DNA from: an uncultured Pelagibacteraceae bacterium
GTDB taxonomy: Bacteria > Pseudomonadota > Alphaproteobacteria > Pelagibacterales > Pelagibacteraceae
Assembly (NCBI GenBank): GCA_902560815.1
Contig: CACENP010000004.1
Span: 1-64,000 of the forward strand
DNA: 64,000 bases
Direction of reading: 5' to 3'
Numbering within the stretch: the stretch's first letter is position 1; each line of letters starts with the position of its first letter. Position numbers and translations under genes: made by a program. This document shows, piece after piece, positions 1 to 64,000 of the stretch. Below the pieces are notes generated by a model. That model saw only the letters and a program-made list of their open reading frames with translations. It did not search any database and was not told where the DNA came from.

Positions 1-1
1 A

Positions 2-1099
2 TTGACTAAAAAAAATAAAATTTATTTTTTTCATCCTTATTCTGGCACAGGTGGAGCGGATCTTTCAATTTCAAGACTAATAAATGGCCTAGACCATAAA
101 AAATATGAAGTAGATTTTTTAAGTTTAAATTATCCTAAAATTAAAAAAAAAATAAAATACAAAATAAATTATAAAATCATAAATTCAAACAGGGCTTTTT
201 TTTCATTTAATGAAATAAATAGTTATATTGAAAATGATAAAAATTATAAAAAAAAAATATTTATATCAAACCAAAATTTTGCAAATGCACTTAGTGCTAT
301 ATTTTTAAAAAAAAATTATAATCTTAAACTAGTTTTATTTGAAAGAAATCATATAAATGAATTAGAAAATTACAAAAATTTTAAAGACTTTCTAAAAAAA
401 AATATTATAAAGTTATTAGTTAAATTTTTTTATAAAAAAGCAGATATTGTAGTTACGAATAGCAAATCATCGAGTAGAGATTTAAGATTATTAACTAACG
501 CAAATGTGAAAACTCTTTACAATCCTTGTTTTTTTAAACTTTATAGGAAAAATAAAAAAGAAAAAAAAAAGAAAATTATTCTAAATGTTTCAAGATTTAC
601 AGATCAAAAAGATCATTTAACATTGTTAAAAGGATTTAAGAATTCCAAGTATAAAAATAAATTTTTATTATATTTAGTAGGGTATGGTTACAATGAAGAT
701 AAAATTAGAAATTATATTGATTATTACAATTTAAATAATGTTAAAATTTTTAAAAATAAATTTAAATTAAACAAGTTTTATAAAAAAGCAGATTTATTTA
801 TATTAACATCTATTTATGAGGGTTTTCCAAATGTTTTAGTTGAAGCTGCAAGTTTTAGAATACCAATTATTAGTTCAAACTTTAAATCTGGAGCCAGCGA
901 GATACTTTTAAATGGTAGTGGAGGAACTATTTTTGAAGTTAAGAATTATAAAAAATTATCTAATGAAATAGATAAATTTTATCTAAATGAAAAATCATTT
1001 TTAAATAAGGAAAAAATCTGCGCAAACGCTTTATATCGCTTTTCAAACAAAAAAATAATTAAAGACTTTAATAAAATAATTTATACTTTATTTAAATAA
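2..1099 (+). CDS. Family 4 (GT-B) glycosyltransferase, start at window edge
   Basis: The protein is a retaining glycosyltransferase of the GT4 type, expected to move a sugar from a nucleotide donor onto a growing surface glycan on the cytoplasmic face. The N-terminal strand ends in a Gly-rich turn (TGGAD, about residue 16), and the C-terminal donor domain has the E-x7-E motif EGFPNVLVE (residues 273-281). At about 365 residues it is full-sized. The start is uncertain: the only codon available is TTG at position 2, and a true ATG may lie just upstream of the window. Its last 12 bases overlap the end of the convergent glycosyltransferase on the other strand. Donor and acceptor cannot be told from sequence. 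Confidence 0.85.
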   Translation: MTKKNKIYFFHPYSGTGGADLSISRLINGLDHKKYEVDFLSLNYPKIKKKIKYKINYKIINSNRAFFSFNEINSYIENDKNYKKKIFISNQNFANALSAIFLKKNYNLKLVLFERNHINELENYKNFKDFLKKNIIKLLVKFFYKKADIVVTNSKSSSRDLRLLTNANVKTLYNPCFFKLYRKNKKEKKKKIILNVSRFTDQKDHLTLLKGFKNSKYKNKFLLYLVGYGYNEDKIRNYIDYYNLNNVKIFKNKFKLNKFYKKADLFILTSIYEGFPNVLVEAASFRIPIISSNFKSGASEILLNGSGGTIFEVKNYKKLSNEIDKFYLNEKSFLNKEKICANALYRFSNKKIIKDFNKIIYTLFK

Positions 1100-2221
1100 T
1101 TTTTTAATTTCTTTATAATGACTAAATGTGGAAAATTTTTTTGAATAATATTTTGCTTTAACTATTTTTTTATAATTATCATTTTTTTCACTTTCTATTA
1201 ATTTGTTTTTAAAATCTTCAGAACTATTTGTTTTAAAAAAATAACCAATATCATTTTCCAAAGACATTTCTCTTGGGCCATTTTTTGAATCTGACGAAAT
1301 TATTAATTTATTTAAATAAAAACTTTCAATCAAAACAAAGCCTGGGTCTTCATATAGAGATGAAGATATAACTGCTCTACAATTGTAAATAAACTTATAT
1401 GGATTTAACTGATAGTTTAATAAAATTATATTATCTTGCATTTTATTCTCATTTATAATTTTTCTTAAGTAATCTTTTTGCTCACCATCTCCAATAATAC
1501 AAAGCTTATTTGTTTCCAATTTATTTACAATTTTTGAAAATTCCTTTACCAAAAATTCAAAATTTTTTTGCTTTGTAAATCTTCCGATCGATAAATAAAA
1601 ATCATTTTTTTTTAACAAACTATGATCGAATTTTTCTTTTTTTAGATGATTAATACTATTTACTTCAATTACAGGGTCTCGAAGAAGATGTATTTTTTCT
1701 TCATTAAAAATTTTTTCTTTAATTAAGTCATTTTTCGTTATTTTAGTTGGTGTTGTTATCAAGTGAATTCTAGAACTAAATAATTTCCATAAAGTTTTTC
1801 TAAAAATATTTAATCGTGGTAATCCTGATATTCTCAGAATAACTTTTGTTTTTTTATTTAAAAATAGACTTAAAATTATTGGTAAGGAAGTTAATAAATG
1901 TATAATCAAAAAGTCAGGTTTTTCTCTATTTAATTTTAGCAACAAAGGAAAAAAAGATAAAATGAATATAATAAACAAAGATAATTTGCTAAAAATTTTT
2001 TTCTTGGGTAATAAATTAAATAAGTTAACTAATGTGAGAGGATTATTAATAATTATTTTATCTTTAAGCAGAGATGTGTTGCTCCATTCTCCGTAACTAT
2101 TAATAATCTCAATGTTTATTTTATTGTTTTTATCAAATTTTTTGAGGTATGTTGCAGATCTTTTAACAGATGATATTGTTGCAATATTTGTTAAATATGG
2201 GCACCAATAATGAATCAACAT
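1088..2221 (-). CDS. Family 4 glycosyltransferase
   Basis: This 377-residue protein has a GT-B architecture: an N-terminal acceptor half with a hydrophobic stretch around residues 75-125 that probably makes peripheral membrane contact, and a C-terminal donor half beginning near the SIGRFTKQKNFEFL segment. The E-x7-E catalytic signature is EDPGFVLIE (residues 291-299), followed by the usual SKNGPRE loop. It is read against its neighbours and meets the preceding gene tail to tail with a 12-bp overlap. It diverges from the next glycosyltransferase across only 34 bp. A surface glycan assembly role is inferred from family and context; the specific linkage is unknown. Confidence 0.85.
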   Translation of the reverse strand: MLIHYWCPYLTNIATISSVKRSATYLKKFDKNNKINIEIINSYGEWSNTSLLKDKIIINNPLTLVNLFNLLPKKKIFSKLSLFIIFILSFFPLLLKLNREKPDFLIIHLLTSLPIILSLFLNKKTKVILRISGLPRLNIFRKTLWKLFSSRIHLITTPTKITKNDLIKEKIFNEEKIHLLRDPVIEVNSINHLKKEKFDHSLLKKNDFYLSIGRFTKQKNFEFLVKEFSKIVNKLETNKLCIIGDGEQKDYLRKIINENKMQDNIILLNYQLNPYKFIYNCRAVISSSLYEDPGFVLIESFYLNKLIISSDSKNGPREMSLENDIGYFFKTNSSEDFKNKLIESEKNDNYKKIVKAKYYSKKFSTFSHYKEIKKLFK

Positions 2222-2255
2222 ATTTTAAAGATATAATTAATTAGAAAAAAATACA

Positions 2256-3323
2256 ATGATTCATCCTTTGATTTTTTGTCCTTCAATTGAAGGTGGAGGC
2301 GTTGAGAAAAATCTTTTTCTAATTTCAAATTTTTTATCCCAAAAAGTTGATAAAGTTTATTTGCTGACTGCAAACAAAGATATGAAGAGTAAATTTAATA
2401 AGAAAATAATTTTTATTTCACCAAAATCGAAATATTGGTCAAACAAAAATAGAATTTTAAAAAGTCTTATTTGTTTTTTTTTATTTTTAAAATTAAAAAA
2501 AAAATTTTTAATAATATCTTTTCAATCAAATATTTTAGCAATAATTTTATCAAAAATTTTTAATTATAAAGTTATTATAAGGTCGAATACTTCTCCTGAA
2601 AAATATATTAAAAATAAAATTAAAAAAATTATATTTAAATTTTTTTTTAAAATGACAAACGAAATAGTAGTCAATAGCTATTCCTTTAAGAATAGTTTAA
2701 ATAAAATATTAGGTTTAAAATCAGTCGTGATTTATAATCCAACAAAAAAAATTAAATTAAATAAGATTAATAAAATTAAAAATAATATAAACATTATTAA
2801 CGTAGGAAGACTAACAGACCAAAAAAATCAATTTTTATTATTAAATGCAGTTAAAGAATTAAATAAAAAAATTCAGTGGAAATTGTCAATTATTGGAAAA
2901 GGAAATAATTATAAAAAAATTTTAGATTTTATTAATAAAAATAATTTAAAAAAAAAAATTAAACTTTGTGGATATAGAAAAGACTCAATCAAAGAAATTT
3001 ATAAATCAGATTTATTTGTCTTAACTTCAAATTATGAAGGTTTGCCCAATGTTTTGATAGAAGCACAACAAGTCGGCACTCCAATTATATCTACAAATTG
3101 CAAAACTGGTCCCAAAGAAATTTTGCTTAATGGCAAACTTGGCGAACTCATTCCAGTAGGTAATAAATCAATGCTTATTGAAAAGATTGAAGATTTTTAT
3201 TTTAACAGAAAAAAATACATAAAGAAATCAAACTTAGCAAAAAAGTATTTGTATCGCTTTGATTATAATAAAAATTGTAACTTGTACTACAACTTATTTA
3301 AAAAATATTTGAATGAAAAATAA
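2256..3323 (+). CDS. Family 4 glycosyltransferase
   Basis: A 355-residue GT-B glycosyltransferase. The start region has the typical acceptor-side glycine loop (EGGGVEKN, about residue 12), the donor domain opens with NVGRLTDQKNQ, and the catalytic signature is EGLPNVLIE (residues 261-269), followed by KTGPKEIL. Residues 70-130 are strongly Lys/Ile/Phe rich, which suggests membrane association. The stop overlaps the start of the following GT2 gene by 11 bp, so the two are probably translated together. It resembles the first gene of the window in its C-terminal half; substrate is unknown. Confidence 0.85.
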   Translation: MIHPLIFCPSIEGGGVEKNLFLISNFLSQKVDKVYLLTANKDMKSKFNKKIIFISPKSKYWSNKNRILKSLICFFLFLKLKKKFLIISFQSNILAIILSKIFNYKVIIRSNTSPEKYIKNKIKKIIFKFFFKMTNEIVVNSYSFKNSLNKILGLKSVVIYNPTKKIKLNKINKIKNNINIINVGRLTDQKNQFLLLNAVKELNKKIQWKLSIIGKGNNYKKILDFINKNNLKKKIKLCGYRKDSIKEIYKSDLFVLTSNYEGLPNVLIEAQQVGTPIISTNCKTGPKEILLNGKLGELIPVGNKSMLIEKIEDFYFNRKKYIKKSNLAKKYLYRFDYNKNCNLYYNLFKKYLNEK

Positions 3324-4077
3324 TAAAAATTTTAATTTAAAAATATCAGTAATTACTGTTGTTAAAAATAACGAAAATGACATAGAAAATAATATTAAAA
3401 GTTTATTGGACCAGAGTTATGACAATTATGAACATATAATTATCGATGGTGGTTCAACAGATAGGACTGTTGATATAATCAAAAAATATGAAGATAAAAT
3501 TCATTACTGGATTAGTGAAAATGATAAAGGATTATACGATGCAATGAACAAAGGAATTAACGTTGCAACTGGTGATATAATAGGAATATTAAATTCTGAT
3601 GATATATTTTATAAAGATGCACTTTTGTATGTAAAAAATTATTTTCAAGAATATGAAAATATTGATTTTTTATTTGGAACTGTAATTAAGTATAAAAAAC
3701 TATACGGCTACAATCCAAAAAAGATTTTTTGGTCATTCGGATTTTATACTTCACATTCAGTTGGTTTTTTTATAAAAAGTGAGTCTCAAAAAAAACTGGG
3801 ATATTACAACACCAAATATAAGTATTCTGCAGATTATGACTTATTTTATAGAATGATTGTTAAACAAAAAATGACAGGAATGGCCACAAAAGAAAACGAA
3901 GTTTTTGGAAAATTTAATTCAGGGGGAATATCCTCAAAAATTAAATTTATAGATTATCTAAACGAAAATACTAAAATTAGAATCGATAATGGTCAAAATA
4001 TCTTATTTGTATACTTAATTTTTTTAATAAGGTTTTTTAAAAATATTAATAAAATTTTCAAAGATTTGAATAAATAG
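3313..4077 (+). CDS. Family 2 (GT-A) glycosyltransferase
   Basis: An inverting GT-A glycosyltransferase of 254 residues. The N-terminal strand is ISVITVVKN, the nucleotide-binding turn DGGSTD starts at residue 45, and the metal-binding acidic pair is in NSDD (D96-D97). The segment between them (ISENDKGLYDAMNKG) is characteristic of the WcaA-like GT2 subgroup used in capsule and O-chain synthesis. A C-terminal hydrophobic helix followed by Lys-rich residues could anchor it to the membrane. It overlaps the upstream GT4 gene by 11 bp and is six bases from the downstream epimerase, so a three-gene operon is likely. The sugar transferred is unknown. Confidence 0.87.
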   Translation: MKNNKNFNLKISVITVVKNNENDIENNIKSLLDQSYDNYEHIIIDGGSTDRTVDIIKKYEDKIHYWISENDKGLYDAMNKGINVATGDIIGILNSDDIFYKDALLYVKNYFQEYENIDFLFGTVIKYKKLYGYNPKKIFWSFGFYTSHSVGFFIKSESQKKLGYYNTKYKYSADYDLFYRMIVKQKMTGMATKENEVFGKFNSGGISSKIKFIDYLNENTKIRIDNGQNILFVYLIFLIRFFKNINKIFKDLNK

Positions 4078-4083
4078 AAATTT

Positions 4084-5052
4084 ATGAAAAAAAAAATTTT
4101 GATTACTGGTGTGGCAGGTTTTATAGGTTTTGCATTAGCAGAAAAGTTAATAAAAAAAAATTTTATAGTCTATGGTATAGACAATCTCGATAATTATTAT
4201 TCTATAAAATTAAAAAAAAAAAGAATAGAACTTTTAAAAAGAAATAAAAATTTTCATTTTAAAAAAATAAATTTTTCAAAAAAAAAAAATATAGAAATAT
4301 TCTTTAAAGGAAAAAAATTTGAGACTGTTGTTCATTTAGGAGCACAAGCTGGCGTAAGATACTCTTTAACGAACCCAGACAAATATATAGATACAAATTT
4401 TATAGGATTTATAAATATTATAGAAAACTCAATAAAAAATAAAATAAAAAAATTTATATTTGCATCATCCAGTTCAGTTTATGGAGAACAAAAAAATTTT
4501 CCTATTAAAGAGAATATTTATTTGGACCCAAAAAATATATATGCGAGGACAAAAAAATTAAATGAAGAAATTGCATACGATATACATAGATTAAATAATA
4601 TTGATATTACTGGATTAAGACTATTTACGGTTTATGGAGAGTGGGGAAGACCAGATATGTTTATAATGAAATTTTTAAAATGTTTATATAATAAAGAAAA
4701 ATTAAAACTTTTTAACAAAGGTAATCATTATAGAGATTTCACTTATATAGAGGATGTTGTAGAAATTATGAGCAAACTAATTATTAAGAAACAAGATAAA
4801 AAGTTTAAGATATTTAATATTTGTTCAAATAAACCAATACATTTAAAAAAATTAATTAATATTATGGTGAAACAAACAAAAAAAATTCCAAATATTCTAC
4901 TTACAAATTTTCAAAAAGCTGATGTACTTAAAACACATGGCGATAATAGAAAAATTAAAAAATATTTAAAATATTACAAATTTACAAAAATTGAAGAAGG
5001 TATTAAAAAAACAATTGCATGGTACAAAGATAATAAAATATGGAATTATTAA
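4084..5052 (+). CDS. NAD-dependent sugar-nucleotide epimerase (UDP-glucuronate 4-epimerase-like SDR)
   Basis: An extended short-chain dehydrogenase/reductase of 322 residues that most resembles UDP-glucuronate 4-epimerases. It has the Rossmann motif TGVAGFIG (residues 8-15), a SSSSVYG active-site strand near residue 128, and the catalytic Y153-x3-K157 pair in YARTK. The conserved LRLFTVYGEWGRPDM block follows. The N-terminal GIDNLDNYYS segment is typical of the GalE/UGlcA-epimerase group. It probably supplies a nucleotide sugar, for instance UDP-galacturonate, to the neighbouring transferases; the exact substrate is inferred only from similarity. Its stop codon directly abuts the stop of the convergent membrane-protein gene. 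Confidence 0.85.
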   Translation: MKKKILITGVAGFIGFALAEKLIKKNFIVYGIDNLDNYYSIKLKKKRIELLKRNKNFHFKKINFSKKKNIEIFFKGKKFETVVHLGAQAGVRYSLTNPDKYIDTNFIGFINIIENSIKNKIKKFIFASSSSVYGEQKNFPIKENIYLDPKNIYARTKKLNEEIAYDIHRLNNIDITGLRLFTVYGEWGRPDMFIMKFLKCLYNKEKLKLFNKGNHYRDFTYIEDVVEIMSKLIIKKQDKKFKIFNICSNKPIHLKKLINIMVKQTKKIPNILLTNFQKADVLKTHGDNRKIKKYLKYYKFTKIEEGIKKTIAWYKDNKIWNY

Positions 5053-6903
5053 TTAGCAAATTAATTTATCTAACTTTAATTCATAAATCTCATAAGAATT
5101 ATTCTCAAAAATTTTACAATATTTAAAGCTTTTATTTTCATCCTTTTTTTTGAATTCATTTGAATTTAAAATTAAAAAATTAGGTAAGTCTTTCGAATTT
5201 TCATCATTAAATGAAAAATTTTTAAACTTTTGTTGCAATCTATTTAACTCAAAAATTGGAATTATTGATTGTTGGACAACAAATGGCGAGGTTTTATTAA
5301 TTTTATTAATTTCAATATTAGTGAAATCTTGAGAGTTTTTATATGTATAAAAAGAGTTTGCCATATATCTTTGGAAAAAAAATTTTTGTATATCTTTATT
5401 TAAATACCTCCAACCTCTTATTTTATTTTCTATAAAATGTTTAAATTCTATTTCATTAAAATTTAAAATTTGAAGTGAAAAGATTAAGTCATCCTCAATC
5501 ATGTAATTTTTTTTAGATGTAAAATTTCCATTTAATACTTTAATTCTTTTATAATCATTTAATATTAGCCAGACCATAATTTTAGGATCAAATGTAAGTA
5601 TGTTTGAATTTTTTTGAATTCTGTTGTTATTTTGAATTGATTTTATTAACTCAATTCTATCAAACCTAGAATTATCAATTTTTTTAAAATTTTTACTATT
5701 ATCGTAAATATTTAATATAATAAATATTAAGCAAAAAAAGGTCAGCACTTTAAAATTTGCAAATTTATTTAATTGTTTTTTAAGCAAAACAAATATTGAA
5801 AAAATAAAAAATAATATATTTTGAATAACAATTATATTATTAAAATGGTAATAAATGTTTATTTTTGTACTAATACAAATAAAAAATAATGGAGCAATTA
5901 AAGAAGATAAAATTAAATAATAAAAAACGGTTATTAATTTATTTGCTAAATCTTTCTTTTTCAAAAAATAAAATAAAATAGTATTTGCAATTAAAATTAC
6001 TATGAATTTTATTTCAAAAAATTTTTCCAAATAGAATTTTATTAATTTTTTTTTATTGTTCAAATCTAGATCGATAGCACCCATTCGCTCCATAAAATCT
6101 GCTTCATGAAAATTTAAAATTAATAAAAAAGGCATTAGCAAAATGATCCCACTAGATAGTTGAAGGTACTTAATTTTAGAAAAGTTTTTTATAACATAAT
6201 TTTTGTTTTGAATTATTACAATTATACCAAGGATCAGAATAATAAAAAAATAATAATAGAAAGCAGTTAATAATAATATACTTAAAAAACTAAAATAAAT
6301 TGCTATTTTTTTATTAAAAAGTATTTTTAAATCATAATTTACAATTAGATAAATTAATGAAAAATAATAAATATTAACAACTACAGGCCGAGGAACTCTT
6401 GAATTATATAAATTATTTTTTAATAAGCTTACATAAGGGAATGAATCTAAGTTCAATAGACTTATAAGCAAAGGAATAAATAAAATTATTAGTGATAAAA
6501 TTATTGATATTTGACTTTTAAAAACTATCCGAAATAAAAAATAAAATATAGTTAAAAATAAAAATAGTGAAATAAATTCAATTATAAATATTGTTAGAAA
6601 GAAATTATTAGTTATTTTTAATAATAAAGAATGAAATAAAATTCCTCCTAATGGAATTGGAATAAGATTTAAATCATCTACACCTAGTTCAAAAGATAAA
6701 TTAAATGTCAGATCTGATAAATATTTTATTAATGGAAAATAATAATATCCATCGCTTTCGCTTTCATTTACAGTTTTTAAAATTAAATCTTCATTAAAAA
6801 ATTCAAAAAAAGGGTAAATCCATTTAATTAAGAATAGACATATCGATATAAACAAAATAATAAGTAATGATAAATTTGTATCTTTTGAAATGAACGTTTT
6901 CAT
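5053..6903 (-). CDS. Large polytopic membrane protein, possible GT-C-type transferase
   Basis: I do not recognise a named family. The 616-residue protein starts with a transmembrane helix (residues 12-32). A short acidic loop containing ESESDGYYYFP (about residue 47) follows, then roughly ten further hydrophobic helices to about residue 400, and a soluble C-terminal part of about 200 residues. An acidic pair in the first outer loop and many helices are the general layout of GT-C glycosyltransferases, which use lipid-linked sugars at the periplasmic side, but no diagnostic motif is clear. The start codon overlaps head to head with the start of the divergent GT2 gene, and the stop abuts the convergent epimerase stop with no spacer. 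A polysaccharide-related role is inferred from position only. Confidence 0.75.
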   Translation of the reverse strand: MKTFISKDTNLSLLIILFISICLFLIKWIYPFFEFFNEDLILKTVNESESDGYYYFPLIKYLSDLTFNLSFELGVDDLNLIPIPLGGILFHSLLLKITNNFFLTIFIIEFISLFLFLTIFYFLFRIVFKSQISIILSLIILFIPLLISLLNLDSFPYVSLLKNNLYNSRVPRPVVVNIYYFSLIYLIVNYDLKILFNKKIAIYFSFLSILLLTAFYYYFFIILILGIIVIIQNKNYVIKNFSKIKYLQLSSGIILLMPFLLILNFHEADFMERMGAIDLDLNNKKKLIKFYLEKFFEIKFIVILIANTILFYFLKKKDLANKLITVFYYLILSSLIAPLFFICISTKINIYYHFNNIIVIQNILFFIFSIFVLLKKQLNKFANFKVLTFFCLIFIILNIYDNSKNFKKIDNSRFDRIELIKSIQNNNRIQKNSNILTFDPKIMVWLILNDYKRIKVLNGNFTSKKNYMIEDDLIFSLQILNFNEIEFKHFIENKIRGWRYLNKDIQKFFFQRYMANSFYTYKNSQDFTNIEINKINKTSPFVVQQSIIPIFELNRLQQKFKNFSFNDENSKDLPNFLILNSNEFKKKDENKSFKYCKIFENNSYEIYELKLDKLIC

Positions 6904-7792
6904 ATGTGTATGTGCTTCAAATAGACCATCTCTTTTGAATAAAGCATTATACAGTTTAAGTAAATTAAATAAACCAAATGAAATTTTTTTAAAAATTTTT
7001 GTAATTGATAATGATATTTATAGGAGAAATAAGCAAATCGTAGACAGATACAAAAATAACAAAAATTTTCAAATAAATTACTTTTATGAGTCAAATAAAG
7101 GTATTGTTTTTGCAAGAAATAAATTTTTATCTTGTATAGGAAAATTTAATAAAAGAGTTGATTTAATAGGATTTGTTGATGACGATTGTGTAGTTCATAA
7201 AAATTGGTTGATAAATCATATTCATTCTCTAAAAAATAAATCTTATAAAATATCAACAGGACCTCAAATAATTAAGAATCTTCCAATTAAAGAAAAAATT
7301 TTTTATGAATTAACAAATAAGCAAGAAAAAGAAAGTATAACAGAAACTAAATGGGCTGCTACAAACAATGTAATTTTTGATTATTCAATTTTAAGAAATC
7401 AAAAAATAAAATTTGACAAAAACTTAAATACTTCAGGAGGTTCAGATCAATTATTTTTTTTGAAGCTAAATAAAATAGGGCATAAAATTGTATGGAATAA
7501 GAATGCTATAGTGTACGAAAATAAAAAAAACAAAAAGTTTGACGATGACTGGTTTGCAAACAGAAATTTAAGATATGGTTATAGTGGCGCGTATATGTTT
7601 GTTGAATTATATGGGAAGATAGTTGGAACTATTTTTAATATTTTTAAGTTATTTTATTTTTTATATAAATTAAATATTTCAATCATCGAGCAAAATAAAA
7701 TAAAAAGAAAATATAAATTTAAATCCTATATATTTAAAATAAATGGATTATTTAAATTTTATTTTGGAAAAAAAATTACTAAATATTATTAG
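6890..7792 (+). CDS. Family 2 glycosyltransferase
   Basis: A 300-residue GT-A protein. The first strand VFICVCASNRPSLL starts at residue 3, and a FVDDDCV acidic cluster near residue 105 supplies the metal-binding aspartates. A W-rich segment (TKWAATNNVIFD) and GGSDQLFFLKL, typical of the catalytic base region of GT2 enzymes, follow. The last 70 residues are basic and hydrophobic, which suits membrane attachment. The ATG at 6890 is needed to keep the first beta strand, so the gene overlaps the start of the opposite-strand membrane protein by 14 bp. The stop TAG directly abuts the convergent stop at 7793. The donor sugar is unknown. Confidence 0.85.
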   Translation: MNVFICVCASNRPSLLNKALYSLSKLNKPNEIFLKIFVIDNDIYRRNKQIVDRYKNNKNFQINYFYESNKGIVFARNKFLSCIGKFNKRVDLIGFVDDDCVVHKNWLINHIHSLKNKSYKISTGPQIIKNLPIKEKIFYELTNKQEKESITETKWAATNNVIFDYSILRNQKIKFDKNLNTSGGSDQLFFLKLNKIGHKIVWNKNAIVYENKKNKKFDDDWFANRNLRYGYSGAYMFVELYGKIVGTIFNIFKLFYFLYKLNISIIEQNKIKRKYKFKSYIFKINGLFKFYFGKKITKYY

Positions 7793-9046
7793 TTAAATTG
7801 AAAATTTACCAACGCTATAGAAATAATACATTGACCAATAACAAATGAAATAAATATTTAAAGAAATTAAATTTTTATTTAATGTTTCTTTAATTTTTTC
7901 TCTATTAAAAAAAAGTAAAAATATAAAAATCATTAAAGGTTCAAAATATTTTTGAAAAATAAAAAACCCAGAAGAAAATGAAAATAACAAAGGAATAATT
8001 AGTATATAATAATTAATTGTATTATTTTTATAAAAGAAAAGTAAAAAAAGACCAATCAAACTAAAAGCAAATAATATAGTGTTATTACCCAAAATATAGA
8101 ATGATAATTTGTGTATAACTCCCCCACCGATACTACCCTGATAGTAAAAATTTGAACAAAAATAAACAAGTATTAGAAATAAAATAATTATAGTAAATAA
8201 ACTTTTTTTATTTGATAAAATTTTTATCGTTTCTTCAATATTTTTTTTAAAATTTACTAAATAAAATGGAATTAGATAAATACTTATTATAGACAAAACA
8301 ATAATAACAGATGATTTTAGATCTGTTATATTCATCATTTGGTAACCAGTTATTACTTTTGGATTATTAATTAAAAATATGAAACCTGGTATACTTAAAA
8401 ATAACAAAGTTAAAAAAATAAAAATTAAATATTTTAATCCTCTAGACCCATAAATCTCTAGCAAAAAAAAGGGAAAAAAAATTATATAGTATTGTCTTGT
8501 GTAGCTAGCAAAAGTTAAAAAAGTAAGTGACAATAATATATTAATTTTATCACTATCATTTATTTTAAATTTCAACTTATTTAAAAAAAAAATCGCTGCA
8601 ACGAAAAAAAATAGTGCCGTTATATGATTATTTCCCCATATTGCTGAAGATTGAAAATTTGGTAGTAAATAAATTATCAAAGACAGATTTAACAATTTAC
8701 CAAAAGGTATGTCTTTATATAATATTTTACAGTTTAAATAGAAAATTAATGGCAAAAATAATGAAAAAATAAAAAAAGATAATAAATATGTTTCTTTAGT
8801 GCTAACTATAAAATCTAATCTAGAAAATATTAAGTGATGAAGAGGAAAGTTCAATAATTTAAAATCTTTGCCAAGCTCAATATTAAATAAATTGTTTAAG
8901 TCCGAATTTAATATTTTTATATACTTCCAATGAGTTTCAAAATCTGAAGTGGAACCACCTCCAGAAATATCATGATTAAAAACAAATGATGTAAATAGAG
9001 TTAATATTGAAAAAAATGCAAATATAGTGATAGGAACATGTTTCAT
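7793..9046 (-). CDS. Polytopic membrane protein of unknown function
   Basis: I cannot assign a family. The 417-residue product has an N-terminal membrane helix (residues 5-24) followed by an outward loop with DFETHWKY (about residue 36) and about nine more hydrophobic helices, among them a segment with ASYTRQYYIIFFPFF near residue 180. The layout, with an acidic first loop and aromatic residues, is like GT-C transferases or mannosyltransferase-like proteins; the evidence is general. It is four bases downstream of the GMC oxidoreductase gene on the same strand, so the two and the small peptide gene before them look like one transcript. Its end abuts the convergent glycosyltransferase. Confidence 0.72.
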   Translation of the reverse strand: MKHVPITIFAFFSILTLFTSFVFNHDISGGGSTSDFETHWKYIKILNSDLNNLFNIELGKDFKLLNFPLHHLIFSRLDFIVSTKETYLLSFFIFSLFLPLIFYLNCKILYKDIPFGKLLNLSLIIYLLPNFQSSAIWGNNHITALFFFVAAIFFLNKLKFKINDSDKINILLSLTFLTFASYTRQYYIIFFPFFLLEIYGSRGLKYLIFIFLTLLFLSIPGFIFLINNPKVITGYQMMNITDLKSSVIIVLSIISIYLIPFYLVNFKKNIEETIKILSNKKSLFTIIILFLILVYFCSNFYYQGSIGGGVIHKLSFYILGNNTILFAFSLIGLFLLFFYKNNTINYYILIIPLLFSFSSGFFIFQKYFEPLMIFIFLLFFNREKIKETLNKNLISLNIYFICYWSMYYFYSVGKFSI

Positions 9047-9050
9047 TATT

Positions 9051-10445
9051 TTAAGTAATATTTTTTAAATGATCCGCCAATCTAGATGATAGTTGAACAA
9101 TTGTAAATGTTGGGTGTGCATGGCCTCCTGTTCTAAAAACAGAACTACCTGAAATATATAAATTTTTAATCTCATGGACTTTAAGATTCTTATCAACCAC
9201 TGAATCTGAACTATTAATTCCAACGCGAGTACCCCCTAATTGATGATTACCTAAAACGATATTTTTAGTTTTATAATTTTCAATTGATAGTCTGCCTAAG
9301 TCATAATTAATAAAAAATTTAGATAATTCTATTAAAAATTTTTCTAAATATGAAAAATTTTCTCTAGGAAAATTCCAATTTAACTTAACTTTTGGTGTTC
9401 CGTATGGATCATTTAAATTATCTAACTCAACTCTATTTTTTATATCAGGTTTTTGTTCATGAATTACATATATTTCAATTTCACTTAAATCTTTAAGTTC
9501 TCCTTTCAAAATTAAATTTTGGAAGTATTTTGGAGCAACACAAATTAGTTGTCTTTTATAACTATTTGATAATTCTTTAAATTTTAATTGTAATTTTAAA
9601 TCTTCAATTCCTTCAAATTCTAAAAAATTTTTACTAGGTGATAAATGTAAAGACCTTTCACATTCCAAAATTAAATTAAGTTCTGGTACTTTTTCTTTTA
9701 AAAGAAATTTTAACTTATTAACATTAACAATACCTGATCCAACATGATAATATGGATGATCCATAAAGTATTTTCCAATTGGCATTGTATTATTAAATAA
9801 ATCTTTATTTTTTTTTTTTGACCATTCAAGTAATCTTGAGTTTTCGATACCACCACAGGCAAGAACAAATTTTTTTGATTTTAAATTATACTCTTTAGAA
9901 TTAAAAACAGTAGCGGAGTCAATTTTTCCTTGCTTACCATTGAAATATAAAAAAGATGTATCTAATATTAAATCATGATTTTTTGAGTCTCTAAAAAAAT
10001 TTAAATAATTTAAAAAATTAACATCCGACCATTGTAAATTTAAAATATCAATATTTTTATCAATTTCTGCAGAATAAAATTTTTTTTTTAAATTTAATAT
10101 TTTTTTTGTAGGTTTAATATATCTATCTAGATCAGTTTTATTTATTGGCCAATTAGAGAAGTCAGTATCTTCCATCAAATTACAATTTCCGCCCCATAAA
10201 GAAGATGTACCTCCAAACTGTCTAGATCTAAGATATTCTAATCTTGGATATTTTTCATTTAATACTTTGCCTGATAGAAAATTCTCTATATCTGGGGATG
10301 GATCCAGATTTCCAGCTTCAACAATTAATGTTTTTAAATTATTATTCTTAAGATTTAAAACAATAGATATTCCAGCAGGTCCAGAACCAATAATTATAAT
10401 ATCATATTCAATATTTAGGATATTTTGGATATTATCAATAATCAT
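9051..10445 (-). CDS. GMC-family FAD-dependent oxidoreductase
   Basis: The 464-residue protein belongs to the glucose-methanol-choline flavoprotein family, which oxidises alcohols or sugar hydroxyls. The FAD-binding Rossmann motif GSGPAG is at residues 20-25, preceded by IIII. The FGGTSSLWGG block near residue 76 is the usual second FAD contact. The C-terminal catalytic region has HQLGGTRVG and GGHAHPTFTIVQ, which carries the active-site histidine. No signal peptide is present. The upstream 50-residue twin-arginine ORF overlaps its start by 11 bp, which suggests a two-subunit enzyme exported by piggy-back, as known for small-subunit/large-subunit fructose dehydrogenase. In this island it may oxidise a sugar residue of the surface glycan or its precursor; that is inference. 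Confidence 0.88.
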   Translation of the reverse strand: MIIDNIQNILNIEYDIIIIGSGPAGISIVLNLKNNNLKTLIVEAGNLDPSPDIENFLSGKVLNEKYPRLEYLRSRQFGGTSSLWGGNCNLMEDTDFSNWPINKTDLDRYIKPTKKILNLKKKFYSAEIDKNIDILNLQWSDVNFLNYLNFFRDSKNHDLILDTSFLYFNGKQGKIDSATVFNSKEYNLKSKKFVLACGGIENSRLLEWSKKKNKDLFNNTMPIGKYFMDHPYYHVGSGIVNVNKLKFLLKEKVPELNLILECERSLHLSPSKNFLEFEGIEDLKLQLKFKELSNSYKRQLICVAPKYFQNLILKGELKDLSEIEIYVIHEQKPDIKNRVELDNLNDPYGTPKVKLNWNFPRENFSYLEKFLIELSKFFINYDLGRLSIENYKTKNIVLGNHQLGGTRVGINSSDSVVDKNLKVHEIKNLYISGSSVFRTGGHAHPTFTIVQLSSRLADHLKNIT

Positions 10446-10587
10446 CAGAGATCAATATCCATTTTTTATTGAATTTCTTTTTTGAAATAATGTATTTATT
10501 AAAATTAAGTATTTTAGATATATTTATTTGCCCTTTTAAAAAAAGGATACTGGATAAAAAAGTTAATATAAAATTTCTTCTAATCAT
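10435..10587 (-). CDS. Small twin-arginine signal peptide-like protein, likely GMC partner
   Basis: A 50-codon ORF, short enough to be missed by length filters, starts with ATG at 10587 and ends with TGA at 10435, overlapping the GMC gene start by 11 bp. The N-terminus is MIRRNFILTFLSSILFLKG: a twin arginine followed by N-F-I-L and a hydrophobic stretch, close to the RRxF pattern of Tat signals. The rest is basic and ends in WILISDDY. It resembles, in layout only, the small Tat-bearing subunits that accompany GMC dehydrogenases, though those are usually longer. The overlap favours translational coupling. It could instead be a random ORF or a degraded remnant. Confidence 0.55.
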   Translation of the reverse strand: MIRRNFILTFLSSILFLKGQINISKILNFNKYIISKKKFNKKWILISDDY

Positions 10588-10639
10588 AAAATGAATTTTA
10601 AAATTAAAAAATAAGTGCTAATTACCTAATTTAGTTTAA

Positions 10640-11359
10640 ATGAAAAAAATAGCAATAATTATACCCGCATACAATGAACATGAAAATATTTTAATTTTGT
10701 TAAATAAATTGAATAAATTAAAATATATCAAGACAATAATAATAATTGATGACTCTAGCAATGATCTAACAAAGCATAAGATTAAAAAAAGCAAAATTAA
10801 AGTAAAATATTATAAAAGAGTCAAAAAACTAGGCAGAGGGTCTGCAGTTTTATTTGGGATAAAAAAAATAATTAAAAAATTATCAGAAAATGATCTGATA
10901 GTAGAAATGGATGCTGACTTATCTCATAACCCAAATGAACTTAGCAGAAATATTAAATTTTTTGTAAAAAATAAAAGTGATCTTTTAATTTCAAGTAGAT
11001 ATCTTAAAGGTAGCAGGATTATAAACTGGGGTTTAAATAGAAAAATATTATCTAGGGTTTCAAATATTTTGGCAAAATTTTTTTTAAATGTTCCTGTTAA
11101 TGATTATACAAATGGATTTAGAATTTATAATAAAAAATCAGCTAAATTAATCTTAAAAAAATGTGGAAGAATAGGAGAAGGCTTTATAATCTTATCTGAA
11201 ATATTAATATGTATTCATAATTCAGGATTAAAAATAAACGAAATAAAAACAATTTTTATAAACAGAGTAAGAGGTGAGAGTAGTGTTAACTTTAAATTAA
11301 TTTTTAATTCTTTTGTAGGACTTATAAAACTTTATTTAATTAAAAAAAATTATTTATAA
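10640..11359 (+). CDS. Polyprenyl-phosphate mannosyltransferase-like GT2
   Basis: A 239-residue GT2 enzyme of the dolichol/polyprenol-phosphate mannose synthase type. It has AIIIPAYNE at residue 5, IIDDSSND near residue 38, VEMDADLSHNP near residue 92 (the DXD region), and the family-typical SRYLKGSR and NDYTNGFRIY segments. A single catalytic domain without C-terminal membrane helices matches the short DPM1-like form. The expected product is a polyprenyl-phosphate-linked sugar, the donor used by GT-C membrane transferases, which would fit with the unassigned polytopic proteins in the island. Its last 10 bp overlap the end of the convergent SDR gene. Confidence 0.85.
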   Translation: MKKIAIIIPAYNEHENILILLNKLNKLKYIKTIIIIDDSSNDLTKHKIKKSKIKVKYYKRVKKLGRGSAVLFGIKKIIKKLSENDLIVEMDADLSHNPNELSRNIKFFVKNKSDLLISSRYLKGSRIINWGLNRKILSRVSNILAKFFLNVPVNDYTNGFRIYNKKSAKLILKKCGRIGEGFIILSEILICIHNSGLKINEIKTIFINRVRGESSVNFKLIFNSFVGLIKLYLIKKNYL

Positions 11360-12162
11360 TATATATCTTCAAGAGAATTATATTTATTTTTAAATCCTAA
11401 TTTTTTTAGTTTTGCTATGTTAGCAATTAAATAAGTAACTTTTTTATTTTTATTAAAAATTAATTTTTTATTTTTATTAATTTTTGAAGCTATACTTTCA
11501 ATTAATATTTTTTTTCCTGAAGCTAAATTTATAGTTCCTTGATATTTTTTTTTGGATAAAAAAACAATTGCACGACATAAATCTTTTATTGAAATAAAAT
11601 CTCTATAATGATTCAAATTATCCAGTATTAATTTTTTTTTACTTGAAGAAATTTTCTTTCTTAAAGACGGAACTAGAAAAGGCACTTTTTGTTTTTTATC
11701 TGTAAAACTAAAAATTCTTCCTATACAATAATTAAATTCAATTACTTTAGATTTTTTATTAATATATTTTTCTGCAATTAGTTTTGTTTTTCCATATTTA
11801 GATATTGGGTTTAACTTTCCATTTTCTTTAATTTTTTTTCTTTTATTAAATTTATATACATGAGATGTAGATGGAAAGAAAAACCATTTCAAATTCATAT
11901 TTTGATACTTTATAAGCGCATCCAAAATATATTTAGTTCCTAAAAAGTTTACTTTTTTTGCGTAATTATAATTTTTATTTACTTCAGTTACAGGAACTAT
12001 AGCTGCCAAATGTATAAATATGTCAAATTTATTTTTTTTTATCCAGTTATAGACTTGTTTTTTATTAGTTATATCACCTTTAAAATTAACAAAATTTATA
12101 TTTTTAAATTTTGTCAATCTATTTCCCAAAACTCCATTTGAACCGGTTATTCCACAAAGCAT
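11350..12162 (-). CDS. NAD-dependent epimerase/dehydratase (SDR)
   Basis: A 270-residue extended SDR. The N-terminal cofactor motif is TGSNGVLG (about residues 6-13), a PSTSHVYK active-site strand is near residue 96, and the catalytic tyrosine and lysine are in KYGKTK near residue 121. The sequence is shorter than UDP-glucose epimerases and closer to RmlD/WcaG-like reductases and deoxysugar epimerases. Given gmd and a ColD-like dehydratase in the same island, a final epimerase/reductase step on a GDP-deoxysugar is possible, but this is inference. The start is 98 bp from the divergent glycosyltransferase, one of the few regions here long enough for promoters. Confidence 0.82.
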   Translation of the reverse strand: MLCGITGSNGVLGNRLTKFKNINFVNFKGDITNKKQVYNWIKKNKFDIFIHLAAIVPVTEVNKNYNYAKKVNFLGTKYILDALIKYQNMNLKWFFFPSTSHVYKFNKRKKIKENGKLNPISKYGKTKLIAEKYINKKSKVIEFNYCIGRIFSFTDKKQKVPFLVPSLRKKISSSKKKLILDNLNHYRDFISIKDLCRAIVFLSKKKYQGTINLASGKKILIESIASKINKNKKLIFNKNKKVTYLIANIAKLKKLGFKNKYNSLEDIYYK

Positions 12163-12203
12163 TTTGTGATATATAAACTAAAATATAATTATATAAAGAA
12201 CAT

Positions 12204-12231
12204 TTGAAATTAATCTAAAATAATTTATAGG
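12204..12231 (+). promoter_or_regulatory. Candidate sigma-70 promoter for the 12261 glycosyltransferase operon
   Basis: In the divergent gap a TTGAAA box (12204-12209) is followed after 16 bp by TATAGG (12226-12231). This would start transcription near 12238, about 23 bp before the ATG at 12261. The -10 match is moderate and AT-rich DNA gives frequent chance matches. Confidence 0.3.
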
Positions 12232-12260
12232 AAACTTTAATTTACTAAAAAATATAAAGA

Positions 12261-13031
12261 ATGCCTTTAAAAAAAGATCTTACTGTTATAATGCCATATT
12301 ATAAAAAAATTAAATATTTTAAAAAAGCATATTCATCAGTAGTAAATCAAACTTATAAAAATTTTAATGTAATTCTTATATATGATGATGAGTTTAAAGA
12401 AGATTTAAAAAAAATTAAAAGAATTATTAAAACAAAAAATTTTAAATATATAGTTAATAAAGAAAATATTGGTGCAGGACCAAGTAGAAACAAGGCAATT
12501 GATATTGCTAAAACAAAATATATAGCTTTTTTAGATTGTGATGATTATTGGGAAAAAAATAAAGTTAAATATCAATTAACTTTAATGAAAAAATATAAAT
12601 TAAAATTTTCACATACTTCCTACACTATTTTAAATAGCGATAGTAATAAAAAAAAAAAAATATATGCAAAAAAAAATACAACATATAATGAACTTTTAAA
12701 ATCTTGTGATATTGGATTATCCACAGTTATATTGGAAAGAAGTATTTTAAAAAATTTTAAATTTGGAAATACAAAAACAAAAGAAGATTACATATTATGG
12801 TTAAAGTTAGCTAAAAATAATATTAATATATTTGGAATAAAAAAACTTTTATCAAATTGGAGAAAAGATAAAAAATCGCTTTCCAGCAATGTTTTTCAAA
12901 AATTAAAAGATGCATTTATAGTATATTTTAGGTATGAAAAATTTAATTTTATTTTATCGTGCTTGTTTACAATAAGATTATCATTAAACTATTTAATTAA
13001 ACATTATTTACAAATTAAAAATAGAGTTTAG
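12261..13031 (+). CDS. Family 2 glycosyltransferase
   Basis: A GT-A glycosyltransferase of 256 residues. It has LTVIMPYYKK at residue 7, the KENIGAGPSRNKAI segment near residue 73, and LDCDDYWEKNKV near residue 93, the last holding the metal-binding aspartates and the DYW signature common in O-antigen GT2 enzymes. A run of 13 A residues (12648-12660) lies inside the gene and encodes a lysine stretch. The C-terminus is hydrophobic and basic. Five bases separate it from the following GT2 gene, and gmd and the MraY-like transferase continue in the same direction, so this gene heads a likely four-gene operon. Confidence 0.85.
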   Translation: MPLKKDLTVIMPYYKKIKYFKKAYSSVVNQTYKNFNVILIYDDEFKEDLKKIKRIIKTKNFKYIVNKENIGAGPSRNKAIDIAKTKYIAFLDCDDYWEKNKVKYQLTLMKKYKLKFSHTSYTILNSDSNKKKKIYAKKNTTYNELLKSCDIGLSTVILERSILKNFKFGNTKTKEDYILWLKLAKNNINIFGIKKLLSNWRKDKKSLSSNVFQKLKDAFIVYFRYEKFNFILSCLFTIRLSLNYLIKHYLQIKNRV

Positions 13032-13036
13032 ACAAT

Positions 13037-13726
13037 ATGAGTCTAGAAAAATTAACACTAATAATTCCGGCAAAAAACGAAGAAGAGTCGCTGCCTTTAG
13101 TATTAGATGAATTAAAAAAGTATAACGTAAAGAAAATTGTGATTATTCCACCTAATGATCACAAAACATATAATGCAATAGAAAAATATGACTGCAAGAT
13201 TTTATTTCAAAAGAACAATGGGTTTGGAGCAGCAATCATAGAGGGATTTAATAATTCAGAAACTTATTATTCATGTATTTTTAATGCCGACGGTTCGTTT
13301 GACCCTGCAAGTCTTCAAGAAATGTATGATTTATTAGAAGACAAAAATAATCAATTAGATTTTATTTTTAATTCAAGATATACTGGAAATGGTGGTAGTG
13401 ACGACGATACTATAATTACTAAAATTGGAAATTTTTTCTTCACAGGACTATGCAATGTATTATTTAGAACAAAAGCTAGCGATGTTTTATATACATATGT
13501 GATGGGTAAAACTAAATATTTTTTAGATAACAACTTAAAATGTTATGATTTTACTTTATGTGTTGAGCTAGTTATAAAGGCTAAAAAAAATAGGCAAAAT
13601 TACTTTTTTTTAAACTCCTATGAAAGATCTAGGTTAAAGGGTATAAAAAAGGTAAATGAATTTAAAGATGGACTTCTCATTTTAATTTATATGATAAAAC
13701 AATTTTTTGTATTAAATATTAAATAA
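13037..13726 (+). CDS. Family 2 glycosyltransferase (DPM1-like)
   Basis: A 229-residue single-domain GT2 protein with LTLIIPAKNEEESLP at residue 6, KNNGFGAAIIEGF near residue 63, and FNADGSFDP near residue 81 in place of the more usual DADxxxxP. An SRYTGNGGSDDDT segment near residue 115 matches the loop seen in polyprenyl-phosphate sugar synthases. It sits directly against the gmd start (zero spacing), so coordinate expression with GDP-sugar supply is likely. Whether the acceptor is a polyprenyl phosphate or a growing glycan is not visible. Confidence 0.82.
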   Translation: MSLEKLTLIIPAKNEEESLPLVLDELKKYNVKKIVIIPPNDHKTYNAIEKYDCKILFQKNNGFGAAIIEGFNNSETYYSCIFNADGSFDPASLQEMYDLLEDKNNQLDFIFNSRYTGNGGSDDDTIITKIGNFFFTGLCNVLFRTKASDVLYTYVMGKTKYFLDNNLKCYDFTLCVELVIKAKKNRQNYFFLNSYERSRLKGIKKVNEFKDGLLILIYMIKQFFVLNIK

Positions 13727-14797
13727 ATGAAAAAAAAAGTGGCATTAATTACTGGAATAACTGGTCAAGATGGCTCTTATTTGGCCGAACTACTTCTAAA
13801 AAAAAATTATACTGTTCATGGAACTCTTAGGAAATCATCATCTTTTAATACTGGAAGAATTGATCATTTATATGTCGATCCACATCATAAAACAAATTTA
13901 TTTTTACATTATGCAGATTTAACTGACAGTAATTCTATATATAATATTATTAACAAAATTAAACCTGATGAGGTTTATAATTTAGCAGCCCAGAGCCATG
14001 TAGGTGTATCATTTGTTAATCCAGAGTATACCGCCGAAGTATCAGGAGTTGGAACTTTAAGAATTCTAGAGGCAATAAGATTTTTAAATTTAAAGAAAAT
14101 TAAATTTTATCAAGCAAGTACATCTGAGTTATACGGAAAAGTTATTGGAAATAAAAAAATATTTGACGAGAATTCTAAATTTTATCCAAGATCTCCATAT
14201 GGAGTTGCAAAACTCTATTCCTATTGGATTACTAGTGTTTATCGAGAATCGTATGGAATATTTGCATGCAATGGAATTTTATTTAATCACGAAAGTCCAA
14301 GAAGAGGCGAAACATTTGTAACTAGAAAAATTACAAGGTTTCTGGCTAAAAAATATCTTGGCTCTAAAGAAATACTTTATTTAGGAAATTTAAATGCAAA
14401 AAGAGATTGGGGACATGCTAAAGATTTTGTAGAAATGCAATGGAGAATTTTACAAGCAAGTAAACCTGATGACTATGTAATTGCCACAGGCAAAACTTAC
14501 ACGGTTAAACAATTTGTAGAAATTGCATGTAAGTTTATAAATATAAAAATATATTGGTCTGGAAAAGGAATTAATGAGGTAGGATATTTTTATAATAAAA
14601 ATAAAAAAAAACAAATACTTGTAAAAGTTGATCAAAAATATTTTAGACCAAATGAGGTTGACTATCTAAGAGGTGATTCTAAAAAGGCGTATAAAAGATT
14701 TAATTTTAAACCTAAATATAATTTTAGATCGTTGGTAAAAGAAATGATGATGAATGATATTTTGCTTGAAAAAAAAAATAGTGGTTTAAAAGTATAA
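13727..14797 (+). CDS. gmd: GDP-mannose 4,6-dehydratase
   Basis: Converts GDP-D-mannose to GDP-4-keto-6-deoxy-D-mannose, the branch point to GDP-fucose, GDP-rhamnose, perosamine and colitose. The 356-residue length is normal. Seen in sequence: cofactor motif [11 protein letters not shown] from residue 9, [14 protein letters not shown], the [12 protein letters not shown] block, the catalytic TSELYG strand near residue 130 with Y-x3-K in SPYGVAKLY, and the strongly conserved [17 protein letters not shown] segment. These together are diagnostic. The downstream DegT-family protein with His in place of the PLP lysine could act on this product. The gene follows a GT2 without spacing and precedes the MraY-like gene by 2 bp. 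Confidence 0.96.
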
Positions 14798-14799
14798 GA

Positions 14800-15810
14800 A
14801 TGTTATTAGAGATTTTCTCTACAATATTTTTAATTTTCGTATTAAATTTTTTATTAATCAAAAAAAACTTTCTTATTGATTTAAGAAAAAAATCTAAACA
14901 CAAACAACTTACTGGAAGTATTAATAAAAAAGTACCTTTGGCAGGTGGAATTATTATATTGTTAATCTTAAATTTTTTTAATTTTCAAAACTTTTTTTTT
15001 TTATTTATAACTTTATCGATATTAATTTTAGGTATTTTATCTGATTTAGATATTTTAACATCACCAAAAAAAAGAATATTAATTCAGTCAATTATAATTA
15101 TTATATATTTAATTTATTCAGGTATTTATTTTGATGATTTACGCCTTGCTCCTTTAAACGCCTTTCTTGATTATTATCCTATTGCAATAGGTTTTAATTT
15201 ATTTTGTATATTAATACTTCTTAATGGAACAAACTTAATTGATGGAGTTAATAATTCAGTAGTTGGTTATTTTTTGTCTGTTAGTTTAATACTTTTGATT
15301 TTGTCTATTAAATATAACTTAAACTTAAATACCGATTTTATCTCAACTATTATGGTCATATTATCTGCAATCTATCTATTTAACTTTTTTGGTAAATTAT
15401 ATTTAGGTGATGGTGGATCATATTTAATTAGTTTTATTTTTTCCTTTATTTTAATTAAATTTTATATTGATAATCCTTCCGTATCTCCATATTTTATAAT
15501 GTGTTTACTCTGGTACCCTGCTTTTGAAAATTTATTTTCAATAATTAGAAAAAAAATTAATCAAATTTCTTTTGAAACTCCAGATAAAAAACATTTTCAC
15601 CATTTTTTATTTAATTTTATTGGTTTAAAAATTAGAATTAATAAAGAGATAGTTAATACTATTTCAGGAAACGTAATTGCTATATATAATTTAATTTATT
15701 TTTTTATAATAAAAGATTATTATTTTTTCACTCTTGGCTTAGTTCTCTCATGTATAATTAATATTTCTCTATACATTTCTGTATATTTTTTTTTATCAAA
15801 GAAAAATTAA
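14800..15810 (+). CDS. MraY/WecA-family polyprenyl-phosphate sugar-1-phosphate transferase
   Basis: An integral membrane enzyme of 336 residues with about ten helices, expected to start glycan synthesis by moving a sugar-1-phosphate (often HexNAc) from a UDP-sugar to undecaprenyl phosphate. Diagnostic pieces are GILSDLDIL (about residue 80), GTNLIDGVNN (about residue 143), LYLGDGGSYLISF (about residue 200), and the histidine cluster DKKHFHHFL (about residue 264). It lacks the additional features of MraY proper and has the length of WecA/WbpL-type enzymes. It is likely the initiating transferase of the polysaccharide made by this island. It ends with a 4-bp overlap with the convergent ligase gene. 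Confidence 0.88.
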   Translation: MLLEIFSTIFLIFVLNFLLIKKNFLIDLRKKSKHKQLTGSINKKVPLAGGIIILLILNFFNFQNFFFLFITLSILILGILSDLDILTSPKKRILIQSIIIIIYLIYSGIYFDDLRLAPLNAFLDYYPIAIGFNLFCILILLNGTNLIDGVNNSVVGYFLSVSLILLILSIKYNLNLNTDFISTIMVILSAIYLFNFFGKLYLGDGGSYLISFIFSFILIKFYIDNPSVSPYFIMCLLWYPAFENLFSIIRKKINQISFETPDKKHFHHFLFNFIGLKIRINKEIVNTISGNVIAIYNLIYFFIIKDYYFFTLGLVLSCIINISLYISVYFFLSKKN

Positions 15811-17087
15811 TTATTATATAACCTAGCTAAAGATATATTTATAATTGTCAAACTAAAACTTGTAGTAGAAAAAAGACTTCCATATGGCAAAAAAGGAATC
15901 CACAATAAAACAAAAAATAAAAGTCCAGATAATTGAATAAAATTTTTATTAATTAAAAAATTTTTAAAAGTATTTCTAATAAATATGATTGATATTGAAA
16001 AAATTAAAATAAAACCAATTAAGCCATTTTCTGAAAGAATTTCTAAATATGTTTGATGTGGATGAGTAGTGCATCCAAACATAAAATATATTTCATCAAT
16101 TTGATCTTTTTTATCTAAGCAAGCTTCTCGGAATTTTTTATTTCCAACTCCAAATAATTTATTTTCAAGAAATATATCATAACCCATTTTATAGTTATAA
16201 AAATGTTTTGATTTTTTCAGAAGATTCTCGTCTTTAACTTCATATGCATTTTGAACTTCATTAAATAAAGTTAGATATCTAGTTTTAATATTTTCCGACA
16301 AAAATATTAAACTTGCTAATATAAGTAAAAAAATTGATAAAAATTTTTTAAGATTTATTTTTAATTTATATTTATCAAAAAAAAATAAAATAAGTAAAAA
16401 TAATATAATTGATTTAATAAAATTAGACCTTTCTCCAGTAATAAAAATCGTTATCGGTATTAAAATTAAAAATAAAATTTTTATATAATCAGAATATTTA
16501 AATTTTTTTAAGGATATATTTTCTATTAAATAAGAAGTACAAATAAATCCAAATCCAAGTATAAAATATCCAACTATTAATTCATCACCAAAGAATGAAG
16601 CTATTCTTTCACTGCTAGGACTTATATTATTTAATATATTTTTTCCAAGAAGTCTTTCGTAAAATACATCAAAAATAATTATTAATAATATTATAGTCCA
16701 AAAGTTAAAAATTTTATTCTTATTTTTTCCTAAAAATTTTAAGAAGTAAATTGTTGAAAAGTAAAAAAGTATATATCTTATTAATCCTAAAGATCTAATT
16801 AAACCTTCATCTATAAATTGATTATTTTTAATTACAAAATTTTGATAAAATGAATTGGCTGATAGATATAAAAGTATTAATAAAAGAATAAAAATATCCT
16901 TACGATAGTATTGAAAATTAAAATTTTTGAATTTTAAAATTGAATAAATGAACAAAATATCTATCAAAATTATATTGATATTAATAACAGCATTACCAAT
17001 TATAAAAGATATGGGTAAAAATGAGTATAAAACTATTATTATATACTTATCAATTATATTAAGTTTGAAACTTTCTGAAAATTGCAT
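15807..17087 (-). CDS. O-antigen ligase/polymerase-like membrane protein
   Basis: A 426-residue polytopic protein with about eleven helices, belonging to the Wzy_C/O-antigen ligase superfamily. The large periplasmic loop before the last helices carries LFGVGNKKFREAC and TTHPHQTYLEILSENGLIGF (around residues 310-355), which is the superfamily signature. An R near ITGERSNF is typical of the conserved arginine. It either ligates the finished glycan to lipid A-core (WaaL) or polymerises repeat units (Wzy); sequence alone does not separate these. It faces the plus-strand dehydratase gene across 41 bp. Confidence 0.85.
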   Translation of the reverse strand: MQFSESFKLNIIDKYIIIVLYSFLPISFIIGNAVININIILIDILFIYSILKFKNFNFQYYRKDIFILLLILLYLSANSFYQNFVIKNNQFIDEGLIRSLGLIRYILFYFSTIYFLKFLGKNKNKIFNFWTIILLIIIFDVFYERLLGKNILNNISPSSERIASFFGDELIVGYFILGFGFICTSYLIENISLKKFKYSDYIKILFLILIPITIFITGERSNFIKSIILFLLILFFFDKYKLKINLKKFLSIFLLILASLIFLSENIKTRYLTLFNEVQNAYEVKDENLLKKSKHFYNYKMGYDIFLENKLFGVGNKKFREACLDKKDQIDEIYFMFGCTTHPHQTYLEILSENGLIGFILIFSISIIFIRNTFKNFLINKNFIQLSGLLFFVLLWIPFLPYGSLFSTTSFSLTIINISLARLYNN

Positions 17088-17128
17088 TAATTGCTCAAAT
17101 AATTATAAATTAAAATATAATATTTAAA

Positions 17129-18361
17129 ATGAAAAAAAAATACTTTTATCCACTTTCAGAAGATGGAATTACAAATGAAGATATAAATCTCGCTTCTAAG
17201 GTTCTCAAATCTAAACAAATAACAATGTCGAAAATTACTAGAAAATTTGAAATTCATTTTGCAAAAAAAATAGGAAGCAGGTACGCTTTAATGGTTAATT
17301 CAGGCTCATCAGCTAATCTATTAGCAGTTTACGCTGCCGGTAATTTATTAAGAAAAAAAAGATTAAAGCCAGGTGACGAAGTATTAATTCCTATCTTATG
17401 CTGGCCAACTTCATTATGGCCGCTAGTTCAATTTGGTCTTAAACCAATATTTGTGGATATCGATAAAACGAACTTAAGTATTTCTGATAACGAAATAGAA
17501 AAAAAAATTACAAAAAAAACTAAGGCTATAATGCTTATTAATGCTTTAGGAAATTGTTGTGATTTATTTAAAATTAAGAAAATTGCAAAAAAAAATAATC
17601 TAATAATCTTTGAGGACAATTGTGAATCACTAGGTTCAAAGTTTAAAAATAAAAATTTAGGTACATTTGGTGATTTTAGTACATTTTCATTTTTTTATTC
17701 TCACCAAATAACTTCTGGTGAAGGAGGCATGGTTACTTGTAATAACAAAGAAGATTATGAAATATTATTTACTCTTAGATCTCATGGATGGTTAGGTGGC
17801 TTAATGAGTTATCCAAGAAATTTATCAAGTTATAAAAAATATATTAATAAATATCCTAAATTAGATCCAAGATATATTTTTTCAAACTCTGGATTTAATG
17901 TAAGGCCTATGGATATCACCGCAGCTATTGGATTAAATCAATTTAAAAAATTAGATCAATTTAAATCAAGCAGAAATAAAAATAGATCAAAAATTTTAAA
18001 TAAATTAATTAGTTCAAAAAATTGGAAAAATCAGTTTAAATTTATACAGCCAAGAAAAAATTTAGATCCAAGCTGGATGGTATTACCTATATTAGTAAAT
18101 AAAAAATATAAAAATGTGAAAAAAAAATTTTTAAATTATTTAGATAAAAATGGAGTTGAAACAAGGCCTATAATTAGTGGGTCATTTAATAACCAACCCT
18201 CTTATAAATTGTATGGTTTTCAAAAATATAATCAAAAAGTGTTTAAAAACTCACAATATGTTCAAGATCACGGATTTGTTATAGGTTTACATAAACATCT
18301 AATGAAAACAAAAACTCTAAACAGGCTTTGTAAGTTGATGCTTAAAATAGAAGAAATGTAG
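17129..18361 (+). CDS. DegT-family PLP enzyme with His for Lys: ColD/RfbH-like sugar 3-dehydratase
   Basis: The 410-residue protein has the fold and motifs of the DegT/DnrJ/EryC1/StrS family: VNSGSSANLLAV (about residue 57), LKPGDEVLIP (about residue 80), IFEDNCESLGS (about residue 160), and SGEGGMVTC (about residue 196). The position that normally holds the PLP-binding lysine is His192, in SHQITSGEGG. His at this place is the hallmark of the sugar 3-dehydratases ColD and RfbH rather than aminotransferases. With gmd 3 kb away, a role on GDP-4-keto-6-deoxymannose towards a 3,6-dideoxyhexose such as colitose is plausible, though the CDP-linked RfbH reaction is an alternative. The N-terminal half is closest to RfbH in phrasing. 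Confidence 0.83.
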   Translation: MKKKYFYPLSEDGITNEDINLASKVLKSKQITMSKITRKFEIHFAKKIGSRYALMVNSGSSANLLAVYAAGNLLRKKRLKPGDEVLIPILCWPTSLWPLVQFGLKPIFVDIDKTNLSISDNEIEKKITKKTKAIMLINALGNCCDLFKIKKIAKKNNLIIFEDNCESLGSKFKNKNLGTFGDFSTFSFFYSHQITSGEGGMVTCNNKEDYEILFTLRSHGWLGGLMSYPRNLSSYKKYINKYPKLDPRYIFSNSGFNVRPMDITAAIGLNQFKKLDQFKSSRNKNRSKILNKLISSKNWKNQFKFIQPRKNLDPSWMVLPILVNKKYKNVKKKFLNYLDKNGVETRPIISGSFNNQPSYKLYGFQKYNQKVFKNSQYVQDHGFVIGLHKHLMKTKTLNRLCKLMLKIEEM

Positions 18362-18376
18362 TCATAAATATATTTA

Positions 18377-19999
18377 ATGTTAGATTTATTTATATATTTA
18401 CTAATCTATATTTTAATTTCCTTTTCAATTTTAGGCTATGGAAAAATTATTGATTTTAAAAATAATAATTTAGGCATATTAGGGCTAAAGGGACTATTTT
18501 TAATAACTATACTATCTTATGTCACAAATTTTTTATTTAAGCATAATTATACTCATAATTTAATTTTTTTATCACTAGGAATATTTTTTTTTTTAATAAA
18601 TTATAAAAAAATATTTTATGAAAATAAAAAAACAACTTTAATTGCATCTATTTTATTTTTTATTCTTTTTTTAGGAATTTTAGTTTATAAAAATCATGAT
18701 GATTTTTTTTATTATCATTTCGGATATATTTACTCATTAATAAATTTTGAAAAATTAGTTGGAATTGGAAACTTGGAACACGGGTTTAGAACACCATCTT
18801 CTATTTTTTATATAAATTCTTTATTTTTTTTACCATATATTAAATATCATTTTCTACATGCTGGTGCTGTATATTTTATGGGTTTTGCTAGTATATATTT
18901 TATTCAAAAGATTATTGATTTAAGAAATAATAATTATAATAAATTTTTTATATTTATTTTAAGTTTTTCATTTATCTTTATAAATACGATTTTTTATAGA
19001 ATAGCTGAACATGGAACAGACAGATCTGCACTTATATTAATTTTTGTTCTAATAGCTATTATTATAGACAGAATCAGCACCAAAAAAAATTTAAGTTTTG
19101 ATCAATTTAAAGATTATAATGAAAACATACTAATATTATTTTTTTTAATTATTTCATTAAAGAGTTTTTATCTAATTTATAGTTTATTGTTTTTATATTG
19201 GATTTATAAAAATAAAAATTATTATTTTAATAAAAAATTTTTAATTAAAATTATAAAAAATAGAATTACTATTTTATTTATACTTGGTGTAATTTTATTA
19301 TTTTTAACAAATTTTCTTAATACAGGGTGTTTAATTTATCCAGCAAGCTTTACTTGTTACGAAGGCTTTTCATGGTCAATAAAAACTATTGATGTTGAAA
19401 AAATGAAAGTATGGTACGAACTTTGGTCAAAAGCAGGTGCAACACCCAATTATCGCGTTGAAAATATAGAAAATTACCTAAGTGGATTTAATTGGCTAGG
19501 TAACTGGTTTGAAAACTATTTTTTTAACAAAGTATCAGATTTTTTACTATCAATTTTTGTTATCATTGTTTTTTTTATATTTTTCTTTTTTAAAAAAAAT
19601 AAAAGAAAATTTAATTTTAAATTTTTAACTTTATATTTGATACTTTTAATTTTATTTATTCAATGGTTTGTTTCTTACCCAGCTTTAAGATATGGTGGTT
19701 ACACTATTGTAGCTTTAATTATTTTTTTCCCTATATGTTCTTATATAAGTCAAAATTGCAATATAAAAAATTTTAATAAAAAAGTTAATCTAATAATTAT
19801 TTTATCTTTAATAGTTTTTTCGGTTAAAAATATTGATAGAATATATGACGAAAATAAAAAATATGGCTATGATATTTTAAAAAATCCTTACTATAATTTA
19901 AGTGACAAGGCTTTTTTTTATGATAAAAAAATTAAAAATTTAATTGAATCAGACAGCGATAAGATTTTTATTTTAAAAAATAACTTATTTAATAAATAA
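18377..19999 (+). CDS. Large polytopic membrane protein of unknown function
   Basis: I do not recognise a named enzyme. The 540-residue protein has a start helix at residues 2-22, around a dozen further hydrophobic helices, and no large soluble domain. A conserved-looking outer loop after about residue 105 reads HDDFFYYHFGY, followed by HGFRTPSSIFY, and a second loop near residue 215 holds AEHGTDRSALI. Acidic residues beside a helix end and many helices recall GT-C transferases and LIC_10190-like membrane proteins; both are tentative. Two bases separate it from the next SDR gene and 15 from the dehydratase before it, so the three are probably one operon. Confidence 0.72.
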   Translation: MLDLFIYLLIYILISFSILGYGKIIDFKNNNLGILGLKGLFLITILSYVTNFLFKHNYTHNLIFLSLGIFFFLINYKKIFYENKKTTLIASILFFILFLGILVYKNHDDFFYYHFGYIYSLINFEKLVGIGNLEHGFRTPSSIFYINSLFFLPYIKYHFLHAGAVYFMGFASIYFIQKIIDLRNNNYNKFFIFILSFSFIFINTIFYRIAEHGTDRSALILIFVLIAIIIDRISTKKNLSFDQFKDYNENILILFFLIISLKSFYLIYSLLFLYWIYKNKNYYFNKKFLIKIIKNRITILFILGVILLFLTNFLNTGCLIYPASFTCYEGFSWSIKTIDVEKMKVWYELWSKAGATPNYRVENIENYLSGFNWLGNWFENYFFNKVSDFLLSIFVIIVFFIFFFFKKNKRKFNFKFLTLYLILLILFIQWFVSYPALRYGGYTIVALIIFFPICSYISQNCNIKNFNKKVNLIIILSLIVFSVKNIDRIYDENKKYGYDILKNPYYNLSDKAFFYDKKIKNLIESDSDKIFILKNNLFNK

Positions 20000-20001
20000 A
20001 T

Positions 20002-20883
20002 ATGAAAAAATGTATAGTTGTAACTGGTGGAGCGGGATTTGTAGGACATAATTTAATCAAAAAAATTCTTATTAAAACAAAATATTTTATAATTAGTTTA
20101 GATAACTACAGTTCAGGTTCAAAAAAAAATCATATAAAAAGTAAAAGAGTCAAGTATATAAATTGTAATACAAAAAATATCGATAAAGTGATTAAAAATC
20201 CAAGAAATATTATCTCATTGTTTCATTTTGGTGAATTTTCAAGAATTTATCAAAGTTTTAATAAAATGGAAGAGTGTTTAGAATCTAATGCTGTTGGAAC
20301 TCAAGCAGTTTTTAATTTTTGTTTATCAAATAAAATTAAATTAATTTATTCAGCAACATCTGCATCTTTGGGTAATAAAGGTAAAGATAAAAATTTATCA
20401 CCGTATGCTTTTACTAAAGCTAAAAATTTAGAATTACTTGAAAATTTAAAAAAGTGGTTTAATTTTAAATTTGAAATAATTTATTTTTATAATGTTTATG
20501 GACCAAAGCAAATATGCGAAGGAGAGATGGCAACTGTGATTGGAATATTTGAAAATCAATATTTAAAATGTAAGCCACTCACTGTTGTACGTCCCGGGAA
20601 TCAAACAAGGCGTTTTACTCATATTAATGATACAATTGAAATTTGTATTAAAGCTTGGAAAGAAAACAAGTGTAAACATTATAGTATTTCAAATAAAAAA
20701 AGTTACTCGATAATACAAGTGGCTAGACTTTTTAAAGCAAAAATCAAATTTTTACCAAGAAGAAAAGGTGAGAGGTTTGCATCCGCTCTAACAAATATGA
20801 ATTTGTCAAATAAAGTGCACAAATACTACGGAAAAATAAGTTTAAAAAACTATATAAGCGAATTTATAAACATATCTAAATAA
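20002..20883 (+). CDS. NAD-dependent sugar-nucleotide epimerase (SDR), last island gene
   Basis: A 293-residue extended SDR of the GalE-like group. It shows TGGAGFVG at residues 8-15, LDNYSSGSKKN near residue 33, an active-site strand ATSASLG near residue 117, YAFTK as the Y-x3-K pair near residue 135, and the family block FYNVYGPKQ near residue 161. The segment after this (RPGNQTRRFTHINDT) is typical of UDP-glucose/GlcNAc epimerases. It is shorter than GalE by about 40 residues, within the central part. The gene ends 67 bp before the 5S rRNA gene and marks the end of the polysaccharide island. Substrate is not determined. Confidence 0.83.
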   Translation: MKKCIVVTGGAGFVGHNLIKKILIKTKYFIISLDNYSSGSKKNHIKSKRVKYINCNTKNIDKVIKNPRNIISLFHFGEFSRIYQSFNKMEECLESNAVGTQAVFNFCLSNKIKLIYSATSASLGNKGKDKNLSPYAFTKAKNLELLENLKKWFNFKFEIIYFYNVYGPKQICEGEMATVIGIFENQYLKCKPLTVVRPGNQTRRFTHINDTIEICIKAWKENKCKHYSISNKKSYSIIQVARLFKAKIKFLPRRKGERFASALTNMNLSNKVHKYYGKISLKNYISEFINISK

Positions 20884-20918
20884 ATTATAAAAAAAATAAA
20901 GTTTTTTAATAATTAACA

Positions 20919-20946
20919 TTTACAAATTAATATTTTTGTTTATACA
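20919..20946 (+). promoter_or_regulatory. rrf: Candidate promoter for the isolated 5S rRNA gene
   Basis: Because the 5S gene is not next to 16S-23S, it may need its own promoter. In the 67-bp gap a TTTACA box (20919-20924) is followed after 16 bp by TATACA (20941-20946), which would place the transcription start near 20953, essentially the mature 5S 5' end. A TTAACA box at 20913 is an alternative. Chance matches in this AT-rich gap are possible. Confidence 0.4.
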
Positions 20947-20950
20947 TCTT

Positions 20951-21069
20951 ATGCCTGGTGATTATTGCGAAGGTGTAATACCCGATTCCATTCCGAACTC
21001 GGAAGTCAAGCCCTTCAGCGCCAATGGTACTTTGTCTTAAGACATGGGAGAGTAGGACATTGCCAGGCT
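20951..21069 (+). rRNA. rrf: 5S ribosomal RNA
   Basis: The terminal stem pairs GCCTGG at the 5' side with CCAGGC at the 3' side. The middle has the conserved CCGAACTCGGAAGT block (loop C/helix III region) and TGGGAGAGTAGG (loop E and helix IV), all in the right order and total length of about 119 nt. No 16S, 23S or rRNA-linked tRNA-Ile/Ala lies within 20 kb upstream, where a glycan island stands instead. Ends are approximate by 1-2 nt. Confidence 0.95.
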
Positions 21070-21079
21070 ATAAAAAATT

Positions 21080-21205
21080 ATGAAAATAGCAAGCTCGTTA
21101 AAATCTTTAAAGAAAAGAGACCTCAATTCAAAATTAGTGAGAAGAAGAGGAAGAGTTTATATTATAAATAAAAAAAACCCAAAATTTAAAGCAAGACAAA
21201 AGTAA
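21080..21205 (+). CDS. rpmJ: Ribosomal protein bL36
   Basis: A 41-codon gene starts 10 bp after 5S. The product begins [18 protein letters not shown] and continues [22 protein letters not shown], matching bL36 of the large ribosomal subunit. It has none of the cysteines and histidine of the zinc-binding form, so it is the zinc-independent (C-minus) type usual in alphaproteobacteria. The very short spacing from 5S suggests cotranscription with it. It is followed after 14 bp by pntAA. The gene was found by reading the frame directly. Confidence 0.93.
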
Positions 21206-21219
21206 GTCTTTATAATTTT

Positions 21220-22308
21220 ATGATAATAGGTTCTATATCAGAAAATAAAGACTTAGAAAAAAGAGTGTCTATTACACCAGAGATTGCAAAAAAATATATA
21301 AATTTAGGATTCGAAATTAATTTAAGTGAAAATTATGGAAAACATTTAGGTTTTGAAGAAAAAGATTATACGGAACTTGGAGTTAAATTTATAAGTGATG
21401 ATAAAAAATTAATTGAAAATTCAGATATTATTATTCAAATGAGTTTACCAGATGATAATAAAGTTGCTTTTTTAAAATCTAAACAAACTCTAATAGGTGT
21501 TTTAAATCTATATGAAAATAAAAGTAAACTTGAGGGCTTATCAAAAAAAGGTATTAATCTATTTTCTTTGGAGTTATTGCCTAGGATAACAAGAGCACAA
21601 TCTATGGATATACTTTCTTCTCAAGCTAATTTAGCCGGATATAAAGCTGTATTAGAATCTTTTTCAATTTTTGAAAAAGCTATACCGATGATGATGACTG
21701 CAGCAGGCACTATTTCTGCAGCAAAAGTTTTGGTCGTAGGCGCTGGAGTTGCTGGTCTGCAAGCAATAGCTACCGCAAAAAGAATGGGAGCAATTGTTTT
21801 TGCAACAGATGTAAGAATTACTTCAAAAGAACAAGTGGAAAGTTTAGGTGGAAAATTTTTAACTGTAGAAGGAGCTGAAAACTTAGAAACCGAAGGAGGT
21901 TATGCAAAAGAAGCATCAGAAGATTTTAAAAAAAAACAAGAAGAGTTATTGAGCGAGACTCTAAAAAAAATTGATATTGTGATATGTACAGCTTTAATAC
22001 CAGGAAAAAAAGCTCCATTAATTATTACTGAAAATATGTTAAAAAATATGCAGGCTGGTTCTGTAATCTACGACTTAGCCGCTGTTCAAGGTGGCAATGC
22101 TGCCTTTACAGAGGTTGATAAGATTGTTGAAAAAAATGGTATTAAAATTATGGGCGAAAGAAACATTTTAAATAAATTGCCAACTTCGTCATCTAACCTT
22201 TATGCAAAAAATGTATTTAATTTTGTTTCAAATTTATATGATAAAGAGAATAAAAAAATTATTATTAACTTAGAGGATGAAATTATTGCAAAAACAATAA
22301 TAAATTAA
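21220..22308 (+). CDS. pntAA: NAD(P) transhydrogenase subunit alpha 1
   Basis: This is the NAD(H)-binding domain I of the proton-translocating transhydrogenase, which uses the proton gradient to reduce NADP+ with NADH. The 362-residue length matches the split form in which subunit alpha lacks its membrane part. Seen: the N-terminal VSITPEIAKKYINLG block, LELLPRITRAQSMDILSSQ near residue 117, and the Rossmann motif VVGAGVAGLQAIATAKRMGA near residue 171. The ALIPGKKAPLIIT and SVIYDLAAVQGGN blocks follow. The next two genes supply the membrane segments and domain III. Confidence 0.95.
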   Translation: MIIGSISENKDLEKRVSITPEIAKKYINLGFEINLSENYGKHLGFEEKDYTELGVKFISDDKKLIENSDIIIQMSLPDDNKVAFLKSKQTLIGVLNLYENKSKLEGLSKKGINLFSLELLPRITRAQSMDILSSQANLAGYKAVLESFSIFEKAIPMMMTAAGTISAAKVLVVGAGVAGLQAIATAKRMGAIVFATDVRITSKEQVESLGGKFLTVEGAENLETEGGYAKEASEDFKKKQEELLSETLKKIDIVICTALIPGKKAPLIITENMLKNMQAGSVIYDLAAVQGGNAAFTEVDKIVEKNGIKIMGERNILNKLPTSSSNLYAKNVFNFVSNLYDKENKKIIINLEDEIIAKTIIN

Positions 22309-22312
22309 TTAT

Positions 22313-22624
22313 ATGGAGATAGACCCATTTATATTTAGATTCAGTATTTTTATACTTTCAATTTTTATAGGTTATTATGTAGTTTGGAGCGTTACTCCCT
22401 CATTGCATACACCCCTAATGTCAGTAACAAATGCAATTTCCTCAGTAATTATTGTAGGAGCCATAATAGCAGCATTGGCTGGAGAAGCAGAAAATATTTT
22501 TGATACTGCAAATATATTTGGATTTTTGGCAATAATTTTAGCAGCTGTAAATATTTTTGGTGGATTCTTAGTAACACAAAGAATGTTGGCAATGTACAAG
22601 AAAAAAAAGAAAGATATCAAATGA
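22313..22624 (+). CDS. pntAB: NAD(P) transhydrogenase subunit alpha 2 (membrane)
   Basis: A 103-residue membrane protein with three to four helices. It contains the VVWSVTPSLHTPLMSVTNAISS segment, where domain II of the transhydrogenase begins, and INIFGGFLVTQRMLAMYKKK-like sequence at the end (NIFGGFLVTQRMLAM). It forms the proton channel together with PntB. The stop overlaps the start of pntB by 4 bp (ATGA), so the two are coupled. A short separate alpha 2 is the common arrangement in alphaproteobacteria. Confidence 0.95.
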   Translation: MEIDPFIFRFSIFILSIFIGYYVVWSVTPSLHTPLMSVTNAISSVIIVGAIIAALAGEAENIFDTANIFGFLAIILAAVNIFGGFLVTQRMLAMYKKKKKDIK

Positions 22625-24018
22625 TCTCTGCAAATTTGTTAGCAGTATTTTATCTTATATCAGGTGTTTTGTTCATTTTAGCACTAAGAGGTCTTTCATC
22701 ACCAGAAACATCAAGACAGGGAAATTTATTTGGAATTATTGGAATGGCGATAGCCATTGGAGTTACAATTATTTCAGTTGGAAATTTTTCAACAGGATTT
22801 TTATATTTATTAGTTTTACTTCTTATTGGTGGATCAATTGGTGCATTTATTGCATTTAAAATACCCATGACCGCAATGCCAGAACTTGTTGCTGGATTTC
22901 ATAGTTTAGTTGGTCTAGCAGCCGTTTTTGTCGCAATTTCTGCTTTTCTTAATCCTGAAGTATTTAGTTTAGGCTCACCTGGAAATATTAAAGTAGCAAG
23001 CTTAATTGAAATGTCCTTGGGTGCCGCAATTGGAGCTATAACATTTACGGGATCTATTATAGCATTTTTAAAATTAAGAGGAATAATGTCTGGTTCGCCT
23101 ATAACTTTTTTTGGTCAACATTATTTAAATTTAATATTAGGTATAATTTTAGTTGGTTTGGTTTTTTATTTATGCAAATCTCAAGCCGATATTTGGTTTT
23201 GGACAATAATTATAATTTCTTTTTTAGTGGGTGTTTTATTAATCATACCAATAGGTGGAGCTGATATGCCGGTAGTAATTTCGATGCTTAATTCATATTC
23301 TGGTTGGGCTGCAGCAGGAATTGGTTTTACTTTAGAAAATACTGCTTTGATAATTACAGGTGCGTTAGTTGGATCTTCAGGTGCAATTTTATCATACATT
23401 ATGTGTAAAGGAATGAACCGTTCATTTTTTAATGTAATTCTTGGAGGATGGGGCGCAACAGATCAATCTTCTTCAAATCAGTTAAAGGAGCAAAAACCAG
23501 TTAAAAGTGGTAATGCAGACGATGCAGCGTTTTTAATGAAAAATGCTTCTTCAGTAATAATCGTTCCTGGTTATGGCATGGCAGTTGCTCAAGCTCAACA
23601 TGCGCTAAGAGAAATGGTTGATGCTTTAAAAAAAAATGGAGTCAAAGTAACCTATGCAATCCACCCTGTGGCAGGAAGAATGCCAGGACATATGAACGTT
23701 TTATTGGCAGAAGCAAATGTTTCATATGATGAAGTATTTGAATTAGAAGAAATAAATAATGATTTTGCTAATTGCGATGTAGCTTATGTAATAGGTGCAA
23801 ACGATGTTACGAACCCAGTTGCGAAAACTGATCCACAGAGTCCAATTTATGGTATGCCCATATTAGATGTAGAAAAATCAAAGTCAGTTTTATTTGTAAA
23901 AAGAAGTCTATCCCCTGGGTATGCTGGAATTGACAATGATTTGTTTTATCGCGATAATACCTTAATGTTATTTGCTGATGCAAAAAAAATGACTGAAGAC
24001 ATAATTAAAAGCTTGTAA
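22621..24018 (+). CDS. pntB: NAD(P) transhydrogenase subunit beta
   Basis: A 465-residue subunit that carries the second half of the membrane domain (about eight helices to residue 265) and the NADP(H)-binding domain III. The C-terminal part shows IIVPGYGMAVAQAQHALREM near residue 315, VTYAIHPVAGRMPGHMNVLLAEANV near residue 345, and VIGANDVTNPVAKTDPQSPIYGMPILDV near residue 402; these are NADP contacts of PntB. The full length and the upstream pntAA-pntAB confirm a complete three-gene enzyme. Confidence 0.96.
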   Translation: MISANLLAVFYLISGVLFILALRGLSSPETSRQGNLFGIIGMAIAIGVTIISVGNFSTGFLYLLVLLLIGGSIGAFIAFKIPMTAMPELVAGFHSLVGLAAVFVAISAFLNPEVFSLGSPGNIKVASLIEMSLGAAIGAITFTGSIIAFLKLRGIMSGSPITFFGQHYLNLILGIILVGLVFYLCKSQADIWFWTIIIISFLVGVLLIIPIGGADMPVVISMLNSYSGWAAAGIGFTLENTALIITGALVGSSGAILSYIMCKGMNRSFFNVILGGWGATDQSSSNQLKEQKPVKSGNADDAAFLMKNASSVIIVPGYGMAVAQAQHALREMVDALKKNGVKVTYAIHPVAGRMPGHMNVLLAEANVSYDEVFELEEINNDFANCDVAYVIGANDVTNPVAKTDPQSPIYGMPILDVEKSKSVLFVKRSLSPGYAGIDNDLFYRDNTLMLFADAKKMTEDIIKSL

Positions 24019-24021
24019 TTA

Positions 24022-24714
24022 ATGACAAAAATATTCTGTGATATAGCAGATATAAATATAATAAAAAATTTTACTAGAAAAAAAATTGTAAAAGGTTTTA
24101 CCACAAATCCTACGTTAATTCGTAAAGCAGGGGCAAAAAATTATACTGAATATTGTAAAAGAATTTTGAAGGTCACAAAAAAACCTATATCTTTTGAAGT
24201 GTTCGCTGATGAAAATGAAAAAATAATAAAACAAGCAAAAAAGATTAAAAATTGGGGAAGACAAATATATGTGAAAGTCCCAGTAGTAAATTCTAAAGGT
24301 CATTTTTTAGGTAAAGCAATTAAAGAACTCAACAAAGATAAAATAAAATTAAATATAACCGCAGTCTACAGCCATAAACAAACCTTAAAAATTCTTAAAA
24401 ATATAAACAAGAATACAAAAGTTATTATATCAATTTTTGCTGGTCGAATGGCTGACACAGGAAAAGATCCGATACCTCAAATTACAAAAAGTATTAATTC
24501 TGCTAAAAAATATAAAAATGTCGAAATTTTATGGGCTAGTGTAAGAGAGCCATATAATTATTTACAAGCAAAAAAATTAGGATGTCACATAATAACAGTA
24601 CCACCAAATATAATTGAAAAAATAGAAAAATTTGGAAAATCTTTGAAATCTCTAACAGAAGATACAGTTAAAACATTTTTAATTGACAGCAAAAAATCAA
24701 AATTTAAAATTTAA
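24022..24714 (+). CDS. tal: Transaldolase / fructose-6-phosphate aldolase-like
   Basis: A 230-residue class I aldolase of the short transaldolase subfamily, expected to move a dihydroxyacetone unit between sugar phosphates in the non-oxidative pentose phosphate pathway. Visible features are FCDIADINII at the start, KGFTTNPTLIRKAG near residue 25, FEVFADE near residue 59, IYVKVPVV near residue 82 with the Schiff-base lysine, and LNITAVYSHKQT near residue 112. The gene starts 3 bp after pntB. A transketolase gene is 10 kb away. The stop directly abuts the convergent methyltransferase stop. Confidence 0.88.
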   Translation: MTKIFCDIADINIIKNFTRKKIVKGFTTNPTLIRKAGAKNYTEYCKRILKVTKKPISFEVFADENEKIIKQAKKIKNWGRQIYVKVPVVNSKGHFLGKAIKELNKDKIKLNITAVYSHKQTLKILKNINKNTKVIISIFAGRMADTGKDPIPQITKSINSAKKYKNVEILWASVREPYNYLQAKKLGCHIITVPPNIIEKIEKFGKSLKSLTEDTVKTFLIDSKKSKFKI

Positions 24715-25386
24715 TTACTTATAGATTTGAACGTTGTAAAATAAATTAAAATCTGGTGATTTTATTTTTAGAGGATAATATTGTTCATCTATTGAATCCT
24801 TATAGTGATATCTAATAATAGAAATTAAATTAAATATAGAATTAACATGTTCAGTCGCATTTATATATTCATATTCTTCACCAGTAATATTATATGTTTT
24901 TTTAATTGAAAAAATTCTTATAAATAATCTTCCGAGCCTCCACGCTATCCCAGGATCAGTTGGCAATGAAATTGATAATACCCCACCTTTTTTTAACTTA
25001 CTCATCATTTCGATTATAAATTCTTCAGGAGATAAAATATGCTCTAAGCAATGTGAAATAATTATTCTATCAAAATATTCATCTTCATAAGGAAGATTTT
25101 TTCCATCATATTTTTTAAATTTTATTTTATTATTTAAATTTTTATCAAATATTTCAGATGCATAGTCTGATGTTTCAGCAATATGATATTCATTAAAGGA
25201 ATGTGTTAAGTATTTCAAATGAGGTGCACTACCAGCTCCTATTTCTAAAATTTTGTCATAACTATTTTTTTTTTTAAAATTTTCTAATTTTTTATGGCAA
25301 TAATTCATTAAAACACCCAATAATCCACTGTAGAGATGTGAATTATACTTTTTATCTAGGTTTCTAAATATTTCTTTTTTATACAT
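24715..25386 (-). CDS. Class I SAM-dependent methyltransferase
   Basis: The 223-residue protein has a standard class I methyltransferase fold: motif I ILEIGAGSAPHL near residue 44, an acidic motif II region near YHIAETSD, and the motif IV-V region DRIIISHCLEHILSPEEFI near residue 106. KKGGVLSISLPTDPGIAWRLGRLF follows. The last resembles methyltransferases found in glycan clusters. It is the first gene of a short accessory block between the transaldolase and the initiator tRNA. The substrate, possibly a sugar or lipid carrier, is unknown. It diverges from the next gene across 47 bp. Confidence 0.82.
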   Translation of the reverse strand: MYKKEIFRNLDKKYNSHLYSGLLGVLMNYCHKKLENFKKKNSYDKILEIGAGSAPHLKYLTHSFNEYHIAETSDYASEIFDKNLNNKIKFKKYDGKNLPYEDEYFDRIIISHCLEHILSPEEFIIEMMSKLKKGGVLSISLPTDPGIAWRLGRLFIRIFSIKKTYNITGEEYEYINATEHVNSIFNLISIIRYHYKDSIDEQYYPLKIKSPDFNLFYNVQIYK

Positions 25387-25433
25387 ATAAGTTAAAATGC
25401 AAAATAAGCAGATTTAAATTTTTTTCAATATAA

Positions 25434-27536
25434 ATGACGCAAAGAATTGACACTCAATTAATTATAATCAGTATTTTTTTAGGCTTAATACTAACAATTT
25501 TTTTTTTAGATTTTTCCAATATAGGATTTTCTGATACAGAATGGCTTAAATCATACGATTTAAAAAGCGATTATTTAGCTTTAAAATTTTTCTTAAATGA
25601 TAAATGGAGATTTCCTTTAGGTTACAATCCTAATTATGGAGAAATTCCAAATTCTATAGTTTTTTCTGGAGCTGTTCCTATTTTATCTTTTATATCAAAA
25701 ATTTTTAGAAACATTTTACCAGAAAATTTTCACTTTTTTTCTATCTGGATATTTTTATGTTTTTCACTGCAATATTTTTTTTCTTTTAAAATATTAAATT
25801 TTCTAACTAAAGATTATTTTTTTTCATTAATATCTGCTATTTTTTTTCTTATTTCACCAATACTTATTTTTAGATTAAATTTACATTTATCACTTTGTGC
25901 ACATTGGCTAATTCTTGCTGCCTTTTATCTTGATATTTGCCAAAGTCAAAAAAATATATTTTATAAAAAATTATTTATTATTGTTTTATCATCACTTATT
26001 CATTTTTATTTTACAATTATACTACTTATTATGAATTTATTTTTTTCTTTTTTTAACTATGTTGAAACCAAAAACTTAAAAAAATTTTTAAAAGAAAATT
26101 TTATTATTTTAATTGTTTTGTGTTTTTTTATGTATGTTTCTGGTTACTTTGAATTACCAGCAACAGATGCGTTAGGTTATGGTTATGGTTATTTTAAAGC
26201 CAACTTTTTAACATTTTTTGATCCAAACTATTTAAGTACTGAGAAATCGTGGTCTATATTTATTCCTGATATTTACAATACTCCAGGAGAAAAAGAAGGT
26301 TTTGGTTATTTAGGTTTAGGAATCTTATTAATTATTTTGATAGTTTTTTTTCTAAATATTAAAGATTTTAAAGAAATAAAAATAATTAATTATAAATATT
26401 TTTTTCTTTCTATTTTTTTACTAATTTTATCACTTACAAATAATATTAATGTGGGTTCTTATAGTATTATTAATTTTGAACTTCCAAAAATTATATTTGG
26501 ACCATTAAGTATCATTCGCGCCTCAGGGAGATTGATTTGGCCAGTATATTATTTAATACTTATTTTTTCAATTTATGGTTTATACAAAAGTATTCCAAAT
26601 AAAAAAAATTATATTTTAATTGTTTTATTATCTATCCAAATTATTGATTTTTCTGGTGGACTTGAAAATAATTTTGTTTCTAAGCGTACTTTAGATGATA
26701 GAAAATTCTTAAAAAATTATTTTTGGTTAAATATATCTGAAAATTTTGAAAATATTTCAAATACTCAAATTTCAAATAGGTCGCGTTCGTTTCCAATAAT
26801 TTCTAGTTTATTAATAGAAAAAAAATTTAATAAAACAAATTTTTTTAGATTGGGAAGATATAATAGAGAAATAGCTTCAAATTATAGATCTAATTTTTAT
26901 AAAAAAATTTCAAATAAAAAAATAAACACAAGAACAGCATATGTAATTGAAAATTATGACCATTTGAGAAATATGAAATTTTTGTTTGAAAATTCTGAGC
27001 ACGGTTTTTTTTATAAAAATAATATATGGTTTTTTTTACCAAATTATAAAAATTTTATGCAAGAAAAAGATATTTTAGAGTTTGAAACAATCAAGTATAA
27101 AAATATAAACTTGGGAGACAAAGTAAAAATTAATTTAAATCAGAGTAATGGTATTTTGGGATTTGGTTGGTCTCATCCTTCATATGGCTCTAAAATAAAC
27201 AATAGTGGAGCATGGACGGAAGGAAATTTTTCTAATTTAATTTTTAATATTTCAGCAAAAAATATTGATAAAATAATAATAAATACGAAAAAAATTTTAA
27301 AAGATAAAAACAAGAATATAAAACTTAACTTTACATTAAATAATATACCTTTAACAAATCAAAATATTCAAATTTATTCAAATAAAATTCAATTATTCCA
27401 AATCAAAAATTATTTAGAATTAGGTTCAAACAAATTAGTTATTGAGATTGAAAATCCACAAACCGCTTTATCAAGATTAGAGAGTATTGATGCCCGACTA
27501 TTAGGTGTTTTAATTAATAGCTTAGAATTCAAATAA
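25434..27536 (+). CDS. DUF6311-like membrane protein
   Basis: A 700-residue protein with about twelve membrane helices in the first 430 residues and a soluble C-terminal domain of about 270 residues. The loop after helix 1 reads SDTEWLKSYDLKSDYLALKFF, followed by WRFPLGYNPNYGEIPNSIVFSG, a combination of acidic residues and a WxFPLG segment that I associate with the DUF6311 group. Later blocks (RLNLHLSLCAHW, EGFGYLGLG, RASGRLIWPVYY) fit. The family is thought to be GT-C-like, but its reaction is not known to me. Convergent stop codons abut the following methyltransferase. Confidence 0.7.
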   Translation: MTQRIDTQLIIISIFLGLILTIFFLDFSNIGFSDTEWLKSYDLKSDYLALKFFLNDKWRFPLGYNPNYGEIPNSIVFSGAVPILSFISKIFRNILPENFHFFSIWIFLCFSLQYFFSFKILNFLTKDYFFSLISAIFFLISPILIFRLNLHLSLCAHWLILAAFYLDICQSQKNIFYKKLFIIVLSSLIHFYFTIILLIMNLFFSFFNYVETKNLKKFLKENFIILIVLCFFMYVSGYFELPATDALGYGYGYFKANFLTFFDPNYLSTEKSWSIFIPDIYNTPGEKEGFGYLGLGILLIILIVFFLNIKDFKEIKIINYKYFFLSIFLLILSLTNNINVGSYSIINFELPKIIFGPLSIIRASGRLIWPVYYLILIFSIYGLYKSIPNKKNYILIVLLSIQIIDFSGGLENNFVSKRTLDDRKFLKNYFWLNISENFENISNTQISNRSRSFPIISSLLIEKKFNKTNFFRLGRYNREIASNYRSNFYKKISNKKINTRTAYVIENYDHLRNMKFLFENSEHGFFYKNNIWFFLPNYKNFMQEKDILEFETIKYKNINLGDKVKINLNQSNGILGFGWSHPSYGSKINNSGAWTEGNFSNLIFNISAKNIDKIIINTKKILKDKNKNIKLNFTLNNIPLTNQNIQIYSNKIQLFQIKNYLELGSNKLVIEIENPQTALSRLESIDARLLGVLINSLEFK

Positions 27537-28166
27537 TTATTTAGACTTCCATTTAATATAATATTTTTTTAAATTCAGGTGTTTAAAATGAAATATAAGC
27601 AAAAAACTCATTATAAAAAAATCGTTAGTTTCCATACTATTAAAGTTTTTTAAAATTTTCTTATATTTTTGCTTTGTTCTTATATATTTTCCTCTATCTA
27701 GATTAATCATAAATTTATTTATTAATTTATTTTTACCTCTGATAGGATCAATAAATAAAAATTTTGCATTAGGAAATTTTTTATTTAGATAAGATATTAA
27801 ATTAGTAACTTTATTATCATTTAAGTGATGAATTGCTCCATTGATAAATATAAAATTGATTTTAGATCGATTTAATTTTTTTATTTTATGTATTTTTTCT
27901 ATATCTGAATTAATAAAAGAAAATTTTGGAAATTTTTTTTTTGAGTTTTTTAAATAGTTACTATTATTATCTATTCCAATATATTTATTTATATAACTTT
28001 TGATATAATCTAAAATATAACTATCACCACAACAAATATCTAAGACGTTAACATTTTTTTGTTGCTGAAAGACATACTTGATAAAATTATATTCATTATT
28101 TTCTTTTCTTATAATATTTTGGTAAAGTCTATAAATTACTTTATATTTTAATAAAAAATTTTTCAT
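27537..28166 (-). CDS. Class I SAM-dependent methyltransferase
   Basis: A 209-residue methyltransferase-like protein. Motif I is NVLDICCGDSYILDYI near residue 41, the acidic end of strand 2 is IGIDNN near residue 61, and the motif IV region is FIFINGAIHHLND near residue 108, with the NGAIHHL phrase typical of methyltransferase family 11/12 proteins. The C-terminal third is basic and hydrophobic with little similarity I can name. The gene starts directly where the ALG5-like transferase ends, on the same strand, so the two are cotranscribed. The substrate is unknown. Confidence 0.75.
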   Translation of the reverse strand: MKNFLLKYKVIYRLYQNIIRKENNEYNFIKYVFQQQKNVNVLDICCGDSYILDYIKSYINKYIGIDNNSNYLKNSKKKFPKFSFINSDIEKIHKIKKLNRSKINFIFINGAIHHLNDNKVTNLISYLNKKFPNAKFLFIDPIRGKNKLINKFMINLDRGKYIRTKQKYKKILKNFNSMETNDFFIMSFLLIFHFKHLNLKKYYIKWKSK

Positions 28167-28895
28167 TTATTTTTGGTTTAACTTAATTTTGATAATATCG
28201 ATCATCATTTTTGGAATATCATAAATTATATTTAATTTACTACCTTCTTTATGTATCCATTCAATAGGTAATTCTTTAATAGTAATATTATTTTCTTTTA
28301 ACAAAATAACCAATTCAACGTCAAAAGAAAAGCGATAAGATTTTAGTTTTTTAAAAACATCATATGCATAAGTTTTATTAAAAAGTTTAAAACCACATTG
28401 TGTATCTTTTATTTTAATTCTAAATAAGAAATAGATCACAAAATTAAATAATGAACCTAAAAATCTTCTTGTAATAGATGTTTTGATTTTAGAAAGTGAA
28501 TGATTTCTTGAGCCAAAATAAGCTATATTCTCATTTTTAATATAATTTTTTTTTACCCACTTGTCGATTTGGTTTGGATTGACTGACATGTCTGCATCAC
28601 AAATCAGCAGCCAGTCTTTTTTTGAATTTAATATACCTTTTTTAATTGCATATCCTTTTCCAATATTTTTTTTATATCTGATATATTTGATTTTAAATAT
28701 TTTTTTATATTTTTTTATAAATTTACATATTATAAAGTCTGATTTATCAGTACTACCATCATTAACAAAAATTATTTCAACATTTTTTTTGTTTACAAAA
28801 TAATTGTTAAGAGTTTTTAAACTTTCCAGTAGTCTATGTTGTTCATTATAAAAAGGTATTATTACTGATAAATTATTTAGAGTTTTTTTTGACAT
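28167..28895 (-). CDS. ALG5-like polyprenyl-phosphate glycosyltransferase (GT2)
   Basis: A 242-residue GT2 enzyme of the dolichyl-phosphate beta-glucosyltransferase type. Seen: LSVIIPFYNEQHRL at residue 8, IIFVNDGSTDKSD near residue 41, KNIGKGYAIKKGIL near residue 75, CDADMSVNPNQI near residue 98 (metal site), SRRN-like FGSRNHSLSK near residue 124, and the C-terminal FSFDVELVILLKENN block. The expected product is polyprenyl-phosphoglucose or a related lipid-linked hexose, which could feed the DUF6311-like membrane protein in the same block. It lies 24 bp from the initiator tRNA gene on the same strand. Confidence 0.86.
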   Translation of the reverse strand: MSKKTLNNLSVIIPFYNEQHRLLESLKTLNNYFVNKKNVEIIFVNDGSTDKSDFIICKFIKKYKKIFKIKYIRYKKNIGKGYAIKKGILNSKKDWLLICDADMSVNPNQIDKWVKKNYIKNENIAYFGSRNHSLSKIKTSITRRFLGSLFNFVIYFLFRIKIKDTQCGFKLFNKTYAYDVFKKLKSYRFSFDVELVILLKENNITIKELPIEWIHKEGSKLNIIYDIPKMMIDIIKIKLNQK

Positions 28896-28919
28896 ATGAA
28901 AAAAACGTAAAACTTATTT

Positions 28920-28996
28920 TGGTTGCGGGGGACGGATTTGAACCGCCGACCTCAAGGTTATGAGCCTTGCGAGCTACCAGGCTGCTCCACCCCGCG
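28920..28996 (-). tRNA. Initiator tRNA-fMet (CAU)
   Basis: The 77-nt sequence folds into a full cloverleaf with CAU anticodon and encoded CCA. Initiator identity is shown by the unpaired C1-A72 at the acceptor end and by A11-U24 in the D stem. The anticodon stem is 27-CAAGG-31 with 39-CCTTG-43, so only two of the three usual consecutive G-C pairs (30-40, 31-39) are present and pair 29-41 is A-U. The gene begins 4 bp after the rpsU stop, on the same strand. Confidence 0.97.
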
Positions 28997-29000
28997 ATGA

Positions 29001-29207
29001 TTAAATCCTATTCTTAAGTTTATTTAACTTTTTAACTCTTTTAATATTTTCTTGAAGAATACGTTTTTTTTTCTCAGATGGTTTTTCATAATTATTTTTT
29101 AATTTAATTATTTTAAAAAATCCATCTCTCTGAAGTTTCCTTTTCAGTACCCTCAGAGCTTGTTCAACGTTGTTATCTTTAACTTCTATTTTAATAAGTG
29201 CCTCCAA
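29001..29207 (-). CDS. rpsU: Ribosomal protein bS21
   Basis: The 68-residue basic protein matches bS21 of the small subunit, which helps mRNA base-pairing at initiation. It has the conserved VEQALRVLKRKLQRDGFFKIIK block in the first half and KPSEKKKRILQENIKRVKK after it. The stop is 4 bp before the initiator tRNA, so both initiation factors of a kind could be made from one transcript. The start ATG is 57 bp from the trcR-like gene end. Confidence 0.95.
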   Translation of the reverse strand: MEALIKIEVKDNNVEQALRVLKRKLQRDGFFKIIKLKNNYEKPSEKKKRILQENIKRVKKLNKLKNRI

Positions 29208-29264
29208 AAAAAAGAGTTATTAACATTAATAATTTTAATTGTCTAGATTTCTTTCTTTATTCGT

Positions 29265-29834
29265 TTAGTTTGTTTTTTGTAATTTTTCTTTTTGTTTTTT
29301 CTCTCTTTTAATTCTTCTTTCTGCTTTTTCAACAGTATCCTGAAGATCTTTTTGAGAAAACAATCCAATTGCAACTGGGTCTTTTGGATTTAAATTATTA
29401 TAATTCCAATAACTTTTATTTCTAATTGCAACCACAGAGTTTTTTGTTACGCCAACTAATTTTGCTATTTGAGAATCTTTTAAAATTGAGTATTGTCTTA
29501 TTAACCATAATGCAGAGTCAGGTTTATCTTGTCTTTTTGATAAAGGAACATATTTTTTTGTTTTTTCATTTGAGCTAGATATTTCCACATTGTAACTATT
29601 TAAATTTAAAGATCTGTTTTGATCTTTAGATGAAAGTTCAATTTCTTCTTTAGTTAACTGGCCAGAGATTATTGGATTATATCCAACTATTCCTTTTGCA
29701 ACTTCTCCATCAGCTATTCCCTGGACTTCAACGACGTGAAGTTTACAAAATTCAGCAATTTGCTTGAAAGTTAATGTTGTATTTTCAACTAACCATACAG
29801 CAGTAGCCATAGGCATTAAAGGTGCATTTGTCAT
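29265..29834 (-). CDS. trcR: DUF1013 / TrcR-type cell-cycle transcriptional regulator
   Basis: A 189-residue protein of the alphaproteobacterial DUF1013 family, called TrcR in Rhodobacter and Caulobacter relatives, where it is linked to the CtrA cell-cycle network. The N-terminal block TNAPLMPMATAVWLVENTTLTF and HVVEVQGIADGEVAKGI is nearly invariant in the family. A second helix-turn-helix-like repeat (ALWLIRQYSILKDSQIAKLVG) is near residue 105, followed by RNKSYWN. The C-terminus is a lysine/arginine-rich helix. It shares one base with the rpmE stop (TAATG), so it is coupled to rpmE. SAR11 lacks much of the CtrA network, so its role here may differ. Confidence 0.88.
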   Translation of the reverse strand: MTNAPLMPMATAVWLVENTTLTFKQIAEFCKLHVVEVQGIADGEVAKGIVGYNPIISGQLTKEEIELSSKDQNRSLNLNSYNVEISSSNEKTKKYVPLSKRQDKPDSALWLIRQYSILKDSQIAKLVGVTKNSVVAIRNKSYWNYNNLNPKDPVAIGLFSQKDLQDTVEKAERRIKREKKQKEKLQKTN

Positions 29835-30064
29835 TATGCTTTTTTCTCAGCTCTAAAATTTTGAAATTTTTTATTAAATTTACTTACTCTTCCTTTATCA
29901 AGGATTTTTTGTTTACCTCCTGTCCAAGCAGAGTGAGAAATTGGGTCTATTTCTAATTTTAAAGTTTCTCCTTCTGATCCCCAGGTAGATTTTGTTTCAA
30001 ATTGAGATCCATCTGTCATTTCAACTTTTATCTTATGATATTTTGGATGAATATTTTTTTTCAT
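29834..30064 (-). CDS. rpmE: Ribosomal protein bL31
   Basis: A 76-residue bL31 of the large subunit. Conserved parts are [17 protein letters not shown] at the start, [23 protein letters not shown] in the middle and FNKKFQNF near the end. It lacks the CxxC zinc-binding cysteines, so it is the zinc-independent form. It is coupled to the TrcR-like gene through a one-base overlap. The 35-bp gap upstream separates it from suhB. Confidence 0.95.
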
Positions 30065-30099
30065 AGCTGGCTTTATAACAAAAGATTTTTTAAAAACAA

Positions 30100-30840
30100 T
30101 TAAAAGTTATTAAGATTTTCTTGCATTTTTTGATATATAGAGTTGCTTCCTGCTAATATATCAATACCAGCTTTAGATGAATTATCGATGTTATTTATTT
30201 TTCCACCAGCTTCTTCCACAATAATTATTCCCGCTGCAATATCCCAAATATTTAAATTTTTTTGAAAATATCCATCAAATCGACCTGCTCCGACATATGC
30301 CATATCTAAAGCAGCACTTCCGGATTTTCTTGTATTAAGATTATTTTTTATTTGGTCTTTGCCTCCTGTGGCAAACAAGCATTCATCGATATTTCTTTTT
30401 TTTGAAACCCTCATCCTTTTATTATTAAAATATGCTCCATTATTTTTTTCAGCATAAAACATTTCATTTTTTATAGGATCAAAAATTAAGCCACTGATAA
30501 TTTCTTTTTTTGATTTTAAAGCGATTGATATTGCAAAATGAGGTACCCCATGTAAAAAGTTTGTAGTTCCATCGATTGGGTCAATAATCCAAAAATTTTC
30601 TAAATCTGAGTTTTTTATTTCTCCCACTTCTTCACTGATTAACGAAAATTTTTTTTTATATTTTGTTAATTCCTCAATAATGATTTTTTCAGCTTTTTTA
30701 TCTGAGTTTGTTACAAAATCAGAAGGTCCTTTTGATAGTACTTGTAATTTTTCCAATTCTCCAAAATCTCTAATTATTATTTTTGATGCTTTTTCTGCAG
30801 CTTTAATCATAATATTTAAATTTGAAGATATAGAATTCAT
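30100..30840 (-). CDS. suhB: Inositol monophosphatase family protein
   Basis: A 246-residue Mg2+-dependent phosphatase of the IMPase family. Seen: [14 protein letters not shown] near residue 33, the metal-binding EEVG near residue 70, the signature [15 protein letters not shown] near residue 87 and [15 protein letters not shown] near residue 200. In bacteria such proteins (SuhB) also assist rRNA antitermination; that dual role is known for E. coli only. It is 5 bp from efp, on the same strand. Activity on inositol phosphate, fructose bisphosphate or another phosphomonoester cannot be told apart. Confidence 0.92.
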
Positions 30841-30845
30841 ACAGT

Positions 30846-31406
30846 TTATATTTTTTTGACGTATTCAATAGATCTTGTATCAACAATTATTTCATCTCCA
30901 CTTTCAATAAAAGGTGGTACTTGAATTTTAACTCCATTCTCTAATATAGCAGGTTTATAAGATGAAGAGACTGTTTGTCCTTTTAAGGCAGCATCAGTAC
31001 TTTCTATTTTACAATTAACTTGATTTGGTAATTCAACAGAAATTGGCTTTTCTTCGTAAAGACTTATTTTAACCTCTAGCTCTTCTTTTAAAAATTTTCC
31101 TTTTTCTCCAACAATTTCTTTTTTTAAGCTTATTTGTTCAAACGATTTTTGGTTTATAAAGTAATATTCAGATTCATCTTGATATAAATAATTGAAGTTT
31201 ATTTCTTCAAGAGAAGCTTTCTCCACTGTATCGCTAGATCTGAATCTTTCATTTAATTTAGTACCTTTATTTACACTTTTCATTTCAACCTGATTAAATG
31301 CTCCACCTTTTCCAGGTTTTACATGTTGAGTTTTTAGAACTTCCCATAAATCATCTTTATGTTCCAATAGCATCCCAGGCTTAACTTCATTTCCAGATAT
31401 TTTCAT
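30846..31406 (-). CDS. efp: Elongation factor P
   Basis: A 186-residue translation factor that relieves ribosome stalling at polyproline. The three-domain organisation is visible: an N-terminal KOW-like domain with the loop VKPGKGGAF, two OB-type domains, and the C-terminal IQVPPFIESGDEIIVDTRS block. The loop tip lysine K33 corresponds to the residue modified by EpmA in E. coli. No epmA gene is seen in this window. The gene overlaps the stop of thiE upstream by 4 bp. Confidence 0.96.
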   Translation of the reverse strand: MKISGNEVKPGMLLEHKDDLWEVLKTQHVKPGKGGAFNQVEMKSVNKGTKLNERFRSSDTVEKASLEEINFNYLYQDESEYYFINQKSFEQISLKKEIVGEKGKFLKEELEVKISLYEEKPISVELPNQVNCKIESTDAALKGQTVSSSYKPAILENGVKIQVPPFIESGDEIIVDTRSIEYVKKI

Positions 31407-32026
31407 TGCAACTTGTTTATAGCTTCTCTCGGGTTTAATTTTTTATTATTCCAAATGTAGCCTGAGATAGCTAAAAAGTTAGCTTTATTCAATAAAAGTT
31501 TTTTATAATTTTTATCTTTTATTCCCCCTATTGCTACAACTGGAGTATTTGTTATTTTTTTTACTAAATTTAATACTTTAAATCTTGCTTTATATCTGAC
31601 CTTTTTTGTTTTCGATGAATAAAACGCACCAAAAGCTAAATAATCTGCACCATCTGAAATAGCTCTCTTTGCAAGATTTATAGAATTATGACAAGTGATA
31701 CCAATAATTTTATTTTTTAATATTTTTTTGGCCTTTAAAATATTCATATCTTTTTGTCCCAAGTGGCAACCATCCGCATTAATTTTCTTTGCAAAAATTG
31801 GATCATCATTAATGATGAACTTAACTTTATATTTTTTACAAATTTTTTTAATTTTTTTTGCAACTATGATTTTTTTCTTTTTTTTTTCTTTTTTTAATCT
31901 TAATTGAAAAAAACTTACTTTATTTGAACTTAATACTTGTTTAAGTTTGCCATAAAAATCATTATTTTTAATATATTCTGGAGAAATTAAATAAATAAAT
32001 CTCTTATTGTTTCTATTTATTCTCAA
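31403..32026 (-). CDS. thiE: Thiamine-phosphate synthase
   Basis: Joins the pyrimidine and thiazole halves to form thiamine phosphate. The 207-residue TIM barrel has FFQLRLKKEK near residue 39, FIINDDPIFAKKINADGCHLGQKD near residue 71 (phosphate and Mg2+ contacts), GITCHNSINLAKRAISDGADYLAFGAFYSS near residue 113 and TPVVAIGGI near residue 160. It overlaps fba by 14 bp and efp by 4 bp. SAR11 is known to make thiamine from an imported pyrimidine precursor; ThiD is also encoded in this window. Confidence 0.92.
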   Translation of the reverse strand: MRINRNNKRFIYLISPEYIKNNDFYGKLKQVLSSNKVSFFQLRLKKEKKKKKIIVAKKIKKICKKYKVKFIINDDPIFAKKINADGCHLGQKDMNILKAKKILKNKIIGITCHNSINLAKRAISDGADYLAFGAFYSSKTKKVRYKARFKVLNLVKKITNTPVVAIGGIKDKNYKKLLLNKANFLAISGYIWNNKKLNPREAINKLQ

Positions 32027-33023
32027 GTTCTTCAGACCACTTTCCTTGAGCAGCTAATGAGCACATTTTAGCTCTATGATCAAAAATTTGCTGAGTTCCT
32101 TTAATATTTTTAATATTTTTTGACCAAAATTTAATAGCTTCTTGTTGTAAGGCTCTTCCATAAGAATAGCTCATTATAAAATTTGTATCATTTAATTTAT
32201 TAATTAAATTTAAGTTTTCAGTTGCTTCTATTTCTGTTTGACCGCCTGATAAAAAAGCTATTCCAGGAACTTCTTTTGGAACTGATTCTTTTAAACATTT
32301 CAAGGTTAAATGAGCAATTTTTTCATTACCAATTTTATTATTTGATTTATTTCCTGGCAGTATCATATTTGGTTTTAAAATTATTCCTTCCAAGTTAACC
32401 TTGTGTTTTATTAGTTCTTCAAAGCATTTATTTATTACTTCTGAAGTTTTATTTAAACAATCTTCAGCCGAGTGATCCCCATCCATCAATACCTCAGGTT
32501 CCACAATTGGAACCATTCCATTTTCTTGAACTATATAAGAGTATCTCGCTAAAGCATTTGCGTTTGCATCAATTGATAATTTGCTAGGATAGTTTTTTGA
32601 AATAATATAAATACCTCTCCATTTAGTAAATCTTGCTCCAAGCTTATAGTAATTTTTCAATCTTTCTCCTAAGCCATCTAATCCTTCTGTAATTTTTTCA
32701 TCAGGTGAATCCGCCAGAGGTTTTGCTCCCGTATCTACTTTTATTCCAGGTACAGCACCTGATGATGAAATTAACTCAGGAATAGTTTTTTCCGAGCTCG
32801 ATTTTTGTTTTATAGTTTCGTCATATAAAATAACACCACCTATACAGGTTTTCATACTTTCAGATGAAAAAAGTGTTTCTCTAAACAGCAACCTATTTTC
32901 TGGAGTAGATTCCACCTTAACGGCATTTAGTCTCTTAGTCATTGTTCCAGTGCTTTCATCTGCAGCCAGGATACCTTTTCCGTGAGACAAAATTTTTAAT
33001 GCAATCTTATTTAACTCAGACAT
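32013..33023 (-). CDS. fba: Class I fructose-bisphosphate aldolase
   Basis: A 336-residue class I aldolase, cleaving fructose 1,6-bisphosphate through a lysine Schiff base without metal. Seen: GILAADESTGTMTKRL near residue 17, PGIKVDTGAKPLADSPDE near residue 92, RFTKWRGIYII near residue 131, EGIILKPNMILPGN near residue 212 containing the Schiff-base lysine, and FLSGGQTEIEAT near residue 258. It overlaps pgk by 8 bp and belongs to the tkt-gap-pgk-fba group. A eukaryotic-like class I enzyme in place of class II is a known trait of some marine alphaproteobacteria. Confidence 0.95.
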   Translation of the reverse strand: MSELNKIALKILSHGKGILAADESTGTMTKRLNAVKVESTPENRLLFRETLFSSESMKTCIGGVILYDETIKQKSSSEKTIPELISSSGAVPGIKVDTGAKPLADSPDEKITEGLDGLGERLKNYYKLGARFTKWRGIYIISKNYPSKLSIDANANALARYSYIVQENGMVPIVEPEVLMDGDHSAEDCLNKTSEVINKCFEELIKHKVNLEGIILKPNMILPGNKSNNKIGNEKIAHLTLKCLKESVPKEVPGIAFLSGGQTEIEATENLNLINKLNDTNFIMSYSYGRALQQEAIKFWSKNIKNIKGTQQIFDHRAKMCSLAAQGKWSEELENK

Positions 33024-34206
33024 TTTGATTTAATGCTTTTATAGCAGGTAGAGTTTTTCCTTCAAGATATTCTAAAAAAGCTCCACCAGCAGTTGAAACA
33101 AAAGTAAATGAATCAAATTTTTTAAACTTGTTTATTGCAGCAACTGTTTCACCGCCTCCTGCTACAGAAAAAATTTTATCATTCTTTGTTTTTTGAGAAA
33201 TTAACTCTAATATTTTTTTTGTTCCATTTTGAAAATTTGGATTTTCAAAATATCCCGCAGGACCATTCCAAAGTATTGTTCTAGAATTATTTATAATTGA
33301 CTCAATAGATGATATAGTTTTTGATCCAATATCTAAGATCATTTCATTATCTTTTATTTCATTTATATTTTTTTGTGTTCCTTCTCCATTTAGACTAGAA
33401 GATACAATTGCATCTTTAGGAATATTAATTTCACAATTGTATTTTTTTGAGTTTTCTAATATTTCTTTAATTAAAGAGCTGCACTCATTTTCACATATTG
33501 ATTTTCCTATATTTGAACCAGTGTGTTTGAGCATTGTATTACCCATTCCACCTACAATTACAATATTGTTAAATTTTTTTATTAAATTGTTTATAATTTT
33601 AATTTTTGTAGAAATTTTTGAACCGCCAATTATTAGGGAAACAGGCCTTTCAATTTCTGAAGTTATTTTTTTTAATGCACTAATTTCCTCTTTAATTTGT
33701 AGTCCAAAATATGATGGAATATACTTGGTGATCCCATCAACAGATGCATGGGATCTGTGTGAACAAGAGAAAGCATCATTAACATATATATCTCCCAATG
33801 TAGATATTTTTTTTGAAAAATTTAAGTCATTTGTTTCTTCTCCTTCGTTAAATCGAATATTTTCTAACATCAAGATTGATCCTTTTGGAATTTTGTTTAT
33901 TTCCAAAAGTGTATTCTCACTAATTAGATCCTCACTAAAAAATACATTTTTCTGAAGTAGAAGAGATAATTTTTCTGATATAGGTTTTAAAGACATTCCT
34001 TTAACGACCTTACCTTTAGGCCTTCCTATATGTGACATAATTATAATTTTTGCCTCTTTTTTTAACAAAAGTTTTATCGTTGGTATTATTTTTTCAATTC
34101 TTGAAGTTTCGGTTATTGCTCCATTTTTCATTGGAACATTTAAATCAACTCTCAATAAAACTTTTTTTCCTTTTAGATCTAAATTATTATTTGTAATGCT
34201 GTTCAT
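33016..34206 (-). CDS. pgk: Phosphoglycerate kinase
   Basis: Transfers the acyl phosphate of 1,3-bisphosphoglycerate to ADP. The 396-residue length is normal. Seen: KVLLRVDLNVPMKNG near residue 15, IMSHIGRPKG near residue 56, LENIRFNEGEE near residue 116, NDAFSCSHRSHAS near residue 143, and the ATP-side blocks ILWNGPAGYFE near residue 310 and SVAGGGETVAAI near residue 347. It is 7 bp from gap and overlaps fba, so this is one operon. An antisense ORF within it is a shadow. Confidence 0.97.
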   Translation of the reverse strand: MNSITNNNLDLKGKKVLLRVDLNVPMKNGAITETSRIEKIIPTIKLLLKKEAKIIIMSHIGRPKGKVVKGMSLKPISEKLSLLLQKNVFFSEDLISENTLLEINKIPKGSILMLENIRFNEGEETNDLNFSKKISTLGDIYVNDAFSCSHRSHASVDGITKYIPSYFGLQIKEEISALKKITSEIERPVSLIIGGSKISTKIKIINNLIKKFNNIVIVGGMGNTMLKHTGSNIGKSICENECSSLIKEILENSKKYNCEINIPKDAIVSSSLNGEGTQKNINEIKDNEMILDIGSKTISSIESIINNSRTILWNGPAGYFENPNFQNGTKKILELISQKTKNDKIFSVAGGGETVAAINKFKKFDSFTFVSTAGGAFLEYLEGKTLPAIKALNQNV

Positions 34207-34213
34207 GAAAAAA

Positions 34214-35218
34214 TTAAATTTTATGGATATATTCTGCTAAATCACACATCCTTGAAGCAAATCCCCATTCATTATCATACCATGCTGAAACTTTACCCAT
34301 GTCATCCCCAACAACATTAGTCAAAGATAGGTCAACGATAGAGGAATTAGGGTTATGATTAAAGTCGATTGATACAAGTTTTTCATCAGTTGCAAATAGT
34401 ACATTTTTCAATTCTTTTTTTGAAGCTTTTATAAAAGTTTCATTAATTTTTTTTACAGTTAGTTTGTTTTTTGAATTAAATACTAGATCGACCAATGAAA
34501 CATTTGGGGTTGGCACTCTAATAGCCAAACCTTCAAGTTTTCCTTTTAATTCAGGTATAATTTCTCCAATAGCTTTCGAAGCACCTGTAGAAGTTGGAAC
34601 CATAGACTGAGCAGCAGATCTTGCCCGTCTTGGATCTTTATGAGAGTTGTCCAATAGTCTTTGGTCAGTTGTGTATGAATGAATTGTTGTCATAAAACCT
34701 TTTTCTATTTTAAATTCTTTATTCAACACGTATGCGATTGGCGCAAGACAATTAGTTGTACAAGAAGCAGCAGAAATTATTAAATCTTTTTTGCTAATTG
34801 ATTTGTGATTTACACCATAAACAATAGTCTTGTCAGCATTTTTGCAAGGAGCTGAAACAATAACTTTTTTTGCACCATTTTTTATATGAGGATTAAGCTT
34901 TTCTTTTGAATTAAATTTTCCTGTACACTCTAAAACATAATCTACACCAAATTTTTTCCAATTAATTTCATTCAAATTTGAATGTTGTGAGAATGTAATT
35001 TTTTTACCGTTTAAGCTTAGATAGTCATCTCCAAATTTTATTTCACAATTAAATTTTCCATGAATAGAGTCATGTTTTAATAATGAGGAGACAACCTCAG
35101 AGTTTGATCTACTATTGATGTGTTTAATTTCTATTTTATTGTTACTATTTTCAATCAATGACCTGATGATCATTCTTCCTATTCTACCCAAACCATTAAT
35201 ACCAATTTTTACTGTCAT
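34214..35218 (-). CDS. gap: Glyceraldehyde-3-phosphate dehydrogenase
   Basis: A 334-residue phosphorylating GAPDH. The NAD-binding start is GINGLGRIGRMIIRS, the catalytic cysteine is in SAASCTTNCLAP near residue 150, and the active-site histidine is in TIHSYTTDQRLLDNSHKDPRRARSAA near residue 175. The C-terminal YDNEWGFASRM block is complete. In place of the usual Asp32 in the second strand there is HINSRSN, a context that often allows NADP use; the cofactor preference is inference. It overlaps tkt by 4 bp. Confidence 0.96.
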   Translation of the reverse strand: MTVKIGINGLGRIGRMIIRSLIENSNNKIEIKHINSRSNSEVVSSLLKHDSIHGKFNCEIKFGDDYLSLNGKKITFSQHSNLNEINWKKFGVDYVLECTGKFNSKEKLNPHIKNGAKKVIVSAPCKNADKTIVYGVNHKSISKKDLIISAASCTTNCLAPIAYVLNKEFKIEKGFMTTIHSYTTDQRLLDNSHKDPRRARSAAQSMVPTSTGASKAIGEIIPELKGKLEGLAIRVPTPNVSLVDLVFNSKNKLTVKKINETFIKASKKELKNVLFATDEKLVSIDFNHNPNSSIVDLSLTNVVGDDMGKVSAWYDNEWGFASRMCDLAEYIHKI

Positions 35219-37167
35219 GATTTCTTACCAATCATTTCTTTAACTTTTTTTACTATATTTTTGCTTGTTAAACCAAAGTGTTCATAAATCTCTTTGTAAG
35301 GAGCACTTTTTCCAAAGCTATCTATTCCAAAAGCCTTTCCATTTTCGCCTATATATTTTTTCCAATAATCAGTTGTAGATGCTTCTATTGAAATTTTATA
35401 TTTTGTTTCATTTAAAATTTTATATTTATAATCTTTTTTTTGCATATCAAATAATTCGTGGCATGGCATGGATATAACTTTTGAATAGATCTTTTCTATG
35501 GCCAATTTTTGACTAACTTCAATTGCTAATTCAACTTCAGAGCCAGTAGCCAATATAGTTAGATCAATTTCATTGTTTGTTCTTGATATTTCATAGGCAC
35601 CAGCCAAACATTTGTTTTCTTTTGTAAATTCTTTTCTAATTGGATTAACTTTTTGTCTGCTCACTGCAATTATACTAGGACTCTCCTTGTTGGATAGCGT
35701 AGCAAGATCCCAACATTCAAAAGTTTCAGCAGTATCTGCAGGTCTAAAAACATTTAAATTTGGAATAGATCTTAGTCCAACTAATTGCTCAATTGGTTGA
35801 TGAGTTGGACCATCTTCCCCAAGTCCGATTGAGTCATGACTCATTACATAAATTACTCTTAGTTTCATTATTGCAGCCAATCTTATCGATGGTTTACAAT
35901 AATCACTAAAGATTAAAAAAGTTCCTCCATATGGAATTAATTTACTATGTAGCGCTAATCCATTCATTATTCCACACATTGCATGTTCTCTAACTCCATA
36001 ATGAATATAGTTTCCTTTAAAATTTCCAGGTTTGATTATTTGGTGATTTTTTGTTTTGGTATTATTTGAACCTGAGAGATCTGCAGAACCACCTACTATA
36101 CTAGGAATTTTTTTTGTTAAGAAGCTGATTATTTTTTCAGAAGACTTCCTAGTAGCAATAACATCAGGTTTATTAAATACATTTTGTTTTTCTTTTAGAA
36201 AATCTTTTAGAAAAGAAGATTGGCCAACTATTTTATTTTTATTTTTTTTATACCACTTTTCAGAATCTTTAATTCCTCTACTTCCAATTTTTCTCCACTC
36301 TTCTAATATTTTTTTTGGCACTTCAAAAGGGGGATGATTCCATTTTAATTTTTTTCTTACTAATTTTATTTCATCTTCACCAAGAGGACTTCCATGGGAA
36401 CTTTCTTTTCCTGATTTATTAGGCGAACCAAACCCGATAATAGTTTTGCAAGATATAACAGTGGGTTTTTTTGCTTTCTGTACTTTCTTAAGTGCTTTTG
36501 ATATTTGTTTTTCGTTATGACCATTAATTAAAATATAATCCCAACCATAACTTTCGAACCTTTTTTTAAAATTATCAGATACAGCAAGACTAGTAGGTCC
36601 ATCAATTGATATAGAGTTATTATCAAACAACATGATTAAATTTTTTAATTTTAGATGACCAGCTAGACTTAAGGCTTCATGACTTATGCCTTCCATAAGG
36701 CAACCATCTCCAGCCAGAACATAAGTTTTATGATTTATAATATTTTTACCAATTTTTTCTTTTAAAATTTCTTCAGCAATTGCCATTCCCACAGCATTTG
36801 CTATTCCTTGTCCTAATGGTCCAGTGGTTGTTTCTATTCCAGAATTAGGAATGTATTCTGGATGTCCTGCACAAATTGAATTTAATTTTCTAAAATTTTT
36901 TATATCTCTTAACGAAATACTGTTATATCCAGTCAAGTATAATAAAGAGTAAAGCAGCATAGAACCGTGACCAGCTGACAAAACAAATCTATCTCTATTA
37001 AGCCAATTAGGATTTTTTGGATTAAATTTTAGAAATTTTTTGAACAATATCGTTGCCACATCTGCCATACCCATTGGCATACCAGGGTGTCCAGAGTTAG
37101 CTTTTTGCACAGCGTCCATGGATAAAAACCTAATAGCGTTGGATAAATCTTTATTATTTGCGTTCAA
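35215..37167 (-). CDS. tkt: Transketolase
   Basis: A 650-residue thiamine diphosphate enzyme that moves two-carbon units in the pentose phosphate pathway. Seen: the start block AIRFLSMDAVQKANSGHPGMPMGMAD, the ThDP/Mg motif GDGCLMEGISHEALSLAGHLKLKNL near residue 155, IGFGSPNKSGKESSHGSPLG near residue 250, and the glutamate/histidine region HYGVREHAMCGIMNGLA near residue 405. SHDSIGLGEDGPTHQPIEQL follows. It leads the tkt-gap-pgk-fba set. The start is 54 bp from the divergent coiled-coil protein. Confidence 0.97.
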   Translation of the reverse strand: MNANNKDLSNAIRFLSMDAVQKANSGHPGMPMGMADVATILFKKFLKFNPKNPNWLNRDRFVLSAGHGSMLLYSLLYLTGYNSISLRDIKNFRKLNSICAGHPEYIPNSGIETTTGPLGQGIANAVGMAIAEEILKEKIGKNIINHKTYVLAGDGCLMEGISHEALSLAGHLKLKNLIMLFDNNSISIDGPTSLAVSDNFKKRFESYGWDYILINGHNEKQISKALKKVQKAKKPTVISCKTIIGFGSPNKSGKESSHGSPLGEDEIKLVRKKLKWNHPPFEVPKKILEEWRKIGSRGIKDSEKWYKKNKNKIVGQSSFLKDFLKEKQNVFNKPDVIATRKSSEKIISFLTKKIPSIVGGSADLSGSNNTKTKNHQIIKPGNFKGNYIHYGVREHAMCGIMNGLALHSKLIPYGGTFLIFSDYCKPSIRLAAIMKLRVIYVMSHDSIGLGEDGPTHQPIEQLVGLRSIPNLNVFRPADTAETFECWDLATLSNKESPSIIAVSRQKVNPIRKEFTKENKCLAGAYEISRTNNEIDLTILATGSEVELAIEVSQKLAIEKIYSKVISMPCHELFDMQKKDYKYKILNETKYKISIEASTTDYWKKYIGENGKAFGIDSFGKSAPYKEIYEHFGLTSKNIVKKVKEMIGKKS

Positions 37168-37220
37168 AAATATCCTTTATAGACTTGGGTGAATCAATTT
37201 ATTATTATATTTATATATAT

Positions 37221-37544
37221 ATGAATTCTATACACGAAAAAGAAAAAAAACTTAATGAAGCCTTAGAAAAGTTAAACTCAATAAACCCTCTAAATTTAAA
37301 TTTAAAGGAAACTATTTCAAATTTAGATCAGCAAAAAAATCAATTAGAAATTGAAAAAAAAGAATTAGAAGCAAATTATTTAGAACTTCAGCAAAATTAT
37401 AATAAACTTAAGTCAAAGATAGATGATCTAAACAATCAAAAGCAAGCTGAAGTAAAAAAAGAAATAGAATTTTCAGATAAAATTGATGAATTAAATCAGG
37501 AAACAGATAGTTTGTTAGAGGAAATAGATAAATGGCAAATGTAA
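37221..37544 (+). CDS. Coiled-coil protein upstream of zapA (DUF4164-like)
   Basis: I choose ATG at 37221, giving 107 residues, because the longer frame to 37158 would run into the tkt start and has no helical character. The protein is almost wholly a charged helix (LNEALEKLNSI, ETISNLDQQKNQLEIEKKELEANYLELQ) with heptad-like Leu/Ile spacing, so a coiled coil is clear. Small coiled-coil proteins of the DUF4164 kind stand before zapA in many alphaproteobacteria, and that may be what this is. It overlaps zapA by 13 bp, suggesting coupled translation and a divisome-related role. Confidence 0.72.
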   Translation: MNSIHEKEKKLNEALEKLNSINPLNLNLKETISNLDQQKNQLEIEKKELEANYLELQQNYNKLKSKIDDLNNQKQAEVKKEIEFSDKIDELNQETDSLLEEIDKWQM

Positions 37545-37978
37545 ATATAAAATTTAATAATAAAGAATTTTTATTATCCTGCGAAGATGGTCAAGAAGAA
37601 CATTTGGAAGAACTTTCTGTTCACCTGAATGAAAAATTTAATAAATTAAAATCATCCCTAGGAAATATTGGGGAAAATAAACTTTTATTAATTTCAGCTA
37701 TTACTACCATGGATGAGTATTTTGAAACAAAAAAAAAGATAGATCAAAAAGTAATAGAATTAAGAAATTTAACAGAAAAATTTAAAGAATTAAAATCTCT
37801 TGTATATGAGTACAAAGAAAAAAAAGAAAATGAGATAAACAATTTAAATAATGAACAAAAAAAACTTAAAAACCAGCTAGAAGATAATAAATTAGATTAT
37901 GAAAAAGCAATTGAAAAAGCAACTGTTCAAATAGAGAATTTTTTAACAAAAGTTGATCCCGAAAATCCATTACAGTAA
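37532..37978 (+). CDS. zapA: Cell division protein ZapA
   Basis: A 148-residue ZapA, which bundles FtsZ filaments. The N-terminal globular part reads VNIKFNNKEFLLSCEDGQEEHLEELSVHLNEKFNKL, the ZapA signature, followed by GENKLLLISAITTMDEYFE and a long coiled coil. It is longer than E. coli ZapA (109 residues) by an extended helix that is common in alphaproteobacteria. The C-terminal part is Lys/Glu-rich. It is followed after 5 bp by the folate ligase gene, the same order as in many proteobacteria, but without room for a 6S RNA between them. Confidence 0.88.
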   Translation: MANVNIKFNNKEFLLSCEDGQEEHLEELSVHLNEKFNKLKSSLGNIGENKLLLISAITTMDEYFETKKKIDQKVIELRNLTEKFKELKSLVYEYKEKKENEINNLNNEQKKLKNQLEDNKLDYEKAIEKATVQIENFLTKVDPENPLQ

Positions 37979-37983
37979 GACCT

Positions 37984-38532
37984 GTGATAAAATCTAAAAT
38001 AAGAAAAAAACTATTATATACTAGAAAAAAACAGAATAATAAAAATATAAAATTTTCATTCTTAAAGATTTTTAAAGAAATAAGAAAAAAAATTTCGAAA
38101 AATAAAATAATCGGAGGGTATTATCCAGTAAATTTTGAAATTGATATATTAGAAATTCTTGAAAGTTTAGAAAAAAAAGTAGGTGTTAAATTAAGTTTAC
38201 CTGTTATAAAAAAAAATAATGAGATGGATTTTTATAAATGGTCTTCAAAAAATTTATTAAAATTAAATAAATTTGGAATACCCGAGCCCGAAGAAATTAA
38301 AAAGGTTTTTCCTGATGTAATATTTGTTCCAATAGTGGCATTTGATAGTAGATTATATCGTATTGGATATGGGGGAGGATACTATGATAGGTATATTCAA
38401 AAACTCTCAAATAAAAAAAAATTATTTAAGGTAGGAATTGCTCATTCATGTCAAAAAATAAATAAAGTTCCTATTAATAAATATGACAAAAAATTAGATA
38501 TAATTATTACAGAAAAATATATTTTAAGATGA
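37984..38532 (+). CDS. 5-formyltetrahydrofolate cyclo-ligase
   Basis: Converts 5-formyl-THF to 5,10-methenyl-THF with ATP. The 182-residue protein starts with GTG and has the family features: IGGYYPVNFEIDI near residue 41, LSLPVI near residue 68, FGIPEPEE near residue 97 and VPIVAFDSRLYRIGYGGGYYDRYI near residue 115, the last being the substrate and ATP site. It overlaps the phosphoesterase gene by 4 bp. The order zapA-ligase (ygfA-type) is conserved across proteobacteria. Confidence 0.92.
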   Translation: MIKSKIRKKLLYTRKKQNNKNIKFSFLKIFKEIRKKISKNKIIGGYYPVNFEIDILEILESLEKKVGVKLSLPVIKKNNEMDFYKWSSKNLLKLNKFGIPEPEEIKKVFPDVIFVPIVAFDSRLYRIGYGGGYYDRYIQKLSNKKKLFKVGIAHSCQKINKVPINKYDKKLDIIITEKYILR

Positions 38533-39332
38533 GAATTTTTTTTTTAGGTGATATTGTTGGTAAATCTGGAAGATTGGCTGTTGTTAAAAATTTAAAAGAC
38601 ATTTTAAAAAAAAAAAAAATTGATTTTGTTATAGTTAATGGCGAAAATGCTGCAGACCAAGGAGTGGGTATTACTGAGGAAATTTCAAATGATTTATTTA
38701 ATTCAGGGGTAGATGTAATTACAACTGGAAATCATGTATGGGATCAAAAAGAAACTGCAAATCATATAGAAAGAGAAACAAGACTTTTAAGACCTGAAAA
38801 CATATCAAATAATTCTCCAGGAAAAGGATTTGGAATTTATCAATCAAAAAATGGATTTAAAGTCGGTGTCTTAAATTTAATGGGAAACGTCTTTATGAAA
38901 AAATGTGATGATGTTTTTAAAACAGCAGAAATATTTAAAAATAAATATAAACTTAAAGAAGATTACGATTTTTTAGTTGTGGATTTTCACGGGGAGATAA
39001 CAAGTGAAAAAATGGCAATGGGACATTTTTTTGACGGGAGAGCAACTTTAGTAGTTGGAACACATACACACGTTCCAACAAATGACATTAGAATCTTAAT
39101 TAGCGGTACAGCTTATCAAACAGATGCTGGAATGTGTGGTGATTATGACTCAGTAATTGGAATGAATAAGGAAAATTCTTTAAATCGTTTTTTAAAAAAA
39201 GATTCAAAAAAACATTACCCCGCTGAGGGTGAGGCGACATTATCTGGACTTATTGTTGAATGTGATACTTCAAATGGTCTGGCTAATAAAGTAGAGCCAT
39301 ATATATACGGTGGAGAATTAAGAAGTAAATAA
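38529..39332 (+). CDS. YmdB-family metallophosphoesterase (TIGR00282-like)
   Basis: A 267-residue dinuclear-metal phosphoesterase. It starts MRIFFLGDIVGKSGR with the first metal ligand, has VNGENAADQGVGITEEI near residue 37, TTGNHVWDQKE near residue 66 (metal ligands N and H), VVDFHGEITSEKMAMGHFFDGRATLVVGTHTHVPT near residue 150 and YQTDAGMCGDYDSVIGM near residue 196. The Bacillus relative YmdB hydrolyses cyclic nucleotides and influences biofilm; no such role is shown here. A 14-A run at 38606-38619 lies in the coding frame. It is 8 bp before yebC. Confidence 0.93.
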   Translation: MRIFFLGDIVGKSGRLAVVKNLKDILKKKKIDFVIVNGENAADQGVGITEEISNDLFNSGVDVITTGNHVWDQKETANHIERETRLLRPENISNNSPGKGFGIYQSKNGFKVGVLNLMGNVFMKKCDDVFKTAEIFKNKYKLKEDYDFLVVDFHGEITSEKMAMGHFFDGRATLVVGTHTHVPTNDIRILISGTAYQTDAGMCGDYDSVIGMNKENSLNRFLKKDSKKHYPAEGEATLSGLIVECDTSNGLANKVEPYIYGGELRSK

Positions 39333-39340
39333 TAATTATT

Positions 39341-40057
39341 ATGGCAGGACATTCTCATTGGGCTGGAATAAAACATAAAAAAGGAAAAGCAGATAAAGCG
39401 CGTTCAAATCTTTTTTCTAAACTTTCTAGAGAAATTACTGTTGCAGCAAAATTAGGAGATAAAAATCCAGACATGAATGCGAGATTAAGATCGGCAATTC
39501 AATCTGCAAGATCTTCAAATATGCCCAAAGATAATATTCAAAGAGCAATAGAAAAATCTGAAAATAGTACTGACTCAAATTATGAAAATATTAGATACGA
39601 AGGTTTTGGACCAAAAAAAATTGCAGTAATTGTGGAAACTTTAACTAATAACAAAAATAGAACAGCGTCAAATTTAAGAACAATTTTTCAAAAAAATGGA
39701 GGAAACTTGGGAACCAAAGGATCAGCTTCTCATAACTTTCAACAGTTAGGAGTAATTAAAATTGAAAAATCAGAGGCTTCGGAGGAAAAAGTGCTAGAAT
39801 TAACAATTGATTCAGGTGCAAATGAATGTTTTTCAAATGAGTATTTTCATGAGATTCAGTGCGATAAAAGTGAAATATACAATGTAAAAAAAAAATTGGA
39901 GAAAAATATCAATAATTTTTTATCTACCGAAATTGAATGGATTCCTTTAAATAAAACAGAGGTATCTTCTGTAGAAAAAGAAGAAATAATAAATTTTTTA
40001 GGAATATTAGATGAAGATGATGATGTACAAAATATTTATACAAATGCAAAATTATAA
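39341..40057 (+). CDS. yebC: YebC/PmpR-family regulatory protein
   Basis: The 238-residue product has the invariant N-terminal segment MAGHSHWAGIKHKKGKADKARS and LFSKLSREITVAAKLG, then NMPKDNIQRAIEK near residue 60 and YEGFGPKKIAVIVETLTNNKNRT near residue 84. YebC proteins act as transcription regulators or, as found more recently, as translation factors for polyproline. The gene lies just before ruvC, which is the common arrangement, although ruvA and ruvB do not follow here. Confidence 0.95.
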   Translation: MAGHSHWAGIKHKKGKADKARSNLFSKLSREITVAAKLGDKNPDMNARLRSAIQSARSSNMPKDNIQRAIEKSENSTDSNYENIRYEGFGPKKIAVIVETLTNNKNRTASNLRTIFQKNGGNLGTKGSASHNFQQLGVIKIEKSEASEEKVLELTIDSGANECFSNEYFHEIQCDKSEIYNVKKKLEKNINNFLSTEIEWIPLNKTEVSSVEKEEIINFLGILDEDDDVQNIYTNAKL

Positions 40058-40066
40058 ATAAAACAA

Positions 40067-40561
40067 ATGTTAATTATAGGTATAGATCCAGGAATTTCAG
40101 GAGCAATTTGTTTTTTTGAAAATGGGCAAGTGAAAGAAATTATTAATATGCCTGTTATGGCAGATGGAAAAAAAAATAAAAGACAAATTAATGGTCCTCA
40201 AACTTATAATGAAATTTTAAGAAGAATTAAAAACTATCCAAAAAAAGATATAACTGTAGTAATTGAACAAGTTTCAGCAATGCCAGGACAAGGAGTTACA
40301 AGCATGTTTAATTTTGGTCAATCTTTTGGAGTTATAAAAGGAATATGTTCAGCGATGCAATTATCGATTTTTTTTATTAGACCAGCAAAATGGAAAAAAT
40401 ATTTTGGCTTAATTAAAACAGAAAAAGACGCCAGCAGAACTAAAGTTATTGAAATTTTTCCATATATATCATCTGAACTTTCAAGAAAAAAAGATTCAAA
40501 CAAAGCTGATGCTGTACTAATTGCTAGTTTTTTTTATAATACCTTTAATAAATCAGATTAA
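40067..40561 (+). CDS. ruvC: Holliday junction resolvase RuvC-like
   Basis: A 164-residue RNase H-fold nuclease expected to cut Holliday junctions. The first acidic residue is in IGIDPGISGA (D7), the second in VVIEQVSAMPGQGVTS (about residue 66), and the last pair in KDSNKADAVLIASF near residue 147, where the spacing of the two aspartates (five apart) is wider than the D-x-x-D of E. coli RuvC. The sequence looks more like phage and mitochondrial-type RuvC relatives. The RuvAB motor genes that usually follow are absent: tolQ comes next after 54 bp. Confidence 0.83.
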   Translation: MLIIGIDPGISGAICFFENGQVKEIINMPVMADGKKNKRQINGPQTYNEILRRIKNYPKKDITVVIEQVSAMPGQGVTSMFNFGQSFGVIKGICSAMQLSIFFIRPAKWKKYFGLIKTEKDASRTKVIEIFPYISSELSRKKDSNKADAVLIASFFYNTFNKSD

Positions 40562-40598
40562 TTAAGTATTTTTTTAGGACAAATTGATGACACATTTT

Positions 40599-40613
40599 AG
40601 TGTGAAACACACT
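40599..40613 (+). repeat. Inverted repeat immediately before the tolQ start
   Basis: AGTGTG AAA CACACT is a perfect 6-bp inverted repeat with a 3-base loop, ending two bases before the tolQ ATG at 40616. In RNA it would form a small hairpin at the ribosome binding region of the tol operon. It is too short for a confident terminator, and no T-run follows. Confidence 0.4.
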
Positions 40614-40615
40614 TA

Positions 40616-41290
40616 ATGGAAGCTGATATAACATCCCAAGCAGTTGGTCTTGCTAGCAATGCTGATTTTTCAATTATTAATTTATTTATAAGAGCAGATG
40701 TAATTGTTAAATCAGTAATTATAATTTTAATTGCATCTTCTATATATTCTTGGGCTTTAATCATAGAGAAGTATAGACTATTTAAAAAAATTAATAAAAC
40801 CTCTGAAGAGTTTGAAAACAAGTTTTGGAAATCAAGATCAGCCGAATCTTTTTATAATAACTTGCCACAAAATATTGAAGATCCAATGGCAAATGTATTT
40901 AAAGATACTATGCAGGTTATAGTTAAGTCAAAATCAAAATCAAATTTGTCAAATCGTTTAGAAAGTATGCTGGAGGTCAGCATTGAAAAACAAATGAATA
41001 CTATTGAAAAAAGTTTTACCTTTTTGGCCACTGTTGGTTCCACAGCTCCTTTTATTGGATTATTTGGAACAGTTTGGGGAATTATGAATTCTTTTCAATC
41101 TATTGCTATTTCAAGAAATACAAGTTTAGCAATAGTTGCTCCAGGTATAGCAGAAGCTTTATTTGCTACTGCTCTTGGACTATTAGCAGCAATTCCTGCA
41201 GTTGTTGCTTACAATAAATTTAGCAGCGACTCAAAAAAATATTCTCAAAAATTAGAATCTTTTTCAAAGAGATTTATATCAATAATTTAA
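40616..41290 (+). CDS. tolQ: Tol-Pal system protein TolQ
   Basis: The 224-residue inner-membrane protein forms the proton-driven motor with TolR. It has three helices: residues 25-45 (VIVKSVIIILIASSIYSWALI), near 140-160 (FLATVGSTAPFIGLFGTVWGIM) and near 175-195 (IAEALFATALGLLAAIPAVVAYN). The GTVWGIM and EALFATALGL blocks are diagnostic of TolQ/ExbB. The first gene of tolQ-tolR-tolA-tolB-pal-cpoB, the operon that constricts the outer membrane in division. It is four bases before tolR. Confidence 0.95.
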   Translation: MEADITSQAVGLASNADFSIINLFIRADVIVKSVIIILIASSIYSWALIIEKYRLFKKINKTSEEFENKFWKSRSAESFYNNLPQNIEDPMANVFKDTMQVIVKSKSKSNLSNRLESMLEVSIEKQMNTIEKSFTFLATVGSTAPFIGLFGTVWGIMNSFQSIAISRNTSLAIVAPGIAEALFATALGLLAAIPAVVAYNKFSSDSKKYSQKLESFSKRFISII

Positions 41291-41293
41291 ATA

Positions 41294-41710
41294 ATGACAT
41301 TTAAACTAAAAAGTTCATCAAGAGAACCAATGAGTGAAATAAATGTAACTCCATTTGTTGATGTAATGTTAGTTTTGTTAATTATCTTTATGGTTACAGC
41401 TCCTTTGCTTACAGTTGGAGTTCAAGTTGATTTACCAGAAAGTTCAGCAGACTCTTTACCCGAAGAACAAGAACCTCTTACACTCACTATTAATTCAAAA
41501 GGAGAAATTTTTATTCAAGAGTCAAAAGTAGAATACGATAAAATTATTGCAAAAATTTTAGCGGTTTCTAAAAATAGAACCGATACTAGAATTTATGTAA
41601 GGGGAGATAAAACAATTAATTATGGAAGAGTTTTGGAAATCATGGGAATGTTATCAGGTTCAGGCTTTACTAAAGTAGCTCTTATTTCCGAACCTTATAA
41701 AGAGAGATAA
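41294..41710 (+). CDS. tolR: Tol-Pal system protein TolR
   Basis: A 138-residue ExbD/TolR protein with one N-terminal helix near residues 20-40. The SEINVTPFVDVMLVLLIIFMV block contains the essential aspartate, and the periplasmic part has VDLPES near residue 54 and IYVRGDKTINYGRVLEIMG near residue 101. It works as the ion-conducting partner of TolQ. The stop is 2 bp before the GTG of tolA. Confidence 0.95.
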   Translation: MTFKLKSSSREPMSEINVTPFVDVMLVLLIIFMVTAPLLTVGVQVDLPESSADSLPEEQEPLTLTINSKGEIFIQESKVEYDKIIAKILAVSKNRTDTRIYVRGDKTINYGRVLEIMGMLSGSGFTKVALISEPYKER

Positions 41711-41712
41711 GT

Positions 41713-42522
41713 GTGTACAAAAATATTGCAATCTCATCAAGTTTACATCTGATGTTAATATTTATCGCAACATTAAGTCTTCCTTTTCTCGCAAAAAAAC
41801 CAATTGAATTACCTCCCATCATTTCAGTTGAGTTAATACAAATAACTGACCAAACAAATATTCCATTTGCTCCTAAAGCAAAAAAAATAATTGAAGAAGT
41901 AAAGAAAAAACAGGAGAAGCTAGTTTCTGAACAAGCTCCTCCAAAAAAAATAAAAAAAGAAAAACCAGATTCAATTCCTCTACCTAATCAAAAAGAGGAA
42001 AAAGTAAAAAAAGTTGAAGAAAAAAAGCAAAATCCCGAAAAAATTGATGATGAAATAAAACAAGTTTCTGAATTTGAGAAAGATGAAATGTTTGACCCAA
42101 ATACAATCGCAGCATTAATTGATAAATCAAAAGAAGATTTAGCAGAAACAACTAAAAAACTTGATAAAGTAAGCCAATCCCAAGATCCAAGCATGAATTT
42201 ATCAGGGTTAACTTTAAATGAAGAAGACGCTTTAAAAGCTCAAATTTTTGGTTGTTGGAGCATACCTTTAGGTTTACCATATAATGAAAATTTACTTGTA
42301 AGAATAAAGTTAAAATTAAAACCAGATGGATCAGTGATTAAAACAGAAATTTTAGACCACACTAGAATGAATAAACCTGGACAAGCTTTTTATAAAGTTT
42401 TGGCCGAAAGTGCACTAAGAGCAATACAACTATGTCAACCTTTAAGAGTACCTACAACTGGATACGAAAGATGGAAAGATTTACAATTAAATTTTGATGC
42501 AAGGGAGATGTTAGAAGGATGA
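41713..42522 (+). CDS. tolA: Energy transducer TolA
   Basis: A 269-residue TolA with the standard three parts: an N-terminal inner-membrane helix with [18 protein letters not shown], a long charged helix of Lys/Glu/Pro (about residues 50-140), and a C-terminal globular domain. In the last part two cysteines (FGCWS and IQLCQPL) flank the block and probably form a disulfide as in other TolA C-domains. It links the TolQR motor to TolB/Pal. It starts with GTG and overlaps tolB by 4 bp. The central helix is shorter than in E. coli. Confidence 0.88.
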
Positions 42523-43865
42523 TAAACAAAAAATTATTATTAATAATATTATTAATTTTTTTTCCATTTAAGTCTTTAGCATTAATTGAAATAGATATAA
42601 CAAGAGGTAATTTAAATCCCTTGCCATTAGCAGTATCATCTTTAGCATCGACCAAAAGTGACAAGGAAAAACTAAAAAAAGATTTAAATATAAATGATCT
42701 TGGTTTGGAAATTTCGAAAATTGTAGAAAATAACTTAAAAAAATCAGGTTTATTTAATCCCTTAGACAAAGAAGCCTTTTTACAAAAACCAGATATCGCA
42801 CATTTAAAACCAAGATTTGAGGATTGGGCTTTAATTAAAGCACAAGCTTTAATTACTGGAAAAGTAAACCTTGAAGACGATAAACTTAGAGTAGAATTTA
42901 GACTATGGGATGTTTTAGCTGGAAAAGAAATCTTAGCGCTAGCTTTTACAACTGTACCTAAAAACTGGAGAAGAGTTGGTCATATTATTTCAGATAAAGT
43001 TTACGAGAGATTAACTGGTGAAAAAGGTTATTTTGATACAAGAATTATTTATGTTGCTGAAGAAGGTCCAAAAACTCAAAGAGTAAAAAAATTAGCAATA
43101 ATGGATCAAGATGGCTTTAATACAAAATATTTAACCTTAGGAAATGAATTAGTTTTAACACCTAGATTTAACCCAACAAATCAAATGGTTACTTATTTAT
43201 CTTACTTTAAAAATTTACCTAGAGTTTATTTGTTAGATATTGAAACTGGAATACAAGAAGTAGTTGGTGATTTTGCTGGAATGACTTTTGCACCTAGATT
43301 TTCACCAGATGGTAAAAAAATAATTATGAGTTTTGCTAAGGACGGAAATTCAGATATCTATACAATGAATTTAGAAAGTAGAATTGTAGAAAAAATTACA
43401 AACCATCCTTCCATAGATACATCCCCCTCATATTCTCCAGACGGTAAATATATCGCTTTTAATTCAGATAGAAGCGGCTACCAACAAATTTACATTATGG
43501 AAAGTAATGGAAAAAATGTAAAAAGAATTTCTTTTGGAAATGGCTTATACGGTACACCTGTATGGTCACCAAGAGGAGATTTAATAGCATTTACAAAACT
43601 TCATAAGGGAAAGTTTTATATAGGTGTAATGAGAACAGATGGCAAAGGTGAGAGACTGTTAACAGAAAATTTTTACCAAGAAGCTCCCTCATGGTCGCCA
43701 AATGGAAGAGTTCTAATATTTTACAGAGAAACAAAAACTGATAGTAAGGGAGAAGGCTTTTCAGCTAAACTCTGGTCTATTGATTTAACAGGATATAATG
43801 AAAGACTTGTAGAGACCGAAACTGACGCTTCTGACCCATCTTGGTCGTCTTTATTAAGCAATTAG
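42519..43865 (+). CDS. tolB: Tol-Pal system protein TolB
   Basis: A 448-residue periplasmic protein with a signal peptide ([18 protein letters not shown]), an N-terminal alpha/beta domain that contacts TolA, and a six-bladed beta-propeller. The repeats are visible as [46 protein letters not shown] and [15 protein letters not shown] from about residue 245 on. TolB binds Pal in the envelope. The gene overlaps tolA by 4 bp and precedes pal by 90 bp, where pal has its own strong ribosome binding site. Confidence 0.95.
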
Positions 43866-43944
43866 TACTTTTTTTAATAAAATATATTGATTTTTAGGCT
43901 TGTAAGATCTATCTAGTTGTGAAAAAGTTATAAAAAACAGATTT

Positions 43945-43950
43945 AAGGAG
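43945..43950 (+). promoter_or_regulatory. pal: Strong Shine-Dalgarno site of pal
   Basis: AAGGAG at 43945-43950 lies five bases before the pal ATG. It is one of the few full Shine-Dalgarno matches noticed; most genes here start without one. It fits high translation of an abundant lipoprotein. Confidence 0.75.
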
Positions 43951-43955
43951 CAGGA

Positions 43956-44441
43956 ATGAATTTAGGGAAAATTTATAAAAACATTTTTTTGGTTATTTTT
44001 TTAGGTTTTGTTTTATCGGCTTGTGCCACACAAACAGCTCAAAAAATAGATTCACAAATTCAAGGTGATGTATATACAGGAACTGATACAGTTGAGTACT
44101 TAGCTGACGGTGTTCCTGACAGAGTTTTCTTTGCAACAAATGAATCAGTTCTAACAACTGCTTCTAGAGAAACTTTACGAAAACAAGCATCTTGGTTAAG
44201 AAAAAATTCTGAAATAACTGTTGTATTAGAGGGACATGCTGACGAGAGAGGAACACGAGAATATAACTTGGCATTAGGAGAAAGAAGAGCTAATGCTGCA
44301 AAAGATTATTTAATGACTTATGGAATTTCATCAAGCAGAATTTCTGTAATCAGCTATGGAAAAGAAAGACCTGTGGACTCAGGATCTAATCCTTTAGCAT
44401 GGTCAAAAAATAGAAGGTCAGTTACAGTTAAAGCGAACTAA
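43956..44441 (+). CDS. pal: Peptidoglycan-associated lipoprotein Pal
   Basis: A 161-residue outer-membrane lipoprotein that ties peptidoglycan to TolB. The signal peptide ends in the lipobox LSAC (residues about 20-23). The OmpA-like domain has VFFATNESVLT near residue 65, then LEGHADERGTREYNLALGERRANAAKDYL from about residue 96, which binds peptidoglycan. ISVISYGKERPVDSG follows. A ribosome binding site precedes it and a perfect terminator hairpin follows, which suggests that pal ends one transcript. Confidence 0.96.
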   Translation: MNLGKIYKNIFLVIFLGFVLSACATQTAQKIDSQIQGDVYTGTDTVEYLADGVPDRVFFATNESVLTTASRETLRKQASWLRKNSEITVVLEGHADERGTREYNLALGERRANAAKDYLMTYGISSSRISVISYGKERPVDSGSNPLAWSKNRRSVTVKAN

Positions 44442-44460
44442 TAAATATTAATAAAAAATT

Positions 44461-44503
44461 AAAGACCCTTTAAACATATTGTAGTTTAAAGGGTCTTTTT
44501 TTT
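44461..44503 (+). terminator. Rho-independent terminator after pal
   Basis: AAAGACCCTTTAAAC (44461-44475) pairs perfectly with GTTTAAAGGGTCTTT (44484-44498), giving a 15-bp stem with an 8-base loop, and T residues continue to 44503. It is the clearest terminator in the window and sits between pal and cpoB. Confidence 0.93.
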
Positions 44504-44530
44504 GCCATCATTATAACTACAAATAAATTA

Positions 44531-45529
44531 ATGTTAAAAATAAAAAATTATTTTTGTCTATTCACATTAGCTATAGTTATAATAAATTTTCCAAATACTG
44601 TATTTTCTGACAGTCATAATTTAAATGAAGTTATAAAGTTAATGCAAAAAGATTTAAAAACTTTAGAACGGGCAGTATATTCGGATGATTTTTCATCTAC
44701 TGAACTATCCTCAGAATCTTCTGGCAAAATAGATCAAAATTCAGAAGAAGTTCTTACTAGACATTTACTTAAATTATCTGAGATTGAAAAACAATTTCAG
44801 GAATTAACAAATAAATTTGAGGAAATAAATTTTAAGATAGATAAACTGTCTTCAAGATTATCGAAAGTACAAGCAGACAATCAATTAAGGTTTCAACAAT
44901 TAGAAAGTGGGCAATCAATAAATAAGATTGACGATAATCAACAAATTTCTACTCTAACTAATGAAAATAATGAAAAAATTCTTCCCGGATCTTCTCAACC
45001 ACAAGATTTAGGATCTATTTCTTATAAAGATACAGAAACAGATTCAGAAAATCAAATTACCCAATCGATTGATACAACTTCAACAGTAGTTACAGAAACA
45101 TTTCAAGCAGAAGAAAAAATATTACCAGACATTTCTATTGAAGAACAATATGAGTTTGCGACAAGCTTATTAAAAGTAGGCGATTATAACACAGCAGAAA
45201 GAGCATTTAGAGAGTTTGTTATTGTAAATTCAGATCATGAACTCGCAGGAAATGCACAATATTGGTATGCTGAAACTTTTAGAATTAGACAATTATACAC
45301 CGATGCTGCTTCTGCATACCTTGAAGGTTATCAAAAATATCCAAAAAGTGAAAAGGCTCCTATAAATTTATTAAAACTTGGAGTATCATTAGTTCAAATA
45401 GGGGAAAAAGATCAGGGTTGCTTAATGATTACTGGTGTTCAAAAACAATATCCTAAAGCAAATCAATCTGTTCTTCAAAAAGCAAAATATGAAGAAAAAA
45501 AGTTTGAGTGCAAAAAAGAAAATTCATAA
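44531..45529 (+). CDS. cpoB: Cell division coordinator CpoB (YbgF)
   Basis: A 332-residue periplasmic protein. The signal peptide (NYFCLFTLAIVIINFPNTVFS) is followed by a coiled coil near residues 75-120 (LSEIEKQFQELTNKFEEINFKIDKLSSRL). A low-complexity linker rich in T/S/E/Q comes next, then a TPR domain from about residue 203 (EEQYEFATSLLKVGDYNTAERAFREFV). This is the layout of CpoB, which couples Tol-Pal to peptidoglycan synthesis. It follows pal after the terminator and overlaps tilS by 41 bp. Confidence 0.92.
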   Translation: MLKIKNYFCLFTLAIVIINFPNTVFSDSHNLNEVIKLMQKDLKTLERAVYSDDFSSTELSSESSGKIDQNSEEVLTRHLLKLSEIEKQFQELTNKFEEINFKIDKLSSRLSKVQADNQLRFQQLESGQSINKIDDNQQISTLTNENNEKILPGSSQPQDLGSISYKDTETDSENQITQSIDTTSTVVTETFQAEEKILPDISIEEQYEFATSLLKVGDYNTAERAFREFVIVNSDHELAGNAQYWYAETFRIRQLYTDAASAYLEGYQKYPKSEKAPINLLKLGVSLVQIGEKDQGCLMITGVQKQYPKANQSVLQKAKYEEKKFECKKENS

Positions 45530-46532
45530 TAAATTATTAATTCATCTAAAAAATCCAAAAATTAGTAAAATTTATAAAGAATTCCAAAATTTCAATAAAT
45601 TTAATTTAAATAATTTTAATTTTTCAGTAGCTGTATCAGGAGGCTCAGATAGCTTAGCTTTAGCTTACCTTTCCAAATGCTACTCAATATCTAACAAGGT
45701 TAAAGTGAAGTATTATCATGTTGATCATAAGCTTAGAAAAGAGTCATCTTTAGAGGCAAAAAAATTAAAAATATTATTAAAAAAATTTGATATAGATTGC
45801 AAAATATTAAATTGGAATGGAAAAAAACCAAAATCTAATATTCAATCTATCGCTAGAAGCAAAAGATACGAATTAATTCGCAAAGAATGCTTAAAGGATA
45901 GAAATAATTTTATTTTTATTGCACATCATCTGGATGATTTGTACGAAAATTTTGTTATTAGATTGCTTAGAGGCTCAGGTCTAAAAGGATTGGTTTCTTT
46001 TAATCAATTTAAGACTATTTATGATGATAAATTAAAAATTTTTAGACCACTAATTGGTTTTACGAAAAACGATTTAAACTTTATATCTACGAAAGTATTT
46101 AAATTTAAATTTGAAGATCCGTCAAATAAGAATACTGATTTTAAAAGGATAAGAATTAGAAATTTAATAAATAATTTAAAATCAGAAGGCATGAACCTTG
46201 AAAAATTAAGATTAACAATTAATAATCTTAGCGATTCAAATTTAACAATTAGTTATTACGTTGAAGAAAATATTCAATCTAATTCAAAATATTTTAGTCA
46301 AAAAAAGCATTATATATTAAATAGTAGTTTTTTTAACCAGCCTAATGAAATTGTTTTTAGATCTTTAATCAACTTAATAAGAAAAATTGGTAATAAATAT
46401 TATCCACCAAGAGGTAAAAGTATTAGCCAGCTATTATTAAAATTCAAATCAGGAGAGATAAAAAAAATTAATATTTCTGGATGTATATTGGAAAAAATCG
46501 ATAATTCTTTTATTATTTACAAAGAAAAATGA
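45489..46532 (+). CDS. tilS: tRNA(Ile)-lysidine synthase TilS
   Basis: Modifies C34 of tRNA-Ile(CAU) to lysidine so that it reads AUA. The N-terminal PP-loop is SVAVSGGSDSLALAYLS near residue 40 of the 347-residue product, with VDHKLRKES and IAHHLDDLYENFVIRLLRGSGLKGL downstream. The C-terminal part is smaller than in E. coli. I chose ATG at 45489, which gives a normal lead-in to the PP-loop; an upstream ATG at 45435 would extend further into cpoB. It ends 64 bp before ftsH. Confidence 0.9.
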   Translation: MKKKSLSAKKKIHNKLLIHLKNPKISKIYKEFQNFNKFNLNNFNFSVAVSGGSDSLALAYLSKCYSISNKVKVKYYHVDHKLRKESSLEAKKLKILLKKFDIDCKILNWNGKKPKSNIQSIARSKRYELIRKECLKDRNNFIFIAHHLDDLYENFVIRLLRGSGLKGLVSFNQFKTIYDDKLKIFRPLIGFTKNDLNFISTKVFKFKFEDPSNKNTDFKRIRIRNLINNLKSEGMNLEKLRLTINNLSDSNLTISYYVEENIQSNSKYFSQKKHYILNSSFFNQPNEIVFRSLINLIRKIGNKYYPPRGKSISQLLLKFKSGEIKKINISGCILEKIDNSFIIYKEK

Positions 46533-46554
46533 AAAAAAGACATTTTTGCAACAA

Positions 46555-46570
46555 TTTAACACTTGTTAAA
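46555..46570. repeat. Palindrome upstream of ftsH
   Basis: TTTAACA CT TGTTAAA is an inverted repeat with 7-bp arms, immediately before a TATAAT (46573-46578) in the 64-bp gap upstream of ftsH. A protein-binding operator overlapping the promoter is possible, but short AT-rich palindromes are frequent by chance. Confidence 0.35.
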
Positions 46571-46596
46571 TTTATAATAATTCTTACTTTATAGGC

Positions 46597-48501
46597 ATGA
46601 ATCTTAAAAATTTAGCTATGTGGGCGGTGATAGTTTTTTTGACTATTGGTCTATATAATATGTTTAAAAATCCACAAGGCTCAATAACACAAAAAAATAA
46701 TATTATATTTTCAGAATTTTTATCAGAAGTTGATAACGGAAGAGTAGTTCAAGTGGAAATCCAAGGAAATAACATTAATGGAATTCTTTCAAACGGTGAA
46801 AAATTTACAACTTACTCACCTAACGATCCTAATTTAATAGAAAAATTATCAAATAAAGGAGTTAGTATTTCTGCTTCGCCATTAGAAGAAAAAATGCCCT
46901 CACTTTTAGGAATTCTACTTTCATGGTTTCCAATGCTATTGCTTATTGCAGTTTGGATATTTTTTATGAGACAAATGCAAGGAGGAAAAGGTGGAGCAAT
47001 GGGTTTTGGTAGGTCAAAAGCAAAAATGATGAATGAATTAAAAGGAAAAGTAACTTTTAATGATGTGGCTGGAGTTGAAGAAGCAAAAGAAGAAGTAGAA
47101 GAAGTAGTAGAATTTTTAAAAGATCCAAAAAAATTTAGTAGACTTGGAGGAAAAATTCCAAGAGGCTGTTTGTTGGTAGGTCCCCCTGGTACAGGAAAGA
47201 CTTTATTGGCTAGAGCCATAGCTGGAGAAGCAAGAGTTCCTTTTTTTACAATATCAGGTTCAGATTTTGTTGAAATGTTTGTAGGCGTTGGTGCGTCAAG
47301 AGTAAGAGATATGTTTGAGCAAGGAAAAAAACATTCTCCATGTATAATATTTATAGATGAAATTGATGCAGTAGGAAGAAGCAGAGGTGCTGGTCTTGGT
47401 GGAGGAAATGATGAAAGAGAACAAACTCTTAACCAGTTATTAGTTGAAATGGATGGTTTCGATACTAATGAAGGGGTAATTATCATTGCAGCAACTAATA
47501 GACCTGATGTTTTAGACCCTGCACTTTTGAGACCAGGGAGATTTGATAGGCAAGTTGTTGTTTCAAATCCAGATATTCTTGGAAGGGAGAAAATTCTTAA
47601 GGTACATGCAAAGAAAATTTCAATGGCTCCTGATGTAAATCTTAGAACTGTTGCCAGAGGGACACCGGGTTTTTCAGGTGCTGATTTAGCAAATTTAGTT
47701 AATGAGTCAGCATTATTAGCAGCAAGAAAAAATAAAAGAATTGTTACCAATCAGGAATTTGAGGAAGCAAAAGATAAAGTTATGATGGGTGCCGAAAGAA
47801 GATCAATGGTTATGACAGAAGAAGAAAAAAAATTAACAGCATATCATGAAGGAGGACATGCTCTAGTTTCATTTAACATGCCAAGCTATGACCCTATTCA
47901 TAAAGCTACAATTATACCAAGAGGAAGAGCACTTGGTATGGTGATGAATTTGCCCGAAAGAGATAAACATGGGCACTCCATTAAATACCTTAAAGCTAGA
48001 TTAGCAGTTTGTTTTGGAGGAAGAGTTGCTGAAGAACTTATATTTGGTAAAGACAATATATCGACTGGCGCAGGAGGCGGAAGTGGTTCAGATATAAATC
48101 AAGCAACTCAACTTGCTAGAGCAATGGTTACAAAATATGGTATGAGCGAGGAACTAGGACCTGTAGAATATGGTGAAAATCAAGAAGAGGTATTTCTAGG
48201 AAGATCAGTAACTCAAACACAAAGTGTTTCAGAAGCTGTTGCTCAAAAGATAGATAAAGAAATAAGAAAGTTAGTTGACGAAGGTTATAATCAAGCAAAA
48301 CAAATCTTATCAAGTAAAATTGATGATTTGCACAAGATAGCTAAAGCTTTGCTGACCTATGAAACTTTAACAGGTGAGGAAATTGAAAATATAATTAATA
48401 AAAACAAATACCCAGCAGATAAACAAGATTTAAAAGTAGAAGAAGATAAAGACTCCTCAGCTCTTGGCTCGATAGGATTAAAACCGAAAATAGTTCATTA
48501 G
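46597..48501 (+). CDS. ftsH: ATP-dependent zinc metalloprotease FtsH
   Basis: A 634-residue membrane-anchored AAA+ protease. Two N-terminal helices (residues 4-22 and about 100-122) flank a periplasmic domain. The AAA part has Walker [11 protein letters not shown] near residue 195, Walker [14 protein letters not shown] near residue 250, and the SRH region [19 protein letters not shown] near residue 302. The zinc protease motif HEGGH is near residue 420. It degrades membrane proteins and, in E. coli, sigma-32 and LpxC. The rpoH gene is also in this window. It sits between tilS and folP, the usual order. Confidence 0.97.
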
Positions 48502-48507
48502 TTAAAT

Positions 48508-49560
48508 ATGATAAAATATTACACAAGAGCGTGTAATTTTTATTATGGTTCAATATCAAAAGAAAAAATTAAGAAAAAATTATCACTACCATTAAATGGA
48601 AATGATTCAATATCATTTGATAATATAGAAATTATTACTAGAAAATTTAAAAAAAAAATTCATATCAAAGAAATATCAAATCAAAAAATTAATATTAAAA
48701 ATAAAATTAAAAAAGATATCAAATTAATTATTAGTAAAAAAAAATTTAAGGGTCTAAATTTTTTAAACTTTCCTCTTTTAATGGGGGTAATTAATTTAAC
48801 TCCTGACAGTTTTTCAGATGGAGGAAAATACAATAAGGAAAGCTCTTCATTCAAACATTTAAATTATTTAATAAAAAAAGGATGTGCAATTATAGATATA
48901 GGCGGAGAGTCAACAAGACCAGGAGCAAAGGATGTTGGCAAACTAACAGAATGGAAAAGAATTAAAAAGACTTTAGAAAAAACTAAAAAACTAAATAAAT
49001 TTATATCTTTAGATACTCGAAAAAGTTGGATTATGGAAAAAGGAATAAAGAATAAAGTTAATTTAATAAATGATGTATCTGGGCTAGAATATGATCCCAA
49101 AACTATAAATGTTTTAAAAAAATATAAAACTTCTTTTGTTATCCACCACATGCACGGAACTCCAAAAAATATGCAAAAAAATCCAAAGTATAAAAATGTT
49201 CTTTTGGATATCTATGATTTTTTTGAAAAAAAAATAGAAAAAATAAGATCTTTAGGAATTAAACATAATAATATTATTTTAGATCCAGGTATTGGTTTTG
49301 GTAAAAACTTGAAACATAATATGACCTTAATTAATAATATTTCTATTTTTCACTCTCTTGGATTTCCTGTAATGTTAGGAATTTCTAGAAAAAGATTTAT
49401 TAAGGATTTATCTGGAAAAAATGATAGCAAAGAAAGGTTGGGTGGCACGATATCATCTAGTTTATATGCAATGACACAAGGTATTCAAGTATTAAGGATT
49501 CATGATGTTAATGAATTGAATCAAAGTATAAAAGTATTTAAATCATTAGTTTTTAAATAA
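48508..49560 (+). CDS. folP: Dihydropteroate synthase with N-terminal extension
   Basis: Joins p-aminobenzoate to the pterin in folate synthesis. The DHPS barrel starts near residue 88 with LLMGVINLTPDSFSDGG, then CAIIDIGGESTRPGA near residue 129, SLDTRK near residue 167, LINDVSGLEYD near residue 186, VIHHMHGTPKNMQ near residue 211 and ILDPGIGFGKN near residue 254. About 85 residues precede it, very Lys/Ile rich and with no motif I recognise. The stop overlaps the glmM start by one base (TAATG). Confidence 0.94.
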   Translation: MIKYYTRACNFYYGSISKEKIKKKLSLPLNGNDSISFDNIEIITRKFKKKIHIKEISNQKINIKNKIKKDIKLIISKKKFKGLNFLNFPLLMGVINLTPDSFSDGGKYNKESSSFKHLNYLIKKGCAIIDIGGESTRPGAKDVGKLTEWKRIKKTLEKTKKLNKFISLDTRKSWIMEKGIKNKVNLINDVSGLEYDPKTINVLKKYKTSFVIHHMHGTPKNMQKNPKYKNVLLDIYDFFEKKIEKIRSLGIKHNNIILDPGIGFGKNLKHNMTLINNISIFHSLGFPVMLGISRKRFIKDLSGKNDSKERLGGTISSSLYAMTQGIQVLRIHDVNELNQSIKVFKSLVFK

Positions 49561-50894
49561 TGTCAAAAAAATATTTTGGTACCGATGGAATTAGAGGAAA
49601 AGTTAATGAAGGAAATATTAATGGAGAAATGTTTTTTAAGTTTGGTTTAGCTGCAGGAACATACTTTAAAAATTTAAAAAAAAATAAACAAGTAGCAATT
49701 ATTGCTAAAGATACAAGACTATCTGGTTATACTCTTGAACCAGCTCTAGTATCCGGCTTAGCTTCTGCAGGAATGCACGTATATACTTTAGGTCCATTGC
49801 CAACCAATGGTCTAGCAATGTTAACAAAAAGAATGCAAGCAAATATGGGTATTATGATAACAGCGTCCCACAATCCATATTTTGACAATGGTTTAAAGTT
49901 ATTTGGGCCTGATGGTTTAAAATTATCCGACAAAATTGAAAAAAAAATTGAAAAATTAATAGATTCAAAAATTATAAACAATTTATCTAAACCAAGTATT
50001 CTTGGAAGAGTTAAAAGACTTGAGGATGCCAATGATAGATATATCGAAATTTTAAAATCTAACTTTCCACCAAATTTTAGGCTTAACAAAATAAAGATCG
50101 CAATAGATTGTGCAAATGGTGCTGGGTATAAATCTGGACCAAAACTTTTAAAATCTTTTGGAGCAAAAGTTTATAATACCGGCACATCTCCCAATGGTTT
50201 AAATATCAATCAAAACTGTGGATCTACATTTCCAAAAAAAATTAAATCTTTAGTAAAAAAACATAGAGCAAATCTTGGAATTTCATTAGACGGTGATGCA
50301 GATAGAATTATTTTATGTGACGAAAAAGGAAAAATAGTTGATGGAGATCAGATTTTAGCAATGCTTGCCAAAAGATGGAAAAGAAAAAAAATTCTTAGAG
50401 GTGGTGTAATTGGAACTTTGATGTCCAATTATGGTTTGCAAAACTATTTCAAAGAACAAAAAATTAAATTTTTAAGAGCAAATGTTGGAGATAGATATGT
50501 AAAAGAAAAAATGCAAAAAAATAAATTTAATTTAGGGGGAGAACAATCTGGGCATATCATACTAGGAAAATTTGCAACAACAGGCGATGGGCTTCTGGTA
50601 GCTTTAGAGGTTTTATTTTCAATGAGAAAAGGAAAAAAAGCTAGTGAACTATTAAATATTTTTAAACCTATGCCACAAATTTTAGAAAATATCCTTGTCA
50701 GAGATAAAAATATAATAAATAAATTGGAATGTAAAAAAGCAATTAGTAAAGCCAACAAATTAATGGGAAGAAGTGGAAGGCTTCTAGTTAGAAAATCTGG
50801 TACGGAGTCAAAGATTAGAATTATGGGAGAATCACACAATAAAAATTTGATTATAAAATGTATAAAAATAATTAAACAATCAATAAAATATTGA
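49560..50894 (+). CDS. glmM: Phosphoglucosamine mutase
   Basis: Interconverts glucosamine 6- and 1-phosphate on the way to UDP-GlcNAc. The 444-residue product begins KKYFGTDGIRGKVNEG; the active-site serine is in IMITASHNPYFDNGLKLFGPDG near residue 102; the Mg2+ loop is SLDGDADRIILCDEKG near residue 242; the sugar loop is LGGEQSGHIILG near residue 325; and the phosphate loop is RKSGTESKIRIM near residue 412. It overlaps folP by one base and thiD by four. Order folP-glmM is conserved. Confidence 0.97.
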   Translation: MSKKYFGTDGIRGKVNEGNINGEMFFKFGLAAGTYFKNLKKNKQVAIIAKDTRLSGYTLEPALVSGLASAGMHVYTLGPLPTNGLAMLTKRMQANMGIMITASHNPYFDNGLKLFGPDGLKLSDKIEKKIEKLIDSKIINNLSKPSILGRVKRLEDANDRYIEILKSNFPPNFRLNKIKIAIDCANGAGYKSGPKLLKSFGAKVYNTGTSPNGLNINQNCGSTFPKKIKSLVKKHRANLGISLDGDADRIILCDEKGKIVDGDQILAMLAKRWKRKKILRGGVIGTLMSNYGLQNYFKEQKIKFLRANVGDRYVKEKMQKNKFNLGGEQSGHIILGKFATTGDGLLVALEVLFSMRKGKKASELLNIFKPMPQILENILVRDKNIINKLECKKAISKANKLMGRSGRLLVRKSGTESKIRIMGESHNKNLIIKCIKIIKQSIKY

Positions 50895-51703
50895 AACCTA
50901 AGACTAAAATTTTGATAATTGCAGGATCTGATTCTTCAGGAGGAGCAGGTATACAGGCTGATATTAAAACTGTTACTGCTCTTGGTTCATACGCTATGAC
51001 TGCAATTACTGCAGTAACTTCGCAAAATACCACTGGTGTAAAATCAATAGAGTCTATATCTCCAATAGAAATTTCAAAGCAAATAGAATTTACATCAAAA
51101 GATATTAAGCCAGACGCTATTAAAATTGGAATGCTTCATTCAACAAAGGTTATTAATGCAGTATTAAAATCTTTAAATAAAATAAATGTAAAAAAAATAA
51201 TTTTAGATCCTGTTATGGTTGCTAAAGGAGGAACTAAATTAATTGATAACCATTCAATTAGAATTTTAAAATCAAAACTAATAAAAAAAGCTAGTTTAAT
51301 AACACCAAATATCCCTGAGGCAGAAATTTTAACAAAAGTAAAAATCTATTCAGTAGATGATATGATTAGAGCTGCAAGAGTTTTAATAAGCCTGGGATCA
51401 AAAAATGTACTGATTAAAGGTGGGCACCTTAAATCGAGAATTATGCAAGATATTTTTTTAAATAAAAATGAAATATCAACTTTTAAAAACAAAAAAATTC
51501 ATACAAAAAATACACATGGAACCGGATGTACACTATCTAGCGCTATTGCAACATATTATTCATGTGGAAAAACATTAAAGAAATCTTGTGAGATGGCGAT
51601 TAAGTATGTTAACCATTCAATAGGATCAGGACCTGGCTACGGCAAAGGTCATGGACCAATAAATCATTTAAGTACAATAAGTATAAACAAAAAGTTTAAA
51701 TGA
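50891..51703 (+). CDS. thiD: Hydroxymethylpyrimidine (phosphate) kinase ThiD
   Basis: A 270-residue ribokinase-fold kinase that phosphorylates HMP and HMP-P for thiamine synthesis. Seen: [22 protein letters not shown] near residue 7, [21 protein letters not shown] near residue 30, the anion-hole VLIKGGH near residue 175, and [17 protein letters not shown] near residue 211 with the catalytic aspartate position replaced by the usual GTGC context. It starts with TTG, overlapping the glmM stop (TTGA). It pairs with thiE elsewhere in the window, consistent with thiamine from a salvaged pyrimidine. Confidence 0.93.
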
Positions 51704-52992
51704 AAAATGTAGCTGTTGTTGGGTCTCAATGGGGAGATGAAGGCAAAGGAAAGATTGTTGATTGGCTTTCTAGCGAGGCAGATGTTGTTGTAAGATTCCA
51801 AGGAGGACATAATGCAGGACACACTCTAGTTATTGACAATGTAACATATAAGTTAAGATTGTTACCTTCAGGAGTCGTAAGAAAAAATAAAGTGTCAATT
51901 ATCGGAAACGGTGTGGTTGTTGATCCATGGGCTTTATTAGATGAAATTAAAGAAATTAAATCCAAAGGTGTTGAAATAAATGAAAAAAATTTAATTGTTT
52001 CAGAGGCTGCAAATTTAATTTTACCATTTCATAGAGAAATGGATGAAATTAGAGAAGATGCAGCTGGCAAAGCCAAAATAGGAACAACAAGAAGAGGAAT
52101 TGGTCCAGCCTATGAAGATAAAGTCGGTAGGCGATCAATAAGAGTCATGGATTTAGTTTCTGAGAAAAATTTAGAACATAGATTAGAAATAGTTTTAATG
52201 CATCATAATGCAATTAGAAAAGGGTTAGGAAAAGATATTTATGAAAAAGATAAATTAATGCAAGATTTATTAAAGATAGCACCAGAAATATTAAAATACT
52301 CTAAGCCGGTTTGGAAAAAAATAGATGAATTTAAATCAAAAGGTAAAAAAATATTATTTGAAGGTGCACAAGGCATTTTGCTTGATGTTGATCATGGAAC
52401 ATATCCATTTGTTACATCTTCTAATACAGTTGCTTCGGCTGCAGCAACAGGTTCTGGTTGTGGTCCTAATTCAATAAATTATGTATTAGGCATAACGAAA
52501 GCTTATACTACTAGAGTTGGAGAAGGTCCTTTTCCAACAGAGCTTAAAAATGAGATAGGTGAAAAATTAGGAACTATAGGTAAAGAATTTGGAACAGTAA
52601 CAAGCAGAAAGAGAAGATGTGGGTGGTTTGATGGAGTTTTGGTTAGACAAACAATTAAAATTTCTGGAATAGATGGAATAGCGTTAACTAAGCTAGATGT
52701 TTTAGATCAATTAGATGAAATTAAGATGTGCATTGCATATGAAGTTGATGGAAAAAAAATTGACTATTTGCCTGCATCTGCAGAAGATCAATTAAAAGCA
52801 AAACCTATTTATCAAAGTTTTAAAGGCTGGAATAGTTCAACAAAAGGTATAAGAAAATTTGATGATCTTCCAAACAATGCAAAAATTTATATTAAAGAAT
52901 TAGAAAAATTTATACAAACTAAGGTTGCTAGTATTTCTACAAGTCCAGAAAGAAATGATACTATATTAATAGTTGATCCTTTTAGAGACTAA
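51700..52992 (+). CDS. purA: Adenylosuccinate synthetase
   Basis: Commits IMP to AMP synthesis using GTP and aspartate. The 430-residue protein has the P-loop [18 protein letters not shown] at residue 6, [12 protein letters not shown] near residue 36, [15 protein letters not shown] near residue 127, [22 protein letters not shown] near residue 225 and GPFPTEL near residue 278. The [10 protein letters not shown] block is intact. It overlaps thiD by 4 bp and meets rpoH tail to tail with a 4-bp overlap. Confidence 0.97.
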
Positions 52993-53882
52993 TTTGCTGG
53001 CAGTAGATTTTTTGATTTTGCAGAGTTGAGCATATGTTTTTGAAGTTTCTCAAAAGCTTTATTTTCTATTTGTCTTATTCTTTCTCTACTTATTTTAAAT
53101 TTTTTACTTAATTTTTCTAACGTTGCAGGCTCATCAGTTAATCGTCTCGAATACAAAATTTCTTTTTCTCTATCATTTAAAATTTTTATTGAATCTTTTA
53201 AAAGATCTTTTCTATTATCCATTTCTTCCTTTTGAGCAAATTTTAATTCTTGATCCATTTCTTTGTCTACTATCCAATCTTGCCATTGATCACCATCTTC
53301 ACCAATTGGGGCGTTTAAGGAATGTTCTTTTCCTGACAGCCTTCTATTCATTGAAATAACTTCATCTTCTCTAACGTCTAATTTACTTGCTATTTCGGTT
53401 ACATGTTCATTTTTTAAATCACCTTCGTTTCTAGGAGCAATTTGGTTTTTTAATTTTTTTAAATTAAAGAATAATTTTTTTTGAGCTGTTGTTGTGCCGA
53501 TTTTTACCAAACTCCATGATCTTAAAATATATTCTTGTATAGAAGCTTTAATCCACCACATTGCATATGTTGCTAGTCTAAAACCTTTTTCAGGTTCAAA
53601 TTTTTTTACCGCTTGCATTAGTCCGACATTACCTTCAGATATCATTTCATTAATTGGCAAACCATATCCTTTGTATCCCATCGCAATTTTAGCTACTAGT
53701 CTTAGGTGACTTGTAACCAGTTTTTCAGCAGATTTTAAACTTCCTGTTTGCCTCCAATTTTTAGCTAACATGTATTCTTCTTCAGCATCTAGCATTGGAA
53801 ATTTTTTTATTTGCGCCAAATATGCAGAAAGACCACCTTCACCTGAAAGTATCGGCAGATTATAGTTTTTTGTAGAACTCAT
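52989..53882 (-). CDS. rpoH: RNA polymerase sigma-32 factor RpoH
   Basis: The 297-residue heat-shock sigma factor. Region 1.2/2 reads [15 protein letters not shown], then [63 protein letters not shown] near residues 63-125. The RpoH box is [10 protein letters not shown] near residue 142, which separates it from RpoD. Region 4 has [14 protein letters not shown] and the [20 protein letters not shown] near residue 262. FtsH, which degrades sigma-32 in E. coli, is encoded 5 kb away. SAR11 has very few sigma factors. Confidence 0.96.
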
Positions 53883-53925
53883 TTTCGTTATTTATTTAAT
53901 TAAGAAAATAAATTTTACAATGATT

Positions 53926-54906
53926 TTATTTCCTTAATTTTCTTAACATTTTTAAAATTTTTTCAAGTTCTTGTGGCAAAATTGAGGTAAACTCTAGTTC
54001 CTTTCCAGTTTTAGGGTGTACAAAACCTAAAACCTTGGCATGTAAAAATTGTCTATCTAAGTTTAAAATCATTTTTTCTAAATCTAAATTGATATCTTTT
54101 ATTTTTTTAAATTTCTTTTTATACTTTTTGTCTCCAAGTATATTATTTCCTTTATAGCTCATATGAACTCTTATTTGATGCGTTCTACCAGTTTCAAGTT
54201 TACACTCTAGAAAACTAAAGGTAGGAATTTTCTCATTTTCAAAAACTTCTAATGTTTTATAATTTGTAATTGCTTTCTTTCCTTTAGTTAGGCCGACCTC
54301 CATAAGTTGTCTATTTTTTGAACTTCTAGTTATGAGTGTTTCAATTTTACCAATTTGTGGTCTTAATTTACCCCAAATGAGAGTTTGGTAGAGTCTTTTT
54401 ATTGAGTGCTCACTAAACTGTTTAGATAATTTTTCATGGCTAACATTATTTTTTGCTATCACAACTAAACCTGATGTATCTTTATCTATTCTATGAACAA
54501 TTCCTGGTCTTAACTCATCACCAATATTAGATAAATTTTTATTATCGTAATGTATAAGAGCGTTAACTAAAGTTTTATCGTAGTCACCCGCTCCAGGATG
54601 CATAGATATACCAGCAGGTTTATTAACAACCAATAAATCTTTATCTTCATATGTAATTTCTAATTTAAACTTAAATGGTTTTAACGAAGCTTTTTTTGGC
54701 TCTGGTATTTCGAGATTAATATAATCATTAGTACTTACTTTTTTAGATGGATCAGAAATAGTATTTTTATTAATTTTTAATTTTTTATTTAAGATTAAAT
54801 TTTTTATTCTAGTTCTGCTAAGATCTTTTTCTTTATTTGATATAAATTGATCTACTCTTTGATCATTTTCATTAACTTTGACAATTAAATTAATGGTATT
54901 TTTCAT
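53926..54906 (-). CDS. rluD: 23S rRNA pseudouridine synthase RluD-type
   Basis: A 326-residue RluA-family pseudouridine synthase. The N-terminal S4 domain contains RVDQFISNKEKDLSRTRIKNLI; the catalytic domain has DLLVVNKPAGISMHPGAGDYDKTLVNAL near residue 92 and the active-site aspartate in GIVHRIDKDTSGLVVIAKN near residue 135. The family block RTHQIRVHMSYKGNNILGDKKY follows near residue 242. S4 plus length favour RluD, which modifies helix 69 of 23S rRNA. It is 43 bp from rpoH on the same strand. Confidence 0.92.
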   Translation of the reverse strand: MKNTINLIVKVNENDQRVDQFISNKEKDLSRTRIKNLILNKKLKINKNTISDPSKKVSTNDYINLEIPEPKKASLKPFKFKLEITYEDKDLLVVNKPAGISMHPGAGDYDKTLVNALIHYDNKNLSNIGDELRPGIVHRIDKDTSGLVVIAKNNVSHEKLSKQFSEHSIKRLYQTLIWGKLRPQIGKIETLITRSSKNRQLMEVGLTKGKKAITNYKTLEVFENEKIPTFSFLECKLETGRTHQIRVHMSYKGNNILGDKKYKKKFKKIKDINLDLEKMILNLDRQFLHAKVLGFVHPKTGKELEFTSILPQELEKILKMLRKLRK

Positions 54907-54929
54907 AAATTATAATATTAATACTATAT

Positions 54930-55006
54930 GCGCTTGTAGCTCAACTGGATAGAGCGCCTGACTTCGGATCAGGAGGTTCTGGGTTCGACTCCTAGCAGGC
55001 GCACCA
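54930..55006 (+). tRNA. tRNA-Arg (UCG)
   Basis: The 77-nt sequence gives a complete cloverleaf with encoded CCA: acceptor GCGCTTG pairs with CAGGCGC (one G-U), D stem GCTC/GAGC, T stem CTGGG/CCTAG. The anticodon loop is CTTCGGA, so the anticodon is UCG. Most bacteria read CGN mainly with tRNA-Arg(ACG), whose A34 is changed to inosine, so UCG is unusual. It lies between divergent rluD and the ABC exporter genes. Confidence 0.96.
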
Positions 55007-55008
55007 TT

Positions 55009-55800
55009 TCATTCTCCAATATTAATTAAAGTACCTTTTTTACGGGCTTTGCTGAAAGAATAGTAAAATAAACAAATTGAAATAAACAAATAAAATCCAT
55101 TTAAATAAAATGCTTTAAAAATACTTTCTACATTTACAGTTCCATCAAGTAAAATACTTCTTGCTTCTTCGAATATATAAACAAGTGGAAGCATATAGGC
55201 AATTTTTTGAAATATTTCAGGCAATATTTCTACAGGATAATAAATACAACCAAACGGCGCTAACAAAAACATTGTTGACCAAGCAATGTTTTCAAATGAT
55301 GGTCCAAATCTTAATAATCCAGAAGATACCAATATACCCAAAGTTATTCCAAATAAATAAAGGCTTAAGAATAATAAAAATAAACTTAAACCCAGATCTA
55401 ATATGGAAATTCCAAATAGAGGAGAGGTTAGTAAAATTGCCGGAACTAAACCAATAAGCGCTCTAATTAAAGCAGTAAAAATTAATGAAATTAAAATTTC
55501 ACTTTTCTTAATTGGAGCAATAAATAAGTTTGTAAAATTTCTACTCCATATTTCTTCTAAAAATAACATGTTAAAACCAATACTAGTTCTGAATAAAAAA
55601 TCATAAAGTATTGCACATGTAAGTATAACTCCAACGGCATTACTGTAGTATGAACTATAAGTAGAAAAGAAGTTTGAGATAAATCCCCATAAAGTTATTT
55701 GTATAGATGGCCAATAAATCAAATCTAGAATTCTAGGAAAAGATCTTGTTATTAAAAAAAAATGTCTTAAAAACAGCCCATACATTCTACCTAAATTCAT
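55009..55800 (-). CDS. ABC-2 type transporter permease
   Basis: A 263-residue permease with six membrane helices, the ABC-2 exporter form. Seen: an amphipathic start, helices near residues 35-55 and 60-80, a GVILTCAILYDFLFRTSIGF block, and AFYLNGFYLFISICLFYYSF at the end. It forms a two-gene exporter with the ATPase gene just upstream (1 bp apart). The stop is 2 bp from the tRNA-Arg 3' end on the opposite strand. The substrate (lipid, polysaccharide or drug) cannot be told. Confidence 0.85.
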   Translation of the reverse strand: MNLGRMYGLFLRHFFLITRSFPRILDLIYWPSIQITLWGFISNFFSTYSSYYSNAVGVILTCAILYDFLFRTSIGFNMLFLEEIWSRNFTNLFIAPIKKSEILISLIFTALIRALIGLVPAILLTSPLFGISILDLGLSLFLLFLSLYLFGITLGILVSSGLLRFGPSFENIAWSTMFLLAPFGCIYYPVEILPEIFQKIAYMLPLVYIFEEARSILLDGTVNVESIFKAFYLNGFYLFISICLFYYSFSKARKKGTLINIGE

Positions 55801-55801
55801 T

Positions 55802-56524
55802 TTAATTCCTCACAAGTTTTAAAAAAACTTCCTCCAAATTTTTTCTTCCATGTTTTTTAATTAAGTCATTTGGCTTACCCTGATCTATGATAAAGCCGTT
55901 TTTCATCATCATTATTGAGGAGCACAATCTAGTGACTTCGTCCATGTTATGAGAAGCCAATAAAATTGATACTTTTTTTTCTTTTTTATAATTTTCTAAA
56001 AATGTTCTAACAAAATCTCCTATTTCAGGATCTAAAGATGCGGTAGGTTCATCAAGTAGCAATACGTTAGGGTCATTAATTATTGCTTTTGCTAAACTTA
56101 TTCTATTCTTCTGACCAGATGATAATTCTCCAGTAACCCTGTTAAGCAAGTTCTCTAATCTTAATTTGCTTACTAAATAATCTATTTTTTCATTTAAATT
56201 TTTTACAGAGTAAAGTTTACCATATACAATTAAATTTTGTTTTACTGTTAATTTTTTTGGCAGTTCTATATATGGAGAAATAAAATTTATTTTTTGTAGA
56301 ATTTCAATTGGATTTTCTTCTATTTTTAATCCATTAATTAATACTTCGCCACTTGAAGGTTTTAATAAACCCAATATCATTCCAATAGTTGTGGTTTTCC
56401 CAGATCCATTTGGTCCTAGTAAACCAATAATCTCATTTTCTTTAATTTCAAAACTTACATTTTTTACAGCCTCTTTTGTTCCATAAGTTTTTCTTAGATT
56501 AATAACTTTTATAGAATTTGGCAT
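55802..56524 (-). CDS. ABC transporter ATP-binding protein
   Basis: A 240-residue ATPase with all the required motifs: Walker A GLLGPNGSGKTTTIGMILG near residue 37, the Q-loop near ISPYIELPKKLTVKQN, the ABC signature ELSSGQKNRISLAKAI near residue 137, Walker B VLLLDEPTASLDPE near residue 160, and the switch histidine in LLASHNMDEV near residue 192. It drives the adjacent ABC-2 permease. It overlaps the tsaC stop by one base. Confidence 0.93.
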   Translation of the reverse strand: MPNSIKVINLRKTYGTKEAVKNVSFEIKENEIIGLLGPNGSGKTTTIGMILGLLKPSSGEVLINGLKIEENPIEILQKINFISPYIELPKKLTVKQNLIVYGKLYSVKNLNEKIDYLVSKLRLENLLNRVTGELSSGQKNRISLAKAIINDPNVLLLDEPTASLDPEIGDFVRTFLENYKKEKKVSILLASHNMDEVTRLCSSIMMMKNGFIIDQGKPNDLIKKHGRKNLEEVFLKLVRN

Positions 56525-57456
56525 TATTTAGTTGATGCTCTTTTTAATCTGTCGTTAATTACTTCACCAAACCCAATGTTGGGAATTTTTTCAACAACTA
56601 TACTTTTATAATTTTTATTCTTTATTACTCTTAAAATTCTATACAAATTTTTAGCTGCCTGTTTAAGGTTTTTATTTTTACTTAAATAATAATAATTTTT
56701 ATAAGATTTTTTCCTTTTTTTAATCAGAATAAATGCCTCATTAGGTTTTGGTTTTCTAGTATTTAATTTTATAGGAATACCAGGAGAATAATGTAATTTT
56801 GATTGACCTGGTGCAGAAATTTTTTTACTTTTTCTTTCAAATTTAATATTTTTATTTAAAACTTTGTTAATTTTTATTCTTTCTATTCCACCAAGTCTTA
56901 ATATTATAGGTTTATCAACCAAACTTATTATCGTAGACTCCAGCCCAATTTTAGATTTACCTCCATCAAGTATAAATTTAATTTTATTTCCAAATTCCTC
57001 TTTTACATCATCTTTGGAAACAGGACTTATTTTTGTGGTGATATTTGCACTTGGAGCAGCAAGAGGATATTTTAAAAGTTTAAGAAGTTTTTGTGTTAAT
57101 TTATTTTTAGGGAATCTTACCGCTAATGTTTCTTTATTATTTGTAACTATTTTTGAAATTCGACTTTTTTTTTTAAGTTTCAAAACAAATGTAATTGGAC
57201 CAGGGCAAAATTTTTTATATAAAAGTAAAAAGTTTTTGTTTATTTCACAATCTTTTTTTAACTGGCTTAAACTTGAGTAGTGAACAATTGAAGGATTATT
57301 TCGAGGTCTTTTTTTTAAAGAATATATTTTTTTAACTGATTCACTCGAATATGCATTTGCAGCAAGGCCATATACAGTTTCTGTAGGTATGGCTACACAT
57401 TCATTTTTATTTAAAAAAAAGATACTTTTTTTAATATTTGCAAGATTATTATTCAT
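56524..57456 (-). CDS. tsaC: Threonylcarbamoyl-AMP synthase (TsaC/Sua5)
   Basis: Makes the threonylcarbamoyl-adenylate used for t6A37 of ANN-reading tRNAs. The 310-residue length indicates the two-domain Sua5 form. The YrdC domain has CVAIPTETVYGLAANAYSSESVKKIYSLKKRPRNNP near residue 15 to 50 and PGPITFVLKLK near residue 90. APSANITTKISPVSKDDV is near residue 134. The linker contains SAPGQSKLHYSPGIPI near residue 213, which is the Sua5 linker, and a smaller C-terminal domain follows. The gap to xseB is only 20 bp, divergent. Confidence 0.94.
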   Translation of the reverse strand: MNNNLANIKKSIFFLNKNECVAIPTETVYGLAANAYSSESVKKIYSLKKRPRNNPSIVHYSSLSQLKKDCEINKNFLLLYKKFCPGPITFVLKLKKKSRISKIVTNNKETLAVRFPKNKLTQKLLKLLKYPLAAPSANITTKISPVSKDDVKEEFGNKIKFILDGGKSKIGLESTIISLVDKPIILRLGGIERIKINKVLNKNIKFERKSKKISAPGQSKLHYSPGIPIKLNTRKPKPNEAFILIKKRKKSYKNYYYLSKNKNLKQAAKNLYRILRVIKNKNYKSIVVEKIPNIGFGEVINDRLKRASTK

Positions 57457-57476
57457 GTATTATCACCAACTAATAT

Positions 57477-57713
57477 ATGAAAGAAAAAAATTTTCCAAAT
57501 AATAATAACCTTGAATCATTAGATGAACTAACCAAAGAGGTCAGTCAGATCATAGAAAATTTGGAAAAAGAAAAAAACTTAGAAAATTCAATTGAAGATT
57601 ATCAAAAACTCATCAAATTAAATAAGACAATTGAAAAAAGATTCCAAACTAATTCAAAAAAAATTTCTTCACAAACAAAAGATAAAATAGAGAAAATAAT
57701 AAAAAAATTATGA
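57477..57713 (+). CDS. xseB: Exodeoxyribonuclease VII small subunit
   Basis: A 78-residue helical protein with the XseB pattern LDELTKEVSQIIENLEKEKNLENSIEDYQKLIKLNKTIEKRF, which forms the coiled coil binding XseA. It is the first gene of xseB-ispA-dxs, a conserved order, and overlaps ispA by 4 bp. The large subunit is not in this window. The assignment rests on order as much as on sequence because the protein is short and Lys/Glu rich. Confidence 0.85.
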   Translation: MKEKNFPNNNNLESLDELTKEVSQIIENLEKEKNLENSIEDYQKLIKLNKTIEKRFQTNSKKISSQTKDKIEKIIKKL

Positions 57714-58582
57714 TTAAAAATTTAAATCGTATTGCAAATGACACAAACAAATTTTTGAACTCCTATATTAAAAGACAATCAAAAACTGAATTAATTAAAT
57801 CAATGAAATATGGACTGCTCCCTGGTGGAAAAAAAATAAGATCTAAAATATTAATTGATGTAGGACGAATTTTTAATTTAAATTATAGATCTTTAATTAA
57901 GATTGGGGCGGCAGTAGAATGTATACACGCTTACTCTTTAATTCATGATGACCTACCTTGTATGGATAATGACTCGATTAGAAGAGGAAAACTTTCTACT
58001 CATAAAAAATTTGGAGAGTCCACAGCTGTTCTTGCAGGAAATTCTTTGCTTACGCTTGCATTCGAAATACTAAGTGACAAAAATTTGTTATTAAATGAAA
58101 GAAAAAAAATTAAATTAATTAATCTTCTATCTGAATGTTCAGGTCATACCGGGATAGCAGGAGGACAATACTTAGATTTAAATTATGAAAAAAAAAAAAT
58201 AAAAAGAAAAAAAATAATTGATATGCAAATAAAAAAAACAGGAAAATTATTTGCATTTTGTTGTGTTGCACCAGCAATAATTTCAAATAAAAACCAAAAA
58301 GTTTTAAAACTTTTTGAAAAAGTAGGTTATGAAATTGGATTATTATTTCAAATCACTGATGATTTAATTGATTATAAAGGAATTACAAAAAAAGCTGGGA
58401 AAAAAACAAAAAAAGATCAAAAAAAGGGAAAAGCCACTTTAATCAGTTTACTAGGTTATAAAAATACTATTAAATACACTAATGAATTAAAAATTAATAT
58501 TTTAAAAAAATTAATTTTTTATGGAAAAAAAAGTGAAAACTTAAAAAAAACAATTTTATTTATTTTTGAAAGAGAAAAGTGA
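57710..58582 (+). CDS. ispA: Farnesyl/geranyl diphosphate synthase (IspA)
   Basis: A 290-residue trans-prenyl transferase that condenses IPP with DMAPP to farnesyl diphosphate. First Asp-rich motif [15 protein letters not shown] near residue 82 (DDxxxxD, the short-chain bacterial type), then [19 protein letters not shown] near residue 103, and the second Asp-rich motif [12 protein letters not shown] near residue 218. The GKATL block is present. A 12-A run occurs at 58188-58199. It lies between xseB and dxs with 4-bp overlaps on both sides. Confidence 0.94.
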
Positions 58583-60492
58583 TTAAAAAATATCAATACT
58601 TAGATAAAGTTAATTTTCCTTCTGATATAAAAAAATTAAAACCATCAGAACTAAAATTTTTAGCTAAAGAAGTTAGAGAAGAGATGATTGATGCAGTTTC
58701 AGTTACAGGAGGTCATCTTGGAGCAGGTTTAGGAGTTGTAGAATTAACAATAGCATTACATTACGTATTTGATACCCCCAACGATAAAATTATTTGGGAT
58801 GTTGGACATCAAACTTATCCTCATAAAATATTAACTGGTAGAAAAAATAAAATAACAACTTTGAGACAAGGTAGTGGTCTTTCAGGTTTTACGAAGAGGT
58901 CAGAAAGTGAATATGATCCATTCGGTGCAGCTCATAGTTCAACATCAATTTCAGCTGCACTTGGTATTGCTACTGCAAATAAATTAGAAAAAAAATCTAA
59001 TCAAGTTGTAGCGGTAATTGGAGATGGAGCGATAAGTGCAGGTATGGCATATGAAGCAATGAATAATGCTGGATCTTCAAAAACGAAAATGATTGTAATA
59101 TTAAATGATAACGATATGTCAATTGCAAAACCTGTTGGAGCAATGAGTACATACCTTGCAAAAATTCTATCAGGAAAAATTTACTTTAGCTTAAGAGAAA
59201 CAATTAAACTAATAATTTCGGCTTTTTCAAAGAGATTTAGTGACAAAGCAAAAAGAGCAGAAGACTTATTAAGATCAGCTGTAACTGGTGGCACTTTATT
59301 TAATTCATTGGGTTTTTACTATATCGGTCCAATTGATGGTTATGATTTAGACAATCTAATCTCAGTTTTGCAAAATGCAAAAAATTTAAATCATGAGGGG
59401 CCAATGATGATTCATATTAAAACTGAAAAAGGAAAAGGATATGAATTTGCAGAAAAATCTGATGATAAATATCATGGTGTTACAAAATTTAATGTTAAAA
59501 CTGGAATTCAAGAGAAAAGTAAATCTAATGTACCATCCTATACCAAGGTTTTTGCAAAAACCTTAATTAAGCATGCTGAAAAAGATAGTAAAATTATTGG
59601 AATAACTGCAGCAATGCCGTCTGGTACAGGGATGGATTTATTTTCTGAAAAGTTTCCAAATAGAATGTTCGATGTAGGAATCGCAGAACAGCATGCAGTA
59701 ACTTTTGCCGCCGGGTTGGCAACAGAAGGCTATAAACCTTACGCAGCAATATACTCAACCTTTTTACAAAGAGCTTACGACCAAGTTGTTCATGACGTAG
59801 CAATACAAAATCTTCCTGTTAGATTCGCAATAGATAGAGCTGGACTTGTCGGAGCAGATGGACCAACACATGCAGGATCTTTTGATATTACATATTTATC
59901 TACACTTCCAAACTTTATTGTTATGGCTGCAAGCGATGAAGCTGAACTAGTTAGAATGATAAATACTTCTGTTGATATAAATAATAACCCATCTGCTTTA
60001 AGGTATCCAAGGGGCAATGGTGTTGGAACTAATTTGCCAGATATTGATGAAAAAATTGAAATAGGAAAAGGAAGATTAATCTTAGAAGGAAAAAAAGTTG
60101 CAATAATTAATTTTGGAGCAAGATTGAAAGAATGTTTATTAGCCAATGAAATATTAAATAAAAAAGGTATTGGAATTACATTAGTTGACGCAAGATTTGC
60201 AAAACCCCTTGATGAAAATTTAATTTGGGAAATCGCAACTAACCATGAAGCAATAATTACAATTGAAGAGGGATCATTAGGAGGGTTTGGTTCACATGTT
60301 AGTCAATTTTTATCAGAAAAAAAATTGTTAGATAATAATTTAAAGTTTAGATCGATGATTTTACCAGATAAGTTTATTGATCATAATAAACCAGAAATTA
60401 TGTATAAAGAGGCTGGCCTTGATGCTGAGGCAATAGTTTCAAAAGTTTTTGATGTTATAAATTCAAAAGTTATTTTACAAAAACAAAATTAA
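58579..60492 (+). CDS. dxs: 1-deoxy-D-xylulose-5-phosphate synthase
   Basis: The first step of the MEP isoprenoid pathway, joining pyruvate and glyceraldehyde 3-phosphate with thiamine diphosphate. The 637-residue protein starts with GTG. Seen: [26 protein letters not shown] near residue 42, [16 protein letters not shown] near residue 73, [21 protein letters not shown] near residue 148 with the metal-binding aspartate. [18 protein letters not shown] near residue 370 and [18 protein letters not shown] near residue 420 follow. It competes with ThiE-derived product for the same cofactor supply. Confidence 0.97.
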
Positions 60493-60495
60493 AAT

Positions 60496-61581
60496 TTATT
60501 TTCCACACTGAGCTTTGTTCATTAAATAGTGATCCAACAGAACACAATGGGTCATAGCTTCGCCAATTGGCACTGCTCTTATTCCTACACAAGGATCGTG
60601 TCTGCCCTTAACAGATATTGAAGTATTTTTACCAAATTTATCTATAGTTTTTCTTGAACTTAATATTGATGAAGTTGGTTTTACAGCAAATGAAACTATA
60701 ATTTCTTGTCCACTTGAAATACCTCCAAGAATCCCACCTGCATTATTAGATTTAAATATTGGAGATTTGCCTTTTTGAACTATTTCATCAGAATTTTCTT
60801 CTCCTGTTAAAAGTGCTGAATTCATACCTGATCCAATGTTAACTCCCTTTACGGCATTTATGCTCATCATTGCAGAGGCTAAATCCATATCTAGTTTAGA
60901 ATAAATTGGTGCACCCAAACCTACTGGTACTCCCCTAGCTCTAACTTGAATAATTGCACCACAAGAAGATCCAGATTTTCTTATACCAAGCAAGTATTTT
61001 TCCCATAGTTTTAGCATTGATTTATCAGGACAAAATAATGGATTTTTATTTATTAATTTGTCGTTCCAGTTTTTTGTATCACATCCAAGAATTCCAAGTT
61101 GAGTGACGGCTCCAATTACTTTGTATTTTTTTCCTAATTTATTTTCTAAAACTTTTTTTGCTATTGCTCCGGCAGCAACTCTACTAGCTGTTTCTCTAGC
61201 TGATTGCCTTCCTCCTCCTCGGTAATCTCTTATTCCATATTTTTTAAAGTATGTATAATCAGCATGGCCTGGTCTAAATTTATTTTTTATTGTTTCGTAA
61301 TCTCTTGATCTCATATCATTATTGTAAATTATCATTGAAATTGGAGTGCCAGTTGTTTTCTCTTCAAACACACCTGATAAAATATTTACTTTATCATCTT
61401 CTTTTCTTTGAGTGGTAAATTTTGATTGACCAGGTTTTCTCTTATTAAGTTCAATTTGTATGTCTTTTTCAGTTATTTTTATATTCGGAGGGCAACCATC
61501 TACCACGCATCCTATAGCAGGTCCGTGAGATTCACCCCAAGTGGTAAAACGAAATATCTTTCCAAAAGTATTAAATGACAT
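60496..61581 (-). CDS. aroC: Chorismate synthase
   Basis: The final shikimate-pathway enzyme, needing reduced FMN. I choose ATG at 61581 (361 residues, [20 protein letters not shown]), as the 14 residues of the longer frame are not family-like and would shrink the gap to the divergent pdxH. Signatures: [17 protein letters not shown] near residue 18, [10 protein letters not shown] near residue 82, [37 protein letters not shown] near residue 107, and [19 protein letters not shown] near residue 285. It is intact, with [17 protein letters not shown] near the end. Confidence 0.96.
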
Positions 61582-61614
61582 TAAATATATTATATAAGTT
61601 ATTTTGTTGAAATT

Positions 61615-62241
61615 ATGAATCAAAAAAACTCGTTAGGTATAGATTTATGCTTTAAGGATTTAGATAATCCATTAGATTTGTTTATAGATTGGTTTAACGA
61701 AGCAAAAAAAACCGAAATTAACGATCCAAATGCTCTGGCTTTAGCAACAGTAGGAAAAAATGGGATTCCTTCTGTTAGAATGGTTTTGCTTAAAGATTTT
61801 AATGAAAAAGGATTTGTTTTTTATACAAATTTAAATAGTCGAAAAAGTATTGAAATAAAATTGAACCAAAAAGCATCAATGTGTTTTCATTGGAAATCAT
61901 TATTAAGACAGGTGAGAATTACTGGAGAATTATCGAATGTTTCTGATTTAGATGCTGATAACTATTACAATAGTAGATCTTATGGAAGCAGAATAGGAGC
62001 ATGGGCATCCAATCAAAGTAGTATTTTAAAATCTAGAGATGAGTTATTAAATTCAATTCAAGAATTTAAAAAAAAATATCCAAATGAAAAAAATATACCA
62101 AGACCTAAACATTGGTCAGGATGGAACTTGAATCCTTCAGAAATTGAATTTTGGCTTGATGGCAAAGATAGAATACATGAAAGACTTTGTTATAATAGAA
62201 AAGATAATAATGAGTGGGAAAAAAACCTCTTAAGTCCTTAA
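61615..62241 (+). CDS. pdxH: Pyridoxamine 5'-phosphate oxidase
   Basis: Oxidises PNP or PMP to pyridoxal 5'-phosphate with FMN. The 208-residue protein has [30 protein letters not shown] near residues 43-75 (FMN contacts), [32 protein letters not shown] near residue 78, [16 protein letters not shown] near residue 122 and the C-terminal [25 protein letters not shown]. It overlaps ispB tail to tail by 4 bp. It supplies PLP for enzymes such as aminotransferases; the DegT-like island enzyme also needs this cofactor type. Confidence 0.96.
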
Positions 62242-63251
62242 TAAGATCTTTCTAAACTAAATGAAGTAAGATTTTTAAGAATATCTTTCTCTTTAGATTC
62301 TTCAAAAATACTCAAAGAATTAGATGCAAGGTTAATAAAATATTCAGCTTTTGTGTAACAACCTGAAATTATATTATAATTTTTAATCATTAGTAAAACT
62401 TTTTTAAATTCTTCTTCGTTTCTCTCATTTTTTTCAAATAACTTCTTGAGTTCAACTTTTTCATTCTTATTAGCTTTTTGATAGAGAAGAATAATTGGTA
62501 AGGTAACCTTTCCTTCATAGAAATCATTACCTATCTTTTTTCCAAAAAATTTAAGTTCTGAATTATAATCTAAAGTATCATCAGCTATTTGAAAAGTAAG
62601 TCCAAGATTTTTTCCATAAAACTCTAACGCTTCTTTAATTTTACTTTCTTTATTTGCTAAAATAGATCCAACTTTTGTTGCCGCTGCAAAAAGTGATGCT
62701 GTTTTGGCAGAAATTATTTTTAAGTAAGTTTCCTCAAGCATATCTATTTCACCTTTATGTTGAAGTTGCAAGACTTCACCTTGCGAAATCTCTGCAGATG
62801 TAGATGATAGAAGTTTTAGTATTTCCAAGTTTCCATCCTCAACCATCATTTCAAAACATCTGCTTAACAAATAATCACCAACTAAAATCGATGATTGATT
62901 TCCCCAAATACTATTTAAAGTTTTTTTTCCTCTTCTAATTTTACTATTATCGATGACATCATCATGCATAAGTGTAGCCGCATGAATTAATTCAACACAT
63001 GCAGCTAAATTTATATCTCTACCGCCTTTAGAGTATTCACAAATTTTTGCCGTTCCTAATGTGAGAAGTGCTCTAAGTCTTTTTCCACCAGTTCTTAAAT
63101 GGTAGTTTGTCATTTCATCAACAAGACTTACATTGCTAGATAATTTTAATTTAATTTTTTCTTCAACTAATACTAATTTTTCCTCAACTGAATTTTTGAG
63201 TTCCGAGTATGAATTATTTATTCGATTTTTTAACTGAACAACTGTGCCCAT
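62238..63251 (-). CDS. ispB: Octaprenyl diphosphate synthase-like (long chain)
   Basis: A 337-residue long-chain trans-prenyl transferase, probably for the ubiquinone side chain. First Asp-rich motif is LMHDDVIDNSKIRRGKKTLN near residue 93 (DDxxD, long-chain type), the second is FQIADDTLDYNSELKFFGKKIGNDFYEGKVTLP near residue 225. The YHLRTGGKRLRALLTL block near residue 48 binds IPP. It differs from IspA in the first motif. The N-terminal 40 residues are helical. It diverges from the S49 peptidase gene across 109 bp. Confidence 0.94.
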   Translation of the reverse strand: MGTVVQLKNRINNSYSELKNSVEEKLVLVEEKIKLKLSSNVSLVDEMTNYHLRTGGKRLRALLTLGTAKICEYSKGGRDINLAACVELIHAATLMHDDVIDNSKIRRGKKTLNSIWGNQSSILVGDYLLSRCFEMMVEDGNLEILKLLSSTSAEISQGEVLQLQHKGEIDMLEETYLKIISAKTASLFAAATKVGSILANKESKIKEALEFYGKNLGLTFQIADDTLDYNSELKFFGKKIGNDFYEGKVTLPIILLYQKANKNEKVELKKLFEKNERNEEEFKKVLLMIKNYNIISGCYTKAEYFINLASNSLSIFEESKEKDILKNLTSFSLERSY

Positions 63252-63293
63252 CTAGATAAACTAGTATAATTAACGCATTATAATACTTATCAA

Positions 63294-63321
63294 TTGACGC
63301 ACCTTAAACTTCAACTATAAG
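63294..63321 (+). promoter_or_regulatory. Candidate sigma-70 promoter upstream of the S49 peptidase
   Basis: TTGACG (63294-63299) and TATAAG (63316-63321) are separated by 16 bp, both close to consensus, and would start transcription near 63328, about 33 bp before the ATG. The opposite strand has TTGATA (63288-63293) and TATACT (63263-63268) with 19-bp spacing that could serve ispB. Confidence 0.5.
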
Positions 63322-63360
63322 TAGACTTTATATTAAACCAAAAATTTTATAAGCATAATA

Positions 63361-64000
63361 ATGTTCTCTATTTTAAAAAAAAAAAAAATAATACCTCACA
63401 TTAAACTAAGCGGTGTTATAGGTAATGTTGGAAAATTCAAACAAGGTATAGATTTTGCAGGACAAGAAGAAATAATTAAAAAGGCTTTTTTAATTAAAAA
63501 ATCACCTGCCGTAGCTATTTCTATTAATTCACCCGGAGGTTCTCCTGTTCAATCACATCTAATTCATGATTTTATTAGATCACAAGCAAAAAAAAATAAA
63601 AAAAAAGTAATAATTTTTGCTGAAGATGTAGCTGCATCTGGTGGATATTTAATTGCATGTGCGGGAGATGAGATTTATGCAAATCAAAGTTCCATAGTAG
63701 GATCAATAGGTGTGATTTATTCGTCTTTTGGATTTAAAGATCTAATAAATAAAATAGGAGTTCAAAGAAGAGTTTATACTGCTGGCAAGAACAAAAGTAC
63801 CCTTGATCCATTCATGGATGAAAAAAAAGAAGATATTGAAAGATTAAAAACTATCCAGCTAGATCTTCATAAAGATTTTATTGATGTTGTTGAAAAAAGC
63901 AGATCTTCAAAATTAAATAAAGATAGTGGAATAGAATTATTCTCAGGAGAATTTTGGTCAGGCAGAAAAGCAAAAGAATTAGGATTAATAGATGGAATAG
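63361..64000 (+). CDS. sppA: S49 family serine peptidase (SppA/SohB-like), cut by the window end
   Basis: The frame opens at ATG 63361 and is still open at the last base, giving at least 213 residues. The region SINSPGGSPVQSHLIHDFI near residue 54 and the nucleophile block EDVAASGGYLIACAGDEIYAN near residue 87 are diagnostic; SSIVGSIGVIYSSFGF follows, and the general-base lysine is probably in GKNKSTLDPF near residue 140. It is a single-domain form of the kind found in alphaproteobacteria, without a clear N-terminal helix; the first residues are Lys rich. It cleaves signal peptides or envelope proteins in relatives. A 14-A run (63375-63388) encodes the lysines at the start. Confidence 0.93.
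   Translation, partial: MFSILKKKKIIPHIKLSGVIGNVGKFKQGIDFAGQEEIIKKAFLIKKSPAVAISINSPGGSPVQSHLIHDFIRSQAKKNKKKVIIFAEDVAASGGYLIACAGDEIYANQSSIVGSIGVIYSSFGFKDLINKIGVQRRVYTAGKNKSTLDPFMDEKKEDIERLKTIQLDLHKDFIDVVEKSRSSKLNKDSGIELFSGEFWSGRKAKELGLIDGI

Follow-up and report, generated by a model that had tools for sequence, protein, structure and literature searches.

The window, a stretch of 64,000 nucleotides from the genome of an uncultured Pelagibacteraceae bacterium (a 1.10 Mb draft in 36 contigs, 83.75% complete), harbours on its minus strand a small ORF (10435-10587), the 50-residue translation of which is MIRRNFILTFLSSILFLKGQINISKILNFNKYIISKKKFNKKWILISDDY, followed by the stop codon. Close to the N-terminus of the deduced product lies a twin-arginine motif, RRNF (residues 3-6, 10570-10581), which runs into a hydrophobic stretch of approximately residues 6-17 (10537-10572; best 13-residue Kyte-Doolittle mean 2.06) that is followed by no A-x-A site. 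A lysine-rich linker then leads to the C-terminal KKWILISDDY, within which KWILISDDY (W43, L45, D49; 10438-10464) constitutes the proposed docking tail. The stop codon of this ORF, termed here the mini carrier after its putative role, overlaps the start of a GMC oxidoreductase gene, and the 11 bp common to both ORFs (10435-10445) are ATGATTATTGA. A small ORF with RRNF and a hydrophobic stretch overlapping the GMC start by 11 bp had already been described in the sequence-only reading of this DNA, and both the translation and the coordinates confirm it; the conserved W-x-L-x3-D tail was absent from that description. No fitting family model for the window carrier was found in Pfam or NCBIfam, and its relatives described below gave only weak, scattered matches to curated families. 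A match of the carrier to DUF3169 (E 0.0093, 16 bits versus a cut-off of 31.6) was disregarded.

The partner gene (9051-10445, minus strand) codes for a GMC oxidoreductase of 464 amino acids, in which 19 residues precede the FAD-binding GSGPAG and no signal of its own is present. The protein matches Pfam GMC_oxred_C (PF05199; E 2.7e-16, 60.9 bits, cut-off 24.6) and, at a score below the cut-off of 23, GMC_oxred_N (PF00732; E 0.0023, 18.2 bits). The short N-terminus is common to all 16 Pelagibacteraceae GMC proteins, in each of which the FAD motif is preceded by 17-23 residues that contain no RR. Concerning positions 401 and 444, which we take to be the catalytic active-site positions, His401 is invariant (68/68 GMC rows), while position 444 is occupied by Asn in 61 rows, by His in 6 (H444 of the window, codon 9114-9116, and L031-L035) and by Thr in 1. 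The invariant His401 is followed by Gln in 6 of the 68 rows. No 3Fe-4S-type cysteine cluster could be detected in the window enzyme, whose four cysteines (88, 197, 262 and 302) are scattered. A search of window positions 1-25,000 for ORFs of at least 80 aa with a C-x2-C-H motif gave no cytochrome c candidate; in the 80 named loci introduced below, multi-motif C-x2-C-H ORFs were likewise absent (0/80), with a single-motif ORF present in 4.

The pair sits among five family 2 glycosyltransferase genes plus epimerase and dehydratase genes. One of the glycosyltransferase genes lies with an NAD-dependent epimerase gene on the plus strand (3313-5052), and the region 10640-14797 contains three more, along with a GDP-mannose 4,6-dehydratase-like gene and, on the minus strand, an epimerase gene. 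Downstream of the pair, its own strand encodes two large hydrophobic proteins that have no Pfam match (5053-6903 and 7793-9046, minus). The polysaccharide island suggested by the sequence-only reading can be clearly recognised in the window, and such a setting is frequent at Pelagibacteraceae loci, the 97 neighbouring proteins of which include 12 Glycos_transf_2, 7 Epimerase, 6 DegT, 5 Acyl_transf_3 and 3 Wzy_C, as counted without a background control in a scan of no more than 52 of the 80 loci that took two ORFs per side and excluded ORFs of more than 700 aa. Outside the family, however, where the same scan yielded 84 proteins, no neighbour family was found more than three times, which argues against a fixed link between the module and polysaccharide islands.

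The conservation of the arrangement was followed in two partly overlapping sets of loci (L014 of the first, for example, is L071 of the second). Among 297 Pelagibacteraceae genomes, 111 contained a GMC match at E<=0.001, in most cases a short FAD-motif match, and near-full-length matches at E<1e-50 were confined to 16 loci, including that of the window. Fourteen of the 15 nearest family relatives, the GMC proteins of which are 31-44% identical, possess a small ORF with the same layout at the GMC start, the exception being L014. In the scan of named genomes, in which the best 80 of 324 GMC relatives were used, a carrier was located directly upstream of the GMC gene at 72 of the 80 loci (70 recognised by script, L072 and L087 by eye), so the conserved small ORF that the sequence-only reading had proposed to look for upstream of orthologous GMC genes does exist. 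Four further loci are truncated, either because the contig ends there (L037, L049 and L057) or because Ns intervene (L058), with the tail visible in L037, L049 and L058, and four (L066, L068, L071 and L080) have no neighbouring carrier. According to the record titles, the carrier hosts comprise Pelagibacteraceae, Mesorhizobium and other Hyphomicrobiales, Rhodobacter-type bacteria, Sneathiella, Burkholderiales and Piscirickettsiaceae, together with two Nitrospira MAGs and one Myxococcales MAG, although MAG assignment can be wrong. A scan of viral contigs gave no confirmed relative of the window GMC. In the plasmid database PLSDB, one carrier used as a query found no match, and the GMC belonging to it found 19 records.

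The inclusion filter for an alignment of 71 carriers (70 loci and the window) required a twin-basic pair (RR, KR or RK) and a W that is followed by a hydrophobic residue at +2 and by an acidic one between +4 and +7. The twin-basic pair, itself demanded by the filter, is RR in 64 carriers and KR in 7, its second Arg being invariant (71/71), and the tail W, present in 71/71, is likewise a consequence of the filter. Two features go beyond it: Leu at W+2 in 69 of the 71 carriers and D/E at the fixed position W+6 in all of them (D in 68). The proteins have a median length of 51 aa (range 39-81), with 27-43 residues from the twin-basic pair to the W and, in 69/71, 7-9 residues from the W to the C-terminus, both counts including the W. 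Another alignment (A7) with separate carrier rows was left unused, since its sole invariant column was GMC W146, meaning that the carriers had been aligned onto the GMC.

The full pattern, defined as an ORF ending at the GMC start and containing [RK]R and a W-x-L-x3-[D/E] tail, occurred in 0 of 20,000 dinucleotide shuffles of the DNA upstream of the window GMC, and when the upstream DNA of 70 relatives was shuffled 100 times each, none of the 7,000 versions contained it. The null is a post hoc one, the tail pattern having been learnt from relatives. Applied to the 501 ORFs of 200 aa or more in the 80 named loci that fell outside the GMC regex, this criterion flagged 21, all of which proved by position and sequence to be the GMC gene of their own locus; the true non-GMC ORFs accordingly gave 0/480. 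The dN/dS comparison that the sequence-only reading had called for yielded dN < dS in 17 of 17 close carrier pairs, not all of them independent because pairs share members, with ratios of 0.09-0.52 in 16 and saturated dS in one; the last four codons were excluded from the calculation. Frameshifts in close relatives, which the same reading had regarded as a possible objection, are assessable only in other close pairs, since no relative of the window pair above 47% GMC identity was found; in those pairs the frames stay open. As judged from these comparisons, the 50-aa peptide is the product of a real, conserved mini-protein gene.

Overlapping stop and start codons are typical of translational coupling. 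The carrier and GMC ORFs overlap by 4 bp in 27 of the 71 cases, by 1 bp in 21, by 11 bp in 7 and by 0 in 7, with other values in 9, and the overlap of the carrier stop with the GMC start makes joint translation of the two probable. The frequency of this overlap might also be taken to mean that the small ORF is merely a leader peptide (uORF) that regulates GMC translation, the residues of which would be irrelevant except near the stop. Such a peptide would not be expected to display a motif fixed across 71 carriers, nor amino-acid purifying selection that persists when the last four codons are omitted, and it is contradicted by carriers lying downstream of the GMC (L202, L203) or on the opposite strand (L066); this explanation is considered very unlikely. 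Given its position directly before the GMC, which is where one would look for a signal, the ORF could also be the N-terminus of a single Tat-signal GMC polypeptide split by a sequencing error or a programmed frameshift. However, a separate stop is found in 71 carriers, and the overlaps of 14, 11, 4, 1, 0, -1, -3, -5, -9, -11 and -19 bp place carrier and GMC in different relative frames, which, together with the downstream position of the carrier in two genomes, leaves a split gene with hardly any probability.

The gene order was examined along a quick tree of 126 GMC proteins, which is unrooted and has SH-aLRT support only; L037, L049, L057 and L058 were left out, and some labels were set by hand (L122, L124 and L145 as large carrier, see below; L133 as none, the match being due to chance). 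All the mini-carrier GMC proteins fall into one group of 95 (SH-aLRT 99), of which 87 have a carrier next upstream and 8 do not. At L111 (genome G344) and L115 (G375) the carrier follows the GMC, being encoded downstream of it in the same orientation, at 1089-1346 of L202 and within an ORF at 1489-1989 of L203, the likely start of the latter being further in. The genomes of L068, L080 and L158 each encode, about 4 kb away, a second GMC of the same group that does bear a carrier (L207, L206 and L201, respectively). Paired GMC genes some 4 kb apart with a carrier on one only were noted in L201 and L204-L207 (G886, G1036 and G1037), and in these three genomes one carrier possibly serves two GMC proteins. 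At L066, an orphan carrier (2135-2305, minus; SKRRSFFK...YWILSSDDL) with no GMC behind it in the locus lies about 1.7 kb from the carrier-less GMC, on the opposite strand. No carrier was found at L113 in the sequence examined, the downstream side of which ends at the contig end, nor, by profile search, in genome G202, to which the GMC without a neighbouring carrier (L014, the same locus as L071) belongs. Since order and strand vary while the pair persists, the carrier appears to function in trans, and neither a leader peptide nor a split gene would be expected to behave in this way.

The genome of the window (G000) encodes TatC and two TatA/B proteins in adjacent genes, and RRNF of the window carrier conforms to an RR-x-phi motif ahead of a hydrophobic stretch. 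The general Tat-signal models recognised few of the carriers, PF10518 matching 4 of 71 (best E 0.11) and TIGR01409 3 of 71 (best E 0.069), all of them weakly and the window carrier not at all. When a carrier profile (A9) was run against 17 genomes, the best match was the GMC-adjacent carrier in 15 of 16 family genomes (G202 being the exception), and the sole match in G886 (E 2.1) was the carrier of L174; the result has an element of circularity, since the profile includes most of these carriers or copies of them. In addition, there were 15 lesser matches at E<0.05, of which 14 are confined to the N-terminal portion of the profile and one, G154:C6, covers positions 12-50. Proteins of the Oxidored_molyb, DUF1501, Amino_oxidase and SelR types are Tat substrates, and ten of the lesser matches, when scanned, were the N-termini of 4 SelR, 2 Amino_oxidase, 2 DUF1501 and 2 Oxidored_molyb proteins. 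Pelagibacteraceae SelR (MsrB-like) proteins with a carrier-like RR-type N-terminal signal were observed at L189, L191, L194 and L198.

An A-x-A signal peptidase site is present in none of the 33 Pelagibacteraceae carriers, including that of the window, as opposed to 22 of the 38 others, so that cleavage may differ between the groups, an argument weakened by the rarity of alanine in AT-rich genomes. The Pelagibacteraceae carriers are probably uncleaved, their hydrophobic stretch most likely staying in the membrane. The same absence of A-x-A, the lysine-rich linker after the hydrophobic stretch and the weak scores of the Tat models would also suit a small protein that is no Tat substrate and acts as an anchor or assembly partner, holding the GMC to the inner membrane on its cytoplasmic side. 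An anchor of this kind, however, has no need of the invariant second Arg and the near-invariant first one; moreover, the N-terminal part of the carrier profile also recognises RR-bearing proteins other than carriers in these genomes, and the A-x-A sites of many carriers outside Pelagibacteraceae speak against it. Retention on the cytoplasmic side is hence regarded as unlikely.

The other side of the tree is made up of 31 GMC proteins, five of which were initially labelled as having a Tat protein of 109-136 aa encoded upstream and 26 as lacking one. A profile of those five (A6) revealed more of them beside the GMC genes of L139, L125, L170, L136, L168, L127 and L129 (domain E<=1.4e-4), with weaker matches at L167, L132, L121 and L119 (E 0.0065-0.16). 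A large Tat small subunit adjoins 16 of the 31 GMC genes on this side, if the four weak matches are counted (L119, L121, L122, L124-L127, L129, L130, L132, L136, L139, L145, L167, L168 and L170), and no carrier of either size was found at the remaining 15 in the sequence examined, mostly flanks of 1.5 kb. The 16 large carriers (alignment A10) measure 109-148 aa and are encoded either upstream or downstream of the GMC. Like the mini carriers, they combine an RR signal with a C-terminal W beside a GMC gene, but they differ in having a middle domain and a sequence that continues past the acidic residue, often as LCAL. Their tails have the W in 15 of 16 cases, a hydrophobic residue at +2 in 16 of 16 (Leu in 11) and Glu at +6 in 10 of 16. 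An HMM of the mini-carrier tail matched 15 of the 16 large carriers, 14 of them on the tail (L139 was matched off the tail, L129 not at all); 8 of the scores exceeded the 99th percentile of 305 matches from 800 shuffled proteins, and none exceeded the shuffle maximum. In an hhalign comparison of the whole mini and large profiles only the RR region was aligned. The Pfam scan of 15 of the 16 large carriers (L127 excluded) gave no match, and PDB searches with the large carriers retrieved no small subunit, which is uninformative, as a three-member profile of PF13618 likewise retrieved nothing relevant. On these grounds, the mini and large carrier tails are likely of common descent, and the mini form, as far as an unrooted tree allows, is likely to have arisen when larger Tat small subunits of related GMC proteins lost their middle domain.

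One of the closest known counterparts in kind is the gamma subunit of BcGDH, a Tat hitchhiker of 168 aa, the hydrophobic C-terminal tail of which, including Trp159, covers the interface (PMC6719666). Like the putative carrier of the window, as far as can be read from the DNA, it has a Tat signal and is encoded beside a GMC; this subunit is needed for folding and secretion of the GMC, and its Trp-containing tail recalls those of the mini carriers. Unlike the 50-aa window carrier, the 168-aa gamma subunit has a folded five-helix domain and an inter-subunit disulfide, and its partner contains a 3Fe-4S cluster and works with a tri-haem beta subunit, whereas the window GMC has neither a cysteine cluster nor a cytochrome c neighbour. 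A Tat signal is also borne by the small subunit of a Collimonas GMC, export genes having surfaced, per the authors, in random mutagenesis (PMC12542777), and Tat-signal gluconate_2-dh3 subunits are noted in PMC10924467. The corresponding family, Gluconate_2-dh3 (PF13618), had no match in the 71 mini carriers, in 15 of the 16 large carriers (L127 excluded) or in genome G000. Co-export in a small helper-enzyme pair is known from MelC1 and MelC2. MelC1, the helper of the Streptomyces tyrosinase MelC2, resembles the mini carrier in that its small gene and that of the enzyme form a two-gene operon (PMC2758597), but it is larger and has a different partner, and its weak match to the large-carrier profile (E 0.5) covers the signal region only. 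A short Tat-signal protein beside a redox enzyme is also described by the model TIGR02811, the formate dehydrogenase region TAT target, which has a different partner enzyme and was matched by only 1 of the 71 mini carriers (E 0.16). No description of a GMC/Tat mini carrier of 40-60 aa was encountered among the matches listed in the open-licence literature (titles and abstract starts). To our knowledge, the mini carrier would rank among the smallest dedicated Tat carriers.

Two AlphaFold runs were performed on stop-read-through fusions of natural one-frame loci (L048 and L074), giving whole-model mean pLDDT values of 86.3 and 90.4. The carrier tail had a pLDDT of about 52-63 in these models and was predicted as a short strand pair with no resolved docking. 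Only nine rows covered the carrier. A Foldseek search with the L048 model placed the large subunit of Gluconobacter fructose dehydrogenase first, the other matches including pyranose oxidases, the C-glucosyl oxidoreductase DaCGO1 and BcGDH alpha, all at a TM of about 0.5-0.6; these fold matches suggest a sugar hydroxyl as the likely substrate.

The reading preferred here, with a probability of about 0.8, is that the small ORF encodes a minimal Tat hitchhiker, composed of a signal and a docking tail, which would export a signal-less GMC sugar oxidoreductase. The sequence-only reading had put forward a minimal Tat subunit of this kind, and the core of its proposal, still one of function read from sequence, finds strong support in the conservation, the purifying selection, the pairing despite rearrangement, the Tat genes and the lack of a signal in the GMC itself. 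Carrier and GMC would be translated together, and the GMC would fold and bind FAD in the cytoplasm, where the C-terminal W-x-L-x3-D tail of the carrier may dock onto the folded enzyme. RRNF and the hydrophobic stretch would then bring the pair to TatABC, and retention of that stretch in the membrane would tether the GMC at the periplasmic face. There it may oxidise a sugar hydroxyl, probably, for the cluster of the window only, that of a surface-glycan intermediate, which is the weakest step of the scheme.

If true, this would show that the minimal needs of a hitchhiker subunit are a signal and a docking tail, and a class of GMC sugar oxidoreductases that look cytoplasmic, because they have no signal of their own, would have to be assigned to the periplasm, both in SAR11 and in other bacteria. 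More tentatively, and with slightly less than an even chance, the carriers may represent a widespread class of minimal Tat adaptors outside the family libraries searched, in which all but the Tat signal and some 10 residues of docking tail has been lost; they would act in trans on folded flavoenzymes, one adaptor could serve two GMC proteins, the anchor would remain uncleaved in SAR11, and the binding site of the tail would be a portable means of sending folded proteins through Tat. Carrier genes of this type are easily missed, as two annotated copies, one mini and one large, are both named 'hypothetical protein', and a late start drops the twin arginine from the mini copy. The latter is the carrier of Azospirillum thermophilum (L143, 5781-5969; NZ_CP029356.1), the called start of which is an internal TTG located after the RR, so the twin arginine is missing from the record.
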